This document shows, piece by piece, positions 1-64,000 of a stretch of DNA of 64,000 nucleotides (position 1 is its first letter; each line of letters starts with the position of its first letter). The position numbers and the translations under genes were made by a program. The stretch comes from Sinorhizobium americanum (GTDB taxonomy: Bacteria; Pseudomonadota; Alphaproteobacteria; Rhizobiales; Rhizobiaceae), in contig NZ_LNQC01000080.1 of NCBI RefSeq assembly GCF_001651855.1, forward strand, positions 1-64,000, given 5' to 3'. The notes beneath the pieces were generated by a model. It saw only the letters and a list, made by a program, of their open reading frames with translations, was not told where the DNA came from and did not search any database.

Positions 1-66
1 AGACAACGACCGACGCCGCGCCTTGTAGGCGCGGAGAGGATGTCCTTTGCTTGACAGACCCAGCCC

Positions 67-94
67 AAAAAGAGAAGCCCGGCATTGCCGGGCT
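67..94 (-). terminator. Intrinsic terminator of rpmE
   Basis: A GC-rich inverted repeat (AGCCCGGCA and TGCCGGGCT, 76-94) is followed on the minus strand by TCTCTTTTT. It lies about 25 bases past the rpmE stop. Upstream of it, bases 17-35 hold another hairpin (CCGCGCC-N5-GGCGCGG) without a clear T-run, which may belong to a gene outside the window. Confidence 0.8.
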
Positions 95-118
95 CCAGAA
101 ACGCGATATCGCGAGCGA

Positions 119-340
119 TTAGAGGCCGAGGCCCTCGAAGCGCTTCTTGAACTTGGAAACGCGGCCGCCGCGGTCGACGAGCTGCTGGTTGCCGCCGGTC
201 CAAGCCGGGTGCGACTTGGAGTCGATTTCGAGGTTCATGACTGCGCCTTCCGAACCCCAGGTCGAGCGGGTTTCGTATTCGGTGCCGTCGGTCATGACCA
301 CCTTGATCGTGTGGTATTCGGGATGGATGCCTGCCTTCAT
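119..340 (-). CDS. rpmE: 50S ribosomal protein L31 (zinc-independent form)
   Basis: The 73-residue product has the L31 opening [10 protein letters not shown] and the conserved region around [10 protein letters not shown], and it matches the full family length. It is a component of the large ribosomal subunit that helps bridge the 50S and 30S subunits. The protein has no cysteine at all, so the CxC/CxxC zinc site of C+ L31 proteins is missing and this is the zinc-free form. The start is ATG with AGGAAG about 7 bases upstream. It is monocistronic: a terminator follows and a divergent ABC exporter gene lies upstream. A nested hairpin sits in its leader at 363-398. Confidence 0.97.
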
Positions 341-362
341 AACAATCTTCCTAGAGTTCCAG

Positions 363-398
363 GGTCCAATTGTCGCAAGGCATTGCGACTTTGGGACC
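363..398 (-). promoter_or_regulatory. Candidate structured leader of rpmE
   Basis: About 23-58 bases upstream of the rpmE start the minus strand can fold into a two-layer stem. The inner stem is GTCGCAA paired with TTGCGAC around a 4-base loop (372-389). The outer stem is GGTCC paired with GGACC (363-367 and 394-398), separated from the inner stem by a 4x4 internal loop. The position fits an mRNA leader. L31 leaders that mediate autoregulation are known in other phyla; assigning that role here is inference. Confidence 0.45.
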
Positions 399-539
399 GA
401 ACACGTAAATGAAGCCGCGGACCGCTCTCGGCCACGGCTTCTTCAATTCGATGCCGTGCCTATACATGAAGGTCCGCGGGATAACAAGTGCCGCGCGGAA
501 GACTAATCGACCCTCCGTGACAGGCGATCGGGGGGTCAC

Positions 540-2339
540 GTGCCAAGACAAGAGAACCAAGCGCGAGAGCGCAAGTCCGTCCGGCCACTTGCAGCCGTGC
601 TGCCCTATGTCAGGCGATACCGCCGCTTCGCGATCGGCGCCGCCATATCGCTGACGATCGCCGCGGTGACCACGCTGACGCTGCCGCTGGCCGTCCGCCG
701 GATGATCGACCACGGCTTTTCCAATTCCGATTCCGCTTTCATCAATACCTATTTCACCATGCTGATGGTGCTGGCCATCATCCTGGCGCTGGCGAGCGCC
801 GCCCGCTATTATTTCGTCATTTCCCTCGGAGAGCGCATCGTCGCCGATTTGAGGCGCGACGTCTTCGCCCGCGTCACGGGCCTTTCCGCCTCCTTCTTCG
901 ACGTCAACCAGTCCGGCGAGATCGTCTCCCGCCTGACCGCGGACACGACGCAGATCAAGTCGGCGGTCGGCGCCACGGCATCCGTCGCGCTGCGCAACCT
1001 GATCCTCTGTCTGGGCGCGATCGCCATGATGGTCTATACCAGCCCGAAGCTGTCGAGCCTGGTGATCGCCGCCATTCCGCTGATCGTCTTTCCCCTCGTC
1101 GGCTTCGGCCGCTCCGTCCGCCGCCGCGCCCGCGAGGCGCAGGACACGCTGGCCGCCGCCTCCGCCTATGCCGGGGAGGCGATCGCCGCCACCCGCACGC
1201 TGCAGGCCTTCAATGGCGAGGCGAGCGCCAACAACCGCTTCGGCGCCGCCGTGGAGGAGGCCTATGGCGCCGCCCGCGCGGCGATCCGGGCACGCTCGGC
1301 ACTCACCGCCTTTGCCATCACCATGGTGTTCGGCAGCGTCGTCGCGGTGCTCTGGTTCGGAGCCCGCGACGTCCTTGACGGAACGCTTTCGGCCGGCACG
1401 CTCAGCCAGTTCCTGCTCTATTCGGTCTTTGCCGCCGGCAGCCTCGGAGCGCTCTCGGAAGTCTGGGGCGAAATCTCGCAGGCCGCAGGCGCCGCCGAGC
1501 GCCTGAACGAGCTCCTGAGCGAAGTCCCGCAGATCCGTGCTCCCGAGTTCCCCGCCCCAATGCCCGCACCGGCCAGGGGGGCGATCGCGTTCGACGACGT
1601 GCACTTCGCCTATCCGGCGCGCCCCGACTATAAGAGCCTCAAGGGCCTGAGCCTGGCGGTGGAGCAGGGCGAGACCGTTGCCATCGTCGGCCCTTCCGGC
1701 GCCGGCAAGAGCACGGTGTTCTCGATGCTCCTGCGCTATTACGACCCGATCAAGGGAGCCGTGCTGGTCGACGGCATCGACATCCGCAGCGTCGACCCGA
1801 AAGACCTGCGCGAACGGATCGCGATCGTGCCGCAGGACGTGACGATCTTCGCCGCCTCGGTGCATGACAACATCGCCTTCGGCACGGCGGCGAGCCGCGA
1901 GGCGGTGCAGGCGGCCGCCATCGCGGCGCAGGCCGACGAGTTCATCGCAAGGCTCGACCGCGGCTACGACACGCTGGTCGGCGAGCGCGGCGTGACGCTT
2001 TCCGGCGGCCAGCGCCAGCGTATCGCCATTGCCCGGGCGATTCTCAGGGACGCGCCGATCCTGCTCCTCGACGAAGCGACGTCGGCCCTCGACGCGGAGA
2101 GCGAGACGCTGGTGCAGAAGGCGCTCGACGGGCTGATGCGGGAGCGCACCACACTCGTCATCGCGCATCGGCTGGCGACGGTGCTGAAGGCGGACCGCAT
2201 CCTGGTCATGGATCACGGCCGCATCGTCGAGGAAGGCACCCACGCATCGCTGATCCGCCAGGGCGGGCTCTATGCCAAGCTCGCGCGGCTCCAGTTTGAT
2301 CACGGGGCGGAAGGATTGTTTGTCGCATCCCAGGTCTGA
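540..2339 (+). CDS. ABC exporter, fused membrane and ATPase domains
   Basis: This 599-residue protein is a half-transporter of the MsbA/type I exporter class, which works as a dimer in the inner membrane to export lipids, drugs or peptides; the substrate cannot be told from sequence. The exporter membrane domain covers roughly residues 25-325 (segments around 30-50 and 75-95 are clear). The ATPase domain covers about 350-585, with Walker A GPSGAGKST near residue 384, signature LSGGQRQR near 486, Walker B ILLLDEATSALD near 507 and the switch histidine in VIAHRLAT. All catalytic motifs are intact. The start is GTG preceded by a G-rich run. It is divergent from rpmE and looks monocistronic. Confidence 0.9.
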   Translation: MPRQENQARERKSVRPLAAVLPYVRRYRRFAIGAAISLTIAAVTTLTLPLAVRRMIDHGFSNSDSAFINTYFTMLMVLAIILALASAARYYFVISLGERIVADLRRDVFARVTGLSASFFDVNQSGEIVSRLTADTTQIKSAVGATASVALRNLILCLGAIAMMVYTSPKLSSLVIAAIPLIVFPLVGFGRSVRRRAREAQDTLAAASAYAGEAIAATRTLQAFNGEASANNRFGAAVEEAYGAARAAIRARSALTAFAITMVFGSVVAVLWFGARDVLDGTLSAGTLSQFLLYSVFAAGSLGALSEVWGEISQAAGAAERLNELLSEVPQIRAPEFPAPMPAPARGAIAFDDVHFAYPARPDYKSLKGLSLAVEQGETVAIVGPSGAGKSTVFSMLLRYYDPIKGAVLVDGIDIRSVDPKDLRERIAIVPQDVTIFAASVHDNIAFGTAASREAVQAAAIAAQADEFIARLDRGYDTLVGERGVTLSGGQRQRIAIARAILRDAPILLLDEATSALDAESETLVQKALDGLMRERTTLVIAHRLATVLKADRILVMDHGRIVEEGTHASLIRQGGLYAKLARLQFDHGAEGLFVASQV

Positions 2340-2474
2340 GGCCGCGCGTTAACCAAGCGCCCGTCGAATGTGATTGTTTCTCGATCCGCCATTGCCCGCG
2401 GCAAGCGCAGCCCTATTGTATGGGGGCCGGCTTTCGCCGACAGCGCCTTCGACGAGATTGGGAGGATATCCGTA

Positions 2475-3467
2475 ATGCCATTTCTAAGCATGACCCGCCG
2501 CGCCGCCCTGGCCTTCGGCATCGCCACGCTTTCCGCCATGACCTTGGGCAGCCCGGTGCAGGCGCAAAGCTTTCCGGACCGAACGATAACGCTCGTGGTC
2601 CCCTTCGCCGCCGGCGGTTCGACCGACGTCGTGGCCCGGATCATCGCCCAGAAGATGTCCGAAGATCTCGGCCAGCAGGTGATAGTCCAGAACGTCGCCG
2701 GCGCCGGCGGCAACCTCGGGGCGTCCAATGTCGCCCGCGCCGATCCGGACGGCTACACGATCCTGATGGCGACGGTCGCGACCCACGCCCTGAACCCGCT
2801 GATCCTGAAGACCAAGCCCTACGATCCCGAGAAGGACTTCGCGCCGATCTCGCTGCTGGTCGTCGTTCCGAACGTGCTGGTTGTCAATCCGGAGCTGCCG
2901 GCCAAATCGGTTCAGGAATTGCTGGCGCTGCTCAAGGCATCGCCCGACCAGTACAGCTATGCTTCCTCCGGCAACGGCACGCCGCTGCATCTATCCGGCG
3001 AGCTCTTCAAGTCGATGGCCGGCGTCCAGATGCAGCACATCCCCTACAAGGGATCCGGCCCGGCGCTGAACGATGTCATCGGCAACCAGGTTCCGATCAT
3101 GTTCGACAACCTGCCCTCCTCGTCCAGCCACATCAAGGCCGGGACGCTCCGGGCACTGGCGGTGACGACGGCGGAACGCGCCCCCTCCTTCCCGGACGTG
3201 CCGACCATCGCCGAATCCGGCATCCCTGGCTACGAGACCTATACCTGGAACGCCCTCTTCGCCCCGGCCAATACGCCGCAGCCGGTGATCGCGCGGCTGA
3301 ATGAGTCGGCCAAGAAGGCGCTTGCCGATCCGGGGGTCCAGAAGCGCATGAAGGAGTTCAGCGCCAAGATCGTCGGCTCGACGCCCGAGGAACTCGGCGC
3401 CCATGTGAAGGCGGAGCTGGCGAAGTGGACACCGGTCGTGCGCGACGCAAACATCCAGATGGATTGA
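2475..3467 (+). CDS. Bug-family (TctC-type) periplasmic solute-binding protein
   Basis: The 330-residue product begins with a signal peptide ending near VQAQS, followed by the tripartite tricarboxylate transporter receptor fold. Family hallmarks are visible: PFAAGGSTDVVAR near the mature N-terminus, GAGGNLGA, and ALAVTTAERAPSFPDVPT. Such proteins bind carboxylates or related small acids and hand them to TctAB permeases. No tctA or tctB gene is nearby, so this is an orphan receptor that may serve a distant permease or act in sensing. The ATG at 2475 has GGAGGA 8-13 bases upstream; an in-frame start at 2370 lacks support and would bury the signal peptide. Confidence 0.9.
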   Translation: MPFLSMTRRAALAFGIATLSAMTLGSPVQAQSFPDRTITLVVPFAAGGSTDVVARIIAQKMSEDLGQQVIVQNVAGAGGNLGASNVARADPDGYTILMATVATHALNPLILKTKPYDPEKDFAPISLLVVVPNVLVVNPELPAKSVQELLALLKASPDQYSYASSGNGTPLHLSGELFKSMAGVQMQHIPYKGSGPALNDVIGNQVPIMFDNLPSSSSHIKAGTLRALAVTTAERAPSFPDVPTIAESGIPGYETYTWNALFAPANTPQPVIARLNESAKKALADPGVQKRMKEFSAKIVGSTPEELGAHVKAELAKWTPVVRDANIQMD

Positions 3468-3504
3468 CGAGAGAGAACCTGGCCGGGCTGTTTTCGCAGC
3501 TCGG

Positions 3505-5154
3505 CTAGGTTTTCACGGCCGCGCCCCGCCCCGCGGCACGGCCAGAAAAGATGCAGCCGCCCAGGAAGGTGCCTTCGAGCGCGTTGTAGCCGTGCATGCC
3601 GCCGCCGCCGAAGCCGGCGACTTCGCCGGCAGCAAAGAGGCCCGGCACCGGCTCACCGGAAAGCTCCAGCACCTGGCCGGCAAGGTTGGTCTGCAGTCCG
3701 CCGAGGGTCTTGCGCGTCAGGATATGCAATCGCACCGCGATGAGCGGGCCTGCCTTCGGGTCCAGGAGGCGATGCGGCCTGGCGGTGCGGAGCAACCGGT
3801 CGCCGCGATAGGCGCGGGCGCCGCGGATGGCGGTAACCTGCGCGTCCTTGGAAAACGGATTGTCGATCTCCCGGTCGCGTGCCTCGATCTGCGCCGTGAG
3901 GTGGCTCGCCGAAAGCCGGTTATCGCCCGTCAATCTGTTCATCCCCTCGACAAGATCTTCGAGCCGGTCCTTGACGACAAAGTCCTCGCCCTTGTCCATG
4001 AAGGCCTGCACCGGCCCGGTCGGCTTGGCGCCGAGCCGCTTCAGGAGAAGCGCTATGCTCTTGCCGGTCAGATCGGGATTCTGCTCGGACCCGGAAAGGG
4101 CAAATTCCTTCGTGATGATCGCGCGCGTCAGGATGAACCAACTATAGTCATGGCCGCTCCGGCGGATCGCGGCCAATGTCCCGAGCGTATCGAAGCCGGG
4201 CATGGCCGGCGCCGAAAAACGGTTGCCATCGGCATCGCACCAGAAGGAGGACGGCCCGGGCAGAATGCGGATGCCATGATCCGGCCAGATCGGGTCGAAG
4301 TTCCTTAGCCCCTCGGTATAGTGCCACATGCGGTCGGCATTGATGACGGAACCGCGCGCCTGGGCCGCGATATCCAGCATCCGGCCGTCGACGTGGTGCG
4401 GCACGCCGCTGACCATCGAGGCTGGCGGCTGGCCGAGCCGCTTGCGCGGCCAGTTGCGGCGCACCAACTCATGATTGCCGCCGATGCCGCCCGAACTGAC
4501 GACCACCGCGCCGGCGGAGATCTCGAAATCGCCGATCTCGTCGCGCGAGCTGCGCTCGCCGCGGCCGACCGGATCCGCCTTGAGGATTGCCCCGCGCGCG
4601 CCGGTCACGACACCATCCGTCGTCACAAGTTCGTCGACCCGGTGGCGGAAGCGGAAACGAACGAGGCCGCGGCTCTCCGCCTCCCGCGTCAGCCGGATGA
4701 AAGGTTCGAGCACCGCCGGGCCGGTACCCCAGGTGATGTGAAAGCGGGGGACGGAATTGCCGTGGCCATGCGCAAGACCCCCGCCGCGCTCGGCCCATCC
4801 GACGACCGGAAACCAGCGCAGCCCGAGCGCATGTAGCCAGCGTCGCTTTTCGCCGGCGGCGAAATCCAGATAGGCTTCGGCCCACAGGCGCGGCCAGTGA
4901 TCCTCGGGCCGGTCGAACTGCGACGATCCCATCCAGTCCTGGCCGGCCAAGTCCCGGCTGTCGCGAATGCCCATGCGCCGCTGCTCTGGACTGTCTACGA
5001 AGAAGAGGCCGCCAAGCGACCAGAAGGCCTGGCCGCCGAGATTCTGCTCGCCCTCCTGGTCGAGAACGATCACCTTGCGGCCAAGCCCCGCCGCCTCGGA
5101 CGCCGCCACGAGCCCGGCAAGGCCGGCACCGATGACCAGCACATCGCAATCCAT
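3505..5154 (-). CDS. FAD-binding dehydrogenase (fumarate reductase/ketosteroid dehydrogenase-like)
   Basis: About 549 residues. The N-terminus has the dinucleotide-binding signature VIGAGLAGLVAA and the product ends with an FAD-closing region (GLFAAGEVAGFGGGGMHGYN) as in flavocytochrome c/3-ketosteroid dehydrogenase-type flavoproteins. It probably reduces or dehydrogenates a C=C/C-C bond, but the substrate is unknown. The ATG at 5154 is immediately preceded in frame by a TTG at 5157; GGGAGG lies upstream and would serve either. The gene is convergent with the Bug-type receptor upstream in the window and separated by about 80 bases from the OmpA-like gene, whose direction it shares. Confidence 0.85.
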   Translation of the reverse strand: MDCDVLVIGAGLAGLVAASEAAGLGRKVIVLDQEGEQNLGGQAFWSLGGLFFVDSPEQRRMGIRDSRDLAGQDWMGSSQFDRPEDHWPRLWAEAYLDFAAGEKRRWLHALGLRWFPVVGWAERGGGLAHGHGNSVPRFHITWGTGPAVLEPFIRLTREAESRGLVRFRFRHRVDELVTTDGVVTGARGAILKADPVGRGERSSRDEIGDFEISAGAVVVSSGGIGGNHELVRRNWPRKRLGQPPASMVSGVPHHVDGRMLDIAAQARGSVINADRMWHYTEGLRNFDPIWPDHGIRILPGPSSFWCDADGNRFSAPAMPGFDTLGTLAAIRRSGHDYSWFILTRAIITKEFALSGSEQNPDLTGKSIALLLKRLGAKPTGPVQAFMDKGEDFVVKDRLEDLVEGMNRLTGDNRLSASHLTAQIEARDREIDNPFSKDAQVTAIRGARAYRGDRLLRTARPHRLLDPKAGPLIAVRLHILTRKTLGGLQTNLAGQVLELSGEPVPGLFAAGEVAGFGGGGMHGYNALEGTFLGGCIFSGRAAGRGAAVKT

Positions 5155-5234
5155 CAAAAGGCGCCCTCCCCAAACATCCTCGACCCGCGACTCTTACGCA
5201 TACGTCAAGGTCAATTCAAGCGGGGGCCGTTCGT

Positions 5235-6266
5235 CTATTTTTCGGTCAGCTTAAGTTCGATTCGCCGATTTTGCGCCCGCGCCTCCAGGCTCTCCCCGGC
5301 CGCAATCGGCTGGTATTCGCCAAATCCGGCCGCCACCAGGCGGTCGGCCGGTACGCCCCTGGAGATCAGGAACTTGACGACCGAAGTGGCGCGCGCCGAG
5401 GACAGTTCCCAGTTGTCGGCGAAGCGGCCGGTGCCGGAGAGCTGCACATTGTCCGTATGGCCGTCGACGCGCAGCACCCAGTTGATCTCGGCCGGAATCT
5501 CCCTGGCAAGGTCGAGCAGCGCCGTGGCGAGCTTGGCCATTTCCACCTGACCCTCGGGGTTCAGGTCGCTGCTGCCCGAGGAGAAAAGCACTTCCGACTG
5601 GAAGACGAACCGGTCGCCGACGATGCGAATATTTTCGCGGTCGGAGAGAATTTCCCGCAGGCGGCCGAAAAAGTCCGAACGGTAGCGGTTGAGTTCCTGC
5701 ACGCGCTGGGCGAGAGCGACGTTCAGCCGACGGCCGAGGTCGGCGATCTTCGCCTGCGAAGCCTGATCCTTCGCCTCTGAAGCCTGCAACGCGCCTTCTA
5801 TGGCGCCGATCTGGCTGCGCAGCGCCGCGATCTGCTGATTCAAAAGCTCGATCTGGCTCATCGCGCGGGCGCTGACCTGCTTTTCATTCTCGAGTTCCGA
5901 ACCCAACCGGCCGAGTTTCTGATTGGCCGCATCGGCACTGCCGGCCCCCTGGTCGAGCAGCGCCTGCAGTCGCGACCGCTCGCCTTCCGACTGGGCAAGC
6001 GAGGCCTGGAGATTGGCAAGCGAATCCTCGAGGTCCTGCTTGCCGCCCTTTTCGAGAGCCAGAAGCTGGGTCAGTTCGTTGATCTGGCTGTTCAGCCGGT
6101 TCAGCACCTCATCCTTGCCGGTGATCTCCCGCCCCATCAGGAACTGCGCCGTGACGAAGACGCTGAGCAGGAACATGATCGCCATGAGCAAGGTCGACAG
6201 CGCATCGACGAAGCCCGGCCAGTAGTTGATCGTCCGCGGATTGCGGCCTCTTCGGGCGAGCGCCAT
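5235..6266 (-). CDS. MotB/OmpA-like stator subunit (peptidoglycan-binding)
   Basis: The 343-residue product has one N-terminal membrane segment (about residues 17-46) with an aspartate, Asp21, at the edge where MotB/ExbD-like subunits carry their proton-binding residue. Residues about 50-210 form a long predicted coiled coil. Residues about 215-343 are an OmpA/MotB C-terminal domain with the peptidoglycan-binding pattern (LRVDGHTDN, SSARATSVVKFLISRGV, NRRIEL). It starts 3 bases after the stop of the MotA/TolQ-like gene, so the two form an operon and presumably one ion-driven complex. It is not flagellar MotB: no flagellar genes are present and the coiled coil is much longer. The role is unknown. 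Confidence 0.85.
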   Translation of the reverse strand: MALARRGRNPRTINYWPGFVDALSTLLMAIMFLLSVFVTAQFLMGREITGKDEVLNRLNSQINELTQLLALEKGGKQDLEDSLANLQASLAQSEGERSRLQALLDQGAGSADAANQKLGRLGSELENEKQVSARAMSQIELLNQQIAALRSQIGAIEGALQASEAKDQASQAKIADLGRRLNVALAQRVQELNRYRSDFFGRLREILSDRENIRIVGDRFVFQSEVLFSSGSSDLNPEGQVEMAKLATALLDLAREIPAEINWVLRVDGHTDNVQLSGTGRFADNWELSSARATSVVKFLISRGVPADRLVAAGFGEYQPIAAGESLEARAQNRRIELKLTEK

Positions 6267-6269
6267 GGA

Positions 6270-7376
6270 TCAGTCACTCCCGCTTTCGTCGGCGTGGCTG
6301 AGCTTCGCCTGCGACGTGGTCCTCTCGCTGTTGACGGCGATCCGGTCGGCCTGGCCGATGCGCGAGGTCAGCCGGTCGAGCGTCTTGCGCATCGATTTCG
6401 CCTCTTCTTGCTGCGCCTCGATCCAGTCGCGGAGCATCTGCTGCTCGCCGCGCATGTTCTTGACGAGGCCCTGGATGCCCTCGGCGAGGCTCGCCATCGC
6501 CGCCGTGGTGCGCTGGTTGACGCCGCCGTCCTGCGCGAGGCGGGAGAGCTGGTCGGCAACGCGCCGCATTTCCTCCGCCGGTGCGCCGCCGGTCGTCTCG
6601 ATCGGCGCCGAAAAGCCGGAGCCGACATCGGTCACCGACGAAAGCCAGTTCTCAAGCTCCGTGTAGAAGCGGTTCTGGGCACGGCCGGCCTGGAGATCGA
6701 GGAAGCCGAGGATCAGCGAACCGGAAAGGCCGAACAGCGAGGCCGAGAAGGCGGTACCCATGCCGGTCAGCGGCGCCGACAGGCCGCTCTTCAGCGAGCT
6801 CAGGAGGTCCTCCGTCGTGCCGGAACCGGCGTCGAGCGATTGAATGACGGTATTGATCGAGCCGATCGTCCCGAGGAGACCCCAGAAGGTGCCGAGCAGG
6901 CCGAGAAAGACGAGGAGGCCGGCAAGATAGCGGGTGATGTCGCGCGACTCGTCGAGGCGGGTGGCGATGGAATCGAGGATCGAGCGGAGCGCGATCGTCG
7001 AAATCGCCGTCGTCTGGCGCCCGCCGATCAGCGCCCGCATGGGGGCAAGCAGCACCGGATCGCGCCCGACCTTATCGGCACTGCCCGCAGCGCGGAACGA
7101 GTTGAACCAGCGCACTTCGGGCCTGAGGCCGAGCACGTGGTTGAATGCCAGCAGAATGCCGATCAACAGCACCCCGAGGATCAGCCCGTTGAGGCCGGGG
7201 TTGCCGACGAAGGCTTCGCGTGCCTGCCGGAAGAGGATCGCCGCGACAAAACCGACGATGATCAGGAAGATGACCATCGTCCAGAAATACGGCATCGGGC
7301 TCGAAAGCTTGTGCGGATTATAGTTCTCCTCCGCCACTTCCTGCCCACGCCAGCCGGACAGACTCAGTTTCGTCAT
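6270..7376 (-). CDS. MotA/TolQ/ExbB-family proton channel subunit
   Basis: About 368 residues. Two membrane segments lie near residues 30-50 and 62-85. A MotA/TolQ/ExbB core follows with helices near 150-175 (FLGLLGTFWGLLGTIGSI) and 205-235 (GMGTAFSASLFGLSGSLI). The C-terminal 100 residues are polar and helical, probably a cytoplasmic coiled coil. Together with the adjoining OmpA-like protein it resembles a stator: the channel subunit pumps ions and the partner anchors to peptidoglycan. The ATG at 7376 has GGGAGA upstream and gives MTKLSLSGWRG; a 17-residue longer reading from 7427 is less likely. A hairpin (7412-7431) lies just upstream. Confidence 0.85.
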   Translation of the reverse strand: MTKLSLSGWRGQEVAEENYNPHKLSSPMPYFWTMVIFLIIVGFVAAILFRQAREAFVGNPGLNGLILGVLLIGILLAFNHVLGLRPEVRWFNSFRAAGSADKVGRDPVLLAPMRALIGGRQTTAISTIALRSILDSIATRLDESRDITRYLAGLLVFLGLLGTFWGLLGTIGSINTVIQSLDAGSGTTEDLLSSLKSGLSAPLTGMGTAFSASLFGLSGSLILGFLDLQAGRAQNRFYTELENWLSSVTDVGSGFSAPIETTGGAPAEEMRRVADQLSRLAQDGGVNQRTTAAMASLAEGIQGLVKNMRGEQQMLRDWIEAQQEEAKSMRKTLDRLTSRIGQADRIAVNSERTTSQAKLSHADESGSD

Positions 7377-7738
7377 GCGTTTGCCAATCTCCCGGTTTGC
7401 GGCACGCTCTTGCGCTTGTCCGCACAAGCGCCGGTTGCTGCAACTCTTTGAAGTAGCGGATCATTCTCGAAATCAATAGCGATCGCGAGCCAAAGATGCC
7501 GCCGATGGCCGGAGACCATCCCTACCGGCCCGGAGACTAGTGGAACTTTGCGCCAAATTGAAGGGAAAACGGCAGGCCCGACGCAGGAATGCGCCGGCTG
7601 CCTCTAGCGAACCCGGATCACCACGCTGCGAAGGCGCAGAAATCTTCGATTTCAATGCCTTATGCCGAAATCGGGTCTACGAGGCGCGTGCTCTCGGCCG
7701 GTCCGAGGCATGGGCCCTGGAACGGCCATGCCTCACGG
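7377..7738. other. Intergenic region upstream of the stator operon
   Basis: This 362-base stretch holds no convincing gene. It contains a perfect 8-bp hairpin, GCGCTTGT-N4-ACAAGCGC (7412-7431), 36 bases upstream of the MotA-like start, which could be an operator or a leader structure, and the suhB terminator hairpin at 7705-7734. The stator operon promoter must lie here, but I see no confident -35/-10 pair. Confidence 0.5.
7705..7734 (-). terminator. Hairpin following suhB
   Basis: Inverted repeat GAGGCATGG/CCATGCCTC with a GC-rich top, directly after the suhB stop on the minus strand. It has no T-run, so it may act as a weak or Rho-assisted terminator. Confidence 0.45.
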
Positions 7739-8539
7739 CTATTTCGTCGGAACTGGGCGGTGGATGACCTCGCGCAGCGCCTTGGCGATATATTCGTTGC
7801 CGCAGATGATCGAGCCGTCTTCGACCGGCTTGCTGCCGCCGTCGATGTCGGTCACCCAGCCGCCGGCCTCGCGAACGAGCAGGACCCCGGCGGCGATATC
7901 CCAGGCAGCAAGATCACGCTCCCAGAAGCCGTCGAAGCGGCCGGCAGCCACATAGGCGAGGTCGAGCGAGGCGGAGCCGAAGCGGCGAATGCCGGCCACC
8001 TCGCCCATGACGTGGCGGAGCTCGATGAGATATTTGCCGTGATTGCCGCGGCCGAGATGCGGCGTGCCCGTACCGACCACCGCGTCGGACAGGACCTTGC
8101 GGGCGCCGACGCGCAGGCGCCGGTCGTTCAGGAAGGCGCCGCCGCCCCGCTCGGCCGTATAGAGTTCGTCGGTTGCCGGATTGAAGACCACCGCAGCGAC
8201 GATCTCGCCCTGGCGCTCCAGCGCGATCGAGATGGCGAAATGCGGGAGGCCGTGGAGAAAATTGGTCGTGCCGTCGAGCGGGTCGACGATCCAGCGATGG
8301 GCGCCGTCGGTGCCCTTGATCTCCTCGCCCTCTTCGCCGAGGAAGCCGTAGGTCGGGCGCGCCTTCAGGAGATCCTCGCGGATGCTTCGCTCGGCCTTGC
8401 GGTCCGCCTGGGAAACGTAGTCGCTCGGCCCCTTCAAGGAGACCTGCAGGTTCTGTACTTCGCCGAAATCGCGCGCCAGCGACTTGCCGGCCTTGAAGGC
8501 CGCCTGGACCATGACATTGAGAAGGGCAGAACGGGCCAT
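7739..8539 (-). CDS. suhB: Inositol-1-monophosphatase family protein SuhB
   Basis: The 266-residue product carries the complete Mg-dependent phosphatase motifs: the GEEG metal site, WIVDPLDGTTNFLHG, and the C-terminal WDIAAGVLLVREAGG. It hydrolyses inositol-1-phosphate and related sugar phosphates; SuhB proteins can also bind transcription complexes in rRNA antitermination. The ATG at 8539 is preceded by AGAGGA with good spacing; in-frame codons extend upstream to 8647 but have low-quality sequence and no ribosome binding site. It is monocistronic, with hairpins on both sides. Confidence 0.93.
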   Translation of the reverse strand: MARSALLNVMVQAAFKAGKSLARDFGEVQNLQVSLKGPSDYVSQADRKAERSIREDLLKARPTYGFLGEEGEEIKGTDGAHRWIVDPLDGTTNFLHGLPHFAISIALERQGEIVAAVVFNPATDELYTAERGGGAFLNDRRLRVGARKVLSDAVVGTGTPHLGRGNHGKYLIELRHVMGEVAGIRRFGSASLDLAYVAAGRFDGFWERDLAAWDIAAGVLLVREAGGWVTDIDGGSKPVEDGSIICGNEYIAKALREVIHRPVPTK

Positions 8540-8685
8540 AGGCAATCCTCTGAAAGCGAAGGCCGGCCGAGCCGCCTCGACCGGACATTGAACCTGCTTG
8601 ACGGCCCGCCCTCGCAAAGGGTCGGCGAAGAGACGCACCGTCGTCAAAAAACCGAGTGAGAAGTCACTCCGCCCGCGGAGATGGC

Positions 8686-8713
8686 ATGAGGCGCCGCGGA
8701 CAAAACCGCGGCC
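8686..8713 (-). terminator. Hairpin following the Sel1-repeat gene
   Basis: GAGGC-GCCGCGG, 6-base loop, CCGCGGC-CTC. It lies about 60 bases past the stop of the Sel1 gene on the minus strand. No strong T-run follows on that strand, so confidence is moderate. Confidence 0.5.
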
Positions 8714-8773
8714 TCAAAACCACAAAAACCCCGAGAGTTCAAGCGAAATACATGGCGCGGGTCGAATCAAGGC

Positions 8774-9916
8774 TCAGGACGAGCGGAACTTGTTCGCCGC
8801 CGCGAGCGCCGATTTCTGCTGCGAGTCGTTGAGGCCGAGATAGAAATCCTCGAGCGCATCGTCCTTGAGCCCCGCCCGGCGCGACAGCACGTACCATTTC
8901 GCCGCCTCGATCGGATCGGGCCGGGTGCCGATGGCGTTGACGAGGAGATGGGCAAGCCGGTTCTGAGCAACGACATTGCCGCCCTCGGCTGCTCGCTTCA
9001 TCCAGGCGAAGCCCTCGTCCAGATTGCGGTCGCCGCCGATCCCCTCGATCAGCCAGATCGCCATATCGAGTTGCGCCGTGTCATAGCCGGCGCGCGCCGC
9101 CCGGGCCAGCCATTCGCGCGCACGCGCCCGCTTGCCGTCGTCGATGCCCTCGACATTGAGATAGATCTGCGAAAGCGCATATTGCGCATCGGCAATGCCC
9201 TGCTCGGCCGCCTTCTCGTAATAGGGCATCGCCGCCTTCAGGCCCTTCTGGCCGGGCGCGTCTGCAACGAGCGTCTGTCCGTAGTTGAACTGCGCGGCGG
9301 CGTTGCCGAGGTCGGCTGCCTTCTTCATCAGTTCGTCGGCGGCCTTGCGGTCGCGCTTGACATAGCGGCCCTCCATGAGGATCAGCGCATATTTGAACAT
9401 CGCCGCTGGATCGCCGTTGTTCGCCGCCTGACCGTACCAGAAGGCGGCATCCTTGGGGTTGCGCGCGACGCCGAGGCCCTGCTCGAGGATTGATGCGACC
9501 AGCGTCTGGGCCGCCGGATCGCCGAGTTGGGCGCGCGGCAGCGCAAGGTCCATTGCCGTCAGGTAATAGCCGCGCTGGAAGGCTCCATAGGCCTCGTCCA
9601 CCTTGCCGGCGAACGGCTTTTCGGCGGGAAGCGCGGGAAGTTCGGCCCCCATGCGGTCGATGATGTTGACGCCCCCGGACGGTTTTTCTTCGGCCTTCCT
9701 GGGCTTGGCGTTCGTATCGCTCTTCGCTGGCTTTTCGGAGCCTTCCGGCAGCGCCGCGCCGTTATAGGGCGTGATCCGGCCCCGTTTCGGGACGATGCCC
9801 TCATCCGCGGGTGCCGGCGGCTGTTCGGCGCGAACCGGCAACACGCCCAGAATTACGGCGACGACAAGGGTCGCGACCCGGCTTAGTTTCAGGGAGGATC
9901 GGCTCAGCATCGCCAC
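8774..9916 (-). CDS. Exported Sel1/tetratricopeptide-repeat protein
   Basis: About 380 residues. An N-terminal signal peptide ends near VRAEQ, a proline/lysine-rich linker follows, and residues from about 105 to 375 contain a run of five to six Sel1-like repeats (pattern A..A...G....A..WY..AA..G, for example NPKDAAFWYGQAANNGDPAAMFKY in part). Sel1 solenoids are protein-interaction scaffolds; this one should be periplasmic. GTG at 9916 and ATG at 9910 are both possible; a GAAG 7 bases before the GTG favours the former. It begins 2 bases after the stop of the ThiE-like gene, so the two are translationally coupled, although no functional link between them is known. Confidence 0.85.
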   Translation of the reverse strand: MAMLSRSSLKLSRVATLVVAVILGVLPVRAEQPPAPADEGIVPKRGRITPYNGAALPEGSEKPAKSDTNAKPRKAEEKPSGGVNIIDRMGAELPALPAEKPFAGKVDEAYGAFQRGYYLTAMDLALPRAQLGDPAAQTLVASILEQGLGVARNPKDAAFWYGQAANNGDPAAMFKYALILMEGRYVKRDRKAADELMKKAADLGNAAAQFNYGQTLVADAPGQKGLKAAMPYYEKAAEQGIADAQYALSQIYLNVEGIDDGKRARAREWLARAARAGYDTAQLDMAIWLIEGIGGDRNLDEGFAWMKRAAEGGNVVAQNRLAHLLVNAIGTRPDPIEAAKWYVLSRRAGLKDDALEDFYLGLNDSQQKSALAAANKFRSS

Positions 9917-9918
9917 GT

Positions 9919-10572
9919 CTAATCTTCAAACCGTGGCGCTTTTTCGTCGAGCAAGGCGTTGACGGCGGCAACCACGGAGGGCCCCTGGCCCGGCTCGGCG
10001 AAGACGGCGAGGCGAAGCGCAACGAACTCGGCGCCGGTATCGGCCACCGCAAGCGCCGACTGCGGATCGGTGCCGCCCATGACGATGCAGGGAATTTCGA
10101 TCATCGATGCCCACCATTCCGCGAGCGCCAGGTTCTTCGGGTGTGCTTCCGGCTTGATGTCGCCGTCGGTGCGGCCGAAGAACACGTAGTCCGGCCGGAG
10201 TTCGCCGATCTCGAGCGCGTGGTGGCGGTCGGTTGCATTGCCGCCGCCGACGATCATCTTCGGCGTATGCCGCTCTATCGCCTCGGCAAGCACGTCCGCA
10301 CCGGCGGCGATATGAAGACCATCGGCCTTGGCGCGGCCGGCAAGGCGCGTATCCCCCTCGATCAGCGCCGCCGCACCCGCCTGCTGGATCACCGGCACCA
10401 GCGCCTCGGCGTGCTTTTGGAAATCCGTCTCGTTGAGACCGTATTGCGGAACGATGACCGAGGCCACGTCGCCGCCTTTCAGCGCATCCGTGAGCACCTT
10501 CGCGCGTTCGGCGGCATCCGGCATGTCGGGCGCGATCAACACAAGGCGGCAGCGGTTTTCGATGGTGTTCAT
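9919..10572 (-). CDS. Divergent thiamine-phosphate synthase (ThiE-like) protein
   Basis: The 217-residue product has the TIM-barrel layout of ThiE/TenI: an N-terminal RLVLIAP strand, ADGLHI in place of the usual ADGVHLGQ.D, PDYVFFGR, and the phosphate-binding MGGTD late in the barrel. True ThiE joins the pyrimidine and thiazole halves of thiamine. Here the HLGQ.D substrate-binding segment is altered and no other thi gene is nearby, so a different or lost activity is possible. The ATG at 10572 is preceded by AGGA with good spacing; a reading from 10596 is less likely. It heads a two-gene operon with the Sel1-repeat protein. Confidence 0.72.
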   Translation of the reverse strand: MNTIENRCRLVLIAPDMPDAAERAKVLTDALKGGDVASVIVPQYGLNETDFQKHAEALVPVIQQAGAAALIEGDTRLAGRAKADGLHIAAGADVLAEAIERHTPKMIVGGGNATDRHHALEIGELRPDYVFFGRTDGDIKPEAHPKNLALAEWWASMIEIPCIVMGGTDPQSALAVADTGAEFVALRLAVFAEPGQGPSVVAAVNALLDEKAPRFED

Positions 10573-10675
10573 TCGTCTGTTCCTGGCGAAGCCCATTTCG
10601 AGGGCGGAAATCCGCTACTCGATTTCAATCGGGAAAACCGATAGACGGAGATGACCAAAGGATCAACCGCCGCCC

Positions 10676-11455
10676 ATGTTTCCCGATCTCGACTTCTATC
10701 TGGTCGCCGTCCCGGCGGTCCTGCTCGTTGGCCTCAGCAAGGGAGGCATGGGAGAGGCGCTGTCGCTGATGGGCGTTCCGATCCTCTCGCTGGCGGTCTC
10801 GCCGGTCCAGGCGGCGGCGTTACTCCTCCCGATCCTCATCGCCATGGACATCGTCTCCCTATGGATCTGGCGTAAGCACGGCGACCGGAAAACGCTCACC
10901 ATGCTCTTGCCCGGCGCGCTCGCCGGCATCGCCATCGGCTGGGCGACGTCGGCCTACGTGCCGCGCGATGCGCTGCGGCTGATCATCGGCGCTATTACAG
11001 TCGTGTTCGTCCTGCGCTACGTCTACACGGTCTGGCGCAGCCGCAGCGGAGCGCCGATCCTTCCGAAGCAGCACCGTCCGGGTCCTGCGGCGCTGTGGGG
11101 AAGCTTTGCAGGATATGGCAGCTTCGTGGCGCATGCCGGCGGGCCGCCGTTCCAGATCTACGCGCTACCGCTGAAGCTGGACCCGCGGGAATATACCGGG
11201 ACCATCGTGCGTTTCTTCGCGACGCTGAATGCGGTGAAGCTCATTCCCTATTTCGCGCTGGGGCAACTCGACACCAGTAATCTCATGACATCGGCGACGC
11301 TTTTCCCCCTGGCGATGGTCGCAACGGCCTGCGGCGCCTGGATCGTGCGCCGGATGAAGCCGCAGGTGTTTTATCCCTTCATGTACACCATGGCCTTCGT
11401 CGCCGGATCGAGGCTTGTCTGGGAGGGCCTGACCAGCCTTCTCTCCGGCGGTTGA
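10676..11455 (+). CDS. TauE/SafE-family membrane permease
   Basis: The 259-residue polytopic protein has about eight membrane segments in two halves with family features such as GLSKGGMG near residue 20 and GSFAGYGSFVAHAGGPP near residue 145. This family includes exporters of sulfite, sulfoacetate and other organosulfur anions; the substrate here is not known. It is divergent from the ThiE-like gene. The ribosome binding site is weak (AGGA about 13 bases upstream of the ATG). A perfect 16-bp palindrome follows the stop. Confidence 0.88.
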   Translation: MFPDLDFYLVAVPAVLLVGLSKGGMGEALSLMGVPILSLAVSPVQAAALLLPILIAMDIVSLWIWRKHGDRKTLTMLLPGALAGIAIGWATSAYVPRDALRLIIGAITVVFVLRYVYTVWRSRSGAPILPKQHRPGPAALWGSFAGYGSFVAHAGGPPFQIYALPLKLDPREYTGTIVRFFATLNAVKLIPYFALGQLDTSNLMTSATLFPLAMVATACGAWIVRRMKPQVFYPFMYTMAFVAGSRLVWEGLTSLLSGG

Positions 11456-11460
11456 TCCCA

Positions 11461-11476
11461 AAGGCGCGCGCGCCTT
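11461..11476 (+). terminator. Palindrome after the TauE/SafE gene
   Basis: AAGGCGCGCGCGCCTT is a perfect palindrome 5 bases after the stop codon. The sequence after it is not T-rich, so it is a possible but atypical terminator. Confidence 0.4.
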
Positions 11477-11504
11477 GTACCGCTCGCAGAATGCTGCAAA
11501 GCAA

Positions 11505-11518
11505 TGCGATATATCGCA
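11505..11518. promoter_or_regulatory. Candidate operator of the ArsR-type gene
   Basis: TGCGATATATCGCA is a perfect 14-bp palindrome 50 bases upstream of the ArsR-family start. Small ArsR repressors commonly bind such AT-centred palindromes in their own promoters; autoregulation here is inference. Confidence 0.45.
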
Positions 11519-11567
11519 ACGCACAATCTTCTTGCCGGTCGCAGGAAATTCGCCTAACGTCCCGGTC

Positions 11568-11828
11568 ATGACGATCGCGGACCCATTCGATGCCATTGCG
11601 GATCCGAACCGGCGTTATCTGCTGGAGGAGCTGCGGCGCGCACCCAAGACTGTCAATGAACTCGCCGAAGGGCTGCCGATCAGCCGGCCGGCGGTGTCGC
11701 AGCATTTGAAGGCGCTGCTCGACTGCAATCTCGTATCGGTGTCGACAAGCGGCACCAGGCGCATCTACGCCATCCATAGGCCGGGCTTCGACCGCCTCAA
11801 TCTATGGCTCGACCAATTCTGGTCCTGA
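11568..11828 (+). CDS. ArsR-family winged-helix regulator (small)
   Basis: The 86-residue product is essentially one winged helix-turn-helix: IADPNRRYLLEELRRAP, then TVNELAEGLPISRPAVSQHLKAL as the recognition region, then a wing with GTRRIYAIHRPG. No cysteine pair for metal sensing is present apart from a single Cys in LLDCNLV, so it is more like the SdpR/metal-independent ArsR subgroup. In that subgroup the partner is often an SRPBCC (AHSA1) gene, but none follows here. The ATG at 11568 is chosen because the family domain begins directly after it; the reading from 11475 would run through the palindromic operator. Confidence 0.85.
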   Translation: MTIADPFDAIADPNRRYLLEELRRAPKTVNELAEGLPISRPAVSQHLKALLDCNLVSVSTSGTRRIYAIHRPGFDRLNLWLDQFWS

Positions 11829-11972
11829 CGGCTTAAACATTCGCCGAGGAAGCGGACCGGGCCGTAGCCCGGTCGAGCGATCCAAACGTTATGGGATTGT
11901 TGTTGACCTTTCGCGCCGTTTTGCCCTTACGAGGCAGACGCCTCCCGAAAACGCGGGAGATACCGTTCGCAA

Positions 11973-12146
11973 TCAGTGTGTCGAGGAACGGAGTCTTTCG
12001 ATTTCGTCCTTGATGCGCAGCTTCCGCCGCTTGAGTTCACTGATCAACTCGTCCTCGCAGGAGGGAGAATTCAGCGCTTCATGCAGCTCCTGTTCCAGGG
12101 CGCCATGTTTTTTCTCAAGCGTTGCAAGATGAGCCTCAATGGTCAT
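11973..12146 (-). CDS. DUF465 (YdcH) family small protein
   Basis: The 57-residue product is a short charged helical hairpin typical of DUF465: an N-terminal helix (LATLEKKHGALEQELHEAL), a turn around SCEDELISELKRRKL, and a final helix with IKDEIERL. The function of the family is unknown. The ATG at 12146 has AAGGAAGGGA upstream, which decides against the start at 12179. It is divergent from a second DUF465 gene 211 bases away. Confidence 0.85.
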   Translation of the reverse strand: MTIEAHLATLEKKHGALEQELHEALNSPSCEDELISELKRRKLRIKDEIERLRSSTH

Positions 12147-12357
12147 GGGCAGTCCCTTCCTTTTGCTTGCATCCGGCACGCAAATGCCGGATGTTCCATG
12201 GTTGTAACCTTACTAGTGTGCCACGCCATTTTTCATTTGTCGAAGGCGAAATGATGACGTCGGATAACTTCCCGTCACCGCCCAAGATGTGATAGAGCGG
12301 CGCAGGAAATTCCGGTTCGCGGCACGGACGCGGCCGGGCTTATGGGGATCGTTTTGA

Positions 12358-12561
12358 ATGCCGGACCAGGACCAGGCCGAACTCAGACTGACGATAGCGC
12401 GCCTGAGGCAGGAACATGAAGACTATGACGTCGCCATCAATGCCATGATCGAAACCGGCTGCGACGCCCTGCGCATCCAGCGCATGAAGAAGAAGAAGCT
12501 GGCCATCAAGGACAAGATCAGCAAGATCGAAGATCAGATCATCCCCGACATCATCGCCTGA
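12358..12561 (+). CDS. DUF465 (YdcH) family small protein
   Basis: The 67-residue protein has the DUF465 pattern: an N-terminal helix [16 protein letters not shown], a central [20 protein letters not shown] and a short C-terminus. It differs from its divergent neighbour in the first helix and in having a single Cys. GGGGA is placed about 9 bases before the ATG. purE begins 17 bases after the stop, so it probably belongs to the same transcript as purE-purK. Confidence 0.85.
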
Positions 12562-12578
12562 AACGGACCCATACAGAC

Positions 12579-13079
12579 GTGACCGAAACCACGACCCCGC
12601 CCGTCGCCATCATCATGGGAAGCCAGTCGGACTGGGAGACGATGAAGAATGCGGCCGACACGCTCGAGGCTCTCGACATCGCCTATGAGGCGCGCATCGT
12701 TTCCGCGCACCGGACGCCGGACCGGCTGGTCCGCTTCGCCAAGGGCGCGCGCGACGAGGGCTTCAAGGTGATCATCGCCGGCGCGGGCGGGGCCGCCCAT
12801 CTGCCGGGCATGTGCGCCGCGATGACGCCGCTGCCCGTCTTCGGCGTGCCGGTACAGTCAAAGGCGCTCTCGGGCCAGGATAGCCTGCTCTCGATCGTGC
12901 AGATGCCCGCCGGCATCCCGGTCGGCACGCTGGCGATCGGCAGAGCCGGCGCCGTCAACGCCGCCCTGCTCGCCGCCGCCGTCCTGGCGCTGGGCGATGA
13001 CGACCTCGCCGACCGTCTCGACGACTGGCGTGAGCAGCAGACCGTTTCGGTCGCCGAGTACCCGGTAGACCAGGCATGA
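12579..13079 (+). CDS. purE: N5-carboxyaminoimidazole ribonucleotide mutase
   Basis: The 166-residue product has the class I PurE signatures: [10 protein letters not shown] near the N-terminus, SAHRTPDR, and [12 protein letters not shown]. It converts N5-CAIR to CAIR in purine synthesis, using the product of PurK, whose gene follows with a 4-base ATGA overlap. The start is GTG; an upstream DUF465 gene ends 17 bases before. Confidence 0.97.
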
Positions 13080-14125
13080 AGACCATTGGAATCATCGGCG
13101 GCGGCCAACTCGGCCGCATGCTGGCCATGGCGGCTGCCCGGCTGAATTTCCGCACAGTCATTCTGGAGCCGCAGCCGGACTGTCCCGCCGCCCAGGCGGC
13201 GAACGCCCAAATCGTTTCCGCCTATGACGACTCTCGGGGGCTCGACGAGCTCGCCCGGACCGCCGATCTGATCACCTACGAATTCGAGAACGTCCCCGTC
13301 GCCGCGGCCGAGCGGCTGGCGGCATCGCGGCCGGTCTTCCCGCCGCCGAAGGCGCTGGAAGTCGCACAGGATCGGCTGGTCGAGAAGCGGTTCATCAATG
13401 GCTGCGGCATTGCCACGGCTGGCTTCCACGCCGTCGACAGCCAGGCCGACCTCGAAGCGGCGCTTGCCGACTTCGATGGCTCCGGCGTTTTGAAGACCCG
13501 CCGCCTCGGCTATGACGGCAAGGGGCAGCGCGTCTTCCGCTCCGGCAAGGACGATCCTTCCGGCGCCTTCGCCGCCCTTGGCGGGGTGCCGCTGATCCTC
13601 GAAAGCTTCGTGGCTTTCGAACGGGAAATCTCGATCATCGCCGCACGCTCGCCTGACGGCGCCACCGCCTGTTTCGATCCGGCGGAAAACGTCCACCGGA
13701 ACGGCATTCTCCACACCTCGACCGTGCCCGCATCGGTTCCCGCCTCGACCGCCGAGGCTGCCCGCAAGGCTGCGGCCGCCATTCTCGAGGCGCTCGGCTA
13801 TGTCGGCGTCATCGGCGTCGAGTTCTTCGTGCTTGCCGACGGCAGCGTCGTCGCCAACGAGATCGCCCCGCGCGTCCACAATTCCGGTCACTGGACGGAA
13901 GCCGCCTGCGTCGTTTCGCAGTTTGAGCAGCATATCCGCGCGATTGCCGGCCTGCCGCTCGGCGACGCCTCGCGTCACTCGGACTGCGTGATGCAGAACC
14001 TCATCGGCGACGAGATCGCCGAATTGCCCGCTCTGCTCGGCGAGCCGAACGTCCTGGTCCATCTCTACGGCAAGGCCGAGGCACGCGCCGGCCGCAAGAT
14101 GGGGCACTTCACCCGCCTTAGCTGA
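13076..14125 (+). CDS. purK: N5-carboxyaminoimidazole ribonucleotide synthase
   Basis: The 349-residue ATP-grasp enzyme opens with [12 protein letters not shown] and contains [13 protein letters not shown] (ATP-binding), [27 protein letters not shown] (metal and substrate region, seen in part at residues about 255-285) and ends in GHFTRLS. It carboxylates AIR with bicarbonate and ATP. It overlaps purE by 4 bases, indicating translational coupling. The length is normal. Confidence 0.97.
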
Positions 14126-14179
14126 ACCGATTTGGCCCTGGATTGCGCGCGCAGGCGTCGAAATCGCGCGGTCCTGCGG

Positions 14180-14208
14180 TTGACAAGGATGGGGGCGACA
14201 CGCTATGT
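14180..14208 (+). promoter_or_regulatory. Strong sigma-70-type promoter of rpmJ
   Basis: TTGACA (14180-14185), a 17-base spacer and CTATGT (14203-14208) match the rhizobial housekeeping consensus closely. Transcription would begin near 14215, about 90 bases upstream of rpmJ. Confidence 0.75.
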
Positions 14209-14224
14209 GCCTGCCTACTTGAAG

Positions 14225-14247
14225 AGCGCGCTGAATGGCGCGCTTTT
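14225..14247 (+). terminator. Hairpin with T-run in the rpmJ leader
   Basis: AGCGCGC, 6-base loop, GCGCGCT, then TTTT. It has the form of an intrinsic terminator. It could end the purEK transcript, but because it lies downstream of the rpmJ promoter it would also sit at the start of the rpmJ leader and could attenuate that gene. Confidence 0.6.
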
Positions 14248-14303
14248 GATTGTTGGAATTACCGGGCGAATTTTCATTCCCCGAAACCTGCGGATCAGGA
14301 AAA

Positions 14304-14429
14304 ATGAAGATCAAGAATTCGCTCAAGTCGCTGAAAACCCGTCACCGCGAAAACCGCCTGGTTCGCCGCAAGGGTCGCGTCTACATCATCAACAAGTCGA
14401 ACCCGCGTTTCAAGGCACGCCAGGGCTGA
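14304..14429 (+). CDS. rpmJ: 50S ribosomal protein L36 (zinc-independent form)
   Basis: A 41-residue basic protein starting [18 protein letters not shown] and ending in NPRFKARQG. This matches the alphaproteobacterial L36 type, which lacks the CxxC...C..H zinc site of classical L36. It is part of the large ribosomal subunit. AGGAAAA precedes the ATG. It is shorter than the usual open-reading-frame cut-off and easily missed. It is preceded by a strong promoter and a hairpin leader and followed by a small GC hairpin (14438-14453). Confidence 0.95.
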
Positions 14430-14524
14430 TGCCCTCGGGCGGCTTCTGCCGCCGGCCTGAACGTCGGTCGCTTCGGTGACCCTCCTTCATATTTGATTTT
14501 GATCTTGTTTCATGGCGGGCTACG

Positions 14525-15124
14525 ATGTCCGCCATGCGCTTTTTTCTACCTTTGATTCTGGCCCTGATCGTTCCGGCAACCGCGGGCCTGTCGCAACCTG
14601 CCGAACCCGCCCCCCAGCCGGAGGCGGCAAGTCTCACCACACCCGAGCAACGCCTTGACGCCCTGTTCCTCGACCTCAAGAAGGAGCGCGACGAGAACAA
14701 GGCGCGGGAGCTTGCGGACCGCATTCGCCTGGAGTGGCAGGACTCCGGCAGCGCCACGGTGAACCTTCTGATGCAGTCGGCCGACAAGGCGATCACTGAC
14801 GACAAGAAAACGGTGGCGCTCGACATCCTCGACCAGGTCATCGTGCTTGCCCCCAGCTATGTCGAGGGCTGGAACCGCCGCGCGACGCTGCATTTCCAGA
14901 TGGGCAACTACCGCAAATCGATGTCCGACATAAACCGCGTGCTTGCCATCGAACCCCGGCATTTCGGGGCGATCGCCGGCATGGCGACCATGCTGGAGGC
15001 CGCCGGCAAGAACGAACTGGCGATGCGGGCATGGCAGCAATTCCTCGATGTCTATCCCTCCGACCGCAAGGCGCAGGAGCAATTCGGCGAACTCGCCGAG
15101 AAGCTCGCCGGCAGCCGGACCTGA
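14525..15124 (+). CDS. Exported tetratricopeptide-repeat protein
   Basis: The 199-residue product has a signal peptide (hydrophobic core FFLPLILALIVPATAG) followed by a proline-rich patch and a helical domain with two to three TPR units; the clearest are around YVEGWNRRATLHFQMGNY and HFGAIAGMATMLEAAGKN. It should be periplasmic and mediate protein contacts; no partner is indicated. ATG at 14525 and 14534 are both possible. It precedes an alpha/beta hydrolase gene by 46 bases and could be co-transcribed with it. Confidence 0.82.
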   Translation: MSAMRFFLPLILALIVPATAGLSQPAEPAPQPEAASLTTPEQRLDALFLDLKKERDENKARELADRIRLEWQDSGSATVNLLMQSADKAITDDKKTVALDILDQVIVLAPSYVEGWNRRATLHFQMGNYRKSMSDINRVLAIEPRHFGAIAGMATMLEAAGKNELAMRAWQQFLDVYPSDRKAQEQFGELAEKLAGSRT

Positions 15125-15170
15125 TCGGCAACCTCTGCCCTATCGCAGCCGCTCCCTGATATGACCACGC

Positions 15171-16217
15171 ATGTTCCTTGCTCTTCTGATTCTCGCCATT
15201 CTCATTCTCGCCGCGGTCGCCCACAGCTATTGGCAGGCACGCAGGATCGCCGCTCGCTTCCCCAACAGCGGCGAACTGGTCGATGTCGGCGGTTTCCGCA
15301 TGAACTGCGTCCACATCCGGTCCCGCGGGACGGCGGATCTGCCCCCGATCGTCTTCATTCACGGAGCCGGAGGCAATCTTCTCGACCAATTGCACGCCTT
15401 TCAACCGGCGCTCGATGGCCGTGCCGAAATGCTTTTCGTCGATCGGCCGGGACACGGCTATTCGGAGCGCGGCGGGCCGGCCAATGCCCGGCCGGACGGC
15501 CAGGCCGACGCCATTATCCGCCTGATGAAGAAGCGCGGAATCTCCCGCGCAATCATCGTCGGCCACTCCTTCGGGGCCGCGATCGCCGCCAGCCTCGCGC
15601 TTCACCACCCGGACAGAACCGAAGGCGTCGTCCTGCTGGCGCCGGCGACACATCCCTGGCCCGGAGGCGTCGACTGGCATATCACCTTCGCGGCCATGCC
15701 GGTCGTCGGCTGGCTGTTCGCCAGCACGGCCGTCATTCCGATCGGGCTGAGGCGCATCGACCGGGTCACGCAAGCAATATTCTCGCCTAATCCGCGCCCG
15801 AAGGACTACGTTGCCAATACGGCGCCGCACCTCGTCCTGAGGCCGGCCACCTTTCTCAACAATGCAGTCGACGTCGCCAATCTTCACGCTTACGTCGCGC
15901 AGATGTCGCCGCGCTATGCGGAAATCTCCGCACCGACCGTCATCATAACCGGTGACCGGGACGGCATCGTTTTGGCCGACATTCATTCCCGCAGCCTGGC
16001 GAGCTCCATCAAGGGATCGGAGTTGCTGTGGATCAGCAATCTGGGGCACAAGCCCGATTATGTCGTGACCGACCTCGTCGTCGCTGCCATCGAGAAGATC
16101 TCCGGAAAGCCGCATGACCTCCAGGAATTCGCAAGGCGGGCCGAAGCCCGCCTGACGGTCGAGGAGCAGGTCGAGGAACTCGCTTATACGCCGGTACGTC
16201 CGTCCGAGCCGATGTAG
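15171..16217 (+). CDS. Alpha/beta hydrolase, membrane-anchored
   Basis: The 348-residue product has an N-terminal hydrophobic anchor (residues 1-20) and an alpha/beta hydrolase fold with oxyanion motif HGAGGN, nucleophile elbow GHSFGAA, and candidate acid and histidine in GDRDGIV and NLGHKP. The catalytic triad therefore looks intact. The substrate is unknown; relatives include esterases and epoxide hydrolase-like enzymes. Its 3' end overlaps the 3' end of the convergent pyruvate kinase gene by 34 bases, so no separate terminators exist between them. Confidence 0.85.
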   Translation: MFLALLILAILILAAVAHSYWQARRIAARFPNSGELVDVGGFRMNCVHIRSRGTADLPPIVFIHGAGGNLLDQLHAFQPALDGRAEMLFVDRPGHGYSERGGPANARPDGQADAIIRLMKKRGISRAIIVGHSFGAAIAASLALHHPDRTEGVVLLAPATHPWPGGVDWHITFAAMPVVGWLFASTAVIPIGLRRIDRVTQAIFSPNPRPKDYVANTAPHLVLRPATFLNNAVDVANLHAYVAQMSPRYAEISAPTVIITGDRDGIVLADIHSRSLASSIKGSELLWISNLGHKPDYVVTDLVVAAIEKISGKPHDLQEFARRAEARLTVEEQVEELAYTPVRPSEPM

Positions 16218-17623
16218 GCGATGCGCAGCATATTGGTGGCGCCGGGCGTTCCGAGCGGCACGCCGGCGGAGATGATGATCCGGTCGCCGGGCTTGCCGAA
16301 GCCTTCCGAAACGGCAATGCGGCAGGCGCGATTGACCATGTCGTCGAGGTCGGTCGCATCCTCGGTGACGACGCAGTGCAGGCCCCAGACGACCGAGAGG
16401 CGGCGGGCCGTCTGGACGATCGGCGAAAGGGCGATGACCGGCACCTGCGGGCGCTCGCGCGCGGCGCGCAGGCCGGTGGCGCCGGACGAGGTATAGGTGA
16501 CGATCGCCGCCAGGTTGAGCGTCTCGGCGATCTGGTGCGCGGCAAGCGAGATGGCGTCGGCTCCGGTTGCCTCCGGCGGCGTGCGCTGGGCGTAGATGAT
16601 GCCGGAATAATGCGGGTCGCGTTCGACGTTGCTGGCGATCGAGGCCATGGTCGCGACCGCCTCGACCGGGTATTCGCCGGAGGCCGATTCAGCCGAAAGC
16701 ATGACCGCATCCGCGCCTTCGAACACGGCGGTCGCCACGTCCGAAACCTCGGCGCGCGTCGGCACCGGCGACGAGATCATCGATTCGAGCATCTGCGTCG
16801 CGACGACGACGGGCTTGCCGGCACGCCGACAAGCGCGCGTCAGCTGCTTCTGCAGGCCGGGCACGGATTCGAGCGGCATCTCCACCCCGAGATCGCCGCG
16901 CGCGACCATCAGCGCGTCCGAAAGCTCGATGATCTCGTCGATGCGTTCGATCGCCTGCGGCTTCTCGATCTTCGACATGATCCCGACCCGACCGCGGGCG
17001 ATCTTGCGGACCTCGGCAAGATCCTCCGGGCGCTGGATGAAGGAAAGCGCCACCCAATCAACCTGGCCGGTGGCAAGTACTGCGTCGAGATCGGCCCGGT
17101 CCTTGTCGGTCAGTGCGCCGACGCCGAGGAGGGTATCGGGCAGGCTGACGCCCTTGCGGTCCGAGATCCTCGTGCCCGAAACCACCGTGGTGACGATGCT
17201 CTTGCCGTCGGTCTTCTCGGCGCGCAGATGCAGCTTGCCGTCATCGATCAGCAAGCGGTCGCCGGGCTTCACCGCCTCGAGAATTTCCGGATGCGGAAGG
17301 AAGACGCGCGTGTTGTCGCCGGGCACGTCCCTATTGTCGAGCGTGAAAGTCTGGCCGATCTTGAGCTCGACCTTGCCTTCGGCGAATTTGCCGACGCGCA
17401 GCTTCGGGCCCTGCAGATCGGCAAGGATGCCGATCGGCCGGCCGCAGCGCGCCTCGACACTGCGAATTCGCTCGATGAGCGTGCGCATGACCTCATGGCT
17501 GGCGTGGCTCATATTGATGCGGAACAGGTCGGCCCCCACCTCGTGCAGCTTCTGGATCATCTGCTCCTCGGACGATGCCGGTCCGAGCGTGGCGAGGATT
17601 TTGACTTTTCTGTTCCGTCTCAT
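16184..17623 (-). CDS. pyk: Pyruvate kinase
   Basis: The 479-residue product has all landmarks: KILATLGPAS at the start, FRINMSHAS, the catalytic lysine region IMSKIEKPQAIERI, the metal site ARGDLGVEMP, and TQMLESMI. It makes pyruvate and ATP from phosphoenolpyruvate and ADP in the cytoplasm. The ATG at 17623 overlaps the stop of the DUF1036 gene (TGATG), so the two are translationally coupled; a TTG one codon earlier is less likely. The 3' end overlaps the convergent hydrolase gene by 34 bases. Confidence 0.97.
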   Translation of the reverse strand: MRRNRKVKILATLGPASSEEQMIQKLHEVGADLFRINMSHASHEVMRTLIERIRSVEARCGRPIGILADLQGPKLRVGKFAEGKVELKIGQTFTLDNRDVPGDNTRVFLPHPEILEAVKPGDRLLIDDGKLHLRAEKTDGKSIVTTVVSGTRISDRKGVSLPDTLLGVGALTDKDRADLDAVLATGQVDWVALSFIQRPEDLAEVRKIARGRVGIMSKIEKPQAIERIDEIIELSDALMVARGDLGVEMPLESVPGLQKQLTRACRRAGKPVVVATQMLESMISSPVPTRAEVSDVATAVFEGADAVMLSAESASGEYPVEAVATMASIASNVERDPHYSGIIYAQRTPPEATGADAISLAAHQIAETLNLAAIVTYTSSGATGLRAARERPQVPVIALSPIVQTARRLSVVWGLHCVVTEDATDLDDMVNRACRIAVSEGFGKPGDRIIISAGVPLGTPGATNMLRIAYIGSDGRTGV

Positions 17624-18099
17624 CAATTCTGGCTTTCCTGCGTGCCGGGCGTATCGGAAAGCTGAACCATCCAGCTTCCCTGCCGCCCCGTGTCATATTC
17701 CTTGAATCCCATGCGCTGGAAGCCGCGCGCAAAGCAGTCCTGCACGCCGACGATCTTGAACTCGTTTTCGGCGACGCACATGTTGATGTCGCCGGTCCAG
17801 CGGCCGCCCTTGGCCGCGTCTTCCGCATAGAGATAGTAGTAGCGGGACTCGAGCTCGCCCTCGATCAGCGTCGCGCAGGTCGTTGCCGGCACCTGCCACC
17901 AGCCTTCCGTGACCCAGCCGTCCTTGGCGCGATAGCCGATCGCCACGCCGACCAGCTGCTGCGTCCCGTTGCACACGCGGAAGTCGGCCCGAGCCTCCCC
18001 AGAGATGAGAAATGCGCCGGAAATCACCAGGGAATACAGGAGGATGGCTCCTAACGTCGTCGACCCCGGCTTCGCTTTGCAAAAAGGATATCTAGACAC
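17623..18099 (-). CDS. DUF1036 exported protein
   Basis: The 158-residue product has an N-terminal membrane/signal segment (about residues 14-36) and then the DUF1036 domain: FRVCNGT, VGVAIGYRAKDGWVTEGWW, CATLIEGEL, YYYLYAED and a final Cys pair. Four cysteines in the exported part could form two disulfides. The function of the family is unknown. The start is GTG with AGGAAG upstream. It is the first gene of a coupled pair with pyruvate kinase, an arrangement conserved in rhizobia as far as I recall. Confidence 0.85.
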   Translation of the reverse strand: MSRYPFCKAKPGSTTLGAILLYSLVISGAFLISGEARADFRVCNGTQQLVGVAIGYRAKDGWVTEGWWQVPATTCATLIEGELESRYYYLYAEDAAKGGRWTGDINMCVAENEFKIVGVQDCFARGFQRMGFKEYDTGRQGSWMVQLSDTPGTQESQN

Positions 18100-18137
18100 G
18101 GCTTCCTGCGGAACTCCGTTTTGATTTGCGTGGCACT

Positions 18138-18166
18138 TTCTTGCGACGGCCAGTCCCGAATGTCAA
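18138..18166 (-). promoter_or_regulatory. Candidate promoter of the DUF1036-pyk operon
   Basis: On the minus strand TTGACA (18166-18161) and CAAGAA (18143-18138) are separated by 17 bases. The -35 is perfect; the -10 is poor. It lies 40 bases upstream of the GTG start. Confidence 0.45.
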
Positions 18167-18292
18167 CGCAACTCTAATCGATTATATTTGCCATTCCTGT
18201 GACAGAAGGCGCTGAACTCACGGCTTTTTATTGCGGGGCGCAATCTTGCGTGCGATCAGATGCGGAACGTTGGAGAGCGACACAGGATCGGA

Positions 18293-19087
18293 ATGCGGCA
18301 CTTCTCCCCCTACGAAGTCATCAACGGCAAGCGCGAAAGCGGCCTCGTCCTTCTGGCCGATCACGCCATGAACCGGCTTCCCCCGGAATACGGGCGGCTC
18401 GGCCTTGCCGACAGCGCCTTCGAGCGCCACATCGCCTATGATATCGGCATCGAGCCATTGGTGCGGCAATTGTCCGCGGCACTCGACGCGCCGGCAGTCC
18501 TCGGCTGCTTCTCGCGTCTGCTGATCGACCCAAACCGCGGCGAGGACGACCCGACGCTGATCATGAAGATCTCGGACGGCGCCGTCATCCCCGGCAACCA
18601 CCCGATCGCCGACGAGGAATGGCAGAACCGGCTGAACCGCTTCCACCGGCCCTACCACCAAGCGGTCTCGCAAACGATCGCCGAGACCGCTGCGGCGAGC
18701 GGAAAGGCGCCTCTGGTGATCTCGCTGCATTCCTTCACGCCTGCCTGGAAGGGTATCGCGCGCCCCTGGCACGCAGCGGTGCTCTGGGACAACGACCCCC
18801 GCGCCGTCTTTCCATTGATCGAAGGGCTCGAGAGAGCCGGCGACATCGTCGTCGGCAACAACGAGCCCTATGACGGTGCGCTGAGGGGCGATACCATGTA
18901 CCGCCATTGCATGGTGCCGGGCATCGCCCATGCCTTGATCGAGGTGAGGCAGGATCTGATCTCCGATGCGGCGGGCGTTGCCGACTGGGCCGGGCGGCTG
19001 GCGCCGATCCTCGCGGAGCTCAACGACATGCCGGCTCTTCACGCCTATCAGCGCTTTCCTTCGCGCACGGGTGCTTATGACGGATGA
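18293..19087 (+). CDS. N-formylglutamate amidohydrolase family protein
   Basis: About 264 residues in the PF05013 family, which hydrolyses N-formylglutamate at the end of one histidine-degradation route. Visible features: GLVLLADHAMNRLP near the N-terminus, IDPNRGEDDPTL, SLHSFTPAW, VGNNEPYDG and EVRQDLI near the C-terminus. No hut genes are near, so its physiological substrate may differ. The ATG at 18293 has AGGATCGG upstream; an in-frame ATG at 18260 has no site. It lies just upstream of the DUF1244 gene and is probably co-transcribed with it. Confidence 0.85.
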   Translation: MRHFSPYEVINGKRESGLVLLADHAMNRLPPEYGRLGLADSAFERHIAYDIGIEPLVRQLSAALDAPAVLGCFSRLLIDPNRGEDDPTLIMKISDGAVIPGNHPIADEEWQNRLNRFHRPYHQAVSQTIAETAAASGKAPLVISLHSFTPAWKGIARPWHAAVLWDNDPRAVFPLIEGLERAGDIVVGNNEPYDGALRGDTMYRHCMVPGIAHALIEVRQDLISDAAGVADWAGRLAPILAELNDMPALHAYQRFPSRTGAYDG

Positions 19088-19103
19088 TGATTAGGAGATG
19101 GCC

Positions 19104-19409
19104 ATGACCGACCTCAGCAAGGAGCAGCGCGCCGAATTCGAGGCCGCCGCCTTCCGCCGGCTGGTCGAGCACCTGCGCGAGCGCGGTGACGTCCAGAACA
19201 TCGATCTGATGAACCTCGCTGGCTTCTGCCGCAACTGCCTCTCGAATTGGTACCGGGATGCGGCCGAAGCCTCGGGCATTTCGATGACCAAGGATGAGTC
19301 GCGCGAGATCATCTACGGCATGCCCTATGAGGAATGGCGCGCGCGCCATCAGAAGGACGCGACCGCGGAGCAGCAGGTGGCGTTCGAGCGCAATCGCCCG
19401 AAGGAATAG
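19104..19409 (+). CDS. DUF1244 family protein
   Basis: The 101-residue product has the DUF1244 core: FEAAAFRRLVEHL, VQNIDLMNLAGFCRNCLSNWY, and the C-terminal IIYGMPYEEW. The FCRNC cysteines are conserved in the family and could bind metal or a cofactor. Function is unknown. AGGAG lies 6 bases before the ATG at 19104 and abuts the ATG at 19098, which favours the later start. It follows the amidohydrolase gene by 16 bases. Confidence 0.87.
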   Translation: MTDLSKEQRAEFEAAAFRRLVEHLRERGDVQNIDLMNLAGFCRNCLSNWYRDAAEASGISMTKDESREIIYGMPYEEWRARHQKDATAEQQVAFERNRPKE

Positions 19410-19583
19410 CGGCGGTCCAGACAGTCAGATTTCCCGTCGTATCCACATCAATCCACATGTGCAGCGCCCATCGGAGCGGGCGCAGGGAGGAATTGCCGGG
19501 CCTGTTGCGCAATCGCCCTTGACCTCGCCTGCCGTTCGCGGCAGGTCACAGCACCAGAATTCATTCCCCAAAAGGAGAAGACC

Positions 19584-19850
19584 ATGTCCGATGCTCAAGG
19601 CTTCGCACGCGATCAGCTTCGCGCTTTCATCGAACGGATCGAGCGGCTGGAAGAAGAAAAGAAGACGATCGCCGATGACATCAAGGATGTCTATGGCGAA
19701 GCCAAGTCGATGGGTTTCGACACGAAGATCCTGCGCAAGGTCATTTCGATCCGCAAGCAGGACGCCGACGAGCGCATGGAGCAGGAGGCGATCCTCGACA
19801 CCTATCTGCAGGCGCTGGGCATGGTCCCCGCCGCCGACGAGGCCGCTTAA
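19584..19850 (+). CDS. gapR: GapR (DUF2312) nucleoid-associated protein
   Basis: The 88-residue product carries the DUF2312 sequence: [18 protein letters not shown], then [23 protein letters not shown] and [12 protein letters not shown]. GapR in Caulobacter forms a clamp around overtwisted, AT-rich DNA and supports replication and chromosome organisation. The long N-terminal helix and basic residues fit that architecture. AAAAGGAG precedes the ATG. The gene ends just before a bidirectional terminator. Confidence 0.93.
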
Positions 19851-19868
19851 GCCCGATCAGGCTGAATG

Positions 19869-19907
19869 AAAAAGCCCGCCGGTCAGCTCAGACCTGGCGG
19901 GCTTTTT
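19869..19907. terminator. Bidirectional terminator between gapR and the DUF882 gene
   Basis: AAAAAGCCCGCC (19869-19880) and GGCGGGCTTTTT (19896-19907) form a 12-bp stem with A/T ends on both sides, so it can end transcripts from both convergent genes. Confidence 0.92.
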
Positions 19908-19926
19908 CTGTGTCCGGGAAAGGAAC

Positions 19927-21765
19927 TCAGTTGGTACTGAACTTCTTCACTTCCATGAAATTCACCGCAGTGCCGCTGAAGCGAGCCGTATCGACCGTGG
20001 CGCCGGCATTGCTGTTGAAGCCGGCCGCATAGACGGTCGTCGGCGCGGCTCTGAGCGAACTGCTGACGAAGCGCGGCGCCTTGACCGGCTTCGACAGCGT
20101 GGCGACGCGGCCGGTCGAAAGCGCCCATTCGGAAATGATCTTCTTCGTCAGCTTCGGCTCGGTCCGGACGGAGGAGCGGCTTGCCGCTTCTGCATCCTGC
20201 CGCTTCGGGCGGGCGCCCTTCGACGGCAAGTCCGCTTCGGTGTCGAAGGCGCTGTCGAAGATCGAGGCCCGCGAGCGGCCGGCGGGCTGCGGCGCATAGG
20301 CGGCCATTTGGACCGCCGGTGCAGCATGCTCCTCGACCGTGGGGGCCGCGAGCGCGACCCGCGTTTCGGGCGGCCGGGCCATGGCGATCGTCTCGGCCAT
20401 GGATGCGGCCGCAACCGGGCGCTCCTCAACGAGCGGGGCGGTGACGTCGGCCTCGGCGACCGCGGCAAGCGCAGCCTGTCCGGCCGGACGCATTCCCGGC
20501 ACCGGCACGAAGCCGAGCTCGGGTGTCTGGCCGTCGGCGGAGGCCACGAGCGTTTCGCCGGCCATGAGCGTGTTCTCACGCATCTGCGGGACCGGCACCT
20601 TCAGCGCGCTGAGATCCGGATATTCCGATGGCGTTTGCCCGGTTTGCGGCATGGCCGCGGCCAGAGCCTCCTGAGCGCTGTTCTTTTCCGGGGCAACGAG
20701 CGCGACCGCTACGCCGCTCTCAGCCGGTGCATTCTTGAAGGCCGGGCGCACGGCAGGCACCGGCGCGTTGATATTCTGCTGATCGTCGGCCGGCGCACCA
20801 GCGACCGAACCAGCGACACCCGGCAGCGCCTCCTGATCGGCCGGCGCCGAGGCGGTCTGAACCTTGGCCGGAGCTTCCTCGCCGCCGCCCTCGCCTGCGC
20901 CGGCGGCGATCGCCGTCGGTTCTTCATCCTCGTCCCCGCCGCCGCCAAAGAGCGCGGCGAAGAGGTTGCGGCGCTTGCCAGTGCCAACGTCGCCCGGCCC
21001 CTTCGCGCCACCGCCGGCCACCTCGATCGCTGACGCGCCGACGCGCCGCTTGTAATCGGCAACGGCCTGTTGGAAGCCCGGTAGCGGCTTGCCGTCGGCG
21101 GGAATGTGCATCGTCTTGCCATCGGGGAAGAGGCGCGCGAGTTCGTTGCGGGTCATGCGCGGCCAGGCGCGCACGCCGCCGACGTCCATGTGCACGAAGG
21201 GCGACCCGGAGGTCGGATAGTAGCCGACGCCGCCGACCTGGAACTTCATGCCGATCTCGCGCAGCGTCTTGAGCCTCACGTCGGGTAGATAGAAGTCCAT
21301 CGCCTTGCCGAGCATGTGCTGGCTCTTCTTGGCAACGCCCTTCGAACGGGACCGCAGCATGCCGTTGGTGGCGGGCGAGCGATAGGCGGAGACGACGTGG
21401 ATGTAGTCGCGCGAACCGCTCTTCTGGTAGACCTCCCAGATGAGGTCGAGCAGGCGCGGGTCCATCTTGGTCGGCTCGTTACGCCGCCAGTCGCGCAGGA
21501 ACCGGTTGATCTGCTGCAGGCCCTTCGAATCGTAGCGGCCGTTGCGCTTGAAGGTGATCTGCGCCTTTTCCTTGGTATGGATGAAATAGAGCTTCAGGGT
21601 CCGTGTCTGGCCGGCGGCCTCGACCGGCGGCGCCATTCCGGGAGTGACGAGGGAGCACGTCAAGGCGATGGAGGCGAGAATCTGCGGCCCCTTGCGGGTG
21701 ATCGCCGAGCAGAGTCTGCGCGTCAAGGAACCGATGGGTCCCCCCAAACCGAACAAATTTGGCAT
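19927..21765 (-). CDS. DUF882 (YcbK/peptidase M15-like) envelope protein
   Basis: The 612-residue product begins with a basic segment and signal/anchor (around residues 30-48). Residues about 55-215 are a DUF882 domain with YRSPATN, SQHMLGKAMDFYLP and FVHMDVGGVRAW, which supply the H...D...H residues that bind zinc in D-Ala-D-Ala/M15-type peptidases. The rest (about 250-612) is a low-complexity Ala/Pro/Glu-rich region of no recognised fold, ending in a short Asn-containing tail. A role in cell-wall peptide trimming is inference from the fold. The start has GGGGA upstream and a good promoter (21862-21890). Confidence 0.85.
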   Translation of the reverse strand: MPNLFGLGGPIGSLTRRLCSAITRKGPQILASIALTCSLVTPGMAPPVEAAGQTRTLKLYFIHTKEKAQITFKRNGRYDSKGLQQINRFLRDWRRNEPTKMDPRLLDLIWEVYQKSGSRDYIHVVSAYRSPATNGMLRSRSKGVAKKSQHMLGKAMDFYLPDVRLKTLREIGMKFQVGGVGYYPTSGSPFVHMDVGGVRAWPRMTRNELARLFPDGKTMHIPADGKPLPGFQQAVADYKRRVGASAIEVAGGGAKGPGDVGTGKRRNLFAALFGGGGDEDEEPTAIAAGAGEGGGEEAPAKVQTASAPADQEALPGVAGSVAGAPADDQQNINAPVPAVRPAFKNAPAESGVAVALVAPEKNSAQEALAAAMPQTGQTPSEYPDLSALKVPVPQMRENTLMAGETLVASADGQTPELGFVPVPGMRPAGQAALAAVAEADVTAPLVEERPVAAASMAETIAMARPPETRVALAAPTVEEHAAPAVQMAAYAPQPAGRSRASIFDSAFDTEADLPSKGARPKRQDAEAASRSSVRTEPKLTKKIISEWALSTGRVATLSKPVKAPRFVSSSLRAAPTTVYAAGFNSNAGATVDTARFSGTAVNFMEVKKFSTN

Positions 21766-21850
21766 TCAATCCCCGTTCGACGGACAACCGTGCTTTGCTG
21801 TCTCAGATGACTGTCAAATAAGGTGACAGCATGGCAAATATGCCACAGTA

Positions 21851-21908
21851 GTCACCGCCCCTTATAATATAGTGAACAGTTTCCTAACAAGGTCTAAACG
21901 GCGGTGAC
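21851..21908. repeat. Inverted repeats around the DUF882 promoter
   Basis: GTCACCGCC (21851-21859) and GGCGGTGAC (21900-21908) are a perfect 9-bp inverted repeat flanking the promoter. Just downstream of it lie two smaller palindromes, TGGCA-N4-TGCCA and CTGTCA-N7-TGACAG (about 21812-21847). They may be operator sites or leader hairpins. Confidence 0.5.
21862..21890 (-). promoter_or_regulatory. Candidate promoter of the DUF882 gene
   Basis: On the minus strand TTGTTA (21890-21885) and TTATAA (21867-21862) are separated by 17 bases. Transcription would begin near 21855, about 90 bases upstream of the start codon. Confidence 0.6.
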
Positions 21909-21945
21909 TGAATTGGACGGCAAATGAGGTGTGAATGCGTCGATT

Positions 21946-23490
21946 TTATGCCGCTTCGCGCAGTGGATTGTCGGGATCGATGCCATAATCCTTGAGTTTT
22001 CGATAGAGCGTGGAGCGCCCGATGCCGAGTTTGCGGGCCACCTGGCTCATCTGGCCGCGATAGAACTTCAGCGCAAAACGAATCAGCTCCTCCTCGACCT
22101 CGGCAAGTTTGCGCACTTCGCCGCCCTCGTCGATGCTGGCGATGGCGTTCTCGAACCGCCCTTCGGGAACCGCGCCGAACGGCTCGGGCTTCTCCGGAGT
22201 TTCGGCGCGCGGAACGAGAACGGTCGCAGGGGTGGAAGCCTGCAGGCGGCGGTCCGGACCCCCCTCGCCCCAGGAGAACCCGCCACGATCGGCAACGACA
22301 TAGCCCGGTATCTGGGTGGCGATCTGCGGAAAATCCTTGACCGTGAGTTCGCCGCCGTCGGCAAGCACGACGGCGCGGAAGATGGCGTTCTCGAGCTGGC
22401 GGATATTGCCGGGCCAGTCATAGGCGGTGAGCAGCGCCATCGCGCCGCTCGAAACCGTCAAGGGGTGGTTGAGCCTCTGCTCCGCGGTGAAACGCTCGAC
22501 GAAGGCGCGCACCAGGACGGGAATGTCCTCCTTGCGCCGGCGGAGCGCCGGAATGGTGATCGGGAAGACGTTGAGGCGATAGTAGAGGTCCTCGCGGAAG
22601 CGCCCCTCGCGCACCTCGTTGATCAGATCCTTGTTGGTGGCCGAGATCAGCCGCACATTGACCCGCTGCGGCTGGCGCGCGCCCACCGTCTCGATCTCGC
22701 CCTGTTGGACGGCGCGCAGCAGCTTCACCTGAACCTCGAGCGGCAGGTCGCCGATCTCGTCGAGGAAGAGCGTGCCGCCGTCCGCATCGACGAATTTGCC
22801 GCTGTGTTTTTCGGTCGCGCCGGTAAAGGCGCCCTTCTCGTGGCCGAAGAGGATGCTCTCGACGAGGTTGTGCGGGATGGCACCGCAGTTGACGGTGACG
22901 AAGGGCTTGCTCGCCCGGTCGCTTGCCGCCTGGATCGCCCGTGCGACCATCTCCTTGCCGACGCCGGATTCACCCTCGAGCACGATCGGGATGTTCGACT
23001 GCGCGGCACGCCGCGCCAGATCGAGGACGCGGATCATCGCCGGACTCGCCGAAACGACATCGTCGAAGCCGACGGCACCGCCGCGCGGGCGGCGAGCGGT
23101 TTTGACCCGCCCGTCGCGACTCGCCATTTTCAGCACATTGCCGATGGCGATCGACAGCCGCTCCGGAGAAACAGGCTTGACGAGGAAGTCGAAGGCGCCT
23201 GCCTGCATCGCCTGCACGACCGTCTCGATGCCGCCCTGCCCGGTCTGGACGATCACCGGCGTGTCGATACCCCGTTCGGCAAGCGCCTCGAGAAAGCCGT
23301 GACCATTCATCTCCGGCATCAACAGATCGAGCAGGATGACATGGATCATGCCGCCCTTGCGCTCCAGGAGTTCGAGCCCGCTGCGCCCGTTGTCGGCGAG
23401 ATGCGCGACATGGCCGAGCCGCTCGATCATGTTCGTCAGCAAACGGCGCTGCACCGGATCGTCATCGATGACAAGAATATGGGATGTCAC
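21946..23490 (-). CDS. Sigma-54-dependent response regulator (NtrC family)
   Basis: The 514-residue product has a receiver domain (phosphoacceptor Asp55 in LLDLLMPEMNG), a sigma-54 activator ATPase domain (Walker A GESGVGKE, GAFTGA loop, Walker B FLDEIGDLP, R-finger region FREDLYYRLNVFPI) and a C-terminal Fis-type helix-turn-helix (VARKLGIGRSTLYRKLKDYG). All parts needed to activate sigma-54 polymerase are present. No histidine kinase is adjacent, so its input is unknown. The start is GTG with AGGAGG 6 bases upstream. It is divergent from pepF. Confidence 0.93.
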   Translation of the reverse strand: MTSHILVIDDDPVQRRLLTNMIERLGHVAHLADNGRSGLELLERKGGMIHVILLDLLMPEMNGHGFLEALAERGIDTPVIVQTGQGGIETVVQAMQAGAFDFLVKPVSPERLSIAIGNVLKMASRDGRVKTARRPRGGAVGFDDVVSASPAMIRVLDLARRAAQSNIPIVLEGESGVGKEMVARAIQAASDRASKPFVTVNCGAIPHNLVESILFGHEKGAFTGATEKHSGKFVDADGGTLFLDEIGDLPLEVQVKLLRAVQQGEIETVGARQPQRVNVRLISATNKDLINEVREGRFREDLYYRLNVFPITIPALRRRKEDIPVLVRAFVERFTAEQRLNHPLTVSSGAMALLTAYDWPGNIRQLENAIFRAVVLADGGELTVKDFPQIATQIPGYVVADRGGFSWGEGGPDRRLQASTPATVLVPRAETPEKPEPFGAVPEGRFENAIASIDEGGEVRKLAEVEEELIRFALKFYRGQMSQVARKLGIGRSTLYRKLKDYGIDPDNPLREAA

Positions 23491-23673
23491 GAAAGCCTCC
23501 TGCTTAGGACACGCGGTACTCTTTGGCCAGCCTCATGTGCCAAATCATGCCAGTCATTCGTGCCATAAAGGGCTGAACATCGTGTTTTGAGAAATGCTTG
23601 CATTTTAGCCATTGCGGGCGATAGCAATGCGCCCCATATCGCTGCCTTCCGCAATCAAACGAGAGAACCGCCG

Positions 23674-25539
23674 ATGACCCTCGCTTCGCCCCTTCTCGCC
23701 GCCGTCGGTCCCTCTCCATTGCGCGCGCCAGCCGGACAGGCCGGCCCGGCCGCAGATCTCGGCGAGCTGCCTACCTGGCGGCTCGAGGATCTCTATGCCT
23801 CCGCCACCTCCGACGAATTCCGCTCCGATCTCGCGAAGGCGGAAGCCGACGCGCTCGCCTTCGAGAACAAGTGGAAGGGCAAGCTCGCGGAAGCCGCCGG
23901 CAAGTCGGGCGATCAAGGCATCGGCGCGGCCGTCAAGGAATTCGAGGCGCTCGAGGACCTGATGGGCCGCATCGCCTCCTTCGCCGGCCTCACCTATTTT
24001 TCCGATACGTCCAATCCGGCGAATGGCAAGCTCTATGGCGACGTCCAATCGAAGCTCACCGACATATCGGCGCATCTGTTGTTCTTCTCGCTCGAACTCA
24101 ACCGGATCGACGACAAGGTCATCGATGCGGCGCTCGAGGCGGACGGTCTTGCCGCCCACTACAAGCCGTGGATTCTCGACCTGCGCAAGGACAAGCCCTA
24201 CCAGCTCGACGACAAACTCGAGCAGCTTTTCCTGGAAAAATCTATGACCGGCGCGAGCGCCTTCAATCGGCTGTTCGACGAGACGATCGCCTCGCTCACC
24301 TTCTCGGTCGACGGGGAAGCGCTGCCGCTCGAGGTGACACTGAACCTCTTGCAGGATTCGTCCTCCGAAAACCGCAAGAAGGCGGCCATGGCGCTTGCCG
24401 AAACCTTCAAGGCGAATATCCGAACCTTTACCCTCGTCACCAATACGCTGGCCAAGGACAAGGAGATCTCCGACCGCTGGCGCGGCTTCGAGGACATCGC
24501 CGACAGCCGCCACCTCGCCAACCGGGTGGAGCGTGACGTGGTGGACGCGCTCGCGGCGGCGGTCAAGGCTGCCTATCCGCGTCTGTCGCACCGCTACTAT
24601 GCGCTGAAGGCCAAGTGGCTCGGCATGGAACAGATGGAGTTCTGGGATCGCAACGCGCCGCTGCCGGAAACGCCGACCGCGCTGATCCCCTGGGGCGAGG
24701 CGAAGGACACGGTCCTATCCGCCTATCACGGCTTCGCGCCGGAAATGGCCTCGATCGCCCGGCGCTTCTTCGACGACCGCTGGATCGACGCCCCCGTGCG
24801 GCCGGGCAAGGCACCCGGCGCCTTCGCCCATCCGACGGTGCCCTCCGTCCATCCCTACGTGCTCGTCAATTATATGGGCAAGCCGCGCGACGTGATGACG
24901 CTCGCCCACGAGCTCGGCCATGGCGTCCACCAGGTGCTTGCCGGTGGCCAGGGAGCGCTGATGGCGTCGACGCCGCTGACGCTCGCCGAAACCGCCTCCG
25001 TCTTCGGCGAGATGCTGACCTTCCGCGCCCTGCTCGACCGCACCAGGGACAAGCGTGAGCGCAAGGCCATGCTCGCCCAGAAGGTCGAGGACATGATCAA
25101 CACGGTGGTGCGCCAGATCGCCTTCTACGAGTTCGAGCGCAAGGTCCACACGGCGCGCAAAGAGGGCGAGTTGACCGCCGACGATCTCGGCGAACTGTGG
25201 TTGTCGGTGCAGGGCGAGAGCCTCGGGCCGGCCATCCGGATTTCGGAGGGCTATGAGACCTACTGGGCCTATATCCCGCATTTCATCCACTCGCCCTTCT
25301 ACGTCTATGCCTATGCCTTCGGCGATTGCCTGGTGAACTCGCTCTATGCCGTCTATCGCAATGCCGAAAGCGGCTTCCAGCAGAAGTATTTCGAGCTCCT
25401 GAAGGCCGGCGGAACCAAGCATCATTCCGAGCTCCTGGCACCCTTCGGGCTCGATGCCGCCGATCCGTCGTTCTGGGCACAGGGCCTGTCGATGATTGAG
25501 GGGCTGATCGACGAACTGGAAGCACTTGATAAGGCGTGA
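23674..25539 (+). CDS. pepF: M3-family oligoendopeptidase F
   Basis: The 621-residue protein is a cytoplasmic zinc peptidase of the M3B (PepF) family that degrades short peptides. The zinc motif HELGH is at residues 412-416 with the downstream glutamate in ETASVFGEML. N-terminal helical domain features (LEDLYASATSDEF) match PepF. The ATG at 23674 is favoured over an upstream in-frame start at 23587 by GAGAGA upstream and by the family N-terminus. A weak promoter (TTGCAT-17-ATAGCA, 23598-23626) lies upstream. pabB follows by 36 bases. Confidence 0.92.
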   Translation: MTLASPLLAAVGPSPLRAPAGQAGPAADLGELPTWRLEDLYASATSDEFRSDLAKAEADALAFENKWKGKLAEAAGKSGDQGIGAAVKEFEALEDLMGRIASFAGLTYFSDTSNPANGKLYGDVQSKLTDISAHLLFFSLELNRIDDKVIDAALEADGLAAHYKPWILDLRKDKPYQLDDKLEQLFLEKSMTGASAFNRLFDETIASLTFSVDGEALPLEVTLNLLQDSSSENRKKAAMALAETFKANIRTFTLVTNTLAKDKEISDRWRGFEDIADSRHLANRVERDVVDALAAAVKAAYPRLSHRYYALKAKWLGMEQMEFWDRNAPLPETPTALIPWGEAKDTVLSAYHGFAPEMASIARRFFDDRWIDAPVRPGKAPGAFAHPTVPSVHPYVLVNYMGKPRDVMTLAHELGHGVHQVLAGGQGALMASTPLTLAETASVFGEMLTFRALLDRTRDKRERKAMLAQKVEDMINTVVRQIAFYEFERKVHTARKEGELTADDLGELWLSVQGESLGPAIRISEGYETYWAYIPHFIHSPFYVYAYAFGDCLVNSLYAVYRNAESGFQQKYFELLKAGGTKHHSELLAPFGLDAADPSFWAQGLSMIEGLIDELEALDKA

Positions 25540-25575
25540 TCCGGCCACGACGGCGACTGACAGCGACGGCTTTAG

Positions 25576-26733
25576 ATGATCGAACACGCGCCCTTTGTCC
25601 TCTTCCGGGACGACAGCGAAGACCGCACGACGGTCTTCGCCGAACCGTCGCGCGTGATCACGGCGCGCACACGGGCCGAGTTTCGACGCGGACTTTCAGA
25701 ACTCGAGGCTGCCCGCCGCGCCGGCAAATGGCTGGCCGGCTATATGGCCTATGAGGCGGGGCATCTTTTCGAGGAAAAGCTCACTCCCTTTGCCGAGGAG
25801 AACCGCGAAACGCCGCTGATGTCCTTCGGCGTCTTCGACGCGCCCGCGGCAGACCACCCCCTCGCCGAGCCAAGCCGACGCGTCGAAAACGAACCGTTCC
25901 TGTCCGAGCCCCGCGCCGGCTGGGATTTTCCTGCCTATCGCCAACGTTTCGAGCAGCTGCACCAGCACCTGCGCCAGGGCGATTGCTACCAGGCGAACCT
26001 GACGATGCCGATCCAGGCGCGCTGGTCCGGCGACCCGCGCGCCGCCTTCTGGTCGCTGATCGAACGCCAGCCGGTCAAATACGGCGCGCTGGTGGCGCTC
26101 GACGGACCGCTTCTGCTGTCGCGATCGCCCGAGCTCTTCTTCCATGTCGACGCCGACGGCTGGATCGAGACGCATCCGATGAAGGGCACCGCACCGCGTG
26201 GGGCGACCGCGGAGGAGGACGCTGCAATCATCGCCGAGATGCGTGAAGACGAGAAGACGCAGGCCGAAAACCGGATGATCGTCGACCTGTTGCGCAACGA
26301 CATCTCCCGCATCACCGAAGTCGGCACGCTCGATGTGCCGAAGCTCTTCGAGATCGAAACCTACCCCACCGTTCACCAGATGGTGAGCCATGTGCGGGCC
26401 AAGCTCCTGCCTGACATTGCCGTCGCCGATATCTTCGCCGCCCTCTTTCCGTGCGGCTCCGTGACCGGCGCGCCGAAAATGCGGGCCATGGAGATCCTGC
26501 ACGAGCTGGAATCCGGCCCCCGCGATGCCTATTGCGGCGCGATCGGCTTCATCGCGCCGAACGGGGTCATCCGCTTCAACGTGGCAATCCGGACGATCTC
26601 GCTGTTTCCCGACGGCCGCGCCATCTTCAATGTCGGCGGCGGCATCGTCTTCGATTCCAAGGCCGAAGCCGAATATGACGAGTGTCTGTTGAAGGCGCGC
26701 TTCGCCGTCGGCGACGCCGAGGTCGCCCGATGA
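25576..26733 (+). CDS. pabB: Aminodeoxychorismate synthase component I
   Basis: The 385-residue product has the chorismate-binding motifs HPMKGTAPRG, TQAENRMIVDLLRNDISRI (glutamine-ammonia/chorismate core) and CGSVTGAPKMRAMEIL. It makes 4-amino-4-deoxychorismate for folate. The N-terminal part is shorter than in anthranilate synthase. Its stop overlaps the start of pabC by 4 bases, so the pair makes p-aminobenzoate. No pabA is present here; a shared glutaminase must lie elsewhere. Confidence 0.92.
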   Translation: MIEHAPFVLFRDDSEDRTTVFAEPSRVITARTRAEFRRGLSELEAARRAGKWLAGYMAYEAGHLFEEKLTPFAEENRETPLMSFGVFDAPAADHPLAEPSRRVENEPFLSEPRAGWDFPAYRQRFEQLHQHLRQGDCYQANLTMPIQARWSGDPRAAFWSLIERQPVKYGALVALDGPLLLSRSPELFFHVDADGWIETHPMKGTAPRGATAEEDAAIIAEMREDEKTQAENRMIVDLLRNDISRITEVGTLDVPKLFEIETYPTVHQMVSHVRAKLLPDIAVADIFAALFPCGSVTGAPKMRAMEILHELESGPRDAYCGAIGFIAPNGVIRFNVAIRTISLFPDGRAIFNVGGGIVFDSKAEAEYDECLLKARFAVGDAEVAR

Positions 26734-27356
26734 CGGATTTCTCGCTGATAGAGACCATGCGCTACGAGCCTGAGGCCGGCTTCGTCCGCCTTGGACTGCA
26801 CCTTGCACGACTGACACGCTCCGCCCGGCGCCTCTGCTTTTCCGGAGCGGCGGCGGCCGAGGCGCGGCTGCGGGAAGCGGTTTCCGATGCCGAAGGCGCG
26901 CTGCGCGTGCGCCTTACGCTCGACCGCCAAGGTGTCATCTCGGTGACGACCGCACCGTTCGCGCCGCTGCTGGCCGACGCACTCTGGCGCGTCCGGATCG
27001 CTTCGACACGGCTCGATTCTTCCGACCGGCTGCTTCGCATGAAGACGACGCGGCGCGGCGTCTACGAGGCGGCGCGCAACGAGTTCTCTTCGGCCGAGGC
27101 CGACGAGGTGCTCCTGTTCAATGAGCGCGGTGAGGTCTGCGAGGGAACGATCACCTCGATCTTCCTCGACGAGGGCCACGGCGTATTGAAGACGCCGCCG
27201 ATCGCCTGCGGCCTGCTCGCCGGCGTGCTGCGTACAGAACTCATCTGCCAGCGGCGCGCGCGAGTGGCGCGGCTGTCGGCCGCCGACCTTCGGCGCGGCC
27301 GTCTCTATGTCGGCAATTCCCTACGAGGTCTGATCCGGGCGGAACTCGTGGTCTGA
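26730..27356 (+). CDS. pabC: Aminotransferase class IV; likely aminodeoxychorismate lyase
   Basis: The 208-residue PLP-fold-IV protein includes RMKTTRRGVYEAARNE (probable PLP lysine in the MKTTRR segment), DEVLLFNERGEVCEGTITSIF and TPPIACGLLAGVLRTELI. As the gene overlaps pabB by ATGA, its likely job is to split aminodeoxychorismate to p-aminobenzoate and pyruvate. The start at 26730 is fixed by the overlap. The last 36 bases overlap the convergent GGDEF gene. Confidence 0.87.
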   Translation: MTDFSLIETMRYEPEAGFVRLGLHLARLTRSARRLCFSGAAAAEARLREAVSDAEGALRVRLTLDRQGVISVTTAPFAPLLADALWRVRIASTRLDSSDRLLRMKTTRRGVYEAARNEFSSAEADEVLLFNERGEVCEGTITSIFLDEGHGVLKTPPIACGLLAGVLRTELICQRRARVARLSAADLRRGRLYVGNSLRGLIRAELVV

Positions 27357-28271
27357 CCCAGGCAGGGTATAGCGCTTCACCCGGTCCCGGCCCTCGCGCT
27401 TGGCGAGATGGAGCGCCTGGTTGGCGCGGGAATAGATATCGCTCACCTTGTCGCCGTCGCGGTACTCCGCAAGCCCGACCGAACACGTGTAGTAGAACTC
27501 CGGAATGTTGGAGAGCGGCCTGGCGCCGCGTATCTTTTCCAAGAGGCGATCGAGGATGAGGTTCGACTCGCTGACCGTCGTGTCGGGCAGGATCAGCATG
27601 AACGCCTCGCCGCCGATGCGGCCGAAGCAGTCCGATCGGCGGACGAAGCCCTGCATCTGGCGCGCGAAGTCAAGCAAGACCTCGTCGGCGCGCTGCGGGC
27701 CGTAGCGGTCGTTGATCGCCTTGAAATAGTCGATGTCGACGATCGCCACACACCCCCACATCTGCGGATTCTCGGCGCAATCCTGGATGAATTCGGCAAG
27801 CTTCCCGAGCGTATGGCGGCGGTCGGGGACGTGGACCAGTTCCTCCACCGGCGAATCCCGCAAGGCAAAATCCCTATCCTTCCGGTGCTTGCGCTCCTCT
27901 TCCCGTATGGCCGTCACGTCGACCGCCATGGAGAGCGTCCAGCCCCTTTCGTCCACCGTCTCGGTCACCCACAGCGACCGGCCGTCGTGCAGTTCGGCTT
28001 CCGACGCACGGGACGGCACGCTGCCGCGCCGCTCGAGCGCCGTGGCGATCCAGGCCTCAATGTCGTCGGCTCCGATTATCGCGCCCCGGCCTGCCGCATG
28101 ATTGCGGCGCATGATCTCTTCCCAGGTCGGCGACTCATCGGCGCCGACATGATAGGTGGAACGGAATGCCGCATTGGCAAAGCGCAGCCGATCGTGCTGA
28201 TCGTAGAGCGAGATCAGCACGGGCGATCGGGCTTGCAAACCCATCAGGGCCTTGAGGTAATCACCGGTCAC
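27321..28271 (-). CDS. PAS-GGDEF protein with degenerate active site
   Basis: About 316 residues: an N-terminal PAS-like sensor domain (residues about 10-115), a short linker and a GGDEF domain. The active-site motif reads GGEAF (in RIGGEAFMLILP), so the catalytic glutamate at the fourth position is alanine, while the RxxD inhibitory site (RRSD) five residues before it is intact. It may bind c-di-GMP without making it. Starts are ambiguous: GTG at 28271 has GGAG 10 bases upstream; TTG at 28328 and ATG at 28244 also fit. The last 36 bases overlap pabC. Confidence 0.85.
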   Translation of the reverse strand: MTGDYLKALMGLQARSPVLISLYDQHDRLRFANAAFRSTYHVGADESPTWEEIMRRNHAAGRGAIIGADDIEAWIATALERRGSVPSRASEAELHDGRSLWVTETVDERGWTLSMAVDVTAIREEERKHRKDRDFALRDSPVEELVHVPDRRHTLGKLAEFIQDCAENPQMWGCVAIVDIDYFKAINDRYGPQRADEVLLDFARQMQGFVRRSDCFGRIGGEAFMLILPDTTVSESNLILDRLLEKIRGARPLSNIPEFYYTCSVGLAEYRDGDKVSDIYSRANQALHLAKREGRDRVKRYTLPGSDHEFRPDQTS

Positions 28272-28387
28272 GGTTGGTCTGCTCCAGCTTGAACAACAAT
28301 CAATCACGGCGCGAAGCGGACGGATCAACTAAAGCTATAGCACGAAAAGCTTGCGGCAAGTCGTACAACATGTGAAACGAAGGGAAA

Positions 28388-29299
28388 ATGGTTAAGTCGC
28401 AGAACGTGCCGAATTCGCACATGAAGCACACACCTTATGACGGTTCGTCGAAGCCCTTCACGATCGGGCTTACGCAGCTCGACCCCGATCGCTGGATCGA
28501 GCCGGACGAGGCGCTGGACTTCTATCTGTCCGAAAAGGCGAGGCTGCTTAGCGCAAGCCGCGAAGAGGTCTTCGCGGCCGAGGACCGGACCGAGACTGCC
28601 CAGCGGGAACTCGTCGATTTACTGACGGACTACCTTCCGCACCACTACCCTGAGCTTTACCGCCGAGAAAACGGCGCGATGATCGCCGGCGGCCGCCGCG
28701 TCGCGCTCGACGGTGATGTCCCTATCGTCGTCGCCGGCTCGCTGATCCAGGACGATCTGGCGATCCTGGAACGCAAGGAGGGCGAATGGCGGCTTACCGC
28801 CGCCTATGTCGCCTTTCCGTCGTCCTGGTCTCTTCGTGAGAAGTTCGGCCGGACGCTCGACGAGATCCACGCCCCGGTGCCTGGCTTCGAGGGCGGAAGC
28901 CGCAATGCGGAATTGATCGCCCGGATGTTCGACAATCTCTCGCCGGCCCGCTTCGTCGAGCGCTTCAACTGGGCCGTCAATATCGACGGCGCGCTGCATC
29001 TCCCGAAATCAAAGGCCGAGGGCATCGGCGCCGAGGCCGTCCAACTGACCGAGGACGGCACCTTCATCCGCGTCGAAAGGCAGACGCTGCGCAAGCTGCC
29101 GCGGACCGGCGCGATCGTCTTCACCATCCGCATCTATTCCGACCCCGTGGCCGCGCTCAGAAACAGGCCTGATGCGGCCGCCCTTGCCCGCTCCTTCATC
29201 GGACAGTTGAACGACCTGACGCCGCCGCAGGCAGCCTATAAAGGCCTTGTCAGCAAGCGGGAGGCGCTGATCTCGGCCCTCTTATCGATAGCCGGTTAA
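28388..29299 (+). CDS. DUF3445, haem-dependent oxidative N-demethylase-like protein
   Basis: The 303-residue product belongs to DUF3445, the family of the haem-binding alpha subunit of heterotetrameric dimethylamine-type N-demethylases. It shows family features such as WSLREKFGRTLDEIHAPVPG and RFNWAVN. In characterised enzymes flavoprotein and ferredoxin subunits accompany alpha, but none is adjacent here, so this may act alone or with distant partners. The ATG at 28388 has AAGGGA upstream; a second ATG at 28421 is possible. It is divergent from the GGDEF gene. Confidence 0.82.
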   Translation: MVKSQNVPNSHMKHTPYDGSSKPFTIGLTQLDPDRWIEPDEALDFYLSEKARLLSASREEVFAAEDRTETAQRELVDLLTDYLPHHYPELYRRENGAMIAGGRRVALDGDVPIVVAGSLIQDDLAILERKEGEWRLTAAYVAFPSSWSLREKFGRTLDEIHAPVPGFEGGSRNAELIARMFDNLSPARFVERFNWAVNIDGALHLPKSKAEGIGAEAVQLTEDGTFIRVERQTLRKLPRTGAIVFTIRIYSDPVAALRNRPDAAALARSFIGQLNDLTPPQAAYKGLVSKREALISALLSIAG

Positions 29300-29443
29300 G
29301 CAATATCCGAAATCGCGGTTGACCCGCCGGCCCTTTATTGTGACACGAAACTATGCTCTAGGGCCTCACGCGAAATTCCGAGGCGCGCCATTCCGCGCGC
29401 ATTCAAGCAGCATCAGAGACGTTTTGTCAGGAGAGACGCAAAA

Positions 29444-30895
29444 ATGGCAGACACCAGCTACCCGGTCTATGGCGAGATTACCGGTCCGATCGTGATGATC
29501 GGCTTCGGTTCGATCGGCCACGGCACCTTGCCGCTGATCGAGCGCCACTTCAAATACGACAAGAGCCGGCTGATCGTGGTGGAGCCCCGCGAGGACGCCA
29601 AGGACACGGAGATCTTTGCCCGCCACGGCGTGCGCCACGTCCGCGCGGCCGTGACCAAGGACAATTACAAGGAACTGCTGAAGCCGTTGTTGACCGAAGG
29701 CGGCGGCCAGGGCTTCTGCGTCAACCTCTCTGTCGACACCTCGTCGCTCGATATCATCAAGCTCTGCCGCAAGCTCGACGTGCTCTACATCGACACGGTC
29801 GTCGAGCCTTGGCTCGGCTTCTACTTCGACTCCGAAATGGACAATGCTGCACGCACCAACTATGCGCTGCGTGAAACGATGCGCCGGGAGAAGGAAAAGA
29901 ATCCGGGCGGCACCACGGCGGTTTCGACCTGCGGCGCCAATCCGGGCATGGTCTCCTGGTTCGTCAAGAAGGCGCTCCTCAACCTCGCCGACGACCTCGG
30001 CCTGAAATATGAGGAGCCGCATCAGGACGACCGCGAAGGCTGGGCCAAGCTGATGAAGAAGGCCGGCGTCAAGGGCATCCACATCGCCGAGCGCGACACC
30101 CAGCGTACCAAGCACCCGAAGCCGCTCAACGTCTTCTGGAACACCTGGTCGGTCGAGGGCTTCATCTCGGAAGGCATGCAGCCGGCCGAGCTTGGCTGGG
30201 GCACCCACGAGAACTGGATGCCGAAGAACGCCAGGAGACACAAGAAGGGCTGCCAGGCAGCGATCTACCTCGAGCAGCCGGGCGCCAACACCCGCGTGCG
30301 CAGCTGGTGCCCGACGCCGGGTCCGCAATACGGCTTCCTCGTCACCCACAATGAATCGATCTCGATCGCCGACTTCTTCACCGCCCGTGACAAGAACGGC
30401 GAAGTCACCTATCGGCCGACCTGCCACTATGCCTACCACCCGGCCAACGACGCGGTCCTGTCGCTGCATGAGATGTTCGGCAACGGCGGCACGGCGCAAC
30501 CGGTGCACCACGTGCTGGACGAGACGGAACTCGAGGACGGCATCGACGAACTCGGCGTGCTGCTCTACGGCCACGACAAAAACGCCTACTGGTACGGCTC
30601 GCGCCTGTCGCTGGAAGAAACCCGCCGTATCGCCCCCTATCAGAACGCCACCGGCCTGCAGGTGACGAGCGCCGTTCTCGCCGGCATGGTCTGGGCCCTG
30701 GAGAATCCGAAGGCCGGCATAGTCGAGGCCGACGAGATGGACTACAGGCGCTGCCTCGAAGTGCAGCTTCCCTATCTCGGTCCGGTCGAAGGCCACTACA
30801 CCGACTGGACGCCGCTCGACGGCCGCCCCGGTCTCTTCCCGGAAGACATCGACACCAAGGACCCCTGGCAGTTCAAGAACATCCTTGTCCGCTAA
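29444..30895 (+). CDS. hss: Homospermidine synthase
   Basis: The 483-residue NAD-dependent enzyme joins two putrescine units (or spermidine and putrescine) to sym-homospermidine, the main polyamine of many rhizobia. The Rossmann motif GFGSIGHGTLPLIERH is at the N-terminus; DVLYIDTVVEPWLGFYFD and AVSTCGANPGMVSWFVK are highly conserved. AGGAGA precedes the ATG. It is monocistronic with a GC hairpin after the stop. The length is the family norm. Confidence 0.95.
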   Translation: MADTSYPVYGEITGPIVMIGFGSIGHGTLPLIERHFKYDKSRLIVVEPREDAKDTEIFARHGVRHVRAAVTKDNYKELLKPLLTEGGGQGFCVNLSVDTSSLDIIKLCRKLDVLYIDTVVEPWLGFYFDSEMDNAARTNYALRETMRREKEKNPGGTTAVSTCGANPGMVSWFVKKALLNLADDLGLKYEEPHQDDREGWAKLMKKAGVKGIHIAERDTQRTKHPKPLNVFWNTWSVEGFISEGMQPAELGWGTHENWMPKNARRHKKGCQAAIYLEQPGANTRVRSWCPTPGPQYGFLVTHNESISIADFFTARDKNGEVTYRPTCHYAYHPANDAVLSLHEMFGNGGTAQPVHHVLDETELEDGIDELGVLLYGHDKNAYWYGSRLSLEETRRIAPYQNATGLQVTSAVLAGMVWALENPKAGIVEADEMDYRRCLEVQLPYLGPVEGHYTDWTPLDGRPGLFPEDIDTKDPWQFKNILVR

Positions 30896-30902
30896 ACCGA
30901 TC

Positions 30903-30930
30903 GCGCCCGGAGCTCGCTGGCTCCGGGCGC
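30903..30930 (+). terminator. Hairpin following hss
   Basis: GCGCCCGGAGC, 6-base loop, GCTCCGGGCGC: a perfect 11-bp stem 8 bases past the stop, but with no T-run directly after it. Confidence 0.6.
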
Positions 30931-31189
30931 CTCGACCGTGATTTTCGCGCCGCCGCACCGCATCCTTCTATTGCCTGCAGCTCACGACTGGACGGCGAAA
31001 TTGAGAGCCTCCTGCGGCTTGGGCGCAACGCCCGGCGCACAAAGTCGCCCTCGAATGCTGTTCCGCTGCTCAATTTGCCGTCAACCCGGTTCCGGCGGAG
31101 CGAATTATGCGGTAGAGCGGGGCGAACAGAAGTCTGTAGCGGCATTGCATTAGCATCCCGCTTCAACTCGTGACGCGGGAGAAACGCCG

Positions 31190-31555
31190 ATGAAGCCACT
31201 CGCCATGCTGACCATTCTCGCAACCGCCACGGCGCTTGCATCCTGCCAGTCGTCTCCGAGGGAAATCCGCCAGGCGCCGCAGGTGCGGGCGAGCGGCGTG
31301 GAGGGGGCCTGGGTCGATCCGAACGGCATTATCTCCACCTTTGCCGGCGGCACCTTCTCGACGCGCACCACCGACACCAACCAGCTTCTCGCCTCCGGCA
31401 CCTATGTGAATGTCAGCCCGACGCTCGTCGAGATCAATATGACCTCGCTGGTCAGGAACACCCAGTCCAGGGTCAACTGCGCGCTCGTGACGCCGGCGCA
31501 GCTGAACTGCACGACGGATGCGGGCGCCCAGTTCTCGCTCGCCCGCCAGGGCTGA
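31190..31555 (+). CDS. omp10: Outer membrane lipoprotein of the Omp10 type
   Basis: The 121-residue product has a lipoprotein signal peptide with lipobox LASC (Cys19) and a compact beta domain: [37 protein letters not shown], and [16 protein letters not shown] with two cysteines for a disulfide. This is the Brucella Omp10 pattern, an immunogenic outer membrane lipoprotein whose molecular role is still unclear. GGGAG precedes the ATG. An excellent terminator follows. Confidence 0.9.
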
Positions 31556-31583
31556 ACAAAGGTCAAACAATGCGCATGTCTTG

Positions 31584-31613
31584 GAAGCCTCCCACCGGGA
31601 GGCTTCTTTGTTT
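31584..31613 (+). terminator. Intrinsic terminator of omp10
   Basis: GAAGCCTCCC (31584-31593), loop ACC, GGGAGGCTTC (31597-31606), then TTTGTTT. A perfect 10-bp stem with T-rich tail. Confidence 0.93.
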
Positions 31614-31782
31614 CTGAGCCGGCTTAACCCTACTTCGAATCCGGCAAAGAAGGGACGTGTTTAGCGCTTGAAGTCCGGCGCGACTGATGAAAACATCCGG
31701 CCTGCCAAATTGCCTCGGTCGGGCGATGATTCCCTACCGGGGCTTGCAATCGGCTGAAGACGACAGGCAACAGGAGAACATC

Positions 31783-33648
31783 ATGATCAAATATATGCGG
31801 ACCGGCCTCATCACCGCATCCCTTCTCGCCCTTTCATCGGGCGCCGCCTTCGCCGATTACGAATTGAACATCCTGCATATCAACGACCTGCACTCGCGCA
31901 TCGAGTCGATCAACAAGTTCGATTCGACCTGCTCGGCCGAGGAGGAAGGCAAGAACGAGTGCTTCGGCGGCGTCGCCCGTCTGAAGACCCTGATCGACCA
32001 GAAGCGCCAGGAGCTTACCGGCAAGAACGTGCTTCTGCTCAATGCCGGCGACAATTTTCAAGGATCGCTGTTCTTCACCACCTACAAGGGCGCGGCGGAA
32101 GCGGAATTCCTGAACCTGATGAAGTTCGACGCGATGACCGTCGGCAACCATGAGTTCGACGAAGCCGAGGACGGTCTCGCGAGCTTCCTCGACAAGGTCA
32201 AGTTCCCCGTCGTCACCGCCAACGTTCTTCCGAGCCACAAGTCAAAGATCGGCGACAGGATCAAGCCGTCGATCGTGCTCGATCTCGGCGGTCAGAAGAT
32301 CGGCATTGTCGGTGCGGTCGCCAACGACACGCCGGAGCTCTCCTCGCCGGGCCCGGACATCCTGATCGGCGAGGACGTGGCGACGATCACCAGCGCCATC
32401 GATGAGCTGAAGAAACAGGGCGTCAACAAGATCATTGCGCTGACGCATGTCGGCTATCCGCGCGACCTCGCTGCGATCGCCAAGATCCCGGATGTCGACG
32501 TCGTCGTCGGCGGCCATTCCCACAGCCTGCTCTCCAACACCGACGAGAAGGCCGAAGGCCCCTATCCGACGATGGTCGACAACCCCGGCGGCTACAAGGT
32601 TCCGGTCGTGCAGGCGGGTTCCTACAGCAAATATCTCGGTGACCTCGTCGTCACTTTCGACGACAGCGGCGTCGTCAAGGCGGCCAAAGGCGATCCGATC
32701 CTCGTCGATTCCTCCATCAAGCCGGATGAGGCGGTGGTCGCGCGCATCAAGGAGCTCGCCAAGCCGATCGAAGAGTTGCGCACGAAGATCGTCGCCAAGA
32801 CGGAAGCGCCGATCGACGGTTCGCGCGAGAATTGCCGGGCGAAGGAATGCGAGATGGGCAGTCTCGTGGCCGATGCCCTGCTCGACCGCGTCAAAGGCCA
32901 GGGCGTGACGATCGCCATCACCAATGGCGGCGGCCTCAGGGCCTCGATCGACGCCGGCGACGTGACGATGGGCGAAGTGATCACCGTGCTGCCCTTCCAG
33001 AACACCGTCGCGACCTTCCAGTTGAAGGGTGCCGATATCCGCGCGGCGCTGGAGAACGGCGTCAGCCAGGTCGAGGAAGGCGGCGGGCGGTTCCCGCAGG
33101 TGGCCGGCCTCAAATTCTCCTTCGATCGTTCGAAGCCTGCCGGCAGCCGCCTTGTTTCGATCGAGGTGAAGGAGGGTGACGCCTTCACGCCGCTCGATGC
33201 GGAAAAGACCTATTCGCTCGTCAGCAACAATTTCATGCGCGGCGGCGGCGACGGCTACGCGGTCTTCAAATCCAAGGGCGAGAACGCCTACGATTACGGC
33301 CCTGGTCTCGAAACGGTGCTCGCCGACTATCTTGCCGCCCATCAGCCGTTCAAGCCCTATGTGGACGGCCGCATCTCCGAGGTCGCCGCTGCCGCCGGCG
33401 CGACACCGGCAGCGGAAACCGCCGAAGCTGCTGCTCCCGCTGCTCCCGCTCCCCAGCCGTCACCCGAGACTGCGGCGGCCGCTGGCCGACCGCAGAAGCA
33501 CGTCATCGCCCGGGGCGACACGCTTTGGGATTTGGCCGAGTCCTTCTACGGCAACGGCTTCGAGTGGAAGAAAATCGCGGCAGCCAACGGCGACCCGGAG
33601 CCGCGGGCACTGCATGTCGGGCGCGAACTGGAGATTCCGGCAAAGTAA
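31783..33648 (+). CDS. 5'-nucleotidase/metallophosphatase with C-terminal LysM
   Basis: The 621-residue exported protein starts with a signal peptide ending near AFADY. A calcineurin-like metallophosphatase domain follows (HINDLHSRIE, VGNHEFDE, GGHSHSLL), then a 5'-nucleotidase C-terminal domain (ITNGGGLRASIDAG, NNFMRGGGDGYAVF), an Ala/Pro linker (about 530-565) and a LysM domain (HVIARGDTLWDLAESFYG). The first part frees phosphate and nucleosides from nucleotides in the periplasm; LysM should hold it on peptidoglycan. The ATG at 31783 has AGGAG 7 bases upstream; an in-frame reading from 31687 is rejected. A strong terminator follows. Confidence 0.93.
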   Translation: MIKYMRTGLITASLLALSSGAAFADYELNILHINDLHSRIESINKFDSTCSAEEEGKNECFGGVARLKTLIDQKRQELTGKNVLLLNAGDNFQGSLFFTTYKGAAEAEFLNLMKFDAMTVGNHEFDEAEDGLASFLDKVKFPVVTANVLPSHKSKIGDRIKPSIVLDLGGQKIGIVGAVANDTPELSSPGPDILIGEDVATITSAIDELKKQGVNKIIALTHVGYPRDLAAIAKIPDVDVVVGGHSHSLLSNTDEKAEGPYPTMVDNPGGYKVPVVQAGSYSKYLGDLVVTFDDSGVVKAAKGDPILVDSSIKPDEAVVARIKELAKPIEELRTKIVAKTEAPIDGSRENCRAKECEMGSLVADALLDRVKGQGVTIAITNGGGLRASIDAGDVTMGEVITVLPFQNTVATFQLKGADIRAALENGVSQVEEGGGRFPQVAGLKFSFDRSKPAGSRLVSIEVKEGDAFTPLDAEKTYSLVSNNFMRGGGDGYAVFKSKGENAYDYGPGLETVLADYLAAHQPFKPYVDGRISEVAAAAGATPAAETAEAAAPAAPAPQPSPETAAAAGRPQKHVIARGDTLWDLAESFYGNGFEWKKIAAANGDPEPRALHVGRELEIPAK

Positions 33649-33670
33649 GACAATTTGCCTCTATCGCAAA

Positions 33671-33707
33671 GGCTGGTGCGGGCTTTCCCGCGCCGGCTTT
33701 TCTTTTT
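33671..33707 (+). terminator. Intrinsic terminator of the nucleotidase gene
   Basis: GCTGGTGCGGG, loop CTTT, CCCGCGCCGGC (two G-U pairs) and a TTTTCTTTTT tail, 24 bases after the stop. Confidence 0.9.
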
Positions 33708-33763
33708 AGAAGGATTTGAAAACAGAGGCGTTGCTGGACATATAGACGCCGATGAGGAAGACG

Positions 33764-34801
33764 ATGACCCAAGCAAATGCCGAACCCACCGCCGCCGCTC
33801 ACCCGCCCGTTGAATCGGGGAAGGTCGGCGTGCTGCTGGTCAATCTCGGCACGCCGGACGGCACCGATTACGCTTCCATGCGCCGCTACCTCAAGGAGTT
33901 CCTCAGCGACCGCCGCGTCATCGAGTGGTCACGTCTCTTCTGGTATCCGATCCTTTACGGCATCGTGCTCAACACGCGCCCGCAGAAGGTCGGCAAGGCC
34001 TATGAGCTAATCTGGAACAAGGAGCTGAACGAAAGCTGGCTCAGAACCTATACACGCAACCAGGCCGCTCTGATGGCCGAAGGGTTCGTCGATCGCCCTC
34101 ACATCGTCGTCGATTGGGCGATGCGCTACGGCCAGCCGTCGATCGCCTCGCGCATGGAGGCGCTGCAAAAGCAGGGCTGCGAGCGCATCCTGGTGTTTCC
34201 GCTCTACCCGCAATATGCGGCGGCAACGACCGCTACGGTCAATGACAAGGCCTTCGAGGCGCTGTTGAAGATGCGCTGGCAGCCGGCTTTGCGCACCGTC
34301 CCGCCCTATCACGACGACCCGATCTATATCGATGCGCTCGCAACATCGATCGAGCGCCACCTGGCAAGGCTCGACTGGCAGCCGGAGGTGCTACTGGCGT
34401 CGTTCCACGGCATTCCGAAGAGCTATTTCGAACTCGGCGATCCCTATTATTGCCAATGCCAGAAGACGGCGCGGCTCTTGCGCGAGAGGCTCGGCTGGTC
34501 GAACGAGAAACTGCAGGTGACCTTCCAGTCGCGCTTTGGACCGGAGGAATGGCTGCAGCCCTATACGGACGCGACGGTCGAGAAGCTCGCCAAGGGCGGC
34601 GTCAAGCGCATCGCCGTCATCAATCCGGGCTTCGTTTCCGATTGTCTGGAGACGCTGGAAGAGATCGCCGGCCAGGCGGCCGAAAGCTTCCACCACAATG
34701 GCGGCGAGAAATTCGCCCATATCCCCTGTCTGAACGACAGTGCCGAGGGCATGGCCGTGCTCAACCACGTCGTGCGCCGTGAACTCGAGGGCTGGCTGTA
34801 G
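33764..34801 (+). CDS. hemH: Ferrochelatase
   Basis: About 345 residues. Conserved elements: GVLLVNLGTPDG, FLSDRRVIEW, VFPLYPQYAAATTA, ASFHGIPKSYFELGDPY (metal-binding His) and the C-terminal GFVSDCLETLEEI with the conserved glutamate. It inserts Fe2+ into protoporphyrin IX, the last step of haem synthesis. AGGAAG lies just before the ATG at 33764; ATG at 33752 has no site. No terminator is seen before the convergent RND gene. Confidence 0.95.
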   Translation: MTQANAEPTAAAHPPVESGKVGVLLVNLGTPDGTDYASMRRYLKEFLSDRRVIEWSRLFWYPILYGIVLNTRPQKVGKAYELIWNKELNESWLRTYTRNQAALMAEGFVDRPHIVVDWAMRYGQPSIASRMEALQKQGCERILVFPLYPQYAAATTATVNDKAFEALLKMRWQPALRTVPPYHDDPIYIDALATSIERHLARLDWQPEVLLASFHGIPKSYFELGDPYYCQCQKTARLLRERLGWSNEKLQVTFQSRFGPEEWLQPYTDATVEKLAKGGVKRIAVINPGFVSDCLETLEEIAGQAAESFHHNGGEKFAHIPCLNDSAEGMAVLNHVVRRELEGWL

Positions 34802-34868
34802 CGGTCGCCCAGCCGTTCCTTGATCGACACTCAAGCGCGATTCAATCTGTGCGAAGGCAGACATCCAC

Positions 34869-37800
34869 TTAGGGTCGGCGGTGGGTGATTTCACCCGCCG
34901 TCGGGGCTTCGCGCGGTTTGAGGAGGCGCGCTTTGATTTCCTCGCGAACGGTTTGGACCAGCACATAAAGGACAGGAATGAGCAGGAGGCCGGCGGCGGT
35001 TCCGACGAACAGCCCCCCGAAGACGGTCATGCCGATGGCGCGGCGACTGCCAGCGCCTGCCCCAGTTGCGATCACGAGGGGGATGACGCCGAGGATCGAT
35101 GCCATTGCGGTCATGAGAACCGGGCGGAAACGCTGAGCCGTCCCCGCCGCCGCGGCTTCAAGCGTCCCCAGTCCTTCCTCGCGCCGCTCCTTGGCGAACT
35201 CCACGATCAGGATCGCGTTCTTCACGGCGAGCCCTATCAATAGAACCAGACCGATTTGGGCGTATATGTTGATGTCGATCGAGGCGAGCATCAGACCCGC
35301 GAGAGCGCCGAGGATGGCGACGGAGACGGACAGCATCACCGCGACAGGAACGCTCCAGCTTTCATATTGCCCGACGAGAAAGAGATAAGTGAAGATGATG
35401 CCCATGAGCAGAACGAGGACGGTCTGGTTTCCCGACTGCTCCTCCTGCAGCGCCAATCCCGTCCACTCGAATCCGAAACCTTCAGGGAGGTTCTGCTCGG
35501 CGAGCGACGCCATGGTGGCAAGGGCCTGGCCGCTGCTCGTTCCCGTCGCCGCCTGGCCGTTGATTGAGGCCGAAGGGAACAGGTTATAGCGGTTGATCGC
35601 GTTCGGCCCATAGGTGGTGGAGATGGAGAGCAGAGATTGGAGCGGTACAAGCTCTCCGTTCCGGCTGCGTACCCGAAGGCGCTGAATGTCTTCGATACGG
35701 CTGCGGAATTCTGGCTCATCCTGGATGCGCACCTGGTACACACGGGAGAAGATGTTGAAATCATCGACATAGGACGAGCCGAGATGGGACTGCATGGCGT
35801 TGAAGATGGTCGCGGTCGAAACGCCGAAGAGCTCGGCCCGGCGGCGGTCAACATTGAGAAAGACCTGCGGGACGTCCGCCGAAAAGGTGCTGAAGACGCT
35901 GGCTAGTCCGGTGGTCTGGTTCGCCTTGACGATGAGGCCGCGCACCACCTCGGCAAGTTCCTGCTGGCTTTGGCCGCTGCGAGCCTGGAGTCTCAGATCG
36001 AAGCCGCCGGTTGCGCCAAGGCCCGGCATGGCCGGCGGATTGAACGGCACGACCGAGGCGGCGGGAATTCGGGCAAATTCCGCGCGGAGGCGATTCATGA
36101 TTGCGTCGATGCTCTCCTCGGTGCTCCTGCGTTCGTCCCAGGGCTTCAGCGCGGCAATCACCATGCCGGCATTCGAGCCGCCGCCACCCACCATGCTGTT
36201 GCCGGCGATGCCGACCGAATTCGCCACGCCCGGCGTCCGTTGTAGGATCCTCGCGACGGTGTCCAGCGCCTGCTGCGTCCGCTCGAGTGAAGCGGCATTC
36301 GGCAGTTGCACGTTGATGAAAAGATATCCCTGATCCTCGCTCGGCACGAATCCGGTCGGAAGCGAGCGGAACAATCCGTAGACCCCGCCAAAGATCGCGA
36401 GAAGAATTAGCGAAGCAATCCAGAGCCGCCGGGACATGCGGTCGAGCATTGCGAGGTACCATTCGCGCGAGGCGTCGAGACCCCGGTTGAATGTCCCAAA
36501 TATCCGGGACGGCTGCTCGCGCAGTCGCGTGAGCATGAGGACGCAGAGCGCCGGACTGAGCGTCAGTGCATTGATGGTCGAGAAGGTAATCGTCACCAGG
36601 ATCGTCACCGCGAATTGGCGGTAGAGCTGTCCGGTGATTCCGGCCACGAATGCGATCGGCACGAAGAGGGCCGCAAGGACCAGCGTTGTCGCCACGATCG
36701 GACCCGTCACCTGACGCATCGTGCGCCGGGTGGCGCCCCGCACGTCCAGCCCCTCTTCGCTCATCACGCGCTGTACGTTCTCGCGACGATGATCGCGTCG
36801 TCGACGACCAGGCTGATGGCGAGAATGACGGCGAAGAGCGTGATTGTATTGGCCGAGTAGCCAAGCAGATAAAGGACGGCGAAGCCGCCAATCAGGGACA
36901 CCGGGATCGTCAACGTCGGTATGACGGTCGCCCGCCAGTCCTGCAGGAAGAGGTAAGTGACCGCGACCACCAGCGCGAAAGTAATCGCAAGCGTGATACC
37001 GATCTCCTTGATCGTTTCGGTAATGAAAGCAGTGGTGTCGAAGACGACCGCATAGGCAACATCTTGGGGAAATTGCCGCGAAAGCCGATCGAGCTCGGAA
37101 AGCACTGCCCGCGACACGGCAAGCGCATTGGCGTCGGAGCTCTGGTAGACGACGACCGTCGCGCTCGGCTGCCCGTTGAAAGTAGACGTCGTGTCGTAGG
37201 ATTGCGCGCCAAGTTCCACGCGCGCGACATCGCGGAGGCGGACGATGGCACCGTCCGTATTGGTGCGAACGACGATATTCGAAAAGTCCTCCTCGGTCGC
37301 GAGACGCCCCTGGGCCATGATCGTGAGCTGCAACTGTTGGCCCGATGCTGCCGGCGGAGACCCCAACTGGCCGGCAGAAGCCTGCGCGTTCTGGGCCTGG
37401 ATGGCGCTCGTCAGGTCCGCGGCGGTGATGCCGAGAGCCTGCATGCGGTCCGGGTTCATCCAGACGCGCATGCTGTAGGACGGCCCGAAGACGCCGGCCT
37501 CGCCGACGCCGGCCACCCGGGCGATCGCATCACGGATATTATTCGCGGCAAAGTTGCTGATGAATATCTCGTCGTGCGTTCCCTTGGGGGAATAGACCGC
37601 GACGCCCATCAGCATGCTGGACGAGCGCGCTCTCACGGAGACCCCCGTCTGGGTCACGGAGGCGGGAAGCCGGGGCGTTGCGAGCGCGACGCGGTTCTGC
37701 ACGTTCACTTGCGCCAATGCGGGATCGGTGCCGACGGCGAAGGTCACGGTCAGCGAGTAGGTCCCGTTGTTGGTGCTCGAGGACGACATGTAGAGCATGT

Positions 37801-38026
37801 CCTCGACCCCGTTGACCTGATCCTCGATCGGCGCTCCGACGCTCTCCTCCAGCACGCTGGCGTTGGCACCCGGGTAACTGGCGGTGACCTGCACCTCGGG
37901 TGGCGTGATCTGCGGGAACTGCGCGATCGGAATCTGAAACAGTGCGAGCGCACCAGCGATCGCCATCACCACGGCGATAACCATGGCAAGACGCGGGCGG
38001 TCGATGAAGTGCTGCGACAGGTTCAT
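34869..38026 (-). pseudogene. RND efflux permease, split by a one-base frameshift
   Basis: The sequence encodes an AcrB/MexB-type RND permease of about 1050 residues in two frames. The N-terminal part (38026 to 36764, 420 codons) covers TM1, the first periplasmic porter domain and TM2-TM4 with the proton-relay VVDDAI; it then runs IIVARTYSA to a stop. The C-terminal part (36767 to 34869, 632 residues) begins [13 protein letters not shown] family member should read [14 protein letters not shown] across the joint; restoring one base near 36783-36784 gives [13 protein letters not shown] exactly. The start of the second frame overlaps the first stop as TGATG, so two half proteins might be made. 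The gene overlaps the adaptor gene by 4 bases (ATGA). It could instead be a sequencing error. Confidence 0.9.
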
Positions 38027-39192
38027 TGGCTTGAAGATCCTGGCGCGAAGCCGCCGGCCGCATTCGTTGCGGCGTTGTCGGGCGATACGCTCTGCGCCTC
38101 GACGACGGCTCCGGGGGAGACGCGCTGGAGGCCCTCGACGATCAGCGTCTCTCCGCCCTTCAGGCCCTCTTCGACGACCCAGTTCTGCCCGACCTGCACA
38201 GAGGCGCGAATGCGCCGCACGGTTGCCCGGCTCTCGTCGTCGACAACGAGCACGAAGCGGCCCTCGCGGTCCTGCTCCACCGATCCGACAGGTACCACCG
38301 GACGCTCTTCACGTTCCGCGGGCTCGACGATCACTGTCACGAACTGCCCCGGCATGAGGAGAGATCGCTGATTGGCGAACAGCGCTCGGATCGGCAGCGT
38401 CCCGGTCTGCACGTCCACCTCGTTTCCGAAGAATTCGACCTTGCCTGACTCCTGGTAAGGCTCACCGTTCGAGAGGCGCAGCTTGAGGACATAGCGCTTT
38501 GCCAGCTCGTCCTTGCCTGCGCCTCCGGCAGCAGCGCGAAGATCGAGGATGGTGCGATCGCTGACCGAGAACACCACGCGGATCGGATCCGTCTGAACCA
38601 CCCTTGCCAATGGCTCCGACGAAGGGCTGACAAGGCTCCCCACAGAGAAGGCCGCACGGCCGATCCGACCGCCGATCGGGGCCCTGATGTGGGTATAACC
38701 GAGATTGAGCTCGGCCTGATTGACCCTGGCCTGTGCGGACAGGACGTTTGCCCGGGCAGTGTCACGAGCCGCCTGGCTCTCCTCCAGCACGGCCTGGGAA
38801 ACGGTGCGCTGGGTCAGCGCCTGGTTGCGCTGGAACTGGCGCTCGGCATTGTCGAGCGTGGTCTCGGCGCTGGCGACGGCGGCTTGTGCGTCCTGGAGCG
38901 CGAGCTCATACGTCGTCCGCTCGAGGGTGAAGAGGTCTTGATCTTTCGCGACGTCTTGGCCTTCGGCGAAAAGCCGCCTCTCCAGGAAGCCTTCGATCCT
39001 GGCTCGGATATCCACCGCGTTGAGGGCCTCCACCCGGCCAACGAACTCATGGTCAGGAGATACATCCTCGACTTGAACGGCCATCACGCCCACCACGGGC
39101 GCGTTCTGCGCGACACCGTCTCCGGTCGAGCAGAGCAGGAGGCCGCTGCCCCCTAGGGCGAATCCCACAGATCGAAATACCGTTCTGAACAT
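38023..39192 (-). CDS. RND efflux periplasmic adaptor (membrane fusion) protein
   Basis: The 389-residue product has a signal sequence ending near VAQN, then the MFP pattern: a beta-barrel/lipoyl part (VDIRARIEGFLERRLFAEGQ), a long coiled-coil hairpin (about 85-160), the second lipoyl half (TRIRAPIGGRIGRAA-like) and a membrane-proximal domain. It would link the RND permease to an outer membrane channel. No TolC-type gene or TetR regulator is adjacent. The ATG at 39192 has GGGG upstream; a longer in-frame reading to 39240 is unlikely. The stop overlaps the permease start by ATGA. Confidence 0.87.
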   Translation of the reverse strand: MFRTVFRSVGFALGGSGLLLCSTGDGVAQNAPVVGVMAVQVEDVSPDHEFVGRVEALNAVDIRARIEGFLERRLFAEGQDVAKDQDLFTLERTTYELALQDAQAAVASAETTLDNAERQFQRNQALTQRTVSQAVLEESQAARDTARANVLSAQARVNQAELNLGYTHIRAPIGGRIGRAAFSVGSLVSPSSEPLARVVQTDPIRVVFSVSDRTILDLRAAAGGAGKDELAKRYVLKLRLSNGEPYQESGKVEFFGNEVDVQTGTLPIRALFANQRSLLMPGQFVTVIVEPAEREERPVVPVGSVEQDREGRFVLVVDDESRATVRRIRASVQVGQNWVVEEGLKGGETLIVEGLQRVSPGAVVEAQSVSPDNAATNAAGGFAPGSSSQ

Positions 39193-39533
39193 CGAAGACC
39201 CCGCTTCGAGTTTCCGCTGCAAGCCTCCTTGGCGAGGCAAGCTAGGAGGCGCCTGACGCGGCCTTGCGATAAAAGGAGAACCCTGGGGATGCCTGTCGAG
39301 ACCTGTCGCACGCCGAATGAGCGACCGATTTATAAGTATTGGCCTCGATCGGTAACCGCTGGGAGCACTTTACGAGCGATACGCACATTCACGGACGCAG
39401 GGCGGATGCTGCAACGTCAAGAAGTGTCAGGCCGTTAGATCGACAAGTTATACGCGCAAAGCCGGCGCCCTTCAAGCAAAATGAGCCGTCGCAGTAGCCC
39501 GCGCGACGTGCCTGGGGAGGCGCTGCGCTGCTT
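39193..39533. other. Intergenic region upstream of the RND operon
   Basis: This 341-base stretch has no gene. On the minus strand an AT-rich region (TACTTATAAAT around 39330-39340) could be the -10 of the RND promoter, and ACCGAT (39324-39329) and ATCGGT (39348-39353) form a spaced inverted repeat across it, suggesting an operator. A short open reading frame on the plus strand here shows no coding character. Confidence 0.4.
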
Positions 39534-40013
39534 CTATTTCGGACCGAGATCGTGCGTAGAACTGGCGACAAGCTTCATCGCCGCCGCCAGGAGAAGTGCC
39601 GCGCCCGGCAGCACAAGACCGTCCCAATCCAGCATCCCCTCAGTTTCCGCCACGACGGTCGCAAAATGAACGACGAGATAAAGGATGATCACCTCGATGA
39701 AGAGGATCTTCATTTCCGCGACCGTGTTGAGGATCATCCATCGCGGCACCCTCTTCCTGACCTCGTCCGAGAGATCGACGACGAAACCGAACGTGATCGC
39801 ATAGCCGAAGATGGTGAGCACGATGCCGAAAAGGAACTTGTCGGTCGCGCGCAACACGGCAGCGGTCACCGAAAGCTCCGGCTCCGTTCTGACGAAAGTG
39901 AAAGCGTTGCGCAGAAGAAGCGCACCCTCGAGGAACATCAGCAGCGCGCCGCCCAGGACTCCAAGGGACGCAAGGATCATGATGTAGCGGATGCGCAAAA
40001 AAAACGAGATCAT
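39534..40013 (-). CDS. YqhA (UPF0114) family membrane protein
   Basis: The 159-residue product has four hydrophobic segments (about residues 10-37, 58-80, 100-122 and 132-150) and the YqhA-family pattern of a short basic N-terminus, ending in SSTHDLGPK. Function of the family is unknown; in E. coli it is an inner membrane protein. The ATG at 40013 has AAGGCC upstream and gives MISFFLRIRYIM; the open frame continues upstream to 40403 but passes through a repeat element and is not coding. It is separate from the RND genes by about 340 bases. Confidence 0.75.
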   Translation of the reverse strand: MISFFLRIRYIMILASLGVLGGALLMFLEGALLLRNAFTFVRTEPELSVTAAVLRATDKFLFGIVLTIFGYAITFGFVVDLSDEVRKRVPRWMILNTVAEMKILFIEVIILYLVVHFATVVAETEGMLDWDGLVLPGAALLLAAAMKLVASSTHDLGPK

Positions 40014-40414
40014 TGGCCTTGCTGCCTTTCCACAGCGGGTCCGGGCACACTGATTGGCACGGTGCGCTTCCCGTTCGAACGCTCCTCCCTGATATGCGGC
40101 AGCTCGACTGCCGCCCAACGCGGTGGAACCGTTCGGCCACATTTCATGGAGGCGCTGGCGACAGGCGCAGATTAGCACACCTAAATCTGGTCTGGTCCCC
40201 AGGGATTCTACAGCTTGAAGTTTTGCAACAAAAGGTACAACGTCTTGGACCTGCAACCTACAGCGACCCTTGCGCGTCCTATCAGACGCACAAGGGTCGC
40301 TGTAGCACTTTTGAATCACTGCGTGTCTAGTCCCTAAGGAGACATGCGGTCGGGCGGCTTCATCAGTAAGTGCTTTTCGTTCCATCAGGCAACCGTGATG
40401 CAATCGGAGGCCGC
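40014..40414. other. Intergenic region with a RIME-like element
   Basis: This 401-base stretch separates the divergent YqhA and antiporter genes. Bases 40014-40257 show nothing I can name. Bases 40258-40350 are a two-palindrome element of the rhizobial RIME type. The promoter of the antiporter gene must lie within or downstream of the element. Confidence 0.5.
40258..40350. repeat. RIME-like intergenic mosaic element
   Basis: First palindrome: 40258-40278 pairs with 40285-40305 (21-bp arms starting CTACAGCGACCC, one mismatch, 6-base loop). The motif TGTAGCACTTTTGAAT follows. Second palindrome: ACTGCGTGTCT (40318-40328) and AGACATGCGGT (40340-40350), imperfect. The order and words match the Rhizobium intergenic mosaic element that occurs in many copies in Sinorhizobium genomes. 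Confidence 0.8.
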
Positions 40415-41842
40415 ATGACCAGCACTGCCCAGAAACTTTCGCTTTTTTCGCTGTCCTCGCTCGTTGTCGGCTCCATGGTGGGTGCGGGCATATTTTCTCT
40501 GCCGCGCACCTTCGGCACTGCGACGGGACCCTTCGGCGCGATCGTGGCCTGGTGCGTCGCAGGCGCGGGCATGTTCACCCTGGCTCACGTGTTCCGGGTG
40601 CTAGCGGAACGCAAACCGGATCTCGACGCAGGCGTCTACGCCTATGCGAGGGCCGGCTTCGGCGACTATGCCGGCTTCCTTTCGGCCCTCGGCTATTGGC
40701 TGGTCGGCTGCATTGCCGATGTGTCGTACTGGGTGTTGATCAAGGCGACCCTCGCGGCCTTCTTCCCGATCTTCGGAGACGGCAACACGGTCGCCGCCGT
40801 GCTTGTCTCCTCTTTCGCGCTGTGGGGATTCCACTTCATGATCCTGCGAGGCATCAAAGAGGCGGCGGCCATCAACACCGTCGTCACGGTGGCAAAGATC
40901 GTGCCCATTGTGATCTTCATAGTCATCCTGCTCGGCGCGTTCGATGCCGGCCTCTTTCGCGCCAATTTTTGGGGCGGCGCGGGCATGCCCGAGGCGAGCC
41001 TCTTCGAGCAGGTTCGCGCGACCATGCTGGTCACAGTTTTTGTGTTCATCGGCGTAGAGGGGGCGAGCGTCTATTCGCGCTACGCCCGCAATCGTTCCGA
41101 TGTGGGCGTGGCCACAACACTGGGCTTCGTCGGTGTTTTGGGATTGATGGTGCTGGTGACGCTGCTGCCCTACGCCGCCCTGGAACGACCGGAGATCGCG
41201 GGCATGCGACAACCCTCGATGGCTTCCGTGCTGGAATCCGTCGTCGGACCATGGGGCTCCGTGTTCGTCAGTGTCGGTTTGATCGTTTCCGTGCTCGGAG
41301 CGTATCTGGCATGGTCGCTGATCTGCGTCGAGGTGCTCTTCTGCGCTGCCAGGAACGGAGACATGCCGAGCGTTCTCGCCAGGGAGAACGGCAACAACGT
41401 TCCTGCTGCGGCTCTGTGGCTGAGCAATGGAGTGATCCAGCTCTTCCTCGTCAGCACGCTGTTCTCAGACGACGCGTTCCGGTTGATGGTAAACCTGACG
41501 AGCACAATGGTTCTGGTTCCATACCTGCTCGTAGCCGCCTACGGCTTCCTCCTCGCCCGCCGCGGCGAGACCTATCACATCAGGCCAGACGAGCGGTTCC
41601 GCGATCTGATCCTTGCGGGTGCCGCCGCGGTCTACACGACATTCATGATCTATGCCGGAGGCCTGAAGTTCCTGCTGCTTTCCACCATCCTCTACGCGCT
41701 TGGAACGGTCCTGTTCTTTTACACAAGGCGCGAACAGAAGAAGCCGCTGTTCAACCCTCGGGAATGGCTCGTCTTCATGGCTGCAATGGCAGGATGCCTT
41801 TTCGGCATCCACGGTCTCGTGACCGGTTACATCACCCTGTAG
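40415..41842 (+). CDS. Basic amino acid antiporter (APA/ArcD-like), copy 1
   Basis: The 475-residue, 12-helix permease of the basic amino acid/polyamine antiporter family shows GSMVGAGIFSLPRTFG near the N-terminus and VFVFIGVEGASVYSRYARNR. It is about as long as ArcD arginine:ornithine antiporters and strongly similar to the next gene. As arcA lies downstream it probably exchanges arginine for citrulline or ornithine. The ATG at 40415 has GGAGG 5 bases upstream; a reading from 40370 is rejected. RIME-like sequences sit on both sides. It is probably a tandem duplicate. Confidence 0.88.
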   Translation: MTSTAQKLSLFSLSSLVVGSMVGAGIFSLPRTFGTATGPFGAIVAWCVAGAGMFTLAHVFRVLAERKPDLDAGVYAYARAGFGDYAGFLSALGYWLVGCIADVSYWVLIKATLAAFFPIFGDGNTVAAVLVSSFALWGFHFMILRGIKEAAAINTVVTVAKIVPIVIFIVILLGAFDAGLFRANFWGGAGMPEASLFEQVRATMLVTVFVFIGVEGASVYSRYARNRSDVGVATTLGFVGVLGLMVLVTLLPYAALERPEIAGMRQPSMASVLESVVGPWGSVFVSVGLIVSVLGAYLAWSLICVEVLFCAARNGDMPSVLARENGNNVPAAALWLSNGVIQLFLVSTLFSDDAFRLMVNLTSTMVLVPYLLVAAYGFLLARRGETYHIRPDERFRDLILAGAAAVYTTFMIYAGGLKFLLLSTILYALGTVLFFYTRREQKKPLFNPREWLVFMAAMAGCLFGIHGLVTGYITL

Positions 41843-41876
41843 TGTCCTTTGCGCGTGAAAAGACGCGCCGCTGTCG
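41843..41876 (+). repeat. RIME-like fragment after the first antiporter
   Basis: Directly after the stop codon is GTGTCCTTTGCGCGT, a short loop and ACGCGCCGCTGT: a 6-bp stem (GCGCGT/ACGCGC) with words shared with the RIME palindrome at 40258-40305 (TTGCGCGT ... AGACGC). It may be a degenerate RIME copy that now serves as terminator. Confidence 0.5.
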
Positions 41877-41952
41877 CTCACATATGGCTTTGCGTCAGCG
41901 TATCGGCAGATGATCGATTCCCTCTAGAAATTTTGAAGGTTACACGTTAACA

Positions 41953-41981
41953 TTGCGCTCCGAGGGTCCAAGCATGTTATA
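41953..41981 (+). promoter_or_regulatory. Candidate promoter of the arcD-arcA pair
   Basis: TTGCGC (41953-41958), 17-base spacer, GTTATA (41976-41981). It lies about 150 bases upstream of the second antiporter. I see no FNR-type palindrome (TTGAT-N4-ATCAA) here. Confidence 0.4.
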
Positions 41982-42137
41982 GAAGTGGTGCCAGAAGCGG
42001 ATAACCGCTTCACATCGAAATCCTATAGGCAAGATCCACAAGCTCCTCCGGCATCACGAGCGGTACCAGATCTGAACGGCGTCCGCGCTAGCGCGGTCGG
42101 TTCCCTGCATCAGCGAACCCGGCCCGGGAGTAGTGCT

Positions 42138-43571
42138 ATGGCGATCAAAGCTGAGCAGAAGCTATCCCTATTCGCTCTGACCGGCATGGTTGTCGGTTCC
42201 ATGGTCGGCGCCGGCATCTTCTCGCTCCCGCGGACATTCGGCATCGCGACAGGGCCGTTCGGCGCAATCATCGCCTGGTGCATTGCGGGGGGCGGCATGT
42301 ACATGCTGGCGCGGGTCTTCCAATCGCTGGCCGAACGCAAGCCCGATCTCGACGCCGGCGTTTTTGCCTATGCCAAGGAAGGGTTCGGCGACTATCCGGG
42401 TTTCCTGTCCGCCTTCGGCTACTGGATCGGCAGTTGCATCGGCAACGTGTCGTACTGGGTGCTGGTCAAGTCGACGCTCGGCAATTTTTTTCCAGCCTTC
42501 GGCGACGGCAACACCCTCATCGCTATCCTAGTCGCCTCGATCGGAATATGGCTCTTCCACTTCATGATCCTAAGGGGCATTCAGCAGGCGGCCTTTATCA
42601 ACACCGTCGTGACCGTCGCGAAGATCATTCCGATCATCGCCTTCATCATCATCCTGTTCTTCTTCTTCAAACTCGACCTGTTTCGGCTCAACTTCTGGGG
42701 CGGCGAGGGGATGCCGGAGGCAACCCTTCTCCAACAAATCCAGGCGACGATGCTGGCGACGGTCTTCGTCTTCATCGGCATCGAAGGCGCGAGCAACTAT
42801 TCGCGCTACGCGCAGACGCGCTCCGATATCGGCACGGCCACGATCATAGGCTTCATCGGCGTCAGCGCGCTGATGGTGCTGGTCACACTCTTGCCGTATG
42901 CGGCGCTGACGCGACCCGAGATCGCCGCCATGAGCCAGCCGTCGATGGCCGGCGTGCTTGCAGCCGTCGTCGGCCCCTGGGGTGCGGTTTTCATCAGCAT
43001 CGGCGTCATCGTGTCGGTCCTTGGCGCCTACCTCGCCTGGTCGCTGGTGTGCGCGGAAGTGCTCTACGTGGCCGCGCGCACGGACGACATGCCCCAGCTT
43101 TTCGGCACCGAGAACCAGAACAAGGTCCCTGCGGCCGCGCTATGGCTCACCAACATCGTCGTCCAACTTTTCGTCATCAGCACCTACTGGTCGCGAGACG
43201 CGTTCGCGCTGATGCTGAATTTGACGAGCGCAATGTCGCTGATTCCCTACATGTTCGTGGCCGCTTTCGGGTTCCTGCTGGCGCGACGCGCCGAGACCTA
43301 CGAGGTCAGGCCGCATGAACGCAACCGCGACCTGATCATCGCCAGCATCGCCGCCTTCTACACGTTTTTCATGATTGTCGCCGGCGGCATTAAGTTCGTC
43401 CTGTTGTCGGCTCTTCTGTATGCCCCTGGCACGATCCTCTATTTCTGGGCCAGGCGCGAGCAGGGCAAGCAGGTCTTCAACACATCCGTCGACTGGCTGA
43501 TTTTTGCGGCCGCAGTCATCGGCTGCATCGCCGCGATCATCGGATTGTCCACCGGCTACCTGACGATCTGA
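42138..43571 (+). CDS. arcD: Arginine:ornithine antiporter (ArcD-like), copy 2
   Basis: The 477-residue, 12-helix APA-family antiporter shares long identical stretches with copy 1, including the motif GSMVGAGIFSLPRTFG and FGDYPGFLSAFGYW. It ends 15 bases before arcA, so this copy is the partner of arginine deiminase, importing arginine in exchange for ornithine or citrulline. The ATG at 42138 has GGGAG 8 bases upstream; an in-frame reading from 41985 is rejected. Confidence 0.9.
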   Translation: MAIKAEQKLSLFALTGMVVGSMVGAGIFSLPRTFGIATGPFGAIIAWCIAGGGMYMLARVFQSLAERKPDLDAGVFAYAKEGFGDYPGFLSAFGYWIGSCIGNVSYWVLVKSTLGNFFPAFGDGNTLIAILVASIGIWLFHFMILRGIQQAAFINTVVTVAKIIPIIAFIIILFFFFKLDLFRLNFWGGEGMPEATLLQQIQATMLATVFVFIGIEGASNYSRYAQTRSDIGTATIIGFIGVSALMVLVTLLPYAALTRPEIAAMSQPSMAGVLAAVVGPWGAVFISIGVIVSVLGAYLAWSLVCAEVLYVAARTDDMPQLFGTENQNKVPAAALWLTNIVVQLFVISTYWSRDAFALMLNLTSAMSLIPYMFVAAFGFLLARRAETYEVRPHERNRDLIIASIAAFYTFFMIVAGGIKFVLLSALLYAPGTILYFWARREQGKQVFNTSVDWLIFAAAVIGCIAAIIGLSTGYLTI

Positions 43572-43586
43572 AAAAGGAGATGTGTC

Positions 43587-44849
43587 ATGTCTTCTGAAAG
43601 CTCGACCACCCAGCACAGTTTCGGCGTACATTCCGAGGTCGGCCAGCTAAGCAAGGTGATGGTCTGCGCGCCCGGCCGCGCCCACCATCGTCTGACACCA
43701 AGCAATTGCGATGCTCTTCTCTTCGACGACGTCCTTTGGGTGGACAACGCCAAACGCGACCATTTCGACTTCATGACCAAGATGCGCGACCGTGGCGTTG
43801 AGGTTGTCGAGATGCACAACTTGCTGGCCCAGACCGTCGCAATTCCCGAAGCCAAGGAGTGGATCCTCAACAACCAGGTCGTTCCGAACCAGATCGGCCT
43901 CGGCCTCATCAACGAAGTCCGTTCTTATCTCGAGGGCCTCTCCAACCGCGATCTCGCCGAAACGCTGATCGGCGGGCTGTCGACCTATGAATTTCCCGAG
44001 TCGCTCGGCGGCGAGCAGTTGGCGCTGATCCGTGACGCTGCGGGCGTCAACGAATACCTGCTGCCGCCGCTGCCCAACACGCTCTATACCCGTGATACCA
44101 CCTGCTGGATCTATGGCGGGGTGACGCTCAACCCGCTCTATTGGCCAGCGCGCCACGAAGAGACCATCCTCGCCACCGCCATCTACAAGTTCCACCCAGA
44201 CTTCGCCGGCAAAGTTAACGTCTGGTGGGGCGACCCGACCAAGGACTGGGGCCTCGCCACCCTTGAGGGCGGCGACGTCATGCCGATCGGCAAAGGCAAC
44301 GTGTTGATCGGCATGAGCGAGCGTACGTCGCGGCAGGCAATCAGCCAACTCGCTGTAACCCTCTTTGAAAAGGATGCAGCCGAACGCGTCATCGTCGCCG
44401 CCATGCCAAAGCTGCGAGCGGCCATGCACCTCGACACGGTGTTCACCTTCGCCGACCGCGACTGCGTGCTGCTGTATCCCGATATTGTTAACGGTATCGA
44501 GGCTTTCTCCTACAGGCCGGGCAACAAGCTGGGCTCCGTTGAGCTGCACCGGGACAGGGGCTCGTTCGTCGAAACGGTGCGCGACGCCCTCGGCCTCAAG
44601 GAGATGCGCGTGGTCGAGACCGGCGGCAATGCCTATGTACGCGAACGCACGCAATGGGACAGCGGTGCCAATCTCGTCTGCCTCTCGCCCGGCGTGGTGC
44701 TTGCCTACGACCGCAACACCTACACCAATACGCTGCTGCGCAAGGCGGGTGTTGAAGTCATCACCATTTCCGGTGCCGAGCTGGGGCGTGGACGCGGTGG
44801 CGGCCACTGCATGACCTGCCCGATCGTGCGCGACGCCGTCGACTACTAG
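43587..44849 (+). CDS. arcA: Arginine deiminase
   Basis: The 420-residue enzyme hydrolyses arginine to citrulline and ammonia. The nucleophile Cys408 is in GGGHCMTCP; other conserved parts are [21 protein letters not shown] and NLVCLSPG. All active-site residues visible are intact and the length is normal. AGGAG precedes the ATG. It is coupled to the antiporter, but ornithine carbamoyltransferase (arcB) and carbamate kinase (arcC) are absent from the window, so arginine may be converted only to citrulline and ammonia here, for nitrogen or pH rather than ATP. Confidence 0.95.
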
Positions 44850-44911
44850 CAATTGAGATCAGCCGCGACCGGGCGAGATTCTCAAATGCAGAAGCAGAAC
44901 CGGCTTTGCAC

Positions 44912-46348
44912 TCAAAGCATGTTCTTGTGGATCGCACCGTCTTTGATGACGACGGCCAAGTTCTTTTCCGGATCTTCAATCAGGCGGATGTCCTCGAGCG
45001 GATTGCCATTGATAACCAGGATATCGGCGAGCGCGCCTTCCTCTATGACGCCGAGTTTGCCCGGATAAGGGGTGCGGAGATTGGAGAGCGCCAGCAGTTC
45101 CGCATTGCCCGATGTCGCCATGCGAAGCGTTTCGGCGTTGGTGTACCAGCGGCTGAGATGGGTCAGCATGATGCCCTGGCGCTGCGTGATTTCAGGGGAG
45201 AACAGCACATCCGACCCCCATGCCGTCTTGATCCCGTGCTTGCGAACAAGCTCGTAGATCCTCGGAGTCCCGGCAAAGACCTGCAGCATGCGTTCGGCCG
45301 ATGGCCCTGTCTGCTGCGCGACATCATCCGTCGACAGGAAAGGCTGGGTGCTGAGCCAGACTTCCTTGTCGGCCATGAGCCTTGCCGTCTCCTCGTCCAT
45401 CAGATGCGCATGCTCGATGCAGCGCGCTCCCGCCGCAATGGCCCGCTGGACGGTGTTCGGAGCATAGGCATGAACAGTGACGTAGGTGTTCCAGTCCCGG
45501 GCAACGTCAATCGCCGCGCGTAGCTCCTCCTCGCTGAAGGTCGACATGTCGAGCGGGCTGCGCGGAGACGACACGCCACCGCCTCCGACGATCTTGATCT
45601 GCGAGGCGCCCTGCAGAAGCTGCTCCCGTACGCGTTGCTTCAAGTCTCCTATGCTGTCGGCGATCGCCGCGGCGCCCACGAGTTCACTGACGCTGAGCCG
45701 CCCAGGGTCGCGCGGAATCTCACTCGGCATGCGAAGGTCGCCATGCCCGCCGGAAGTCGTGATCATCGCACCGGACGGAAATATGCGCGGACCCGGTATC
45801 ACGCCGTTGTCGATTGCTTGCTTGAAAGAGAAGACGGGACTGCCGAGATCACGCACTGTGGTAAAGCCGCGCAGGAGGGTCCGTTCCGCTTCGGCCGTGG
45901 AGGCGGAGAAGACGAAGCCGGGATCGCCTGTCGCGATAACCGCCAGGGGAACGGCGGCATAGAGCGTATGCCAGTGCGCATCGATCATACCGGGCATCAG
46001 AACGCGATCGCCGCAATCGATCACGGTCGCGTCGGACGGCGGAGCGCTGTTCGTCGCGTCGACGGACGCGATCCTGTTGCCCTCGATCACGACTTGGACC
46101 CCTGCCCGCAATGTGTCCGACTTGCCATCGAACAACCGGACCTTGCTCAAGAGAACCTTGGAGGCAGGCCCCTGGGCGAACGATGGCCCAGGCATTATCC
46201 CGGTGACGGCCGCTGCACCCGCACCGGCAAGAAAGCTTCTGCGGGAAAATTCATCCAAACGGCGCGATGCTTCCTGTAGAGCGGGGCTGAAGCAGGCGCA
46301 GCCAGTGCCATGCACGAGATGTTGATACTTGGTACCCAACCGAATCAT
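44912..46348 (-). CDS. Tat-exported amidohydrolase
   Basis: The 478-residue product has a twin-arginine signal (FSRRSFLAGAGA) at residues about 34-46, then a metal-dependent amidohydrolase TIM barrel: DAHWHT (first metal histidines), a probable metal-binding lysine, VTVHAYAP, EHAHLMDEE, and GSDVLFSP for the catalytic Asp. It resembles imidazolonepropionase/prolidase-type hydrolases; the substrate is unknown. GGAG lies 7 bases before the ATG. It is convergent with arcA and 62 bases away. Confidence 0.85.
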   Translation of the reverse strand: MIRLGTKYQHLVHGTGCACFSPALQEASRRLDEFSRRSFLAGAGAAAVTGIMPGPSFAQGPASKVLLSKVRLFDGKSDTLRAGVQVVIEGNRIASVDATNSAPPSDATVIDCGDRVLMPGMIDAHWHTLYAAVPLAVIATGDPGFVFSASTAEAERTLLRGFTTVRDLGSPVFSFKQAIDNGVIPGPRIFPSGAMITTSGGHGDLRMPSEIPRDPGRLSVSELVGAAAIADSIGDLKQRVREQLLQGASQIKIVGGGGVSSPRSPLDMSTFSEEELRAAIDVARDWNTYVTVHAYAPNTVQRAIAAGARCIEHAHLMDEETARLMADKEVWLSTQPFLSTDDVAQQTGPSAERMLQVFAGTPRIYELVRKHGIKTAWGSDVLFSPEITQRQGIMLTHLSRWYTNAETLRMATSGNAELLALSNLRTPYPGKLGVIEEGALADILVINGNPLEDIRLIEDPEKNLAVVIKDGAIHKNML

Positions 46349-46505
46349 GAGACCGCTCCGGTTTCATGTCATCAGACGACCATGGCCAGACTATCATTGG
46401 CTGGGTGCAATATCCACTACCGCGTGTATGCGCGCACATGATACGCGCCGCGTCAGATCCTGACCGTTGAGCCGAAGCCCTGCCGCTGGTTCCTAAGTCT
46501 GCGCC

Positions 46506-48392
46506 CTAACCGGCCAGCTTGATGTCCGCCGCGTCGGCGAGCACGCGCGAGAGAATGCGATTGCGTCCCAGCATCTTGGCCTCGTAGAGAGCGGCGTCCG
46601 CTTCCGACAGGAGGCAGTTCGGCTCGGCCTGCAGGACATGCCCGAGTGCCGAGGCTATGCCGATGCTTGCCGTGACAGATCCGAATTCGCTTTGCGCATG
46701 GAGGATTTTTTCCTCTCCGAGCAGCCGGGCGAATTTCTCGGCAACGATGGCGGCCGCCTTGTCGTCGGTATCCGGCAACAGCACGACAAATTCCTCGCCA
46801 CCATAGCGCGCGACGATATCCGTCGGCCGTTGCGCGGAATTCAGAAGGCATTTGCTGACGAGACGCAGACACTGGTCGCCGGCCGGATGCCCGTAAGTAT
46901 CGTTATAGGCCTTGAACCGGTCGATATCGATCATCAGGAGGCTGAGCGGCGTATTGCTTCTGGCGCATTTCGCCGCCTCGCGCACAAAGGCCTCATCGAA
47001 GGCGCGGCGGTTGACGATGCCGGTCAAGCCGTCCGTCTCCGCCAAGTTCTTCAACTGCTCGGCCGAAAGCCGGAGCGCCATCTCGGCCTGCTTCATCACC
47101 GTGATGTCCGAGACGACCACCATCGCGGTGCCGTCGGGCGCAAGCCTTGTCCTGATGCTGTGCCAATCGCCGTTCTGATGCTGGACCTCTTCGTCCTTAT
47201 TGCGGTGCAAGGTGGAAGTCGCCTCGTTGATCCATTCGTCCACGGATTCGTAAGGGACGTTGAGCCGCTCTCGGGTCTCTGCGACGCAGCGGACAATATC
47301 GCTGATATGCGCGCCGATCACCCGGGCACTGCCCGACAGAGGGAAGGCATTGCGGTATTGGTCGTTGCAGAAGAGAAGATAGCCATCCCTGTTGAACATC
47401 GCGAAGCCGTCGGACATCCCCGCCATCGCATGGGAGAGCAGGTTCTTGCTTTCCCTGAGTTCCCGCTCGAGCGCGGTGCGTTCGGTAATGTCCCGGGTTA
47501 CGCCCGCCAACCCGATCACCCGTCCCGCCTTGTCGCGCAGCGGCACCTTGGAGGCGAGCAGGTCGCGACCCTCGATGTGCTCGAGGGAATCGATCAAGGG
47601 CACGCCCGTGCGCATCGCCTCCTGCTCGCGATGATAGAGTTCCTCGGCAAGCGGTCGCGGGTGGAGATCGAAATCCGACAAACCCACCATCTCGGCCGTC
47701 GTCCTCATACGATAGAGGCGGATCATGTTTTCGTTGACGGTGACGAACCGGCTGTCCCTGTCCTTCACGTAAAGATAGTCAGGCGACTGGGAAAACGCGG
47801 TCTCCAGCATCCTGCGTTCGAGCTCCAGGTGCTGGGTCGTCAGCACGATGAAACCGCAGACGATGGTCGCCGCGCAGTTCATCGCCGCCATGGGCAGGCC
47901 GAGCGCCGCCAAGGCATGAACCTTCGACAAGGTGGGCAGCACCGCCATCAGCACGATCAGCAGCGTCCCCACCGCCGCCCCGAGAATGACGACATGCGGA
48001 AGCGTCGGCGATCTCTTCTTCATGAGGAGATTGACGCTCACCCCCATGCCGGTAACGACAATGATCGCCACGACGCCATCGATTGTGGAAACACCACCGA
48101 TCGCAGCGCGGAAAAGGATGGCCAGGGATGCACTCAGCGCCGCCGCAATCGGTCCGCCGAACATGCCGGCAAGCGCGAGCGGCGCGAAGCGCAGGTCCAT
48201 GTGGATGCCGGGACCGAATTCAACGGCCAGCAGGATCGAGCCGATCGATGCGACGCCGGCCACCAGACCGAACAGCAGCTTCTCATGCCCGACAAACCGC
48301 CGCCTGAGCCAGATCGACAGCTGCGCCCAGAGCGAGATCGCCAGGCTTACAAATGCAAGGTTGCCAACAAACTGCCCCCAGATGCCATTCAT
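46506..48392 (-). CDS. Membrane-bound PAS-PAS-GGDEF diguanylate cyclase
   Basis: The 628-residue product begins with a five- or six-helix membrane sensor of the LytS/5TMR type (residues about 5-195), two PAS domains (about 205-320 with RDITERTALERE closing, and 330-455), and a GGDEF domain with an intact RYGGEEF site and an RxxD inhibitory site (RPTD). It should make c-di-GMP in response to a membrane or ligand signal. The start is ATG with GAAGGG about 12 bases upstream. It is divergent from the stomatin/NfeD operon. Confidence 0.93.
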   Translation of the reverse strand: MNGIWGQFVGNLAFVSLAISLWAQLSIWLRRRFVGHEKLLFGLVAGVASIGSILLAVEFGPGIHMDLRFAPLALAGMFGGPIAAALSASLAILFRAAIGGVSTIDGVVAIIVVTGMGVSVNLLMKKRSPTLPHVVILGAAVGTLLIVLMAVLPTLSKVHALAALGLPMAAMNCAATIVCGFIVLTTQHLELERRMLETAFSQSPDYLYVKDRDSRFVTVNENMIRLYRMRTTAEMVGLSDFDLHPRPLAEELYHREQEAMRTGVPLIDSLEHIEGRDLLASKVPLRDKAGRVIGLAGVTRDITERTALERELRESKNLLSHAMAGMSDGFAMFNRDGYLLFCNDQYRNAFPLSGSARVIGAHISDIVRCVAETRERLNVPYESVDEWINEATSTLHRNKDEEVQHQNGDWHSIRTRLAPDGTAMVVVSDITVMKQAEMALRLSAEQLKNLAETDGLTGIVNRRAFDEAFVREAAKCARSNTPLSLLMIDIDRFKAYNDTYGHPAGDQCLRLVSKCLLNSAQRPTDIVARYGGEEFVVLLPDTDDKAAAIVAEKFARLLGEEKILHAQSEFGSVTASIGIASALGHVLQAEPNCLLSEADAALYEAKMLGRNRILSRVLADAADIKLAG

Positions 48393-48584
48393 CGCGCTGC
48401 GCTTGGCCCTTCATCACCCTCAGAAGGCCGACATTAGACGAGAACTGGTTTGAGCTTTATTAAGTTCGAGCCGGCACCGGACGGTATGCAAGCGCAGGGA
48501 GACGCTTTCGCTTGAATTATTCCCGCGAATCGCCACGTCATAGGCCGGGCAGCGCTCCAGGTCTGGAGTTGCAAAGAGGGAGGA

Positions 48585-49577
48585 TTGTCGTTGGGCGGCT
48601 TGGATTATGCGGTCATTGCGCTCGTAGTTCTCGTAATTCTCGTAATCATCACATGCGTCAAGACAGTCCCGCAGGGTTACAGCTACACGGTCGAGCGCTT
48701 CGGCCGATATGTTAAGACCATCGAACCGGGGTTAAACTTCATCCTGCCGCTCGTCGATCGCATCGGCGCGAAGATGAACGTGATGGAGCAGGTGCTTGAC
48801 GTGCCGACCCAGGAGGTCATCACCAAGGACAATGCCAGCGTGTCCGCGGACGCCGTCGCCTTCTACCAGGTGCTGAACCCCGCCCAGGCCGCCTATCAGG
48901 TTTCCAATCTCGAGAACGCGCTGCTCAACCTGACGATGACCAATATCCGCTCGGTCATGGGCTCGATGGATCTCGACGAACTGCTTTCCAACCGCGACAC
49001 GATCAACGACCGGCTGCTGCGCGTCGTCGACGAGGCGGCCAATCCCTGGGGCATTAAGATCACCCGCGTCGAGATCAAGGATATCGCGCCGCCGACCGAC
49101 TTGGTCGAGGCGATGGCCCGGCAGATGAAGGCGGAGCGCGAGAAGCGCGCGCAGGTCCTCGAAGCGGAAGGCGCCAGGAATGCGCAGATCCTGCGCGCCG
49201 AAGGCGCCAAGCAATCGGCGATCCTCGAGGCGGAGGGACAGCGCGAAGCGGCCTATCGCGAGGCGGAAGCGCGCGAGCGTCTGGCGGAGGCAGAGGCCAA
49301 GGCGACCCGCATGGTGTCCGAAGCGATCGCCGCCGGCGACGTGCAGGCGATCAACTACTTCGTCGCGCAGAAATACACGGAAGCCCTGGCTTCGATCGGC
49401 ACCGCGAACAACCAGAAGATCGTCCTGATGCCGATGGAAGCGTCCTCGCTGATCGGCTCGCTCGGCGGCATCGGCGCGATCGCCCGGGAAGTGTTCGGCG
49501 ACGGGCAGGATCGCGTTCCTCCCCGGCCGCGTCAATCGACGCCGCGCACGCGCCCCGGCCCCAGCGAGAACGCGTGA
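48585..49577 (+). CDS. SPFH/Band 7 (stomatin-like) protein
   Basis: The 330-residue product has an N-terminal membrane anchor (residues about 6-25), the Band 7 domain ([35 protein letters not shown]), a long coiled coil rich in [16 protein letters not shown] repeats (about 175-255), and a disordered Pro/Arg tail. It forms ring-like oligomers at the inner membrane. The TTG at 48585 is preceded by GAGGGAGGA. NfeD follows 10 bases later, the standard STOMATIN-NfeD pair. Confidence 0.92.
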
Positions 49578-49587
49578 GCCTCGATCT

Positions 49588-50043
49588 ATGATCCAGCGCA
49601 TCGCCATCGAGCTCGGTCCCTGGACCTGGTGGGTCCTCGGCCTCGTCCTCCTCACGGCAGAGGTGATGCTGCCGGGGGTCTTCCTGATCTGGATCGGTCT
49701 TGCGGCGCTTTTTACCGGCATCCTGTCCCTCATCCTGTGGGACATGGCCGTCTGGATTTGGGAGGTGCAACTCGTCGTCTTCTCGCTGCTTTCGCTCATC
49801 TCGGTCTTCGTCGGGCGGCGTTTCGTCGTCTCGTCTGCGGCAAGCGACCAACCGCTCCTCAACAGGCGCGGCGAAAGTCTTGTCGGCCGCACAGCCGTGC
49901 TTGAGCAGCCGATTGCCGAGGGCCGCGGGCGCGTCCGCCTCGACGACACGACCTGGGTGGTCGAAGGACCGGACCTGCCCGCCGGCACCCGCGTGCGCAT
50001 CGTCGCCAGCAGCGGCCGCCAGCTGACCGTCGAGCGGGCCTGA
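49588..50043 (+). CDS. NfeD-family membrane protein
   Basis: The 151-residue product has two to three membrane helices (about residues 10-80) followed by an NfeD-type OB-fold (LVGRTAVLEQPIAEGRGRVR, DTTWVVEGPDLPAGTRV). It is the short, protease-less NfeD form that partners the stomatin protein encoded 10 bases upstream. The complex is thought to organise membrane domains. ATG start; no strong Shine-Dalgarno site is visible, so translation may be coupled. Confidence 0.92.
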   Translation: MIQRIAIELGPWTWWVLGLVLLTAEVMLPGVFLIWIGLAALFTGILSLILWDMAVWIWEVQLVVFSLLSLISVFVGRRFVVSSAASDQPLLNRRGESLVGRTAVLEQPIAEGRGRVRLDDTTWVVEGPDLPAGTRVRIVASSGRQLTVERA

Positions 50044-50076
50044 AGCCCTCGTCTCTTTATGGCTGATTTGCCTTCA

Positions 50077-50122
50077 GAAACGATTGCTTAACCACGTGCC
50101 TTTACGATTGCGAAACGATTGC
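50077..50122. repeat. Three direct copies of ACGATTGC upstream of the beta-barrel gene
   Basis: ACGATTGC occurs at 50080-50087, 50104-50111 and 50115-50122; the first and last are extended to GAAACGATTGC. A TTAACCAC word (a CtrA half-site resemblance) follows the first. They lie 26-70 bases before the start of the outer-membrane protein gene. Confidence 0.5.
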
Positions 50123-50147
50123 AATCAGGTTCGCGGACAAACGGTAG

Positions 50148-51590
50148 ATGGCGCCCAGGTTTTCACGCTCGATCACGGCGGGCGCCTCGCTTGCGAGAAA
50201 GCGGGCCTGGTTGTTGGCGGGCTGTGCGCTTCTATTCGCCCACACGGCGGCCGCGCAGAGTCTTGATGCGCCGCAAGCCACAGGCACCGCGGTCACTGGC
50301 ACAGCGACTGAGACGGGTGCCTCCCCGGCGATCACCGATCCCCAGACGACCGGCGCCGTTGCGGCCTCCGACCTTCCCCCGGCCTTGGACGAGGATTTCA
50401 ACCGCCTCAACCGGCGCGAGGAAACGATCGACGGACTGCGCACGCGGATTGACCCGGAAGCCGGCCAGGCGTCCGGGATCCGCATCGGCAGCTTCGTGCT
50501 GAAGCCGGCGCTCAGCGAAACCTTGAACCACGAGCGGCAGAAGACCGGCGGCACCAGCCAGAGCCGAGGCTTTCTCGAGACCGGCCTTAAAGGGTCGCTC
50601 ACATCCGACTGGTCGCGCCACCAGCTGAGCGTCATAGGCGAAGGTATCCTGCAGGACAATTTGTCGGGCGAAGGCGAGGAAGAGCCGCGCGCCGACGTCG
50701 ATGCGGAACTGCGCCTCGATCTTAGCGACGAAACCACCGCCAAGTTAAGAGCGGGCTACAGTTTCGAGCGCGAGGACGCCAACGATCCGAACGCCATCGC
50801 AAATGCCGTGGAGCAATCGGCGGTCAACACCTACCGGCTGGGCGCGGCCGTCGAGCGCGACCTCGGCCTCATCCGCGGCTCCGTAGGCCTCGACTTCGAG
50901 CGGCAGACCTATGGCGATGTCGAGCTCGACAACGGCACGACGCTGTCGCAGGAGGACCGCGACCGCAATACCGGCACGCTCACCGGACGGCTCGGCTACG
51001 AACTCTCGCCGGCCCTCATCCCCTTTCTCGAAGCCTCGGCCGGAAAATCCATCTACGATCTCAGGCGGGACACGCTCGGCTTCGAGCGTTCTTACACGAC
51101 TTATGCGGGACGAGCCGGCATGGAGGTGGACCTCGGCGAGAAGCTCAACGGCGAGCTTGCGCTCGGCTACGAGACCTTTCGGTTCGACGATGACAGGCTG
51201 GGTGACTTGAGCGGCCTGTCGGTCGACGGGCGGGTCAACTGGTCGCCGCAGCGCGGCACCGACGTGCTCTTTGGCCTCTTGACCTATCTCGATCCCTCCA
51301 CGACAGCGGGCAATCCGGGATCGATCAACTACGAGCTGACGAATATCATTACCCACCAGCTGCGTTCGTCACTGGTGGCGACATTGTCGAACAGCCTGAC
51401 ATTGCGCGATTTCCCCTCGGATACCGCCGCCTCCGACGAGACCACCTGGCGGACCGGTGCCGGTCTCACCTGGGACATGAGCCGCTATCTCGCGCTGACC
51501 GGTGACGTCAGCTACGAGCGCACCAACAGGGATGTCGGCCCCTCGAGCGATACGACGCGCGTCGGCGTCGGCCTGACGCTGCGGCGCTGA
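50148..51590 (+). CDS. Outer membrane beta-barrel protein (BBP2_2 type)
   Basis: The 480-residue product has a signal peptide ending near AAAQSL, a Thr/Ala-rich region of about 60 residues, and from about residue 110 a series of amphipathic strands typical of an outer-membrane barrel, ending in TTRVGVGLTLRR. It has a strong resemblance to the DUF2860/BBP2_2 family common in Rhizobiales. Function is unknown. ATG start at 50148; a terminator with UUCG tetraloop follows. Confidence 0.82.
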   Translation: MAPRFSRSITAGASLARKRAWLLAGCALLFAHTAAAQSLDAPQATGTAVTGTATETGASPAITDPQTTGAVAASDLPPALDEDFNRLNRREETIDGLRTRIDPEAGQASGIRIGSFVLKPALSETLNHERQKTGGTSQSRGFLETGLKGSLTSDWSRHQLSVIGEGILQDNLSGEGEEEPRADVDAELRLDLSDETTAKLRAGYSFEREDANDPNAIANAVEQSAVNTYRLGAAVERDLGLIRGSVGLDFERQTYGDVELDNGTTLSQEDRDRNTGTLTGRLGYELSPALIPFLEASAGKSIYDLRRDTLGFERSYTTYAGRAGMEVDLGEKLNGELALGYETFRFDDDRLGDLSGLSVDGRVNWSPQRGTDVLFGLLTYLDPSTTAGNPGSINYELTNIITHQLRSSLVATLSNSLTLRDFPSDTAASDETTWRTGAGLTWDMSRYLALTGDVSYERTNRDVGPSSDTTRVGVGLTLRR

Positions 51591-51612
51591 GGCAAGTGGA
51601 TTCTGTTCAAGA

Positions 51613-51644
51613 AGAAAGGCCGCGTCTTCGGACGCGGCCTTTCT
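51613..51644 (+). terminator. Intrinsic terminator of the beta-barrel gene, possibly bidirectional
   Basis: AGAAAGGCCGCGTC (51613-51626), TTCG loop, GACGCGGCCTTTCT (51631-51644). A perfect 14-bp stem that can also serve the convergent galU transcript. Confidence 0.92.
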
Positions 51645-51667
51645 CGATCCGCTCGAAGTAAGAGCAA

Positions 51668-52555
51668 TTACTTCAATCCGTGCAACAGCGTCTTGAGCGG
51701 CCCTTCGACGGTCGGACGGATGTCGGCGCGCTCGAGCGCGAAGGCAACGTTTGCGAGGATGAAGCCGTCCTTCGCACCGCAGTCGAATGTCTCGCCGCGG
51801 AAATGATAGGCGGCGAAGGGTTGCTCTCCGGAAAGCTTCACCATGCCGTCGGTCAACTGGATCTCGTTGCCGGCGCCGCGCTCCTGCCGCTCGAGAATCG
51901 GGAAAATATTCGGCTGCAGGATATAGCGGCCGTTGATGAAGAAGTTGGACGGGGCCGTTCCCGGCGCCGGCTTCTCGACCATCTTGGTGATCTTGAAGCC
52001 GTCGCCGACCCTGTCCCCGACGCCGACGATGCCGTATTTATGCGCCTGATCGGGGGCGCATTCTTCGACGGCGATGACATTGCCGCCGCTGTGCTCGTAG
52101 AGCTCGACCATGCCCTTGAGGCAGCCCTTCTCGCCCTTCATGATCATGTCGGGCAGAAGCAGCGCAAAGGGCTCGTTGCCGACGAGATCGCGCGCGCACC
52201 AGACGGCGTGGCCGAGGCCGAGCGGCGCCTGCTGGCGGGTGAAGCTCGTCGTGCCGGCCTTCGGCAGAATGGCTTCGAGCAGCTCGATTTCCGCCCTCTT
52301 GTTGCGTTCCCTGAGCGTCTGGTCGAGTTCGACCTGAATGTCGAAATAATCCTCGATGACCGCCTTGCTGCGGCCTGTCACGAAGATCAGATGCTCGATC
52401 CCTGCCTCCAGCGCCTCGTCGACGACATACTGGATGACCGGCTTGTCCACGACCGTCAGCATTTCCTTCGGCACTGCCTTGGTGGCGGGAAGGAAACGCG
52501 TTCCCAGGCCTGCGACCGGGAAAACGGCTTTGCGGACTTTACGCTTGTCGGTCAT
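51668..52555 (-). CDS. galU: UTP-glucose-1-phosphate uridylyltransferase
   Basis: The 295-residue product contains [19 protein letters not shown] (nucleotide site), the conserved VTGRSK, and MVEKPAPG. It makes UDP-glucose for exopolysaccharide, LPS and cyclic glucan. The ATG at 52555 has AAGGAGG 5 bases upstream, against a GTG at 52561. Among rhizobia this type is also called exoN; I use the general symbol. It is convergent with the beta-barrel gene and divergent from the transglycosylase gene. Confidence 0.95.
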
Positions 52556-52857
52556 GAACACCTCCTTGGAGTGGACCTCAGTCTAGCCTGAAACAGGCGA
52601 ATTGAATCGGTTTTAGTCGTCATTTGCCATTTTTTGCTAAGGAAGACGACTCGGCAATTTCATGGTAAAGACTTTGTTGACTTCGTTTCTGTAGGCTTCT
52701 CCACTGACCCGAAACGGCTGCTGCCGTTCGGCCTCACGAAGGACCGCATGCTGCCCCACACGCGGCGCGCCTGCGGGCAAGATTCGCAAAACCCGGAGTA
52801 ATCCGTCCGGCATGAACGCTGGCTGAATGCTCCGCCGAGAAACGGAACCGACAGCAG
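52556..52857. other. Divergent intergenic region galU/transglycosylase
   Basis: This 302-base stretch holds both promoters. A TAGACT -10-like word for galU lies on the minus strand near 52581-52586, without a convincing -35. No palindrome or small gene of note is seen. Confidence 0.4.
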
Positions 52858-54075
52858 ATGATCAGAAACCGCAGGACGTTCTTCCGACATATCGCCGCCG
52901 CTCTCGTCGCCGCCGCCGCGCTGGGTTCATCACCGGCGCGGGCGGATCAAGGTTTTCAGAACTGGATCAACAACTTCTACGCAACGGCGACCAAGAGCGG
53001 CATCAGCCAGGCGACCTACCGCAAGGCTTTCGCCGGCGTGAAGACGCCCGACCCGGCGGTCATCGAGAAAGCCAACTACCAGCCCGAATTCAAGCACAAG
53101 ATTTGGGAATATATCGACTCGCGTGTCAATCCTTACACCCGGCGCATAGGCCAGGAGATGGCGGCCAAGCATGCGCGCACGCTTGACTCGCTCGAGCGGC
53201 ATTTCGGCGTCGACCGCACCATCCTGCTGGCGATCTGGTCGATGGAGTCGAATTATGGCGCCGTCTTGCAGAAGGACGACCGGCTGCACTATGTGCCGCG
53301 CGCGCTCGCAACGCTTGCCTATGCCGACCCGAAGCGGGCCAAGTTCGCCCGGACCCAGCTGATCGCGGCCTTGAAGATCCTGCAGAGCGGCGACATCACC
53401 CCGCGCGAGCTCACCGGCTCCTGGGCGGGAGCCATGGGGCATACGCAGTTCATTCCGACCAGCTACCTTCTCTACGCGGTCGACGCCGACGGCAACGGCC
53501 ATCGCGACATCTGGAATTCGGTACCCGATGCGCTGGCGACGGCTGCCAACCTTTTGAAGAAGAACGGCTGGCAGGCGGGCGAGACCTGGGGTTACGAGGT
53601 CGTGGTGCCGGCCAATGCGTCCAAATATTCGGGACAAACGAAGACGCTCGGCCAATGGGCCGCGCTCGGCTTCCTTCGTCCGAACGGCAAGGGGTTCCGC
53701 AATTCGAAAACCCGGGCCGAGCTCAAGCTGCCGGGCGGAGGCGGCGGTCCGGGCTTCCTGATGACCCGCAACTTCTTCGTGATCAAGCGCTACAACGCCT
53801 CGGATTCCTACGCGCTCGGCGTCGGGCTTCTCGCCGACCAGATCGCCGGCTATGCCGGCATGCAGCAACGCTGGCCGCGGCCCGACGGGTCGCTCGATAT
53901 CAGCGAGAAGTTCGAACTGCAGAACCGGCTCAAGGAACTTGGCTATTACGAAGGCGAGGTGGACGGCAATTTCGGCTCGGGCTCGAAAGCCGCGATCCAG
54001 GCTTTCCAGACGCAGAACGGCCTGACGCCGGATGGCGAGCCGACGCAGAACCTGCTGCGTGCCCTGCGCCGCTAA
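52858..54075 (+). CDS. Lytic murein transglycosylase (MltB/GH103 type) with peptidoglycan-binding domain
   Basis: The 405-residue product has a signal peptide ending near ARADQ, a GH103 SLT_2 domain (catalytic Glu130 in WSMESNYGAV; SWAGAMGHTQFIPTSYL) and a C-terminal PG_binding_1 domain (ELGYYEGEVDGNFGSGSKAAIQ region). It cleaves glycan strands to 1,6-anhydro muropeptides in the periplasm. ATG start, weak ribosome site. A 13-bp inverted repeat lies after its stop. Confidence 0.93.
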   Translation: MIRNRRTFFRHIAAALVAAAALGSSPARADQGFQNWINNFYATATKSGISQATYRKAFAGVKTPDPAVIEKANYQPEFKHKIWEYIDSRVNPYTRRIGQEMAAKHARTLDSLERHFGVDRTILLAIWSMESNYGAVLQKDDRLHYVPRALATLAYADPKRAKFARTQLIAALKILQSGDITPRELTGSWAGAMGHTQFIPTSYLLYAVDADGNGHRDIWNSVPDALATAANLLKKNGWQAGETWGYEVVVPANASKYSGQTKTLGQWAALGFLRPNGKGFRNSKTRAELKLPGGGGGPGFLMTRNFFVIKRYNASDSYALGVGLLADQIAGYAGMQQRWPRPDGSLDISEKFELQNRLKELGYYEGEVDGNFGSGSKAAIQAFQTQNGLTPDGEPTQNLLRALRR

Positions 54076-54098
54076 CGTTTGCCACGGATTTCTCGGAG

Positions 54099-54138
54099 TC
54101 ACGGCGATTTGCGATCATTCGGTCCCAAATCGCCGTGA
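54099..54138. repeat. Perfect 13-bp inverted repeat
   Basis: TCACGGCGATTTG (54099-54111) and CAAATCGCCGTGA (54126-54138) with a 14-base loop, between the transglycosylase and SGNH genes. It could be a terminator (no T-run) or an operator for the SGNH gene 49 bases on. Confidence 0.7.
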
Positions 54139-54186
54139 TTTGGCGTATGCTTAAGACGCGCCTGCCATTCGACGGTGATTGTAATC

Positions 54187-55443
54187 ATGTTTAGAGCCAG
54201 AGATGCCGGGAAAGGGTCGCTTCTCCTGCGTTTGACGCCGGTCTTCCTTGCTGCGGCTGCGATGCTGGTCACCGGCTTCCTTGCCAGCATGGCCGAGGCG
54301 CAGGAGCCCGTCCCGCGTCGCACTTTTTTCCAACGGCTCTTCGGCGGCTTCGCTCCGCAGCGGCGAACTTACTATCAGGATCAGAGCGCCTACCCGCCGC
54401 AACCGCGGCCGCGTCGCATACAGAGGCGACGGCAGCAGCCGGCCGAGCAGCAACGGCCGCGTCAGCAACGCGCCAAGCCGCGCGTCGCCGACACACCCCC
54501 GCCCGCTCCGGTCGTCGAAAAGTCGCCGAACGCAAAAAAGGTCCTGGTCGTCGGTGACTTCGTTGCCGGAAGTCTTGGCGACGGCCTAAAGACTGCCTTC
54601 GAGATGTCACCAGGCGTGGTGGTGGAGACACGCGCCAACGGTTCGTCCGGCCTGGTGCGGGACGACTACTTCAATTGGCCGGAGAACCTGCCGGGCTATG
54701 TCGCCGAACTCAAGCCCTCGGTCATCGTCGTCAGTCTCGGCGCCAACGATCGCCAGATGATGCGGATCGGCGAAACCAAGGAGACGTTCCGCAGCGACCT
54801 GTGGACAGCAGAGTACCGCAAGCGCGTCAACGCGCTCGCCGCCCTCGCCCGAAAGGATAATCTGCCGCTTCTCTGGGTCGGCATGCCGCCCTTCCAGTCG
54901 ACCGCCATGACCGCCGACATGGTCACCTTCAACGGCATCTATCGCGAGGAGGCAGAGAAGGTTGGCGGACAATTCATCGACATCTGGGACGGCTTCGTCG
55001 ACGAAGGCGGCAAATTCGTTCTGACCGGCTCCGACATCAACGGCCAGCAGGTCCGCCTGCGCGGCTCCGACGGCATCAACCTGACCAAGGCGGGCAAGCG
55101 CAAGCTTGCCTTCTATGTCGAGAAGGACATCCGCAAGCTTCTCGGCGAGGCGGCCGCGGATGCGGACGTCCCGGGCGCCGGGGAACTCAAGGATCTTGTG
55201 GTGACCGCCCCGCTTGCCAACGAGGACATCGTCAAGACGCCCCCGATCGGGGTCACCGATCCGGCGCTCGACGGCGCCACCGCCCTTCTCGGCGCGGGCG
55301 CCCCGGAGAAGGGGACCGGCAAGAGCCCGAGAGATCTGCTCGTGGAAAAGGGCGAAGTTCCCGCCGCCCCCGTCGGTCGCATCGACGACTTCCGGCTGGC
55401 AAAGCCCGCAACGGTGATTAGCCATCCGCTGTTGCGGAATTGA
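54187..55443 (+). CDS. DUF459 SGNH-hydrolase-like protein, catalytic residues apparently lost
   Basis: The 418-residue exported protein has a signal/anchor (about residues 15-38), a long Arg/Pro/Gln-rich disordered region (about 45-105) and a DUF459 SGNH domain. The catalytic block GDS reads GDF (VVGDFVAGSLGDGL), and the terminal DxxH block reads DGIN (DGINLTKAG), so the nucleophile serine and catalytic histidine look replaced; block III LGANDR is intact. It may be a binding rather than catalytic protein. GTG at 54175 and ATG at 54187 are possible starts. Confidence 0.82.
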   Translation: MFRARDAGKGSLLLRLTPVFLAAAAMLVTGFLASMAEAQEPVPRRTFFQRLFGGFAPQRRTYYQDQSAYPPQPRPRRIQRRRQQPAEQQRPRQQRAKPRVADTPPPAPVVEKSPNAKKVLVVGDFVAGSLGDGLKTAFEMSPGVVVETRANGSSGLVRDDYFNWPENLPGYVAELKPSVIVVSLGANDRQMMRIGETKETFRSDLWTAEYRKRVNALAALARKDNLPLLWVGMPPFQSTAMTADMVTFNGIYREEAEKVGGQFIDIWDGFVDEGGKFVLTGSDINGQQVRLRGSDGINLTKAGKRKLAFYVEKDIRKLLGEAAADADVPGAGELKDLVVTAPLANEDIVKTPPIGVTDPALDGATALLGAGAPEKGTGKSPRDLLVEKGEVPAAPVGRIDDFRLAKPATVISHPLLRN

Positions 55444-55457
55444 GGCCTTCGCCAGTT

Positions 55458-55573
55458 CTGCCCCTCATCCGGCCTGCCGGCCACCTTCTCCCCGCAAGCG
55501 GGGCGAAGGAAACTCGTGACGCCGTCCAGTCCCCTCTCCCCGCGTGCGGAGAGAGGGTTAGGTTGAGGGGCAG
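55458..55573. repeat. Rhizobiales intergenic palindromic repeat
   Basis: The ends CTGCCCCTCA and TGAGGGGCAG are inverted; inside are CTTCTCCCCGC-AAGC-GGGG and CTCTCCCCGC-GTGC-GGAGAGAGG. This word set (cctcatccg... ccttctccccg... gagagggttagg) is a repeat I recall from between genes of many Rhizobiales. It lies between the SGNH and gltD stops. Confidence 0.8.
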
Positions 55574-55606
55574 AGGCAGACGGAAGTGAACGATTTTGTC
55601 GGCGCC

Positions 55607-57064
55607 TTACCTTGGCAGCACCGTCGATCCCATCAGGGCCTCGTCGATCGCCCGGGCCGCCTGGCGGCCTTCACGGATCGCCCAGACGACGAGCGACTGG
55701 CCTCGACGGACGTCGCCCGCCGTCCAGAGCTTGTCGACCGAGGTCCTGTAGTCCCGCTCATTGGCCACGACGTTGGTCGAACCGCGCCGGTCGGTGTTGA
55801 GCGACAGCCTGTCGCCGAGATCCTTGAGCACGCTGGTGGTGAAGGGTCCGCGGAAACCGATGGCGATGAAGGCGAGGTCCGCCTTGATGATGAACTCGGT
55901 ACCGGCAATCGGCTTGCGCCGATCATCGACCTGGCAGCACTTGACGCCCGTCAGGTTGCCGTCCTCGTCGCCGATGAATTCGAGCGTGGCGACCTGAAAC
56001 TCGCGAACCGCACCCTCGGCCTGACTGGAGGAGGTGCGCATCTTCGTCGCCCAGAACGGCCAGACGGCGAGCTTGTCTTCCTTCTCCGGCGGCTGCGGGC
56101 GGATGTCGAGCTGCGTCACCTTGACCGCACCCTGGCGGAAGGCGGTTCCGACGCAGTCGGACGCCGTGTCGCCGCCGCCGACGACCACCACATGCTTGGC
56201 GCCAGCAACGATCGGCTCGGACGGCCAGCCGACGCTGTCGATATTCTCGCGGCCGAGACGGCGGTTCTGCTGCACCAGATAGGGCATGGCATCGTGCACG
56301 CCGATGAATTCAACACCGGGAATGCCCGCATCGCGCGGGGTTTCGGAGCCGCCGCAATAGAGCACCGCATCATTGTCGTCGAGAAGCGCCTGGACCGCCA
56401 GGTCGACGCCGACATTGACGCCGCAATGGAAGGTCACGCCTTCGCCCTTCATCTGTTCGACGCGGCGGTCGATGAAGTTCTTCTCCATCTTGAAGTCCGG
56501 GATGCCGTAGCGCAGCAGCCCGCCGGGCTTCGACTCGCGCTCGTAGACATGAACCTCGTGGCCGGCGCGCGCAAGCTGCTGGGCAGCCGCCATGCCGGCC
56601 GGGCCGGAACCGATGACGGCGACCTTCTTGCCGGTCTTGGTCACGGCCGGCTGCGGCACGATATAGCCCATCTCATAGGCCTTGTCGGCGATCGCCTGCT
56701 CGACCGTCTTGATCGCCACCGGCACATCCTCGAGGTTCAGCGTGCAGGCTTCCTCGCAGGGCGCCGGGCAGACGCGACCGGTGAACTCCGGGAAGTTGTT
56801 GGTCGAATGCAGGTTGCGGATCGCCTCATCCCAGTTGCCGTTATAGACGAGGTCGTTCCAGTCCGGGATCTGGTTGTGCACCGGACACCCGGTCGGCCCA
56901 TGGCAGTAAGGAATGCCGCAGTCCATGCAGCGAGCGGACTGCTTCTGCACTTCCTGGTCGGACATCGGAATGGTGAATTCACGGAAATGGCGGATGCGGT
57001 CGGACGCCGGCTGGTACTTCGCCACTTGCCGATCGATCTCGAGAAATCCAGTAACCTTGCCCAT
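55607..57064 (-). CDS. gltD: Glutamate synthase (NADPH) small subunit
   Basis: The 485-residue product has the N-terminal Fe-S region with CMDCGIPYC and [21 protein letters not shown], an FAD-binding [16 protein letters not shown], and a later NADPH motif [12 protein letters not shown]. It passes electrons from NADPH to the large subunit. AGGA lies before the ATG. It follows gltB by 98 bases in the same operon; that gap contains GC hairpins but no clear terminator. Confidence 0.97.
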
Positions 57065-57162
57065 CTTACGATCCTGATATCTTCAAATCTGCACAGGCGC
57101 CCTCCGGCGCGTGGTGGCCCCCGTCACCAGGGACGGTCCGGGGGCCGCTGTCACAGGGGCCG

Positions 57163-60100
57163 TTACTCGGCCGCTACCGCCATCTTCATGCGCTCCATGT
57201 CCTCGAGCGCGCGGCGGTACTCGACCGGCATGACCTTGCGGAATTTCGGCCGGTAATCCGCCCACTGGTCGAGGATCTCCTTGGCGCGCGCCGACCCCGT
57301 GAAGTGCAGGTGGTTGGAGATGAGCTGGTAGAGCCGCTCCTCGTCGTGGCGCGTCATGTCGCCCGAAACGTCCACGCGGCCCTTGTACATGAGGTCGCCG
57401 CCGTGATGGTGCAGCTTCTCCAGCATGTCGTCCTCTTCCGGCACCGGCTGCAGCTCGACCATGGCCATGTTGCAGCGGCGGGCGAAATCGCCCTCCTCGT
57501 CGAGTACATAGGCGACGCCGCCGGACATGCCGGCCGCGAAGTTGCGGCCGGTGCCGCCGAGCACGACGACGACGCCGCCGGTCATGTATTCGCAGCCGTG
57601 GTCGCCGACACCCTCGACGACCGCCACCGCGCCCGAGTTACGCACCGCGAAGCGCTCGCCGGCGACGCCGTTGAAGTAGCACTCGCCCGAGATCGCCCCG
57701 TAGAGCACCGTGTTTCCGACGATGATCGACTCCTGCGGCACGATCTTCGCGCTCTCCGGCGGCCGGACGATGATGCGCCCGCCCGAAAGGCCCTTGCCGA
57801 CATAGTCGTTGCCGTCGCCGACGAGATCGAAGGTGACGCCGCGCGCCAGGAAGGCGCCGAAGGACTGGCCCGCCGTGCCCTTGAGCGTCACGTGGATCGT
57901 GTCGTCCTTCAGCCCCTTATGGCCCCAGCGCTTGGCGAGCGCACCGGAAAGCATCGCGCCGGCCGAACGGTCAACGTTCTTGATCTCGGCCTCGAATGCC
58001 ACCGGCACCTTGGTTTCCAGCGCCAGCTTCGCCTTCTCGATCAGCCTGCGGTCGAGAATGTCGTCGATCGGATGGTTCTGGCGGGTCGTCCAGTAGGTCG
58101 CTTCCTTCGGCGCTTCGACCTTGTGGAAGATCTTCGAGAAGTCGAGGCCCCTGGCCTTCCAATGTTCGATCATCCGGTCGCGCTCGAGCAGTTCCGAGGC
58201 GCCGATGATCTCGTCGAGCTTCCGGACCCCGAGCGAAGCGAGGATTTCCCGCACCTCTTCGGCCACAAAGAAGAAGTAGTTGATGATGTGTTCCGGCGTG
58301 CCCTTGAAGCGCTTGCGGAGCACCGGATCCTGGGTGGCGACGCCGACCGGACAGGTGTTCAGATGGCACTTGCGCATCATAATGCAGCCGGCGGCGATCA
58401 GCGGCGCGGTGGCGAAACCGAATTCGTCGGCACCGAGCAGCGCGCCAATGATCACATCACGGCCGGTCTTAAGGCCGCCATCGACCTGAAGGGCGACGCG
58501 CGAGCGCAAGCCGTTCAGCACCAAAGTCTGCTGGGTTTCGGCAAGGCCGATTTCCCAAGGGCTGCCGGCGTGCTTCAGCGAAGTCAGCGGCGAGGCGCCA
58601 GTGCCGCCGTCGAAGCCGGCGATGGTGATGTGGTCGGCGCGCGCCTTGGCGACACCGGCCGCAACCGTGCCGACGCCGACTTCCGACACCAGCTTGACCG
58701 AAATGTCGGCCTCCGGGTTGACGTTCTTCAGATCGTAGATCAGCTGCGCCAGGTCTTCGATCGAATAGATATCGTGATGCGGCGGCGGCGAGATGAGGCC
58801 GACGCCCGGCGTCGAATGCCGGGTCTTGGCGACCGTCGCATCCACCTTGTGGCCGGGCAGCTGACCGCCCTCGCCGGGCTTCGCACCCTGCGCCACCTTG
58901 ATCTGCAGCACGTCGGCATTGACCAGATATTCGGTGGTGACGCCGAAACGGCCGGAGGCGATCTGCTTGATTGCCGAGCGTTCCGGGTTCATCGAACCGT
59001 CCGGACGCGGCAGATAGCGGTCGCTTTCCTCGCCGCCCTCGCCGGTGTTCGACTTGCCGCCGATCCGATTCATGGCGATCGCCAGCGTCGTATGCGCCTC
59101 GCGGCTGATCGAGCCGAAGGACATGGCACCGGTCGAGAAGCGCTTGACGATATCGGCTGCCGGCTCGACCTCCTCGATCGAGATCGGCTTGCGGCCGACG
59201 GCCTCGGCGCTCTTGATCGTAAACAGGCCGCGGATCGTGTTCATGCGCAGCGCCGAGGCGTTCACCATCTCGGCGAATTCGCGGTAACGGTCCTCGGCAT
59301 TGCCGCGCACCGCATGCTGCAGCGAAGCGATGGCGTCCGGCGTCCAGGCATGGCTCTCGCCGCGCATGCGGAAGGCGTATTCGCCGCCGATGTCGAGCGT
59401 GTTGGCAAGCACCGGATCGGCGCCGAAGGCGGCCTTGTGGCGGGAAACCGTCTCGGCGGCGATCTCATCGAGGCCGATGCCCTCGATCGTCGTCGCCGTG
59501 CCGAAGAAATACTTGTCGACCAGCTTCGATGACAGGCCGACGGCGTCGAAGATCTGCGCGCCGCAATAGGACTGGTAGGTCGAGATGCCCATCTTGGACA
59601 TGACCTTGAGGATGCCCTTTCCGACCGCCTTGATGTAGCGGTACACGACTTCCTTTTCGTCGACTTCCTTCGGGAAGTCGCCGCGCTTGTGCATGTCGAC
59701 GAGCGTGTCGAAGGCGAGATAGGGGTTGATCGCTTCCGCGCCATAGCCGGCGAGCAAGCAGAAGTGATGCACCTCGCGCGGTTCGCCCGATTCCAGCACG
59801 AGACCAACCGAGGTGCGCAGACCCTTGCGGATCAGGTGGTGATGAACGGCCGCTGTTGCCAGCAGCGCCGGGATCGCCACGCGATCCGGTCCGATCTGCC
59901 GGTCGGAAAGCACGATGATGTTGTAGCCGCCCTTGACCGCCGCTTCAGCCCGCTCGCAGAGCCGGTCGAGCATTTCCGGCATGCCTTCGGCACCGCGGGA
60001 AATGTCATAGGTGAAGTCGAGCGTCTTGGTGTCGAAGCGGTCTTCCGTGTGGCCGATCGACCGGATCTTCTCAAGATCGCCATTCGTCAGGATCGGCTGG

Positions 60101-61887
60101 CGAACCTCCAGGCGCTTGGCATGCGCCATGCCTGCATGGTCGAGGATGTTCGGCCGCGGACCGATGAACGAGACGAGGCTCATCACCAGCTCCTCGCGGA
60201 TCGGGTCGATCGGCGGGTTGGTGACCTGGGCGAAGTTCTGCTTGAAATAGGTGTAAAGCAGCTTCGGCTTGTCTGACATGGCCGAGATCGGCGTGTCGGT
60301 GCCCATCGAGCCGATCGCTTCCTGGCCCGTGGTCGCCATCGGCGACATCAGGAGCTTCGTGTCTTCCTGGCTATAGCCGAAGGCCTGCTGGCGGTCGATC
60401 AGCGACACGTCGCGGCGCAGCGCCCGCGGCTCGACCGGCTTCAGGTCTTCAAGGATAAGCTGGGTATCGTCGAGCCACTGCTGGTAGGGATGCTTGCCGG
60501 CAAGCGACGACTTCACCTCCTCGTCGGAGATGATGCGGCCCTCTTCCATGTCGATCAGCAGCATCTTGCCCGGCTGCAGGCGCCACTTCTTGACGATCTT
60601 GTCCTCGTCGACCGGCAAGACGCCGGCTTCCGACGCCATGATGACACGGTCGTCGCTGGTGACGATGTAGCGCGCCGGACGAAGGCCGTTGCGATCGAGC
60701 GTCGCGCCGACCTGACGGCCGTCGGTGAAGGCGACCGCCGCCGGCCCGTCCCACGGCTCCATGAGAGCCGCATGATACTCGTAGAATGCCTTGCGTTCGG
60801 GCGACATCAGCTGGTTGCCGGCCCAGGCCTCCGGGATCAGCATCATCACCGCGTGCGACAGCGAATAGCCGCCCTGCACCAGGAACTCGAGCGCGTTGTC
60901 GAAACAGGCAGTGTCGGACTGGCCCTCATAGGAGATCGGCCAGAGCTTGGAGATGTCGTCGCCGAAGAGCGGCGAGGAAACCGATGCCTGCCGCGCCGCC
61001 ATCCAGTTGACGTTGCCGCGCAGCGTGTTGATTTCGCCGTTATGCGCGACCATGCGGTAGGGATGCGCCAGCTTCCAGGAGGGGAAGGTGTTGGTCGAGA
61101 AGCGCTGGTGGACCAGCGCCACCGCCGACTGGAAGCGCTCGTCGGCAAGGTCCTTGTAATAGGCTCCGACCTGGTAGGCGAGGAACATGCCCTTGTAGAC
61201 GATGGTCGAGGTCGACAGCGACACCACATAAAAGCCGAGGTCGCCGCCATCCGCCTCCGCATAGATGCGGTTGGAGATCACCTTGCGCAGCGTGAACAGC
61301 CGCCGCTCGAATTCCGCATTCGTCGCAGCGTCGCGGCCGGCGCCGATGAAGACCTGCACATGGTGCGGCTCGGTGGCGGCAATGTCGGGCGCCTTCGAAA
61401 GCGACGAATTGTCGACCGGCACGTCGCGGAAGCCGAGCAGATGCTGGCCTTCCTCAGCGACCACCTCGCTGATCACCTCCTTGAAATGGGCGATCAGCTT
61501 CTCGTCGCGCGGCATGAAGAGATAGCCGACGGCGTATTCGCCGGCCTTCGGAAGTGTGACCCCCTGGTTCGCCATCTCCTCGCGGAAGAAGCGGTCGGGG
61601 ATCTGCACGAGGATGCCCGCGCCGTCGCCCATCAGCGGATCGGCGCCGACCGCACCGCGGTGCGTCAGATTTTCGAGCATGAAGAGGCCATCGCGGACAA
61701 TCTTGTGCGACTTCTCTCCCTTCATATGCGCGACGAAGCCGACGCCGCAGGCGTCATGTTCGTTGCGCGGATCGTAAAGGCCCTGTTTTCGCGGCAGACC
61801 GGAGGGGAACGCGGGCGTTTTCACAGCCGTCGCAGCATTCTGTGCGAGGTTGAGCCCAATCTGTTGTGATGGCGAATGATCCGTCAT
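57163..61887 (-). CDS. gltB: Glutamate synthase (NADPH) large subunit
   Basis: The 1574-residue product has a 46-residue propeptide (MTDHSPSQQ...NEHDA), then Cys47 as N-terminal nucleophile of the class II glutaminase domain, the central and FMN-binding synthase domain ([15 protein letters not shown]), an iron-sulfur cluster motif ([19 protein letters not shown]) and the C-terminal beta-helix rich in glycine. It makes two glutamates from glutamine and 2-oxoglutarate. The ATG at 61887 has GGAGGG upstream and gives the family length; an open frame continues 50 codons further to 62037 but is not needed. Confidence 0.97.
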
Positions 61888-62161
61888 CGTCTTCCCTCCT
61901 GTTGAACCCGGAAATCCGGGCATACCGCGGCCCGCGCGCCTGTCGCCGCCTCGCGTTTTTCGCATTGCGGCAAGCCGGGGCATTATCGTCGCATGATCCT
62001 GAGCAGGTCGCAAATGAAGCGCGGCCCCATCAGGCACGAATGTCCGCGACCATGGTGATGGCAGGCGATAACAGCCGAATGAAATCCGGCGAAACTCCTT
62101 GCGCTCCCCGCCCGAGGCCGCTTTTTGCGGTCATTCCGGCGATTGTTCCGGTCCCTAGACC

Positions 62162-62190
62162 GAAATAGGACAGCAAACCTGTCCTATTTC
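62162..62190 (-). promoter_or_regulatory. Perfect hairpin at the start of the gltB leader
   Basis: GAAATAGGACAG (62162-62173) and CTGTCCTATTTC (62179-62190), 5-base loop. It lies about 275-300 bases upstream of gltB and just downstream of the -10 candidate, so it would form the 5' end of the mRNA. Confidence 0.6.
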
Positions 62191-62196
62191 ATGCGC

Positions 62197-62225
62197 TCTA
62201 TGCCAGAAAGCGCCCCCCTCTGCAA
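62197..62225 (-). promoter_or_regulatory. Candidate gltB promoter
   Basis: On the minus strand (C)TTGCAG at 62225-62220 and CATAGA at 62202-62197, 17-base spacer, close to the rhizobial CTTGAC-17-CTATAT consensus. Confidence 0.45.
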
Positions 62226-62440
62226 GGGGCATAGCCGCAAATAATGTTGGAGATTTTGCCGAACATTGCCGAAAGTTTCGCCGATTTGAAATAAAATTAC
62301 GCGATGCTGTCGGTTTCTTCGCTTTGGTTTCAAACTGGTCTCCTGTTGGCATTGCCCAGAGCCTAAGCATTGTCTGGACGCCGAACTCGGCTATGGTCAC
62401 GCCGAAGCGGCCGCGGAGGCTGACAGACAGGATGATTCCG

Positions 62441-63487
62441 ATGATATTTGCGTCCGACAACTGGGCTGGCGCTCATCCGGCCATTTCCGAAAACCTCGCC
62501 GCCCATGTGCACGGCTATGTTTCCGCCTACGGCACGAGCGAACTCGACCGGAAGGTCGAAGAGCGCCTGTCGGAGATTTTCGAAAGGGACGTCGCGGTGT
62601 TTTTCGTCGGCACCGGCACGGCGGCCAACGCGCTTGCGCTGGCGAGCACCAATCGGGCCGGAGGTATCGCCTTCTGCCACCGCGAAGCGCATGTGAACGT
62701 CGACGAATGCGGTGCGCCGGAATTCTTCTCGCATGGCGCCAGGCTCTGCCCGGTCGACGGCGCGCGCGGCAAGATGGATGCGGCGCGGCTCGAAGCCGAG
62801 ATCCGCCGCTTTCCGCCGGACGTCGTGCATGGCGGCCAGCCCATGGCGGTGACACTGACGCAGGCGACCGAGAGCGGCACGGTCTATTCGCTCGCGGAAA
62901 TCGAAGCGGTCGCCTCGATCGCCAAATCGCACAAGCTGCCGCTGCACATGGACGGCGCGCGCTTCGCCAATGCCCTGGTCAGCCTCGACACTACCCCGGC
63001 CGAGATGACCTGGAAGCGCGGTGTCGACCTTCTATCCTTCGGCGGCACGAAGAATGGCTGCTGGTGCGCCGAGGCGCTCATCCTCTTCGACCCCGCGAAG
63101 ACGCACGAGATGCATTTCCTGCGCAAGCGCGCGGCCCAGCTCTTCTCGAAATCCCGCTTCATCGCCGCCCAGTTCGACGCGTATCTCAAAGGGGACTTGT
63201 GGCTCGACCTCGCCCGCCATGCGAATAGCATGGCACGGCGCCTTGCGGAGGGAATCGCGGCTTCGGCCGTGAGTCGGCTCGCCTGGACGCCGGGGGCCAA
63301 CGAAGTCTTCGTGATCCTGAAGCGCGACGTGGCCGCGCGTCTCGAAGAGCAGGGGGCGGTCTTCTACGACTGGCCGGCGCCGCAAGATCTCGCCGCCAGC
63401 CTCGCCGCGGATGAAGGTCTCTACCGCCTCGTCACGAGCTTCGCCACGCGGGCCGATGAGGTCGACCAGTTCATCGCGGCCTGCTGA
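62441..63487 (+). CDS. ltaE: Low-specificity L-threonine aldolase / beta-eliminating lyase
   Basis: The 348-residue PLP enzyme starts MIFASDNWAGAHP and has FVGTGTAANALAL, HREAHVNVDE, LPLHMDGARFANALV and LSFGGTKNGCW, where the lysine of GGTKNG binds PLP. It splits threonine to glycine and acetaldehyde. ATG at 62441 is 8 bases from an AGGA; ATG at 62432 would abut it. The gene is divergent from gltB. Confidence 0.92.
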   Translation: MIFASDNWAGAHPAISENLAAHVHGYVSAYGTSELDRKVEERLSEIFERDVAVFFVGTGTAANALALASTNRAGGIAFCHREAHVNVDECGAPEFFSHGARLCPVDGARGKMDAARLEAEIRRFPPDVVHGGQPMAVTLTQATESGTVYSLAEIEAVASIAKSHKLPLHMDGARFANALVSLDTTPAEMTWKRGVDLLSFGGTKNGCWCAEALILFDPAKTHEMHFLRKRAAQLFSKSRFIAAQFDAYLKGDLWLDLARHANSMARRLAEGIAASAVSRLAWTPGANEVFVILKRDVAARLEEQGAVFYDWPAPQDLAASLAADEGLYRLVTSFATRADEVDQFIAAC

Positions 63488-63515
63488 ACAAGGGATGCGC
63501 GGCGGAAATGCCCAT

Positions 63516-63546
63516 GAAAAAACGGCGCCCCCGAGGGACGCCGCCT
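63516..63546 (-). terminator. Intrinsic terminator of the Hsp20 gene
   Basis: On the minus strand a CGGCGTCCC/GGGGCGCCG stem (one imperfect pair) is followed by TTTTTT, about 20 bases past the Hsp20 stop. Confidence 0.88.
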
Positions 63547-63567
63547 TTGATGGCCTGATTGTCGAAG

Positions 63568-64000
63568 TTAGGCCGTCTGCGCCTCGATCTGCTTCGGCTG
63601 GGAAGAGACCGAAGTGATCTCGATGCGACGGGGCTTCGCAGCTTCAGGAATCTCGCGCACGAGATCGACATGAAGCAGGCCGTTCTTCAGCGAAGCGGCT
63701 CGGATCTCGACATGGTCGGCAAGCTGGAAGCGGCGTTCGAAGGCGCGCTTGGCGATGCCGCGATGGAGAAACTGGCTTTCCTCACCCTTGTCCTCGCTCT
63801 TTTCGCCCTTGATCGTCAGCGTGTTTTCGCGCGCTTCGACCGAAAGCTCGCTCTCGTCGAAGCCGGCAACGGCCATGGTGATGCGGTAGGCGTTTTCGCC
63901 GGTGCGCTCGATATTGTAGGGCGGATAGGTCTGCGCCTGATCGGGCTGGCCCAGGCTGTCAAGCATGGTGAACAGGCGATCGAAGCCGACGGTGGAGCGG
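63568..64000 (-). CDS. ibpA: Hsp20/alpha-crystallin family heat-shock protein (5' end outside window)
   Basis: At least 143 residues of an IbpA-type small heat-shock protein. The visible part has PPYNIERTGENAYRITMAVA, the alpha-crystallin core with NTLTIKGEK and FLHRGIAKRAFERRFQL, and a C-terminal tail PRRIEITS. The frame stays open to the window edge and encodes RSTVGFDRLFTMLDS, the normal IbpA N-terminus, so the ATG at 63966 is internal and the true start lies past base 64000. It prevents aggregation of unfolded proteins; in rhizobia such genes are usually controlled by ROSE thermosensor leaders, which would lie outside the window. Confidence 0.93.
   Translation of the reverse strand, partial: RSTVGFDRLFTMLDSLGQPDQAQTYPPYNIERTGENAYRITMAVAGFDESELSVEARENTLTIKGEKSEDKGEESQFLHRGIAKRAFERRFQLADHVEIRAASLKNGLLHVDLVREIPEAAKPRRIEITSVSSQPKQIEAQTA

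Follow-up and report, generated by a model that had tools for sequence, protein, structure and literature searches.

Five leaders of ribosomal protein L31 are described in the accessible text of Eckert and Weinberg 2020 (PMC7247131), from Actinobacteria, Coriobacteria, Corynebacteriaceae, Firmicutes and Gammaproteobacteria, and none in that list, as given there, is alphaproteobacterial. In gammaproteobacteria bL31 binds an operator in its own mRNA and thereby represses its translation; the operator is an irregular hairpin with an AU-rich enhancer on one side and the Shine-Dalgarno sequence on the other, and the N-terminus of L31 is said to be the repressing part in E. coli (available sections of PMC10931766). 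Repression by the paralogue L31p likewise requires the E. coli stem-loop, as stated in the available part of PMC9825181. Like the leader studied here, the other L31 leaders of Eckert and Weinberg are rpmE leaders, described in the accessible text as single hairpins each belonging to one phylum, and none of those listed there comes from the Alphaproteobacteria. The alphaproteobacterial L2 leader and the L17 leader of Alphaproteobacteria and Actinobacteria (PMC7247131, accessible text) are of the same class in comparison to the rhizobial leader, but concern other genes and proteins. Among the papers listed by a literature search, mostly of open papers, none showed an alphaproteobacterial L31 leader, and the S. 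meliloti papers on start sites and on sRNAs do not mention "rpmE" in their main text, as far as these were available.

The rpmE leader of Sinorhizobium americanum and RF03157

The window analyzed here is a stretch of 64,000 nucleotides from Sinorhizobium americanum, in which rpmE occupies positions 119-340 on the minus strand and encodes an L31 of 73 amino acids, assigned by the NCBIfam L31 equivalogs NF001809 and TIGR00105. This L31 contains no cysteine and is thus without the CxxC zinc motif. The rpmE genes of highest identity are those of Sinorhizobium/Ensifer; rpmE was present in 196 of 199 genomes of the order and 150 of 151 genomes of the family, with a single match reported for the genome of the window. 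Directly 3' of rpmE, at 74-96 on the minus strand, the terminator scan of the window placed an intrinsic terminator-like hairpin of 10 pairs, 8 of them G-C, followed by a T run, one such hairpin being found in comparison to 1.0 expected in shuffles. The sequence thereby suggests that rpmE is transcribed as a single-gene unit, and since it is apparently alone on its transcript, with this hairpin at its 3' side, L31 would be the natural ligand of any control in the leader.

In its order of parts the leader resembles RF03157: both precede rpmE in a single-gene unit, and both carry an AU-rich stretch upstream of an irregular hairpin, which is followed by about 10 nt and the Shine-Dalgarno sequence. 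The RF03157 hairpin in E. coli ends 10 nt before GAGG, and the corresponding hairpin of the window, P2, ends 10 nt before AGGA, while the two L31 proteins, aligned from the N-terminus, share 43% identity over 69 columns. The two leaders differ in sequence and bulge pattern, and the rhizobial leader has an extra hairpin, P1. As a positive control, the RF03157 model matched E. coli at 60.1 bits with a cutoff of 33.2, and it gave no match in the window or in 12 relatives; conversely, the rhizobial leader model had no match with an E value of 10 or less in a 10-kb E. coli stretch with rpmE. This comparison shows a likeness in working, by analogy, and not membership of the family. Both the rhizobial P2 (GCGACAA, window positions 370-376) and the gammaproteobacterial L31 consensus (AGCGACAC; 6955-6992 in the E. 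coli stretch L253) carry GCGACA on the 3' side of the hairpin, which could be chance or a shared contact with L31.

At gathering cutoffs, Rfam 15 gave no match for the leader over the 64-kb window, nor in the 12 relatives. Over window positions 1-700 with E up to 5, no L31 family was among the matches, and five sub-cutoff matches there were rejected, such as a rhinovirus element at 21.4 bits in comparison to a cutoff of 45. The original prediction knew of no L31 leader in alphaproteobacteria, and this agrees with both the Rfam 15 result and the literature as far as it was accessible.

Two hairpins between promoter-like elements and the Shine-Dalgarno sequence

The hairpin first noticed, P2, lies at 363-398 on the minus strand, and its outermost base is 58 nt upstream of the A of the rpmE ATG. 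Its outer stem of 5 bp is formed by GGTCC (394-398) with GGACC (363-367) and its inner stem of 7 bp by GTCGCAA (383-389) with TTGCGAC (372-378); the two stems are separated by a 4x4 internal loop, CAAA (390-393) and AATT (368-371), and the terminal loop is TGCC (379-382). The nested 7-bp and 5-bp arms which had been reported are thus exact in the sequence, and the fold exceeds chance: positions 355-405 (51 nt) have a folding energy of -20.5 kcal/mol (z -3.88), with 0 of 200 dinucleotide shuffles as good. For the 116-nt leader at 338-453 the fold z was -4.94, again with 0 of 200 shuffles as good.

The whole minus-strand leader reads, in order, promoter-like pair, P1, AU-rich linker, P2, 10 nt, Shine-Dalgarno and ATG. 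The promoter-like pair was found by eye, the consensus promoter scan of the window having listed no promoter for rpmE, and it comprises a -35-like element TTGTTA (within CTTGTT; 482-487, minus strand) and, 17 nt from it, a -10-like element TATAGG (459-464, minus strand). Across the 41 aligned near leaders the identity was 0.80 over 485-490 and 0.97 over 459-467, in comparison to 0.31 in the spacer further upstream; TATAG was present in 83 of 85 leaders, with CTTG just upstream of it in 80 of these 83. From this pair we infer a transcription start at about 450-454, which gives a predicted leader of about 112 nt, and both hairpins should accordingly be in the mRNA. A start downstream of 363, which the original prediction had named as damaging to its proposal, is unlikely, since in the relatives as well both hairpins are preceded by the promoter-like elements.

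P1 adjoins P2 on its upstream side (411-441, minus strand) and is the stronger hairpin of the two by folding, with conserved arms. Its arms are GAAGCCGTGGCC (430-441) and GGTCCGCGGCTTC (411-423), enclosing a loop at 424-429. It is followed by the AU-rich linker ATTTACGTGTTC (399-410, minus strand), for which the mean A+T was 0.73 among the 69 of 85 leaders with a parsable linker, in comparison to 0.44 for whole leaders. The main rival to translational control arises from these two parts, namely a transcription attenuator in which P1 and its U-rich tail form a weak intrinsic terminator, L31 or another signal governs read-through, and P2 serves as anti-terminator partner or pause structure. In favor of this, the stem of P1 is GC-rich, reaches 12 bp and has a conserved U-rich stretch downstream, AUUUAUU or AAGUUUU, and the L10(L12)4 leader of B. 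subtilis works by attenuation (available part of PMC4538822). The U run, however, is short, often interrupted and 1-3 bases away from the stem, P1 is absent from the terminator scan of the window, and an unsystematic look noticed no conserved alternative pairing between P1 and P2, so that we regard attenuation as unlikely.

Downstream of P2 the Shine-Dalgarno AGGA (349-352, minus strand) is invariant in the 41 leaders; the gap between it and P2, 10 nt in the window, differs among leaders. The minimum free energy fold of the window places a possible small hairpin over it, P3 (CCTGG/CTAGG; 350-363, minus strand), which is poorly conserved: three of its pairs were formed in 55.7% of the cells of the 41 aligned leaders and a fourth in 23.5%, and the mean unpaired probability of AGGA was 0.37 in near leaders and 0.46 in distant ones. 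Sequestration of the Shine-Dalgarno sequence by P3 was dropped as the main mechanism. A pairing of the P1 loop with a P2 arm, judged by eye, was not conserved and was likewise set aside.

Conservation and covariation of the leader structure

For the near set, 41 dereplicated leaders were aligned from 44 selected, with L125, L137 and L143 left out. The results showed that 82.0% of the structure cells were paired in comparison to 32.7% to 41.8% in slid controls, and that pairing by helix was 90.9% for P1, 85.4% for P2 outer and 82.6% for P2 inner. Identity was 0.83 and 0.81 in the P1 arms in comparison to 0.22 in the P1 loop, and 0.80 and 0.79 in the P2 inner arms in comparison to 0.19 in the P2 terminal loop, with 0.69 and 0.75 in the P2 outer arms. 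Four leaders (L070, L080, L111 and L122) have a P2 loop of 14-16 bases instead of 4 with the flanking stem sequences unchanged, and a similar TGGCCCG-type insert was seen in three of them.

One reading of such a structure is a constitutive leader, in which the hairpins just protect the 5' end of the mRNA or tune translation without a regulator. A strong and stable hairpin close to the 5' end, P1, is shared by near and distant leaders and speaks for it, as does the fact that L31 binding to the rhizobial leader is argued by analogy; P2, however, is conserved and irregular, its internal loop being conserved on the 3' side (0.64) and not on the 5' side (0.33), and a general stabiliser should also turn up in front of other genes, while the whole-leader model matches rpmE alone. 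We consider this reading improbable. Also to be weighed is that the inverted repeats are DNA operators bound by a transcription factor that controls rpmE or its divergent neighbor, an MsbA-related ABC transporter gene (the pair spans window positions 119-2339). The pair was kept in 131 of 131 loci of at least 2.9 kb, some of them duplicates and other families of the order included, so that the whole intergenic region is possibly constrained as DNA and a changed neighbor could not serve to separate rpmE from the divergent gene. Against this, 68 of 85 leaders retain a U-G wobble in P1, consistent with pairing in RNA rather than with a DNA palindrome, the loop lengths vary and the terminal loops are unconserved, unlike the fixed spacing of operators, and little conservation is seen in the spacer past the rpmE promoter (0.31); a DNA element is thus very unlikely.

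In the more distant part of the family, with rpmE identity of about 67% to 84%, P1 was found in 33 of 98 by a strict pattern and in more by eye. In these leaders P2 often still begins with the core GG...CGCA while its arms differ, again by eye; the changed P2 arms include CGGGUGA/UCACCCG in L213, GGGCGA/UCGCCC in L165 and UGAGC/GCUCA in L162. The P2 core was unrecognisable in 45 of 214 family loci (some duplicates), and five family members with small genomes (L012, L174, L180, L227 and L232) had no such leader structure by eye. Among leaders with a confident core, the mean fold z over the 50 nt before P2, which is the P1 region, was -3.15 for near and -2.90 for distant leaders, and over the P2 region -1.69 and -1.04, in comparison to -0.28 and -0.51 in an upstream control.

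A custom script modelled on the null of R-scape was used as a tree-aware covariation test. With 104 leaders of rpmE identity of at least 81% no structural pair was significant; with 85 near and distant leaders in an unguided alignment, one borderline P1 pair was obtained (two-set E 0.044) and, at the same scope, no significant P2 pair. In an alignment fitted to the structure by the model (85 of 87 rows, two spurious rows dropped), the top pair overall was a P2 outer pair, with E 0.11 over all pairs. By the pair count, on an alignment likewise fitted to the structure, double changes occurred in 18 of 24 pairs, with 0 of 500 shuffles as high. The unguided alignment paired P2 less well, at 72.8% for the outer and 72.9% for the inner stem with slid outer arms reaching 58.3%, and RNAalifold, applied to the near leaders, gave P1 together with no more than four pairs of the inner P2 stem, the outer P2 stem being absent. 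The stems are highly conserved, so that the power of the covariation test is low, and in view of the weak tree-aware results, the unguided P2 pairing and the RNAalifold outcome we do not claim proven covariation.

The complementarity permutation, undereplicated and with the 45 loci lacking a recognisable core excluded, gave 0/10000 for all 133 leaders, 5/10000 for the 75 near and 126/10000 for the 58 distant leaders. When confident cores were dereplicated at 95%, the near set (374/20000) and the combined set (14/20000) were significant and the distant set (4826/20000) was not; at 80% dereplication no set was significant. The duplex-energy existence test was weak, with 47 of 200 shuffles doing as well as the near leaders and 10 of 200 as well as the distant ones, and the C/U partner test gave p values of 0.087, 0.30 and 0.18. 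A better anchored test, made after the permutation tests on leaders with a confident core (score of at least 3.5) and with related sequences counted separately, folded the P2 stretch alone: the nested P2 was obtained in 97% of the near (n = 66) and 81% of the distant leaders (n = 47), in comparison to 41% and 43% when only the 3' part was shuffled, with 0 of 100 shuffles as high. Compensatory changes in rpmE leaders, for which the original prediction had asked one to look, are present, while in the tree-aware test their signal ranges from absent to borderline.

Range of the leader and the proposed control of rpmE

Two covariance models were used to delimit the leader, R1 from 41 leaders and the wider R2 from 85 leaders. 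R1 matched 60 of the 151 family genomes, once each, and all 60 matches end exactly on the rpmE start codon; 20 of these leaders are in its training set, 37 are outside it and 3 were not determined. R2 matched 98 of the 151 genomes (63 of the 98 leaders in its alignment, 26 outside, 9 not determined), the other 53 giving no match, and 98 of its 100 matches are in the rpmE leader, the two elsewhere being weak (E 2.9e-4 and 7.5e-4). Altogether 97 of the 100 end on the start codon, and that in genome G246 ends 18 nt upstream; in this genome's rpmE locus (L169, contig C110) the Shine-Dalgarno stretch GCAGGACAGA is duplicated at the end of the leader.

Beyond the family sample, R2 matched 14 of 297 genomes of the order and, in the class sample of 289, only the window's own genome with the other 288 giving no match, both searches having been run with stricter filters, which lose weak matches. 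Twelve of the 14 are rpmE leaders, all in Rhizobiaceae, and five of them come from genomes (G355, G375, G394, G411 and G427) outside the training of R2, although their genera were represented in it; in these five rpmE adjoins the match. The order-level matches L251 and L252, from other families, have no rpmE in the 3.1 kb around them and were taken as chance. By eye, a different GC-rich palindromic hairpin of GGCGC...GCGCC type abuts the rpmE Shine-Dalgarno sequence in L010, L014, L016 and L023, which may be an L31 leader of its own kind in another family of the order.

The 5' leader of this ribosomal-protein gene thus contains a conserved RNA structure that is tied to rpmE. The proposal that 363-398 is a candidate L31 leader element held in that a conserved and structured leader accompanies rpmE in the family, and fell short in extent, since the element is larger than claimed and P1 had been missed. 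The most likely explanation is a new, lineage-specific ribosomal protein leader repressing translation of rpmE, which by analogy would work like RF03157 without being a member of it. We infer L31 as the ligand and translation as the level of control, and we put at roughly 70% the probability that this two-hairpin rpmE leader of the Rhizobiaceae is bound by free, excess L31, which thereby represses its own translation. In this mechanism L31 made beyond the need of the ribosomes would leave free L31, which would bind the leader, by analogy most likely at P2, and block loading of the 30S subunit, so that translation of L31 would fall; the role of P1 is probably to insulate or stabilise the 5' end, or to help present the AU-rich stretch. 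More tentatively, and with somewhat less than even confidence, the leader may be a sixth, independently evolved L31 operator, alphaproteobacterial, that converged on the E. coli layout, with the added and more strongly conserved P1 either forming part of a composite binding site or providing control at a second level, that of transcription.

The wider covariance model now picks out the rpmE leader across much of the Rhizobiaceae. L31 has unusually many unrelated lineage-specific leaders, and the rhizobial leader would add a regulatory family that is missing from Rfam 15, in a lineage for which we found no described L31 leader. It may offer, in good laboratory hosts such as Sinorhizobium meliloti, a clean test of how one protein recognises many different RNA hairpins.
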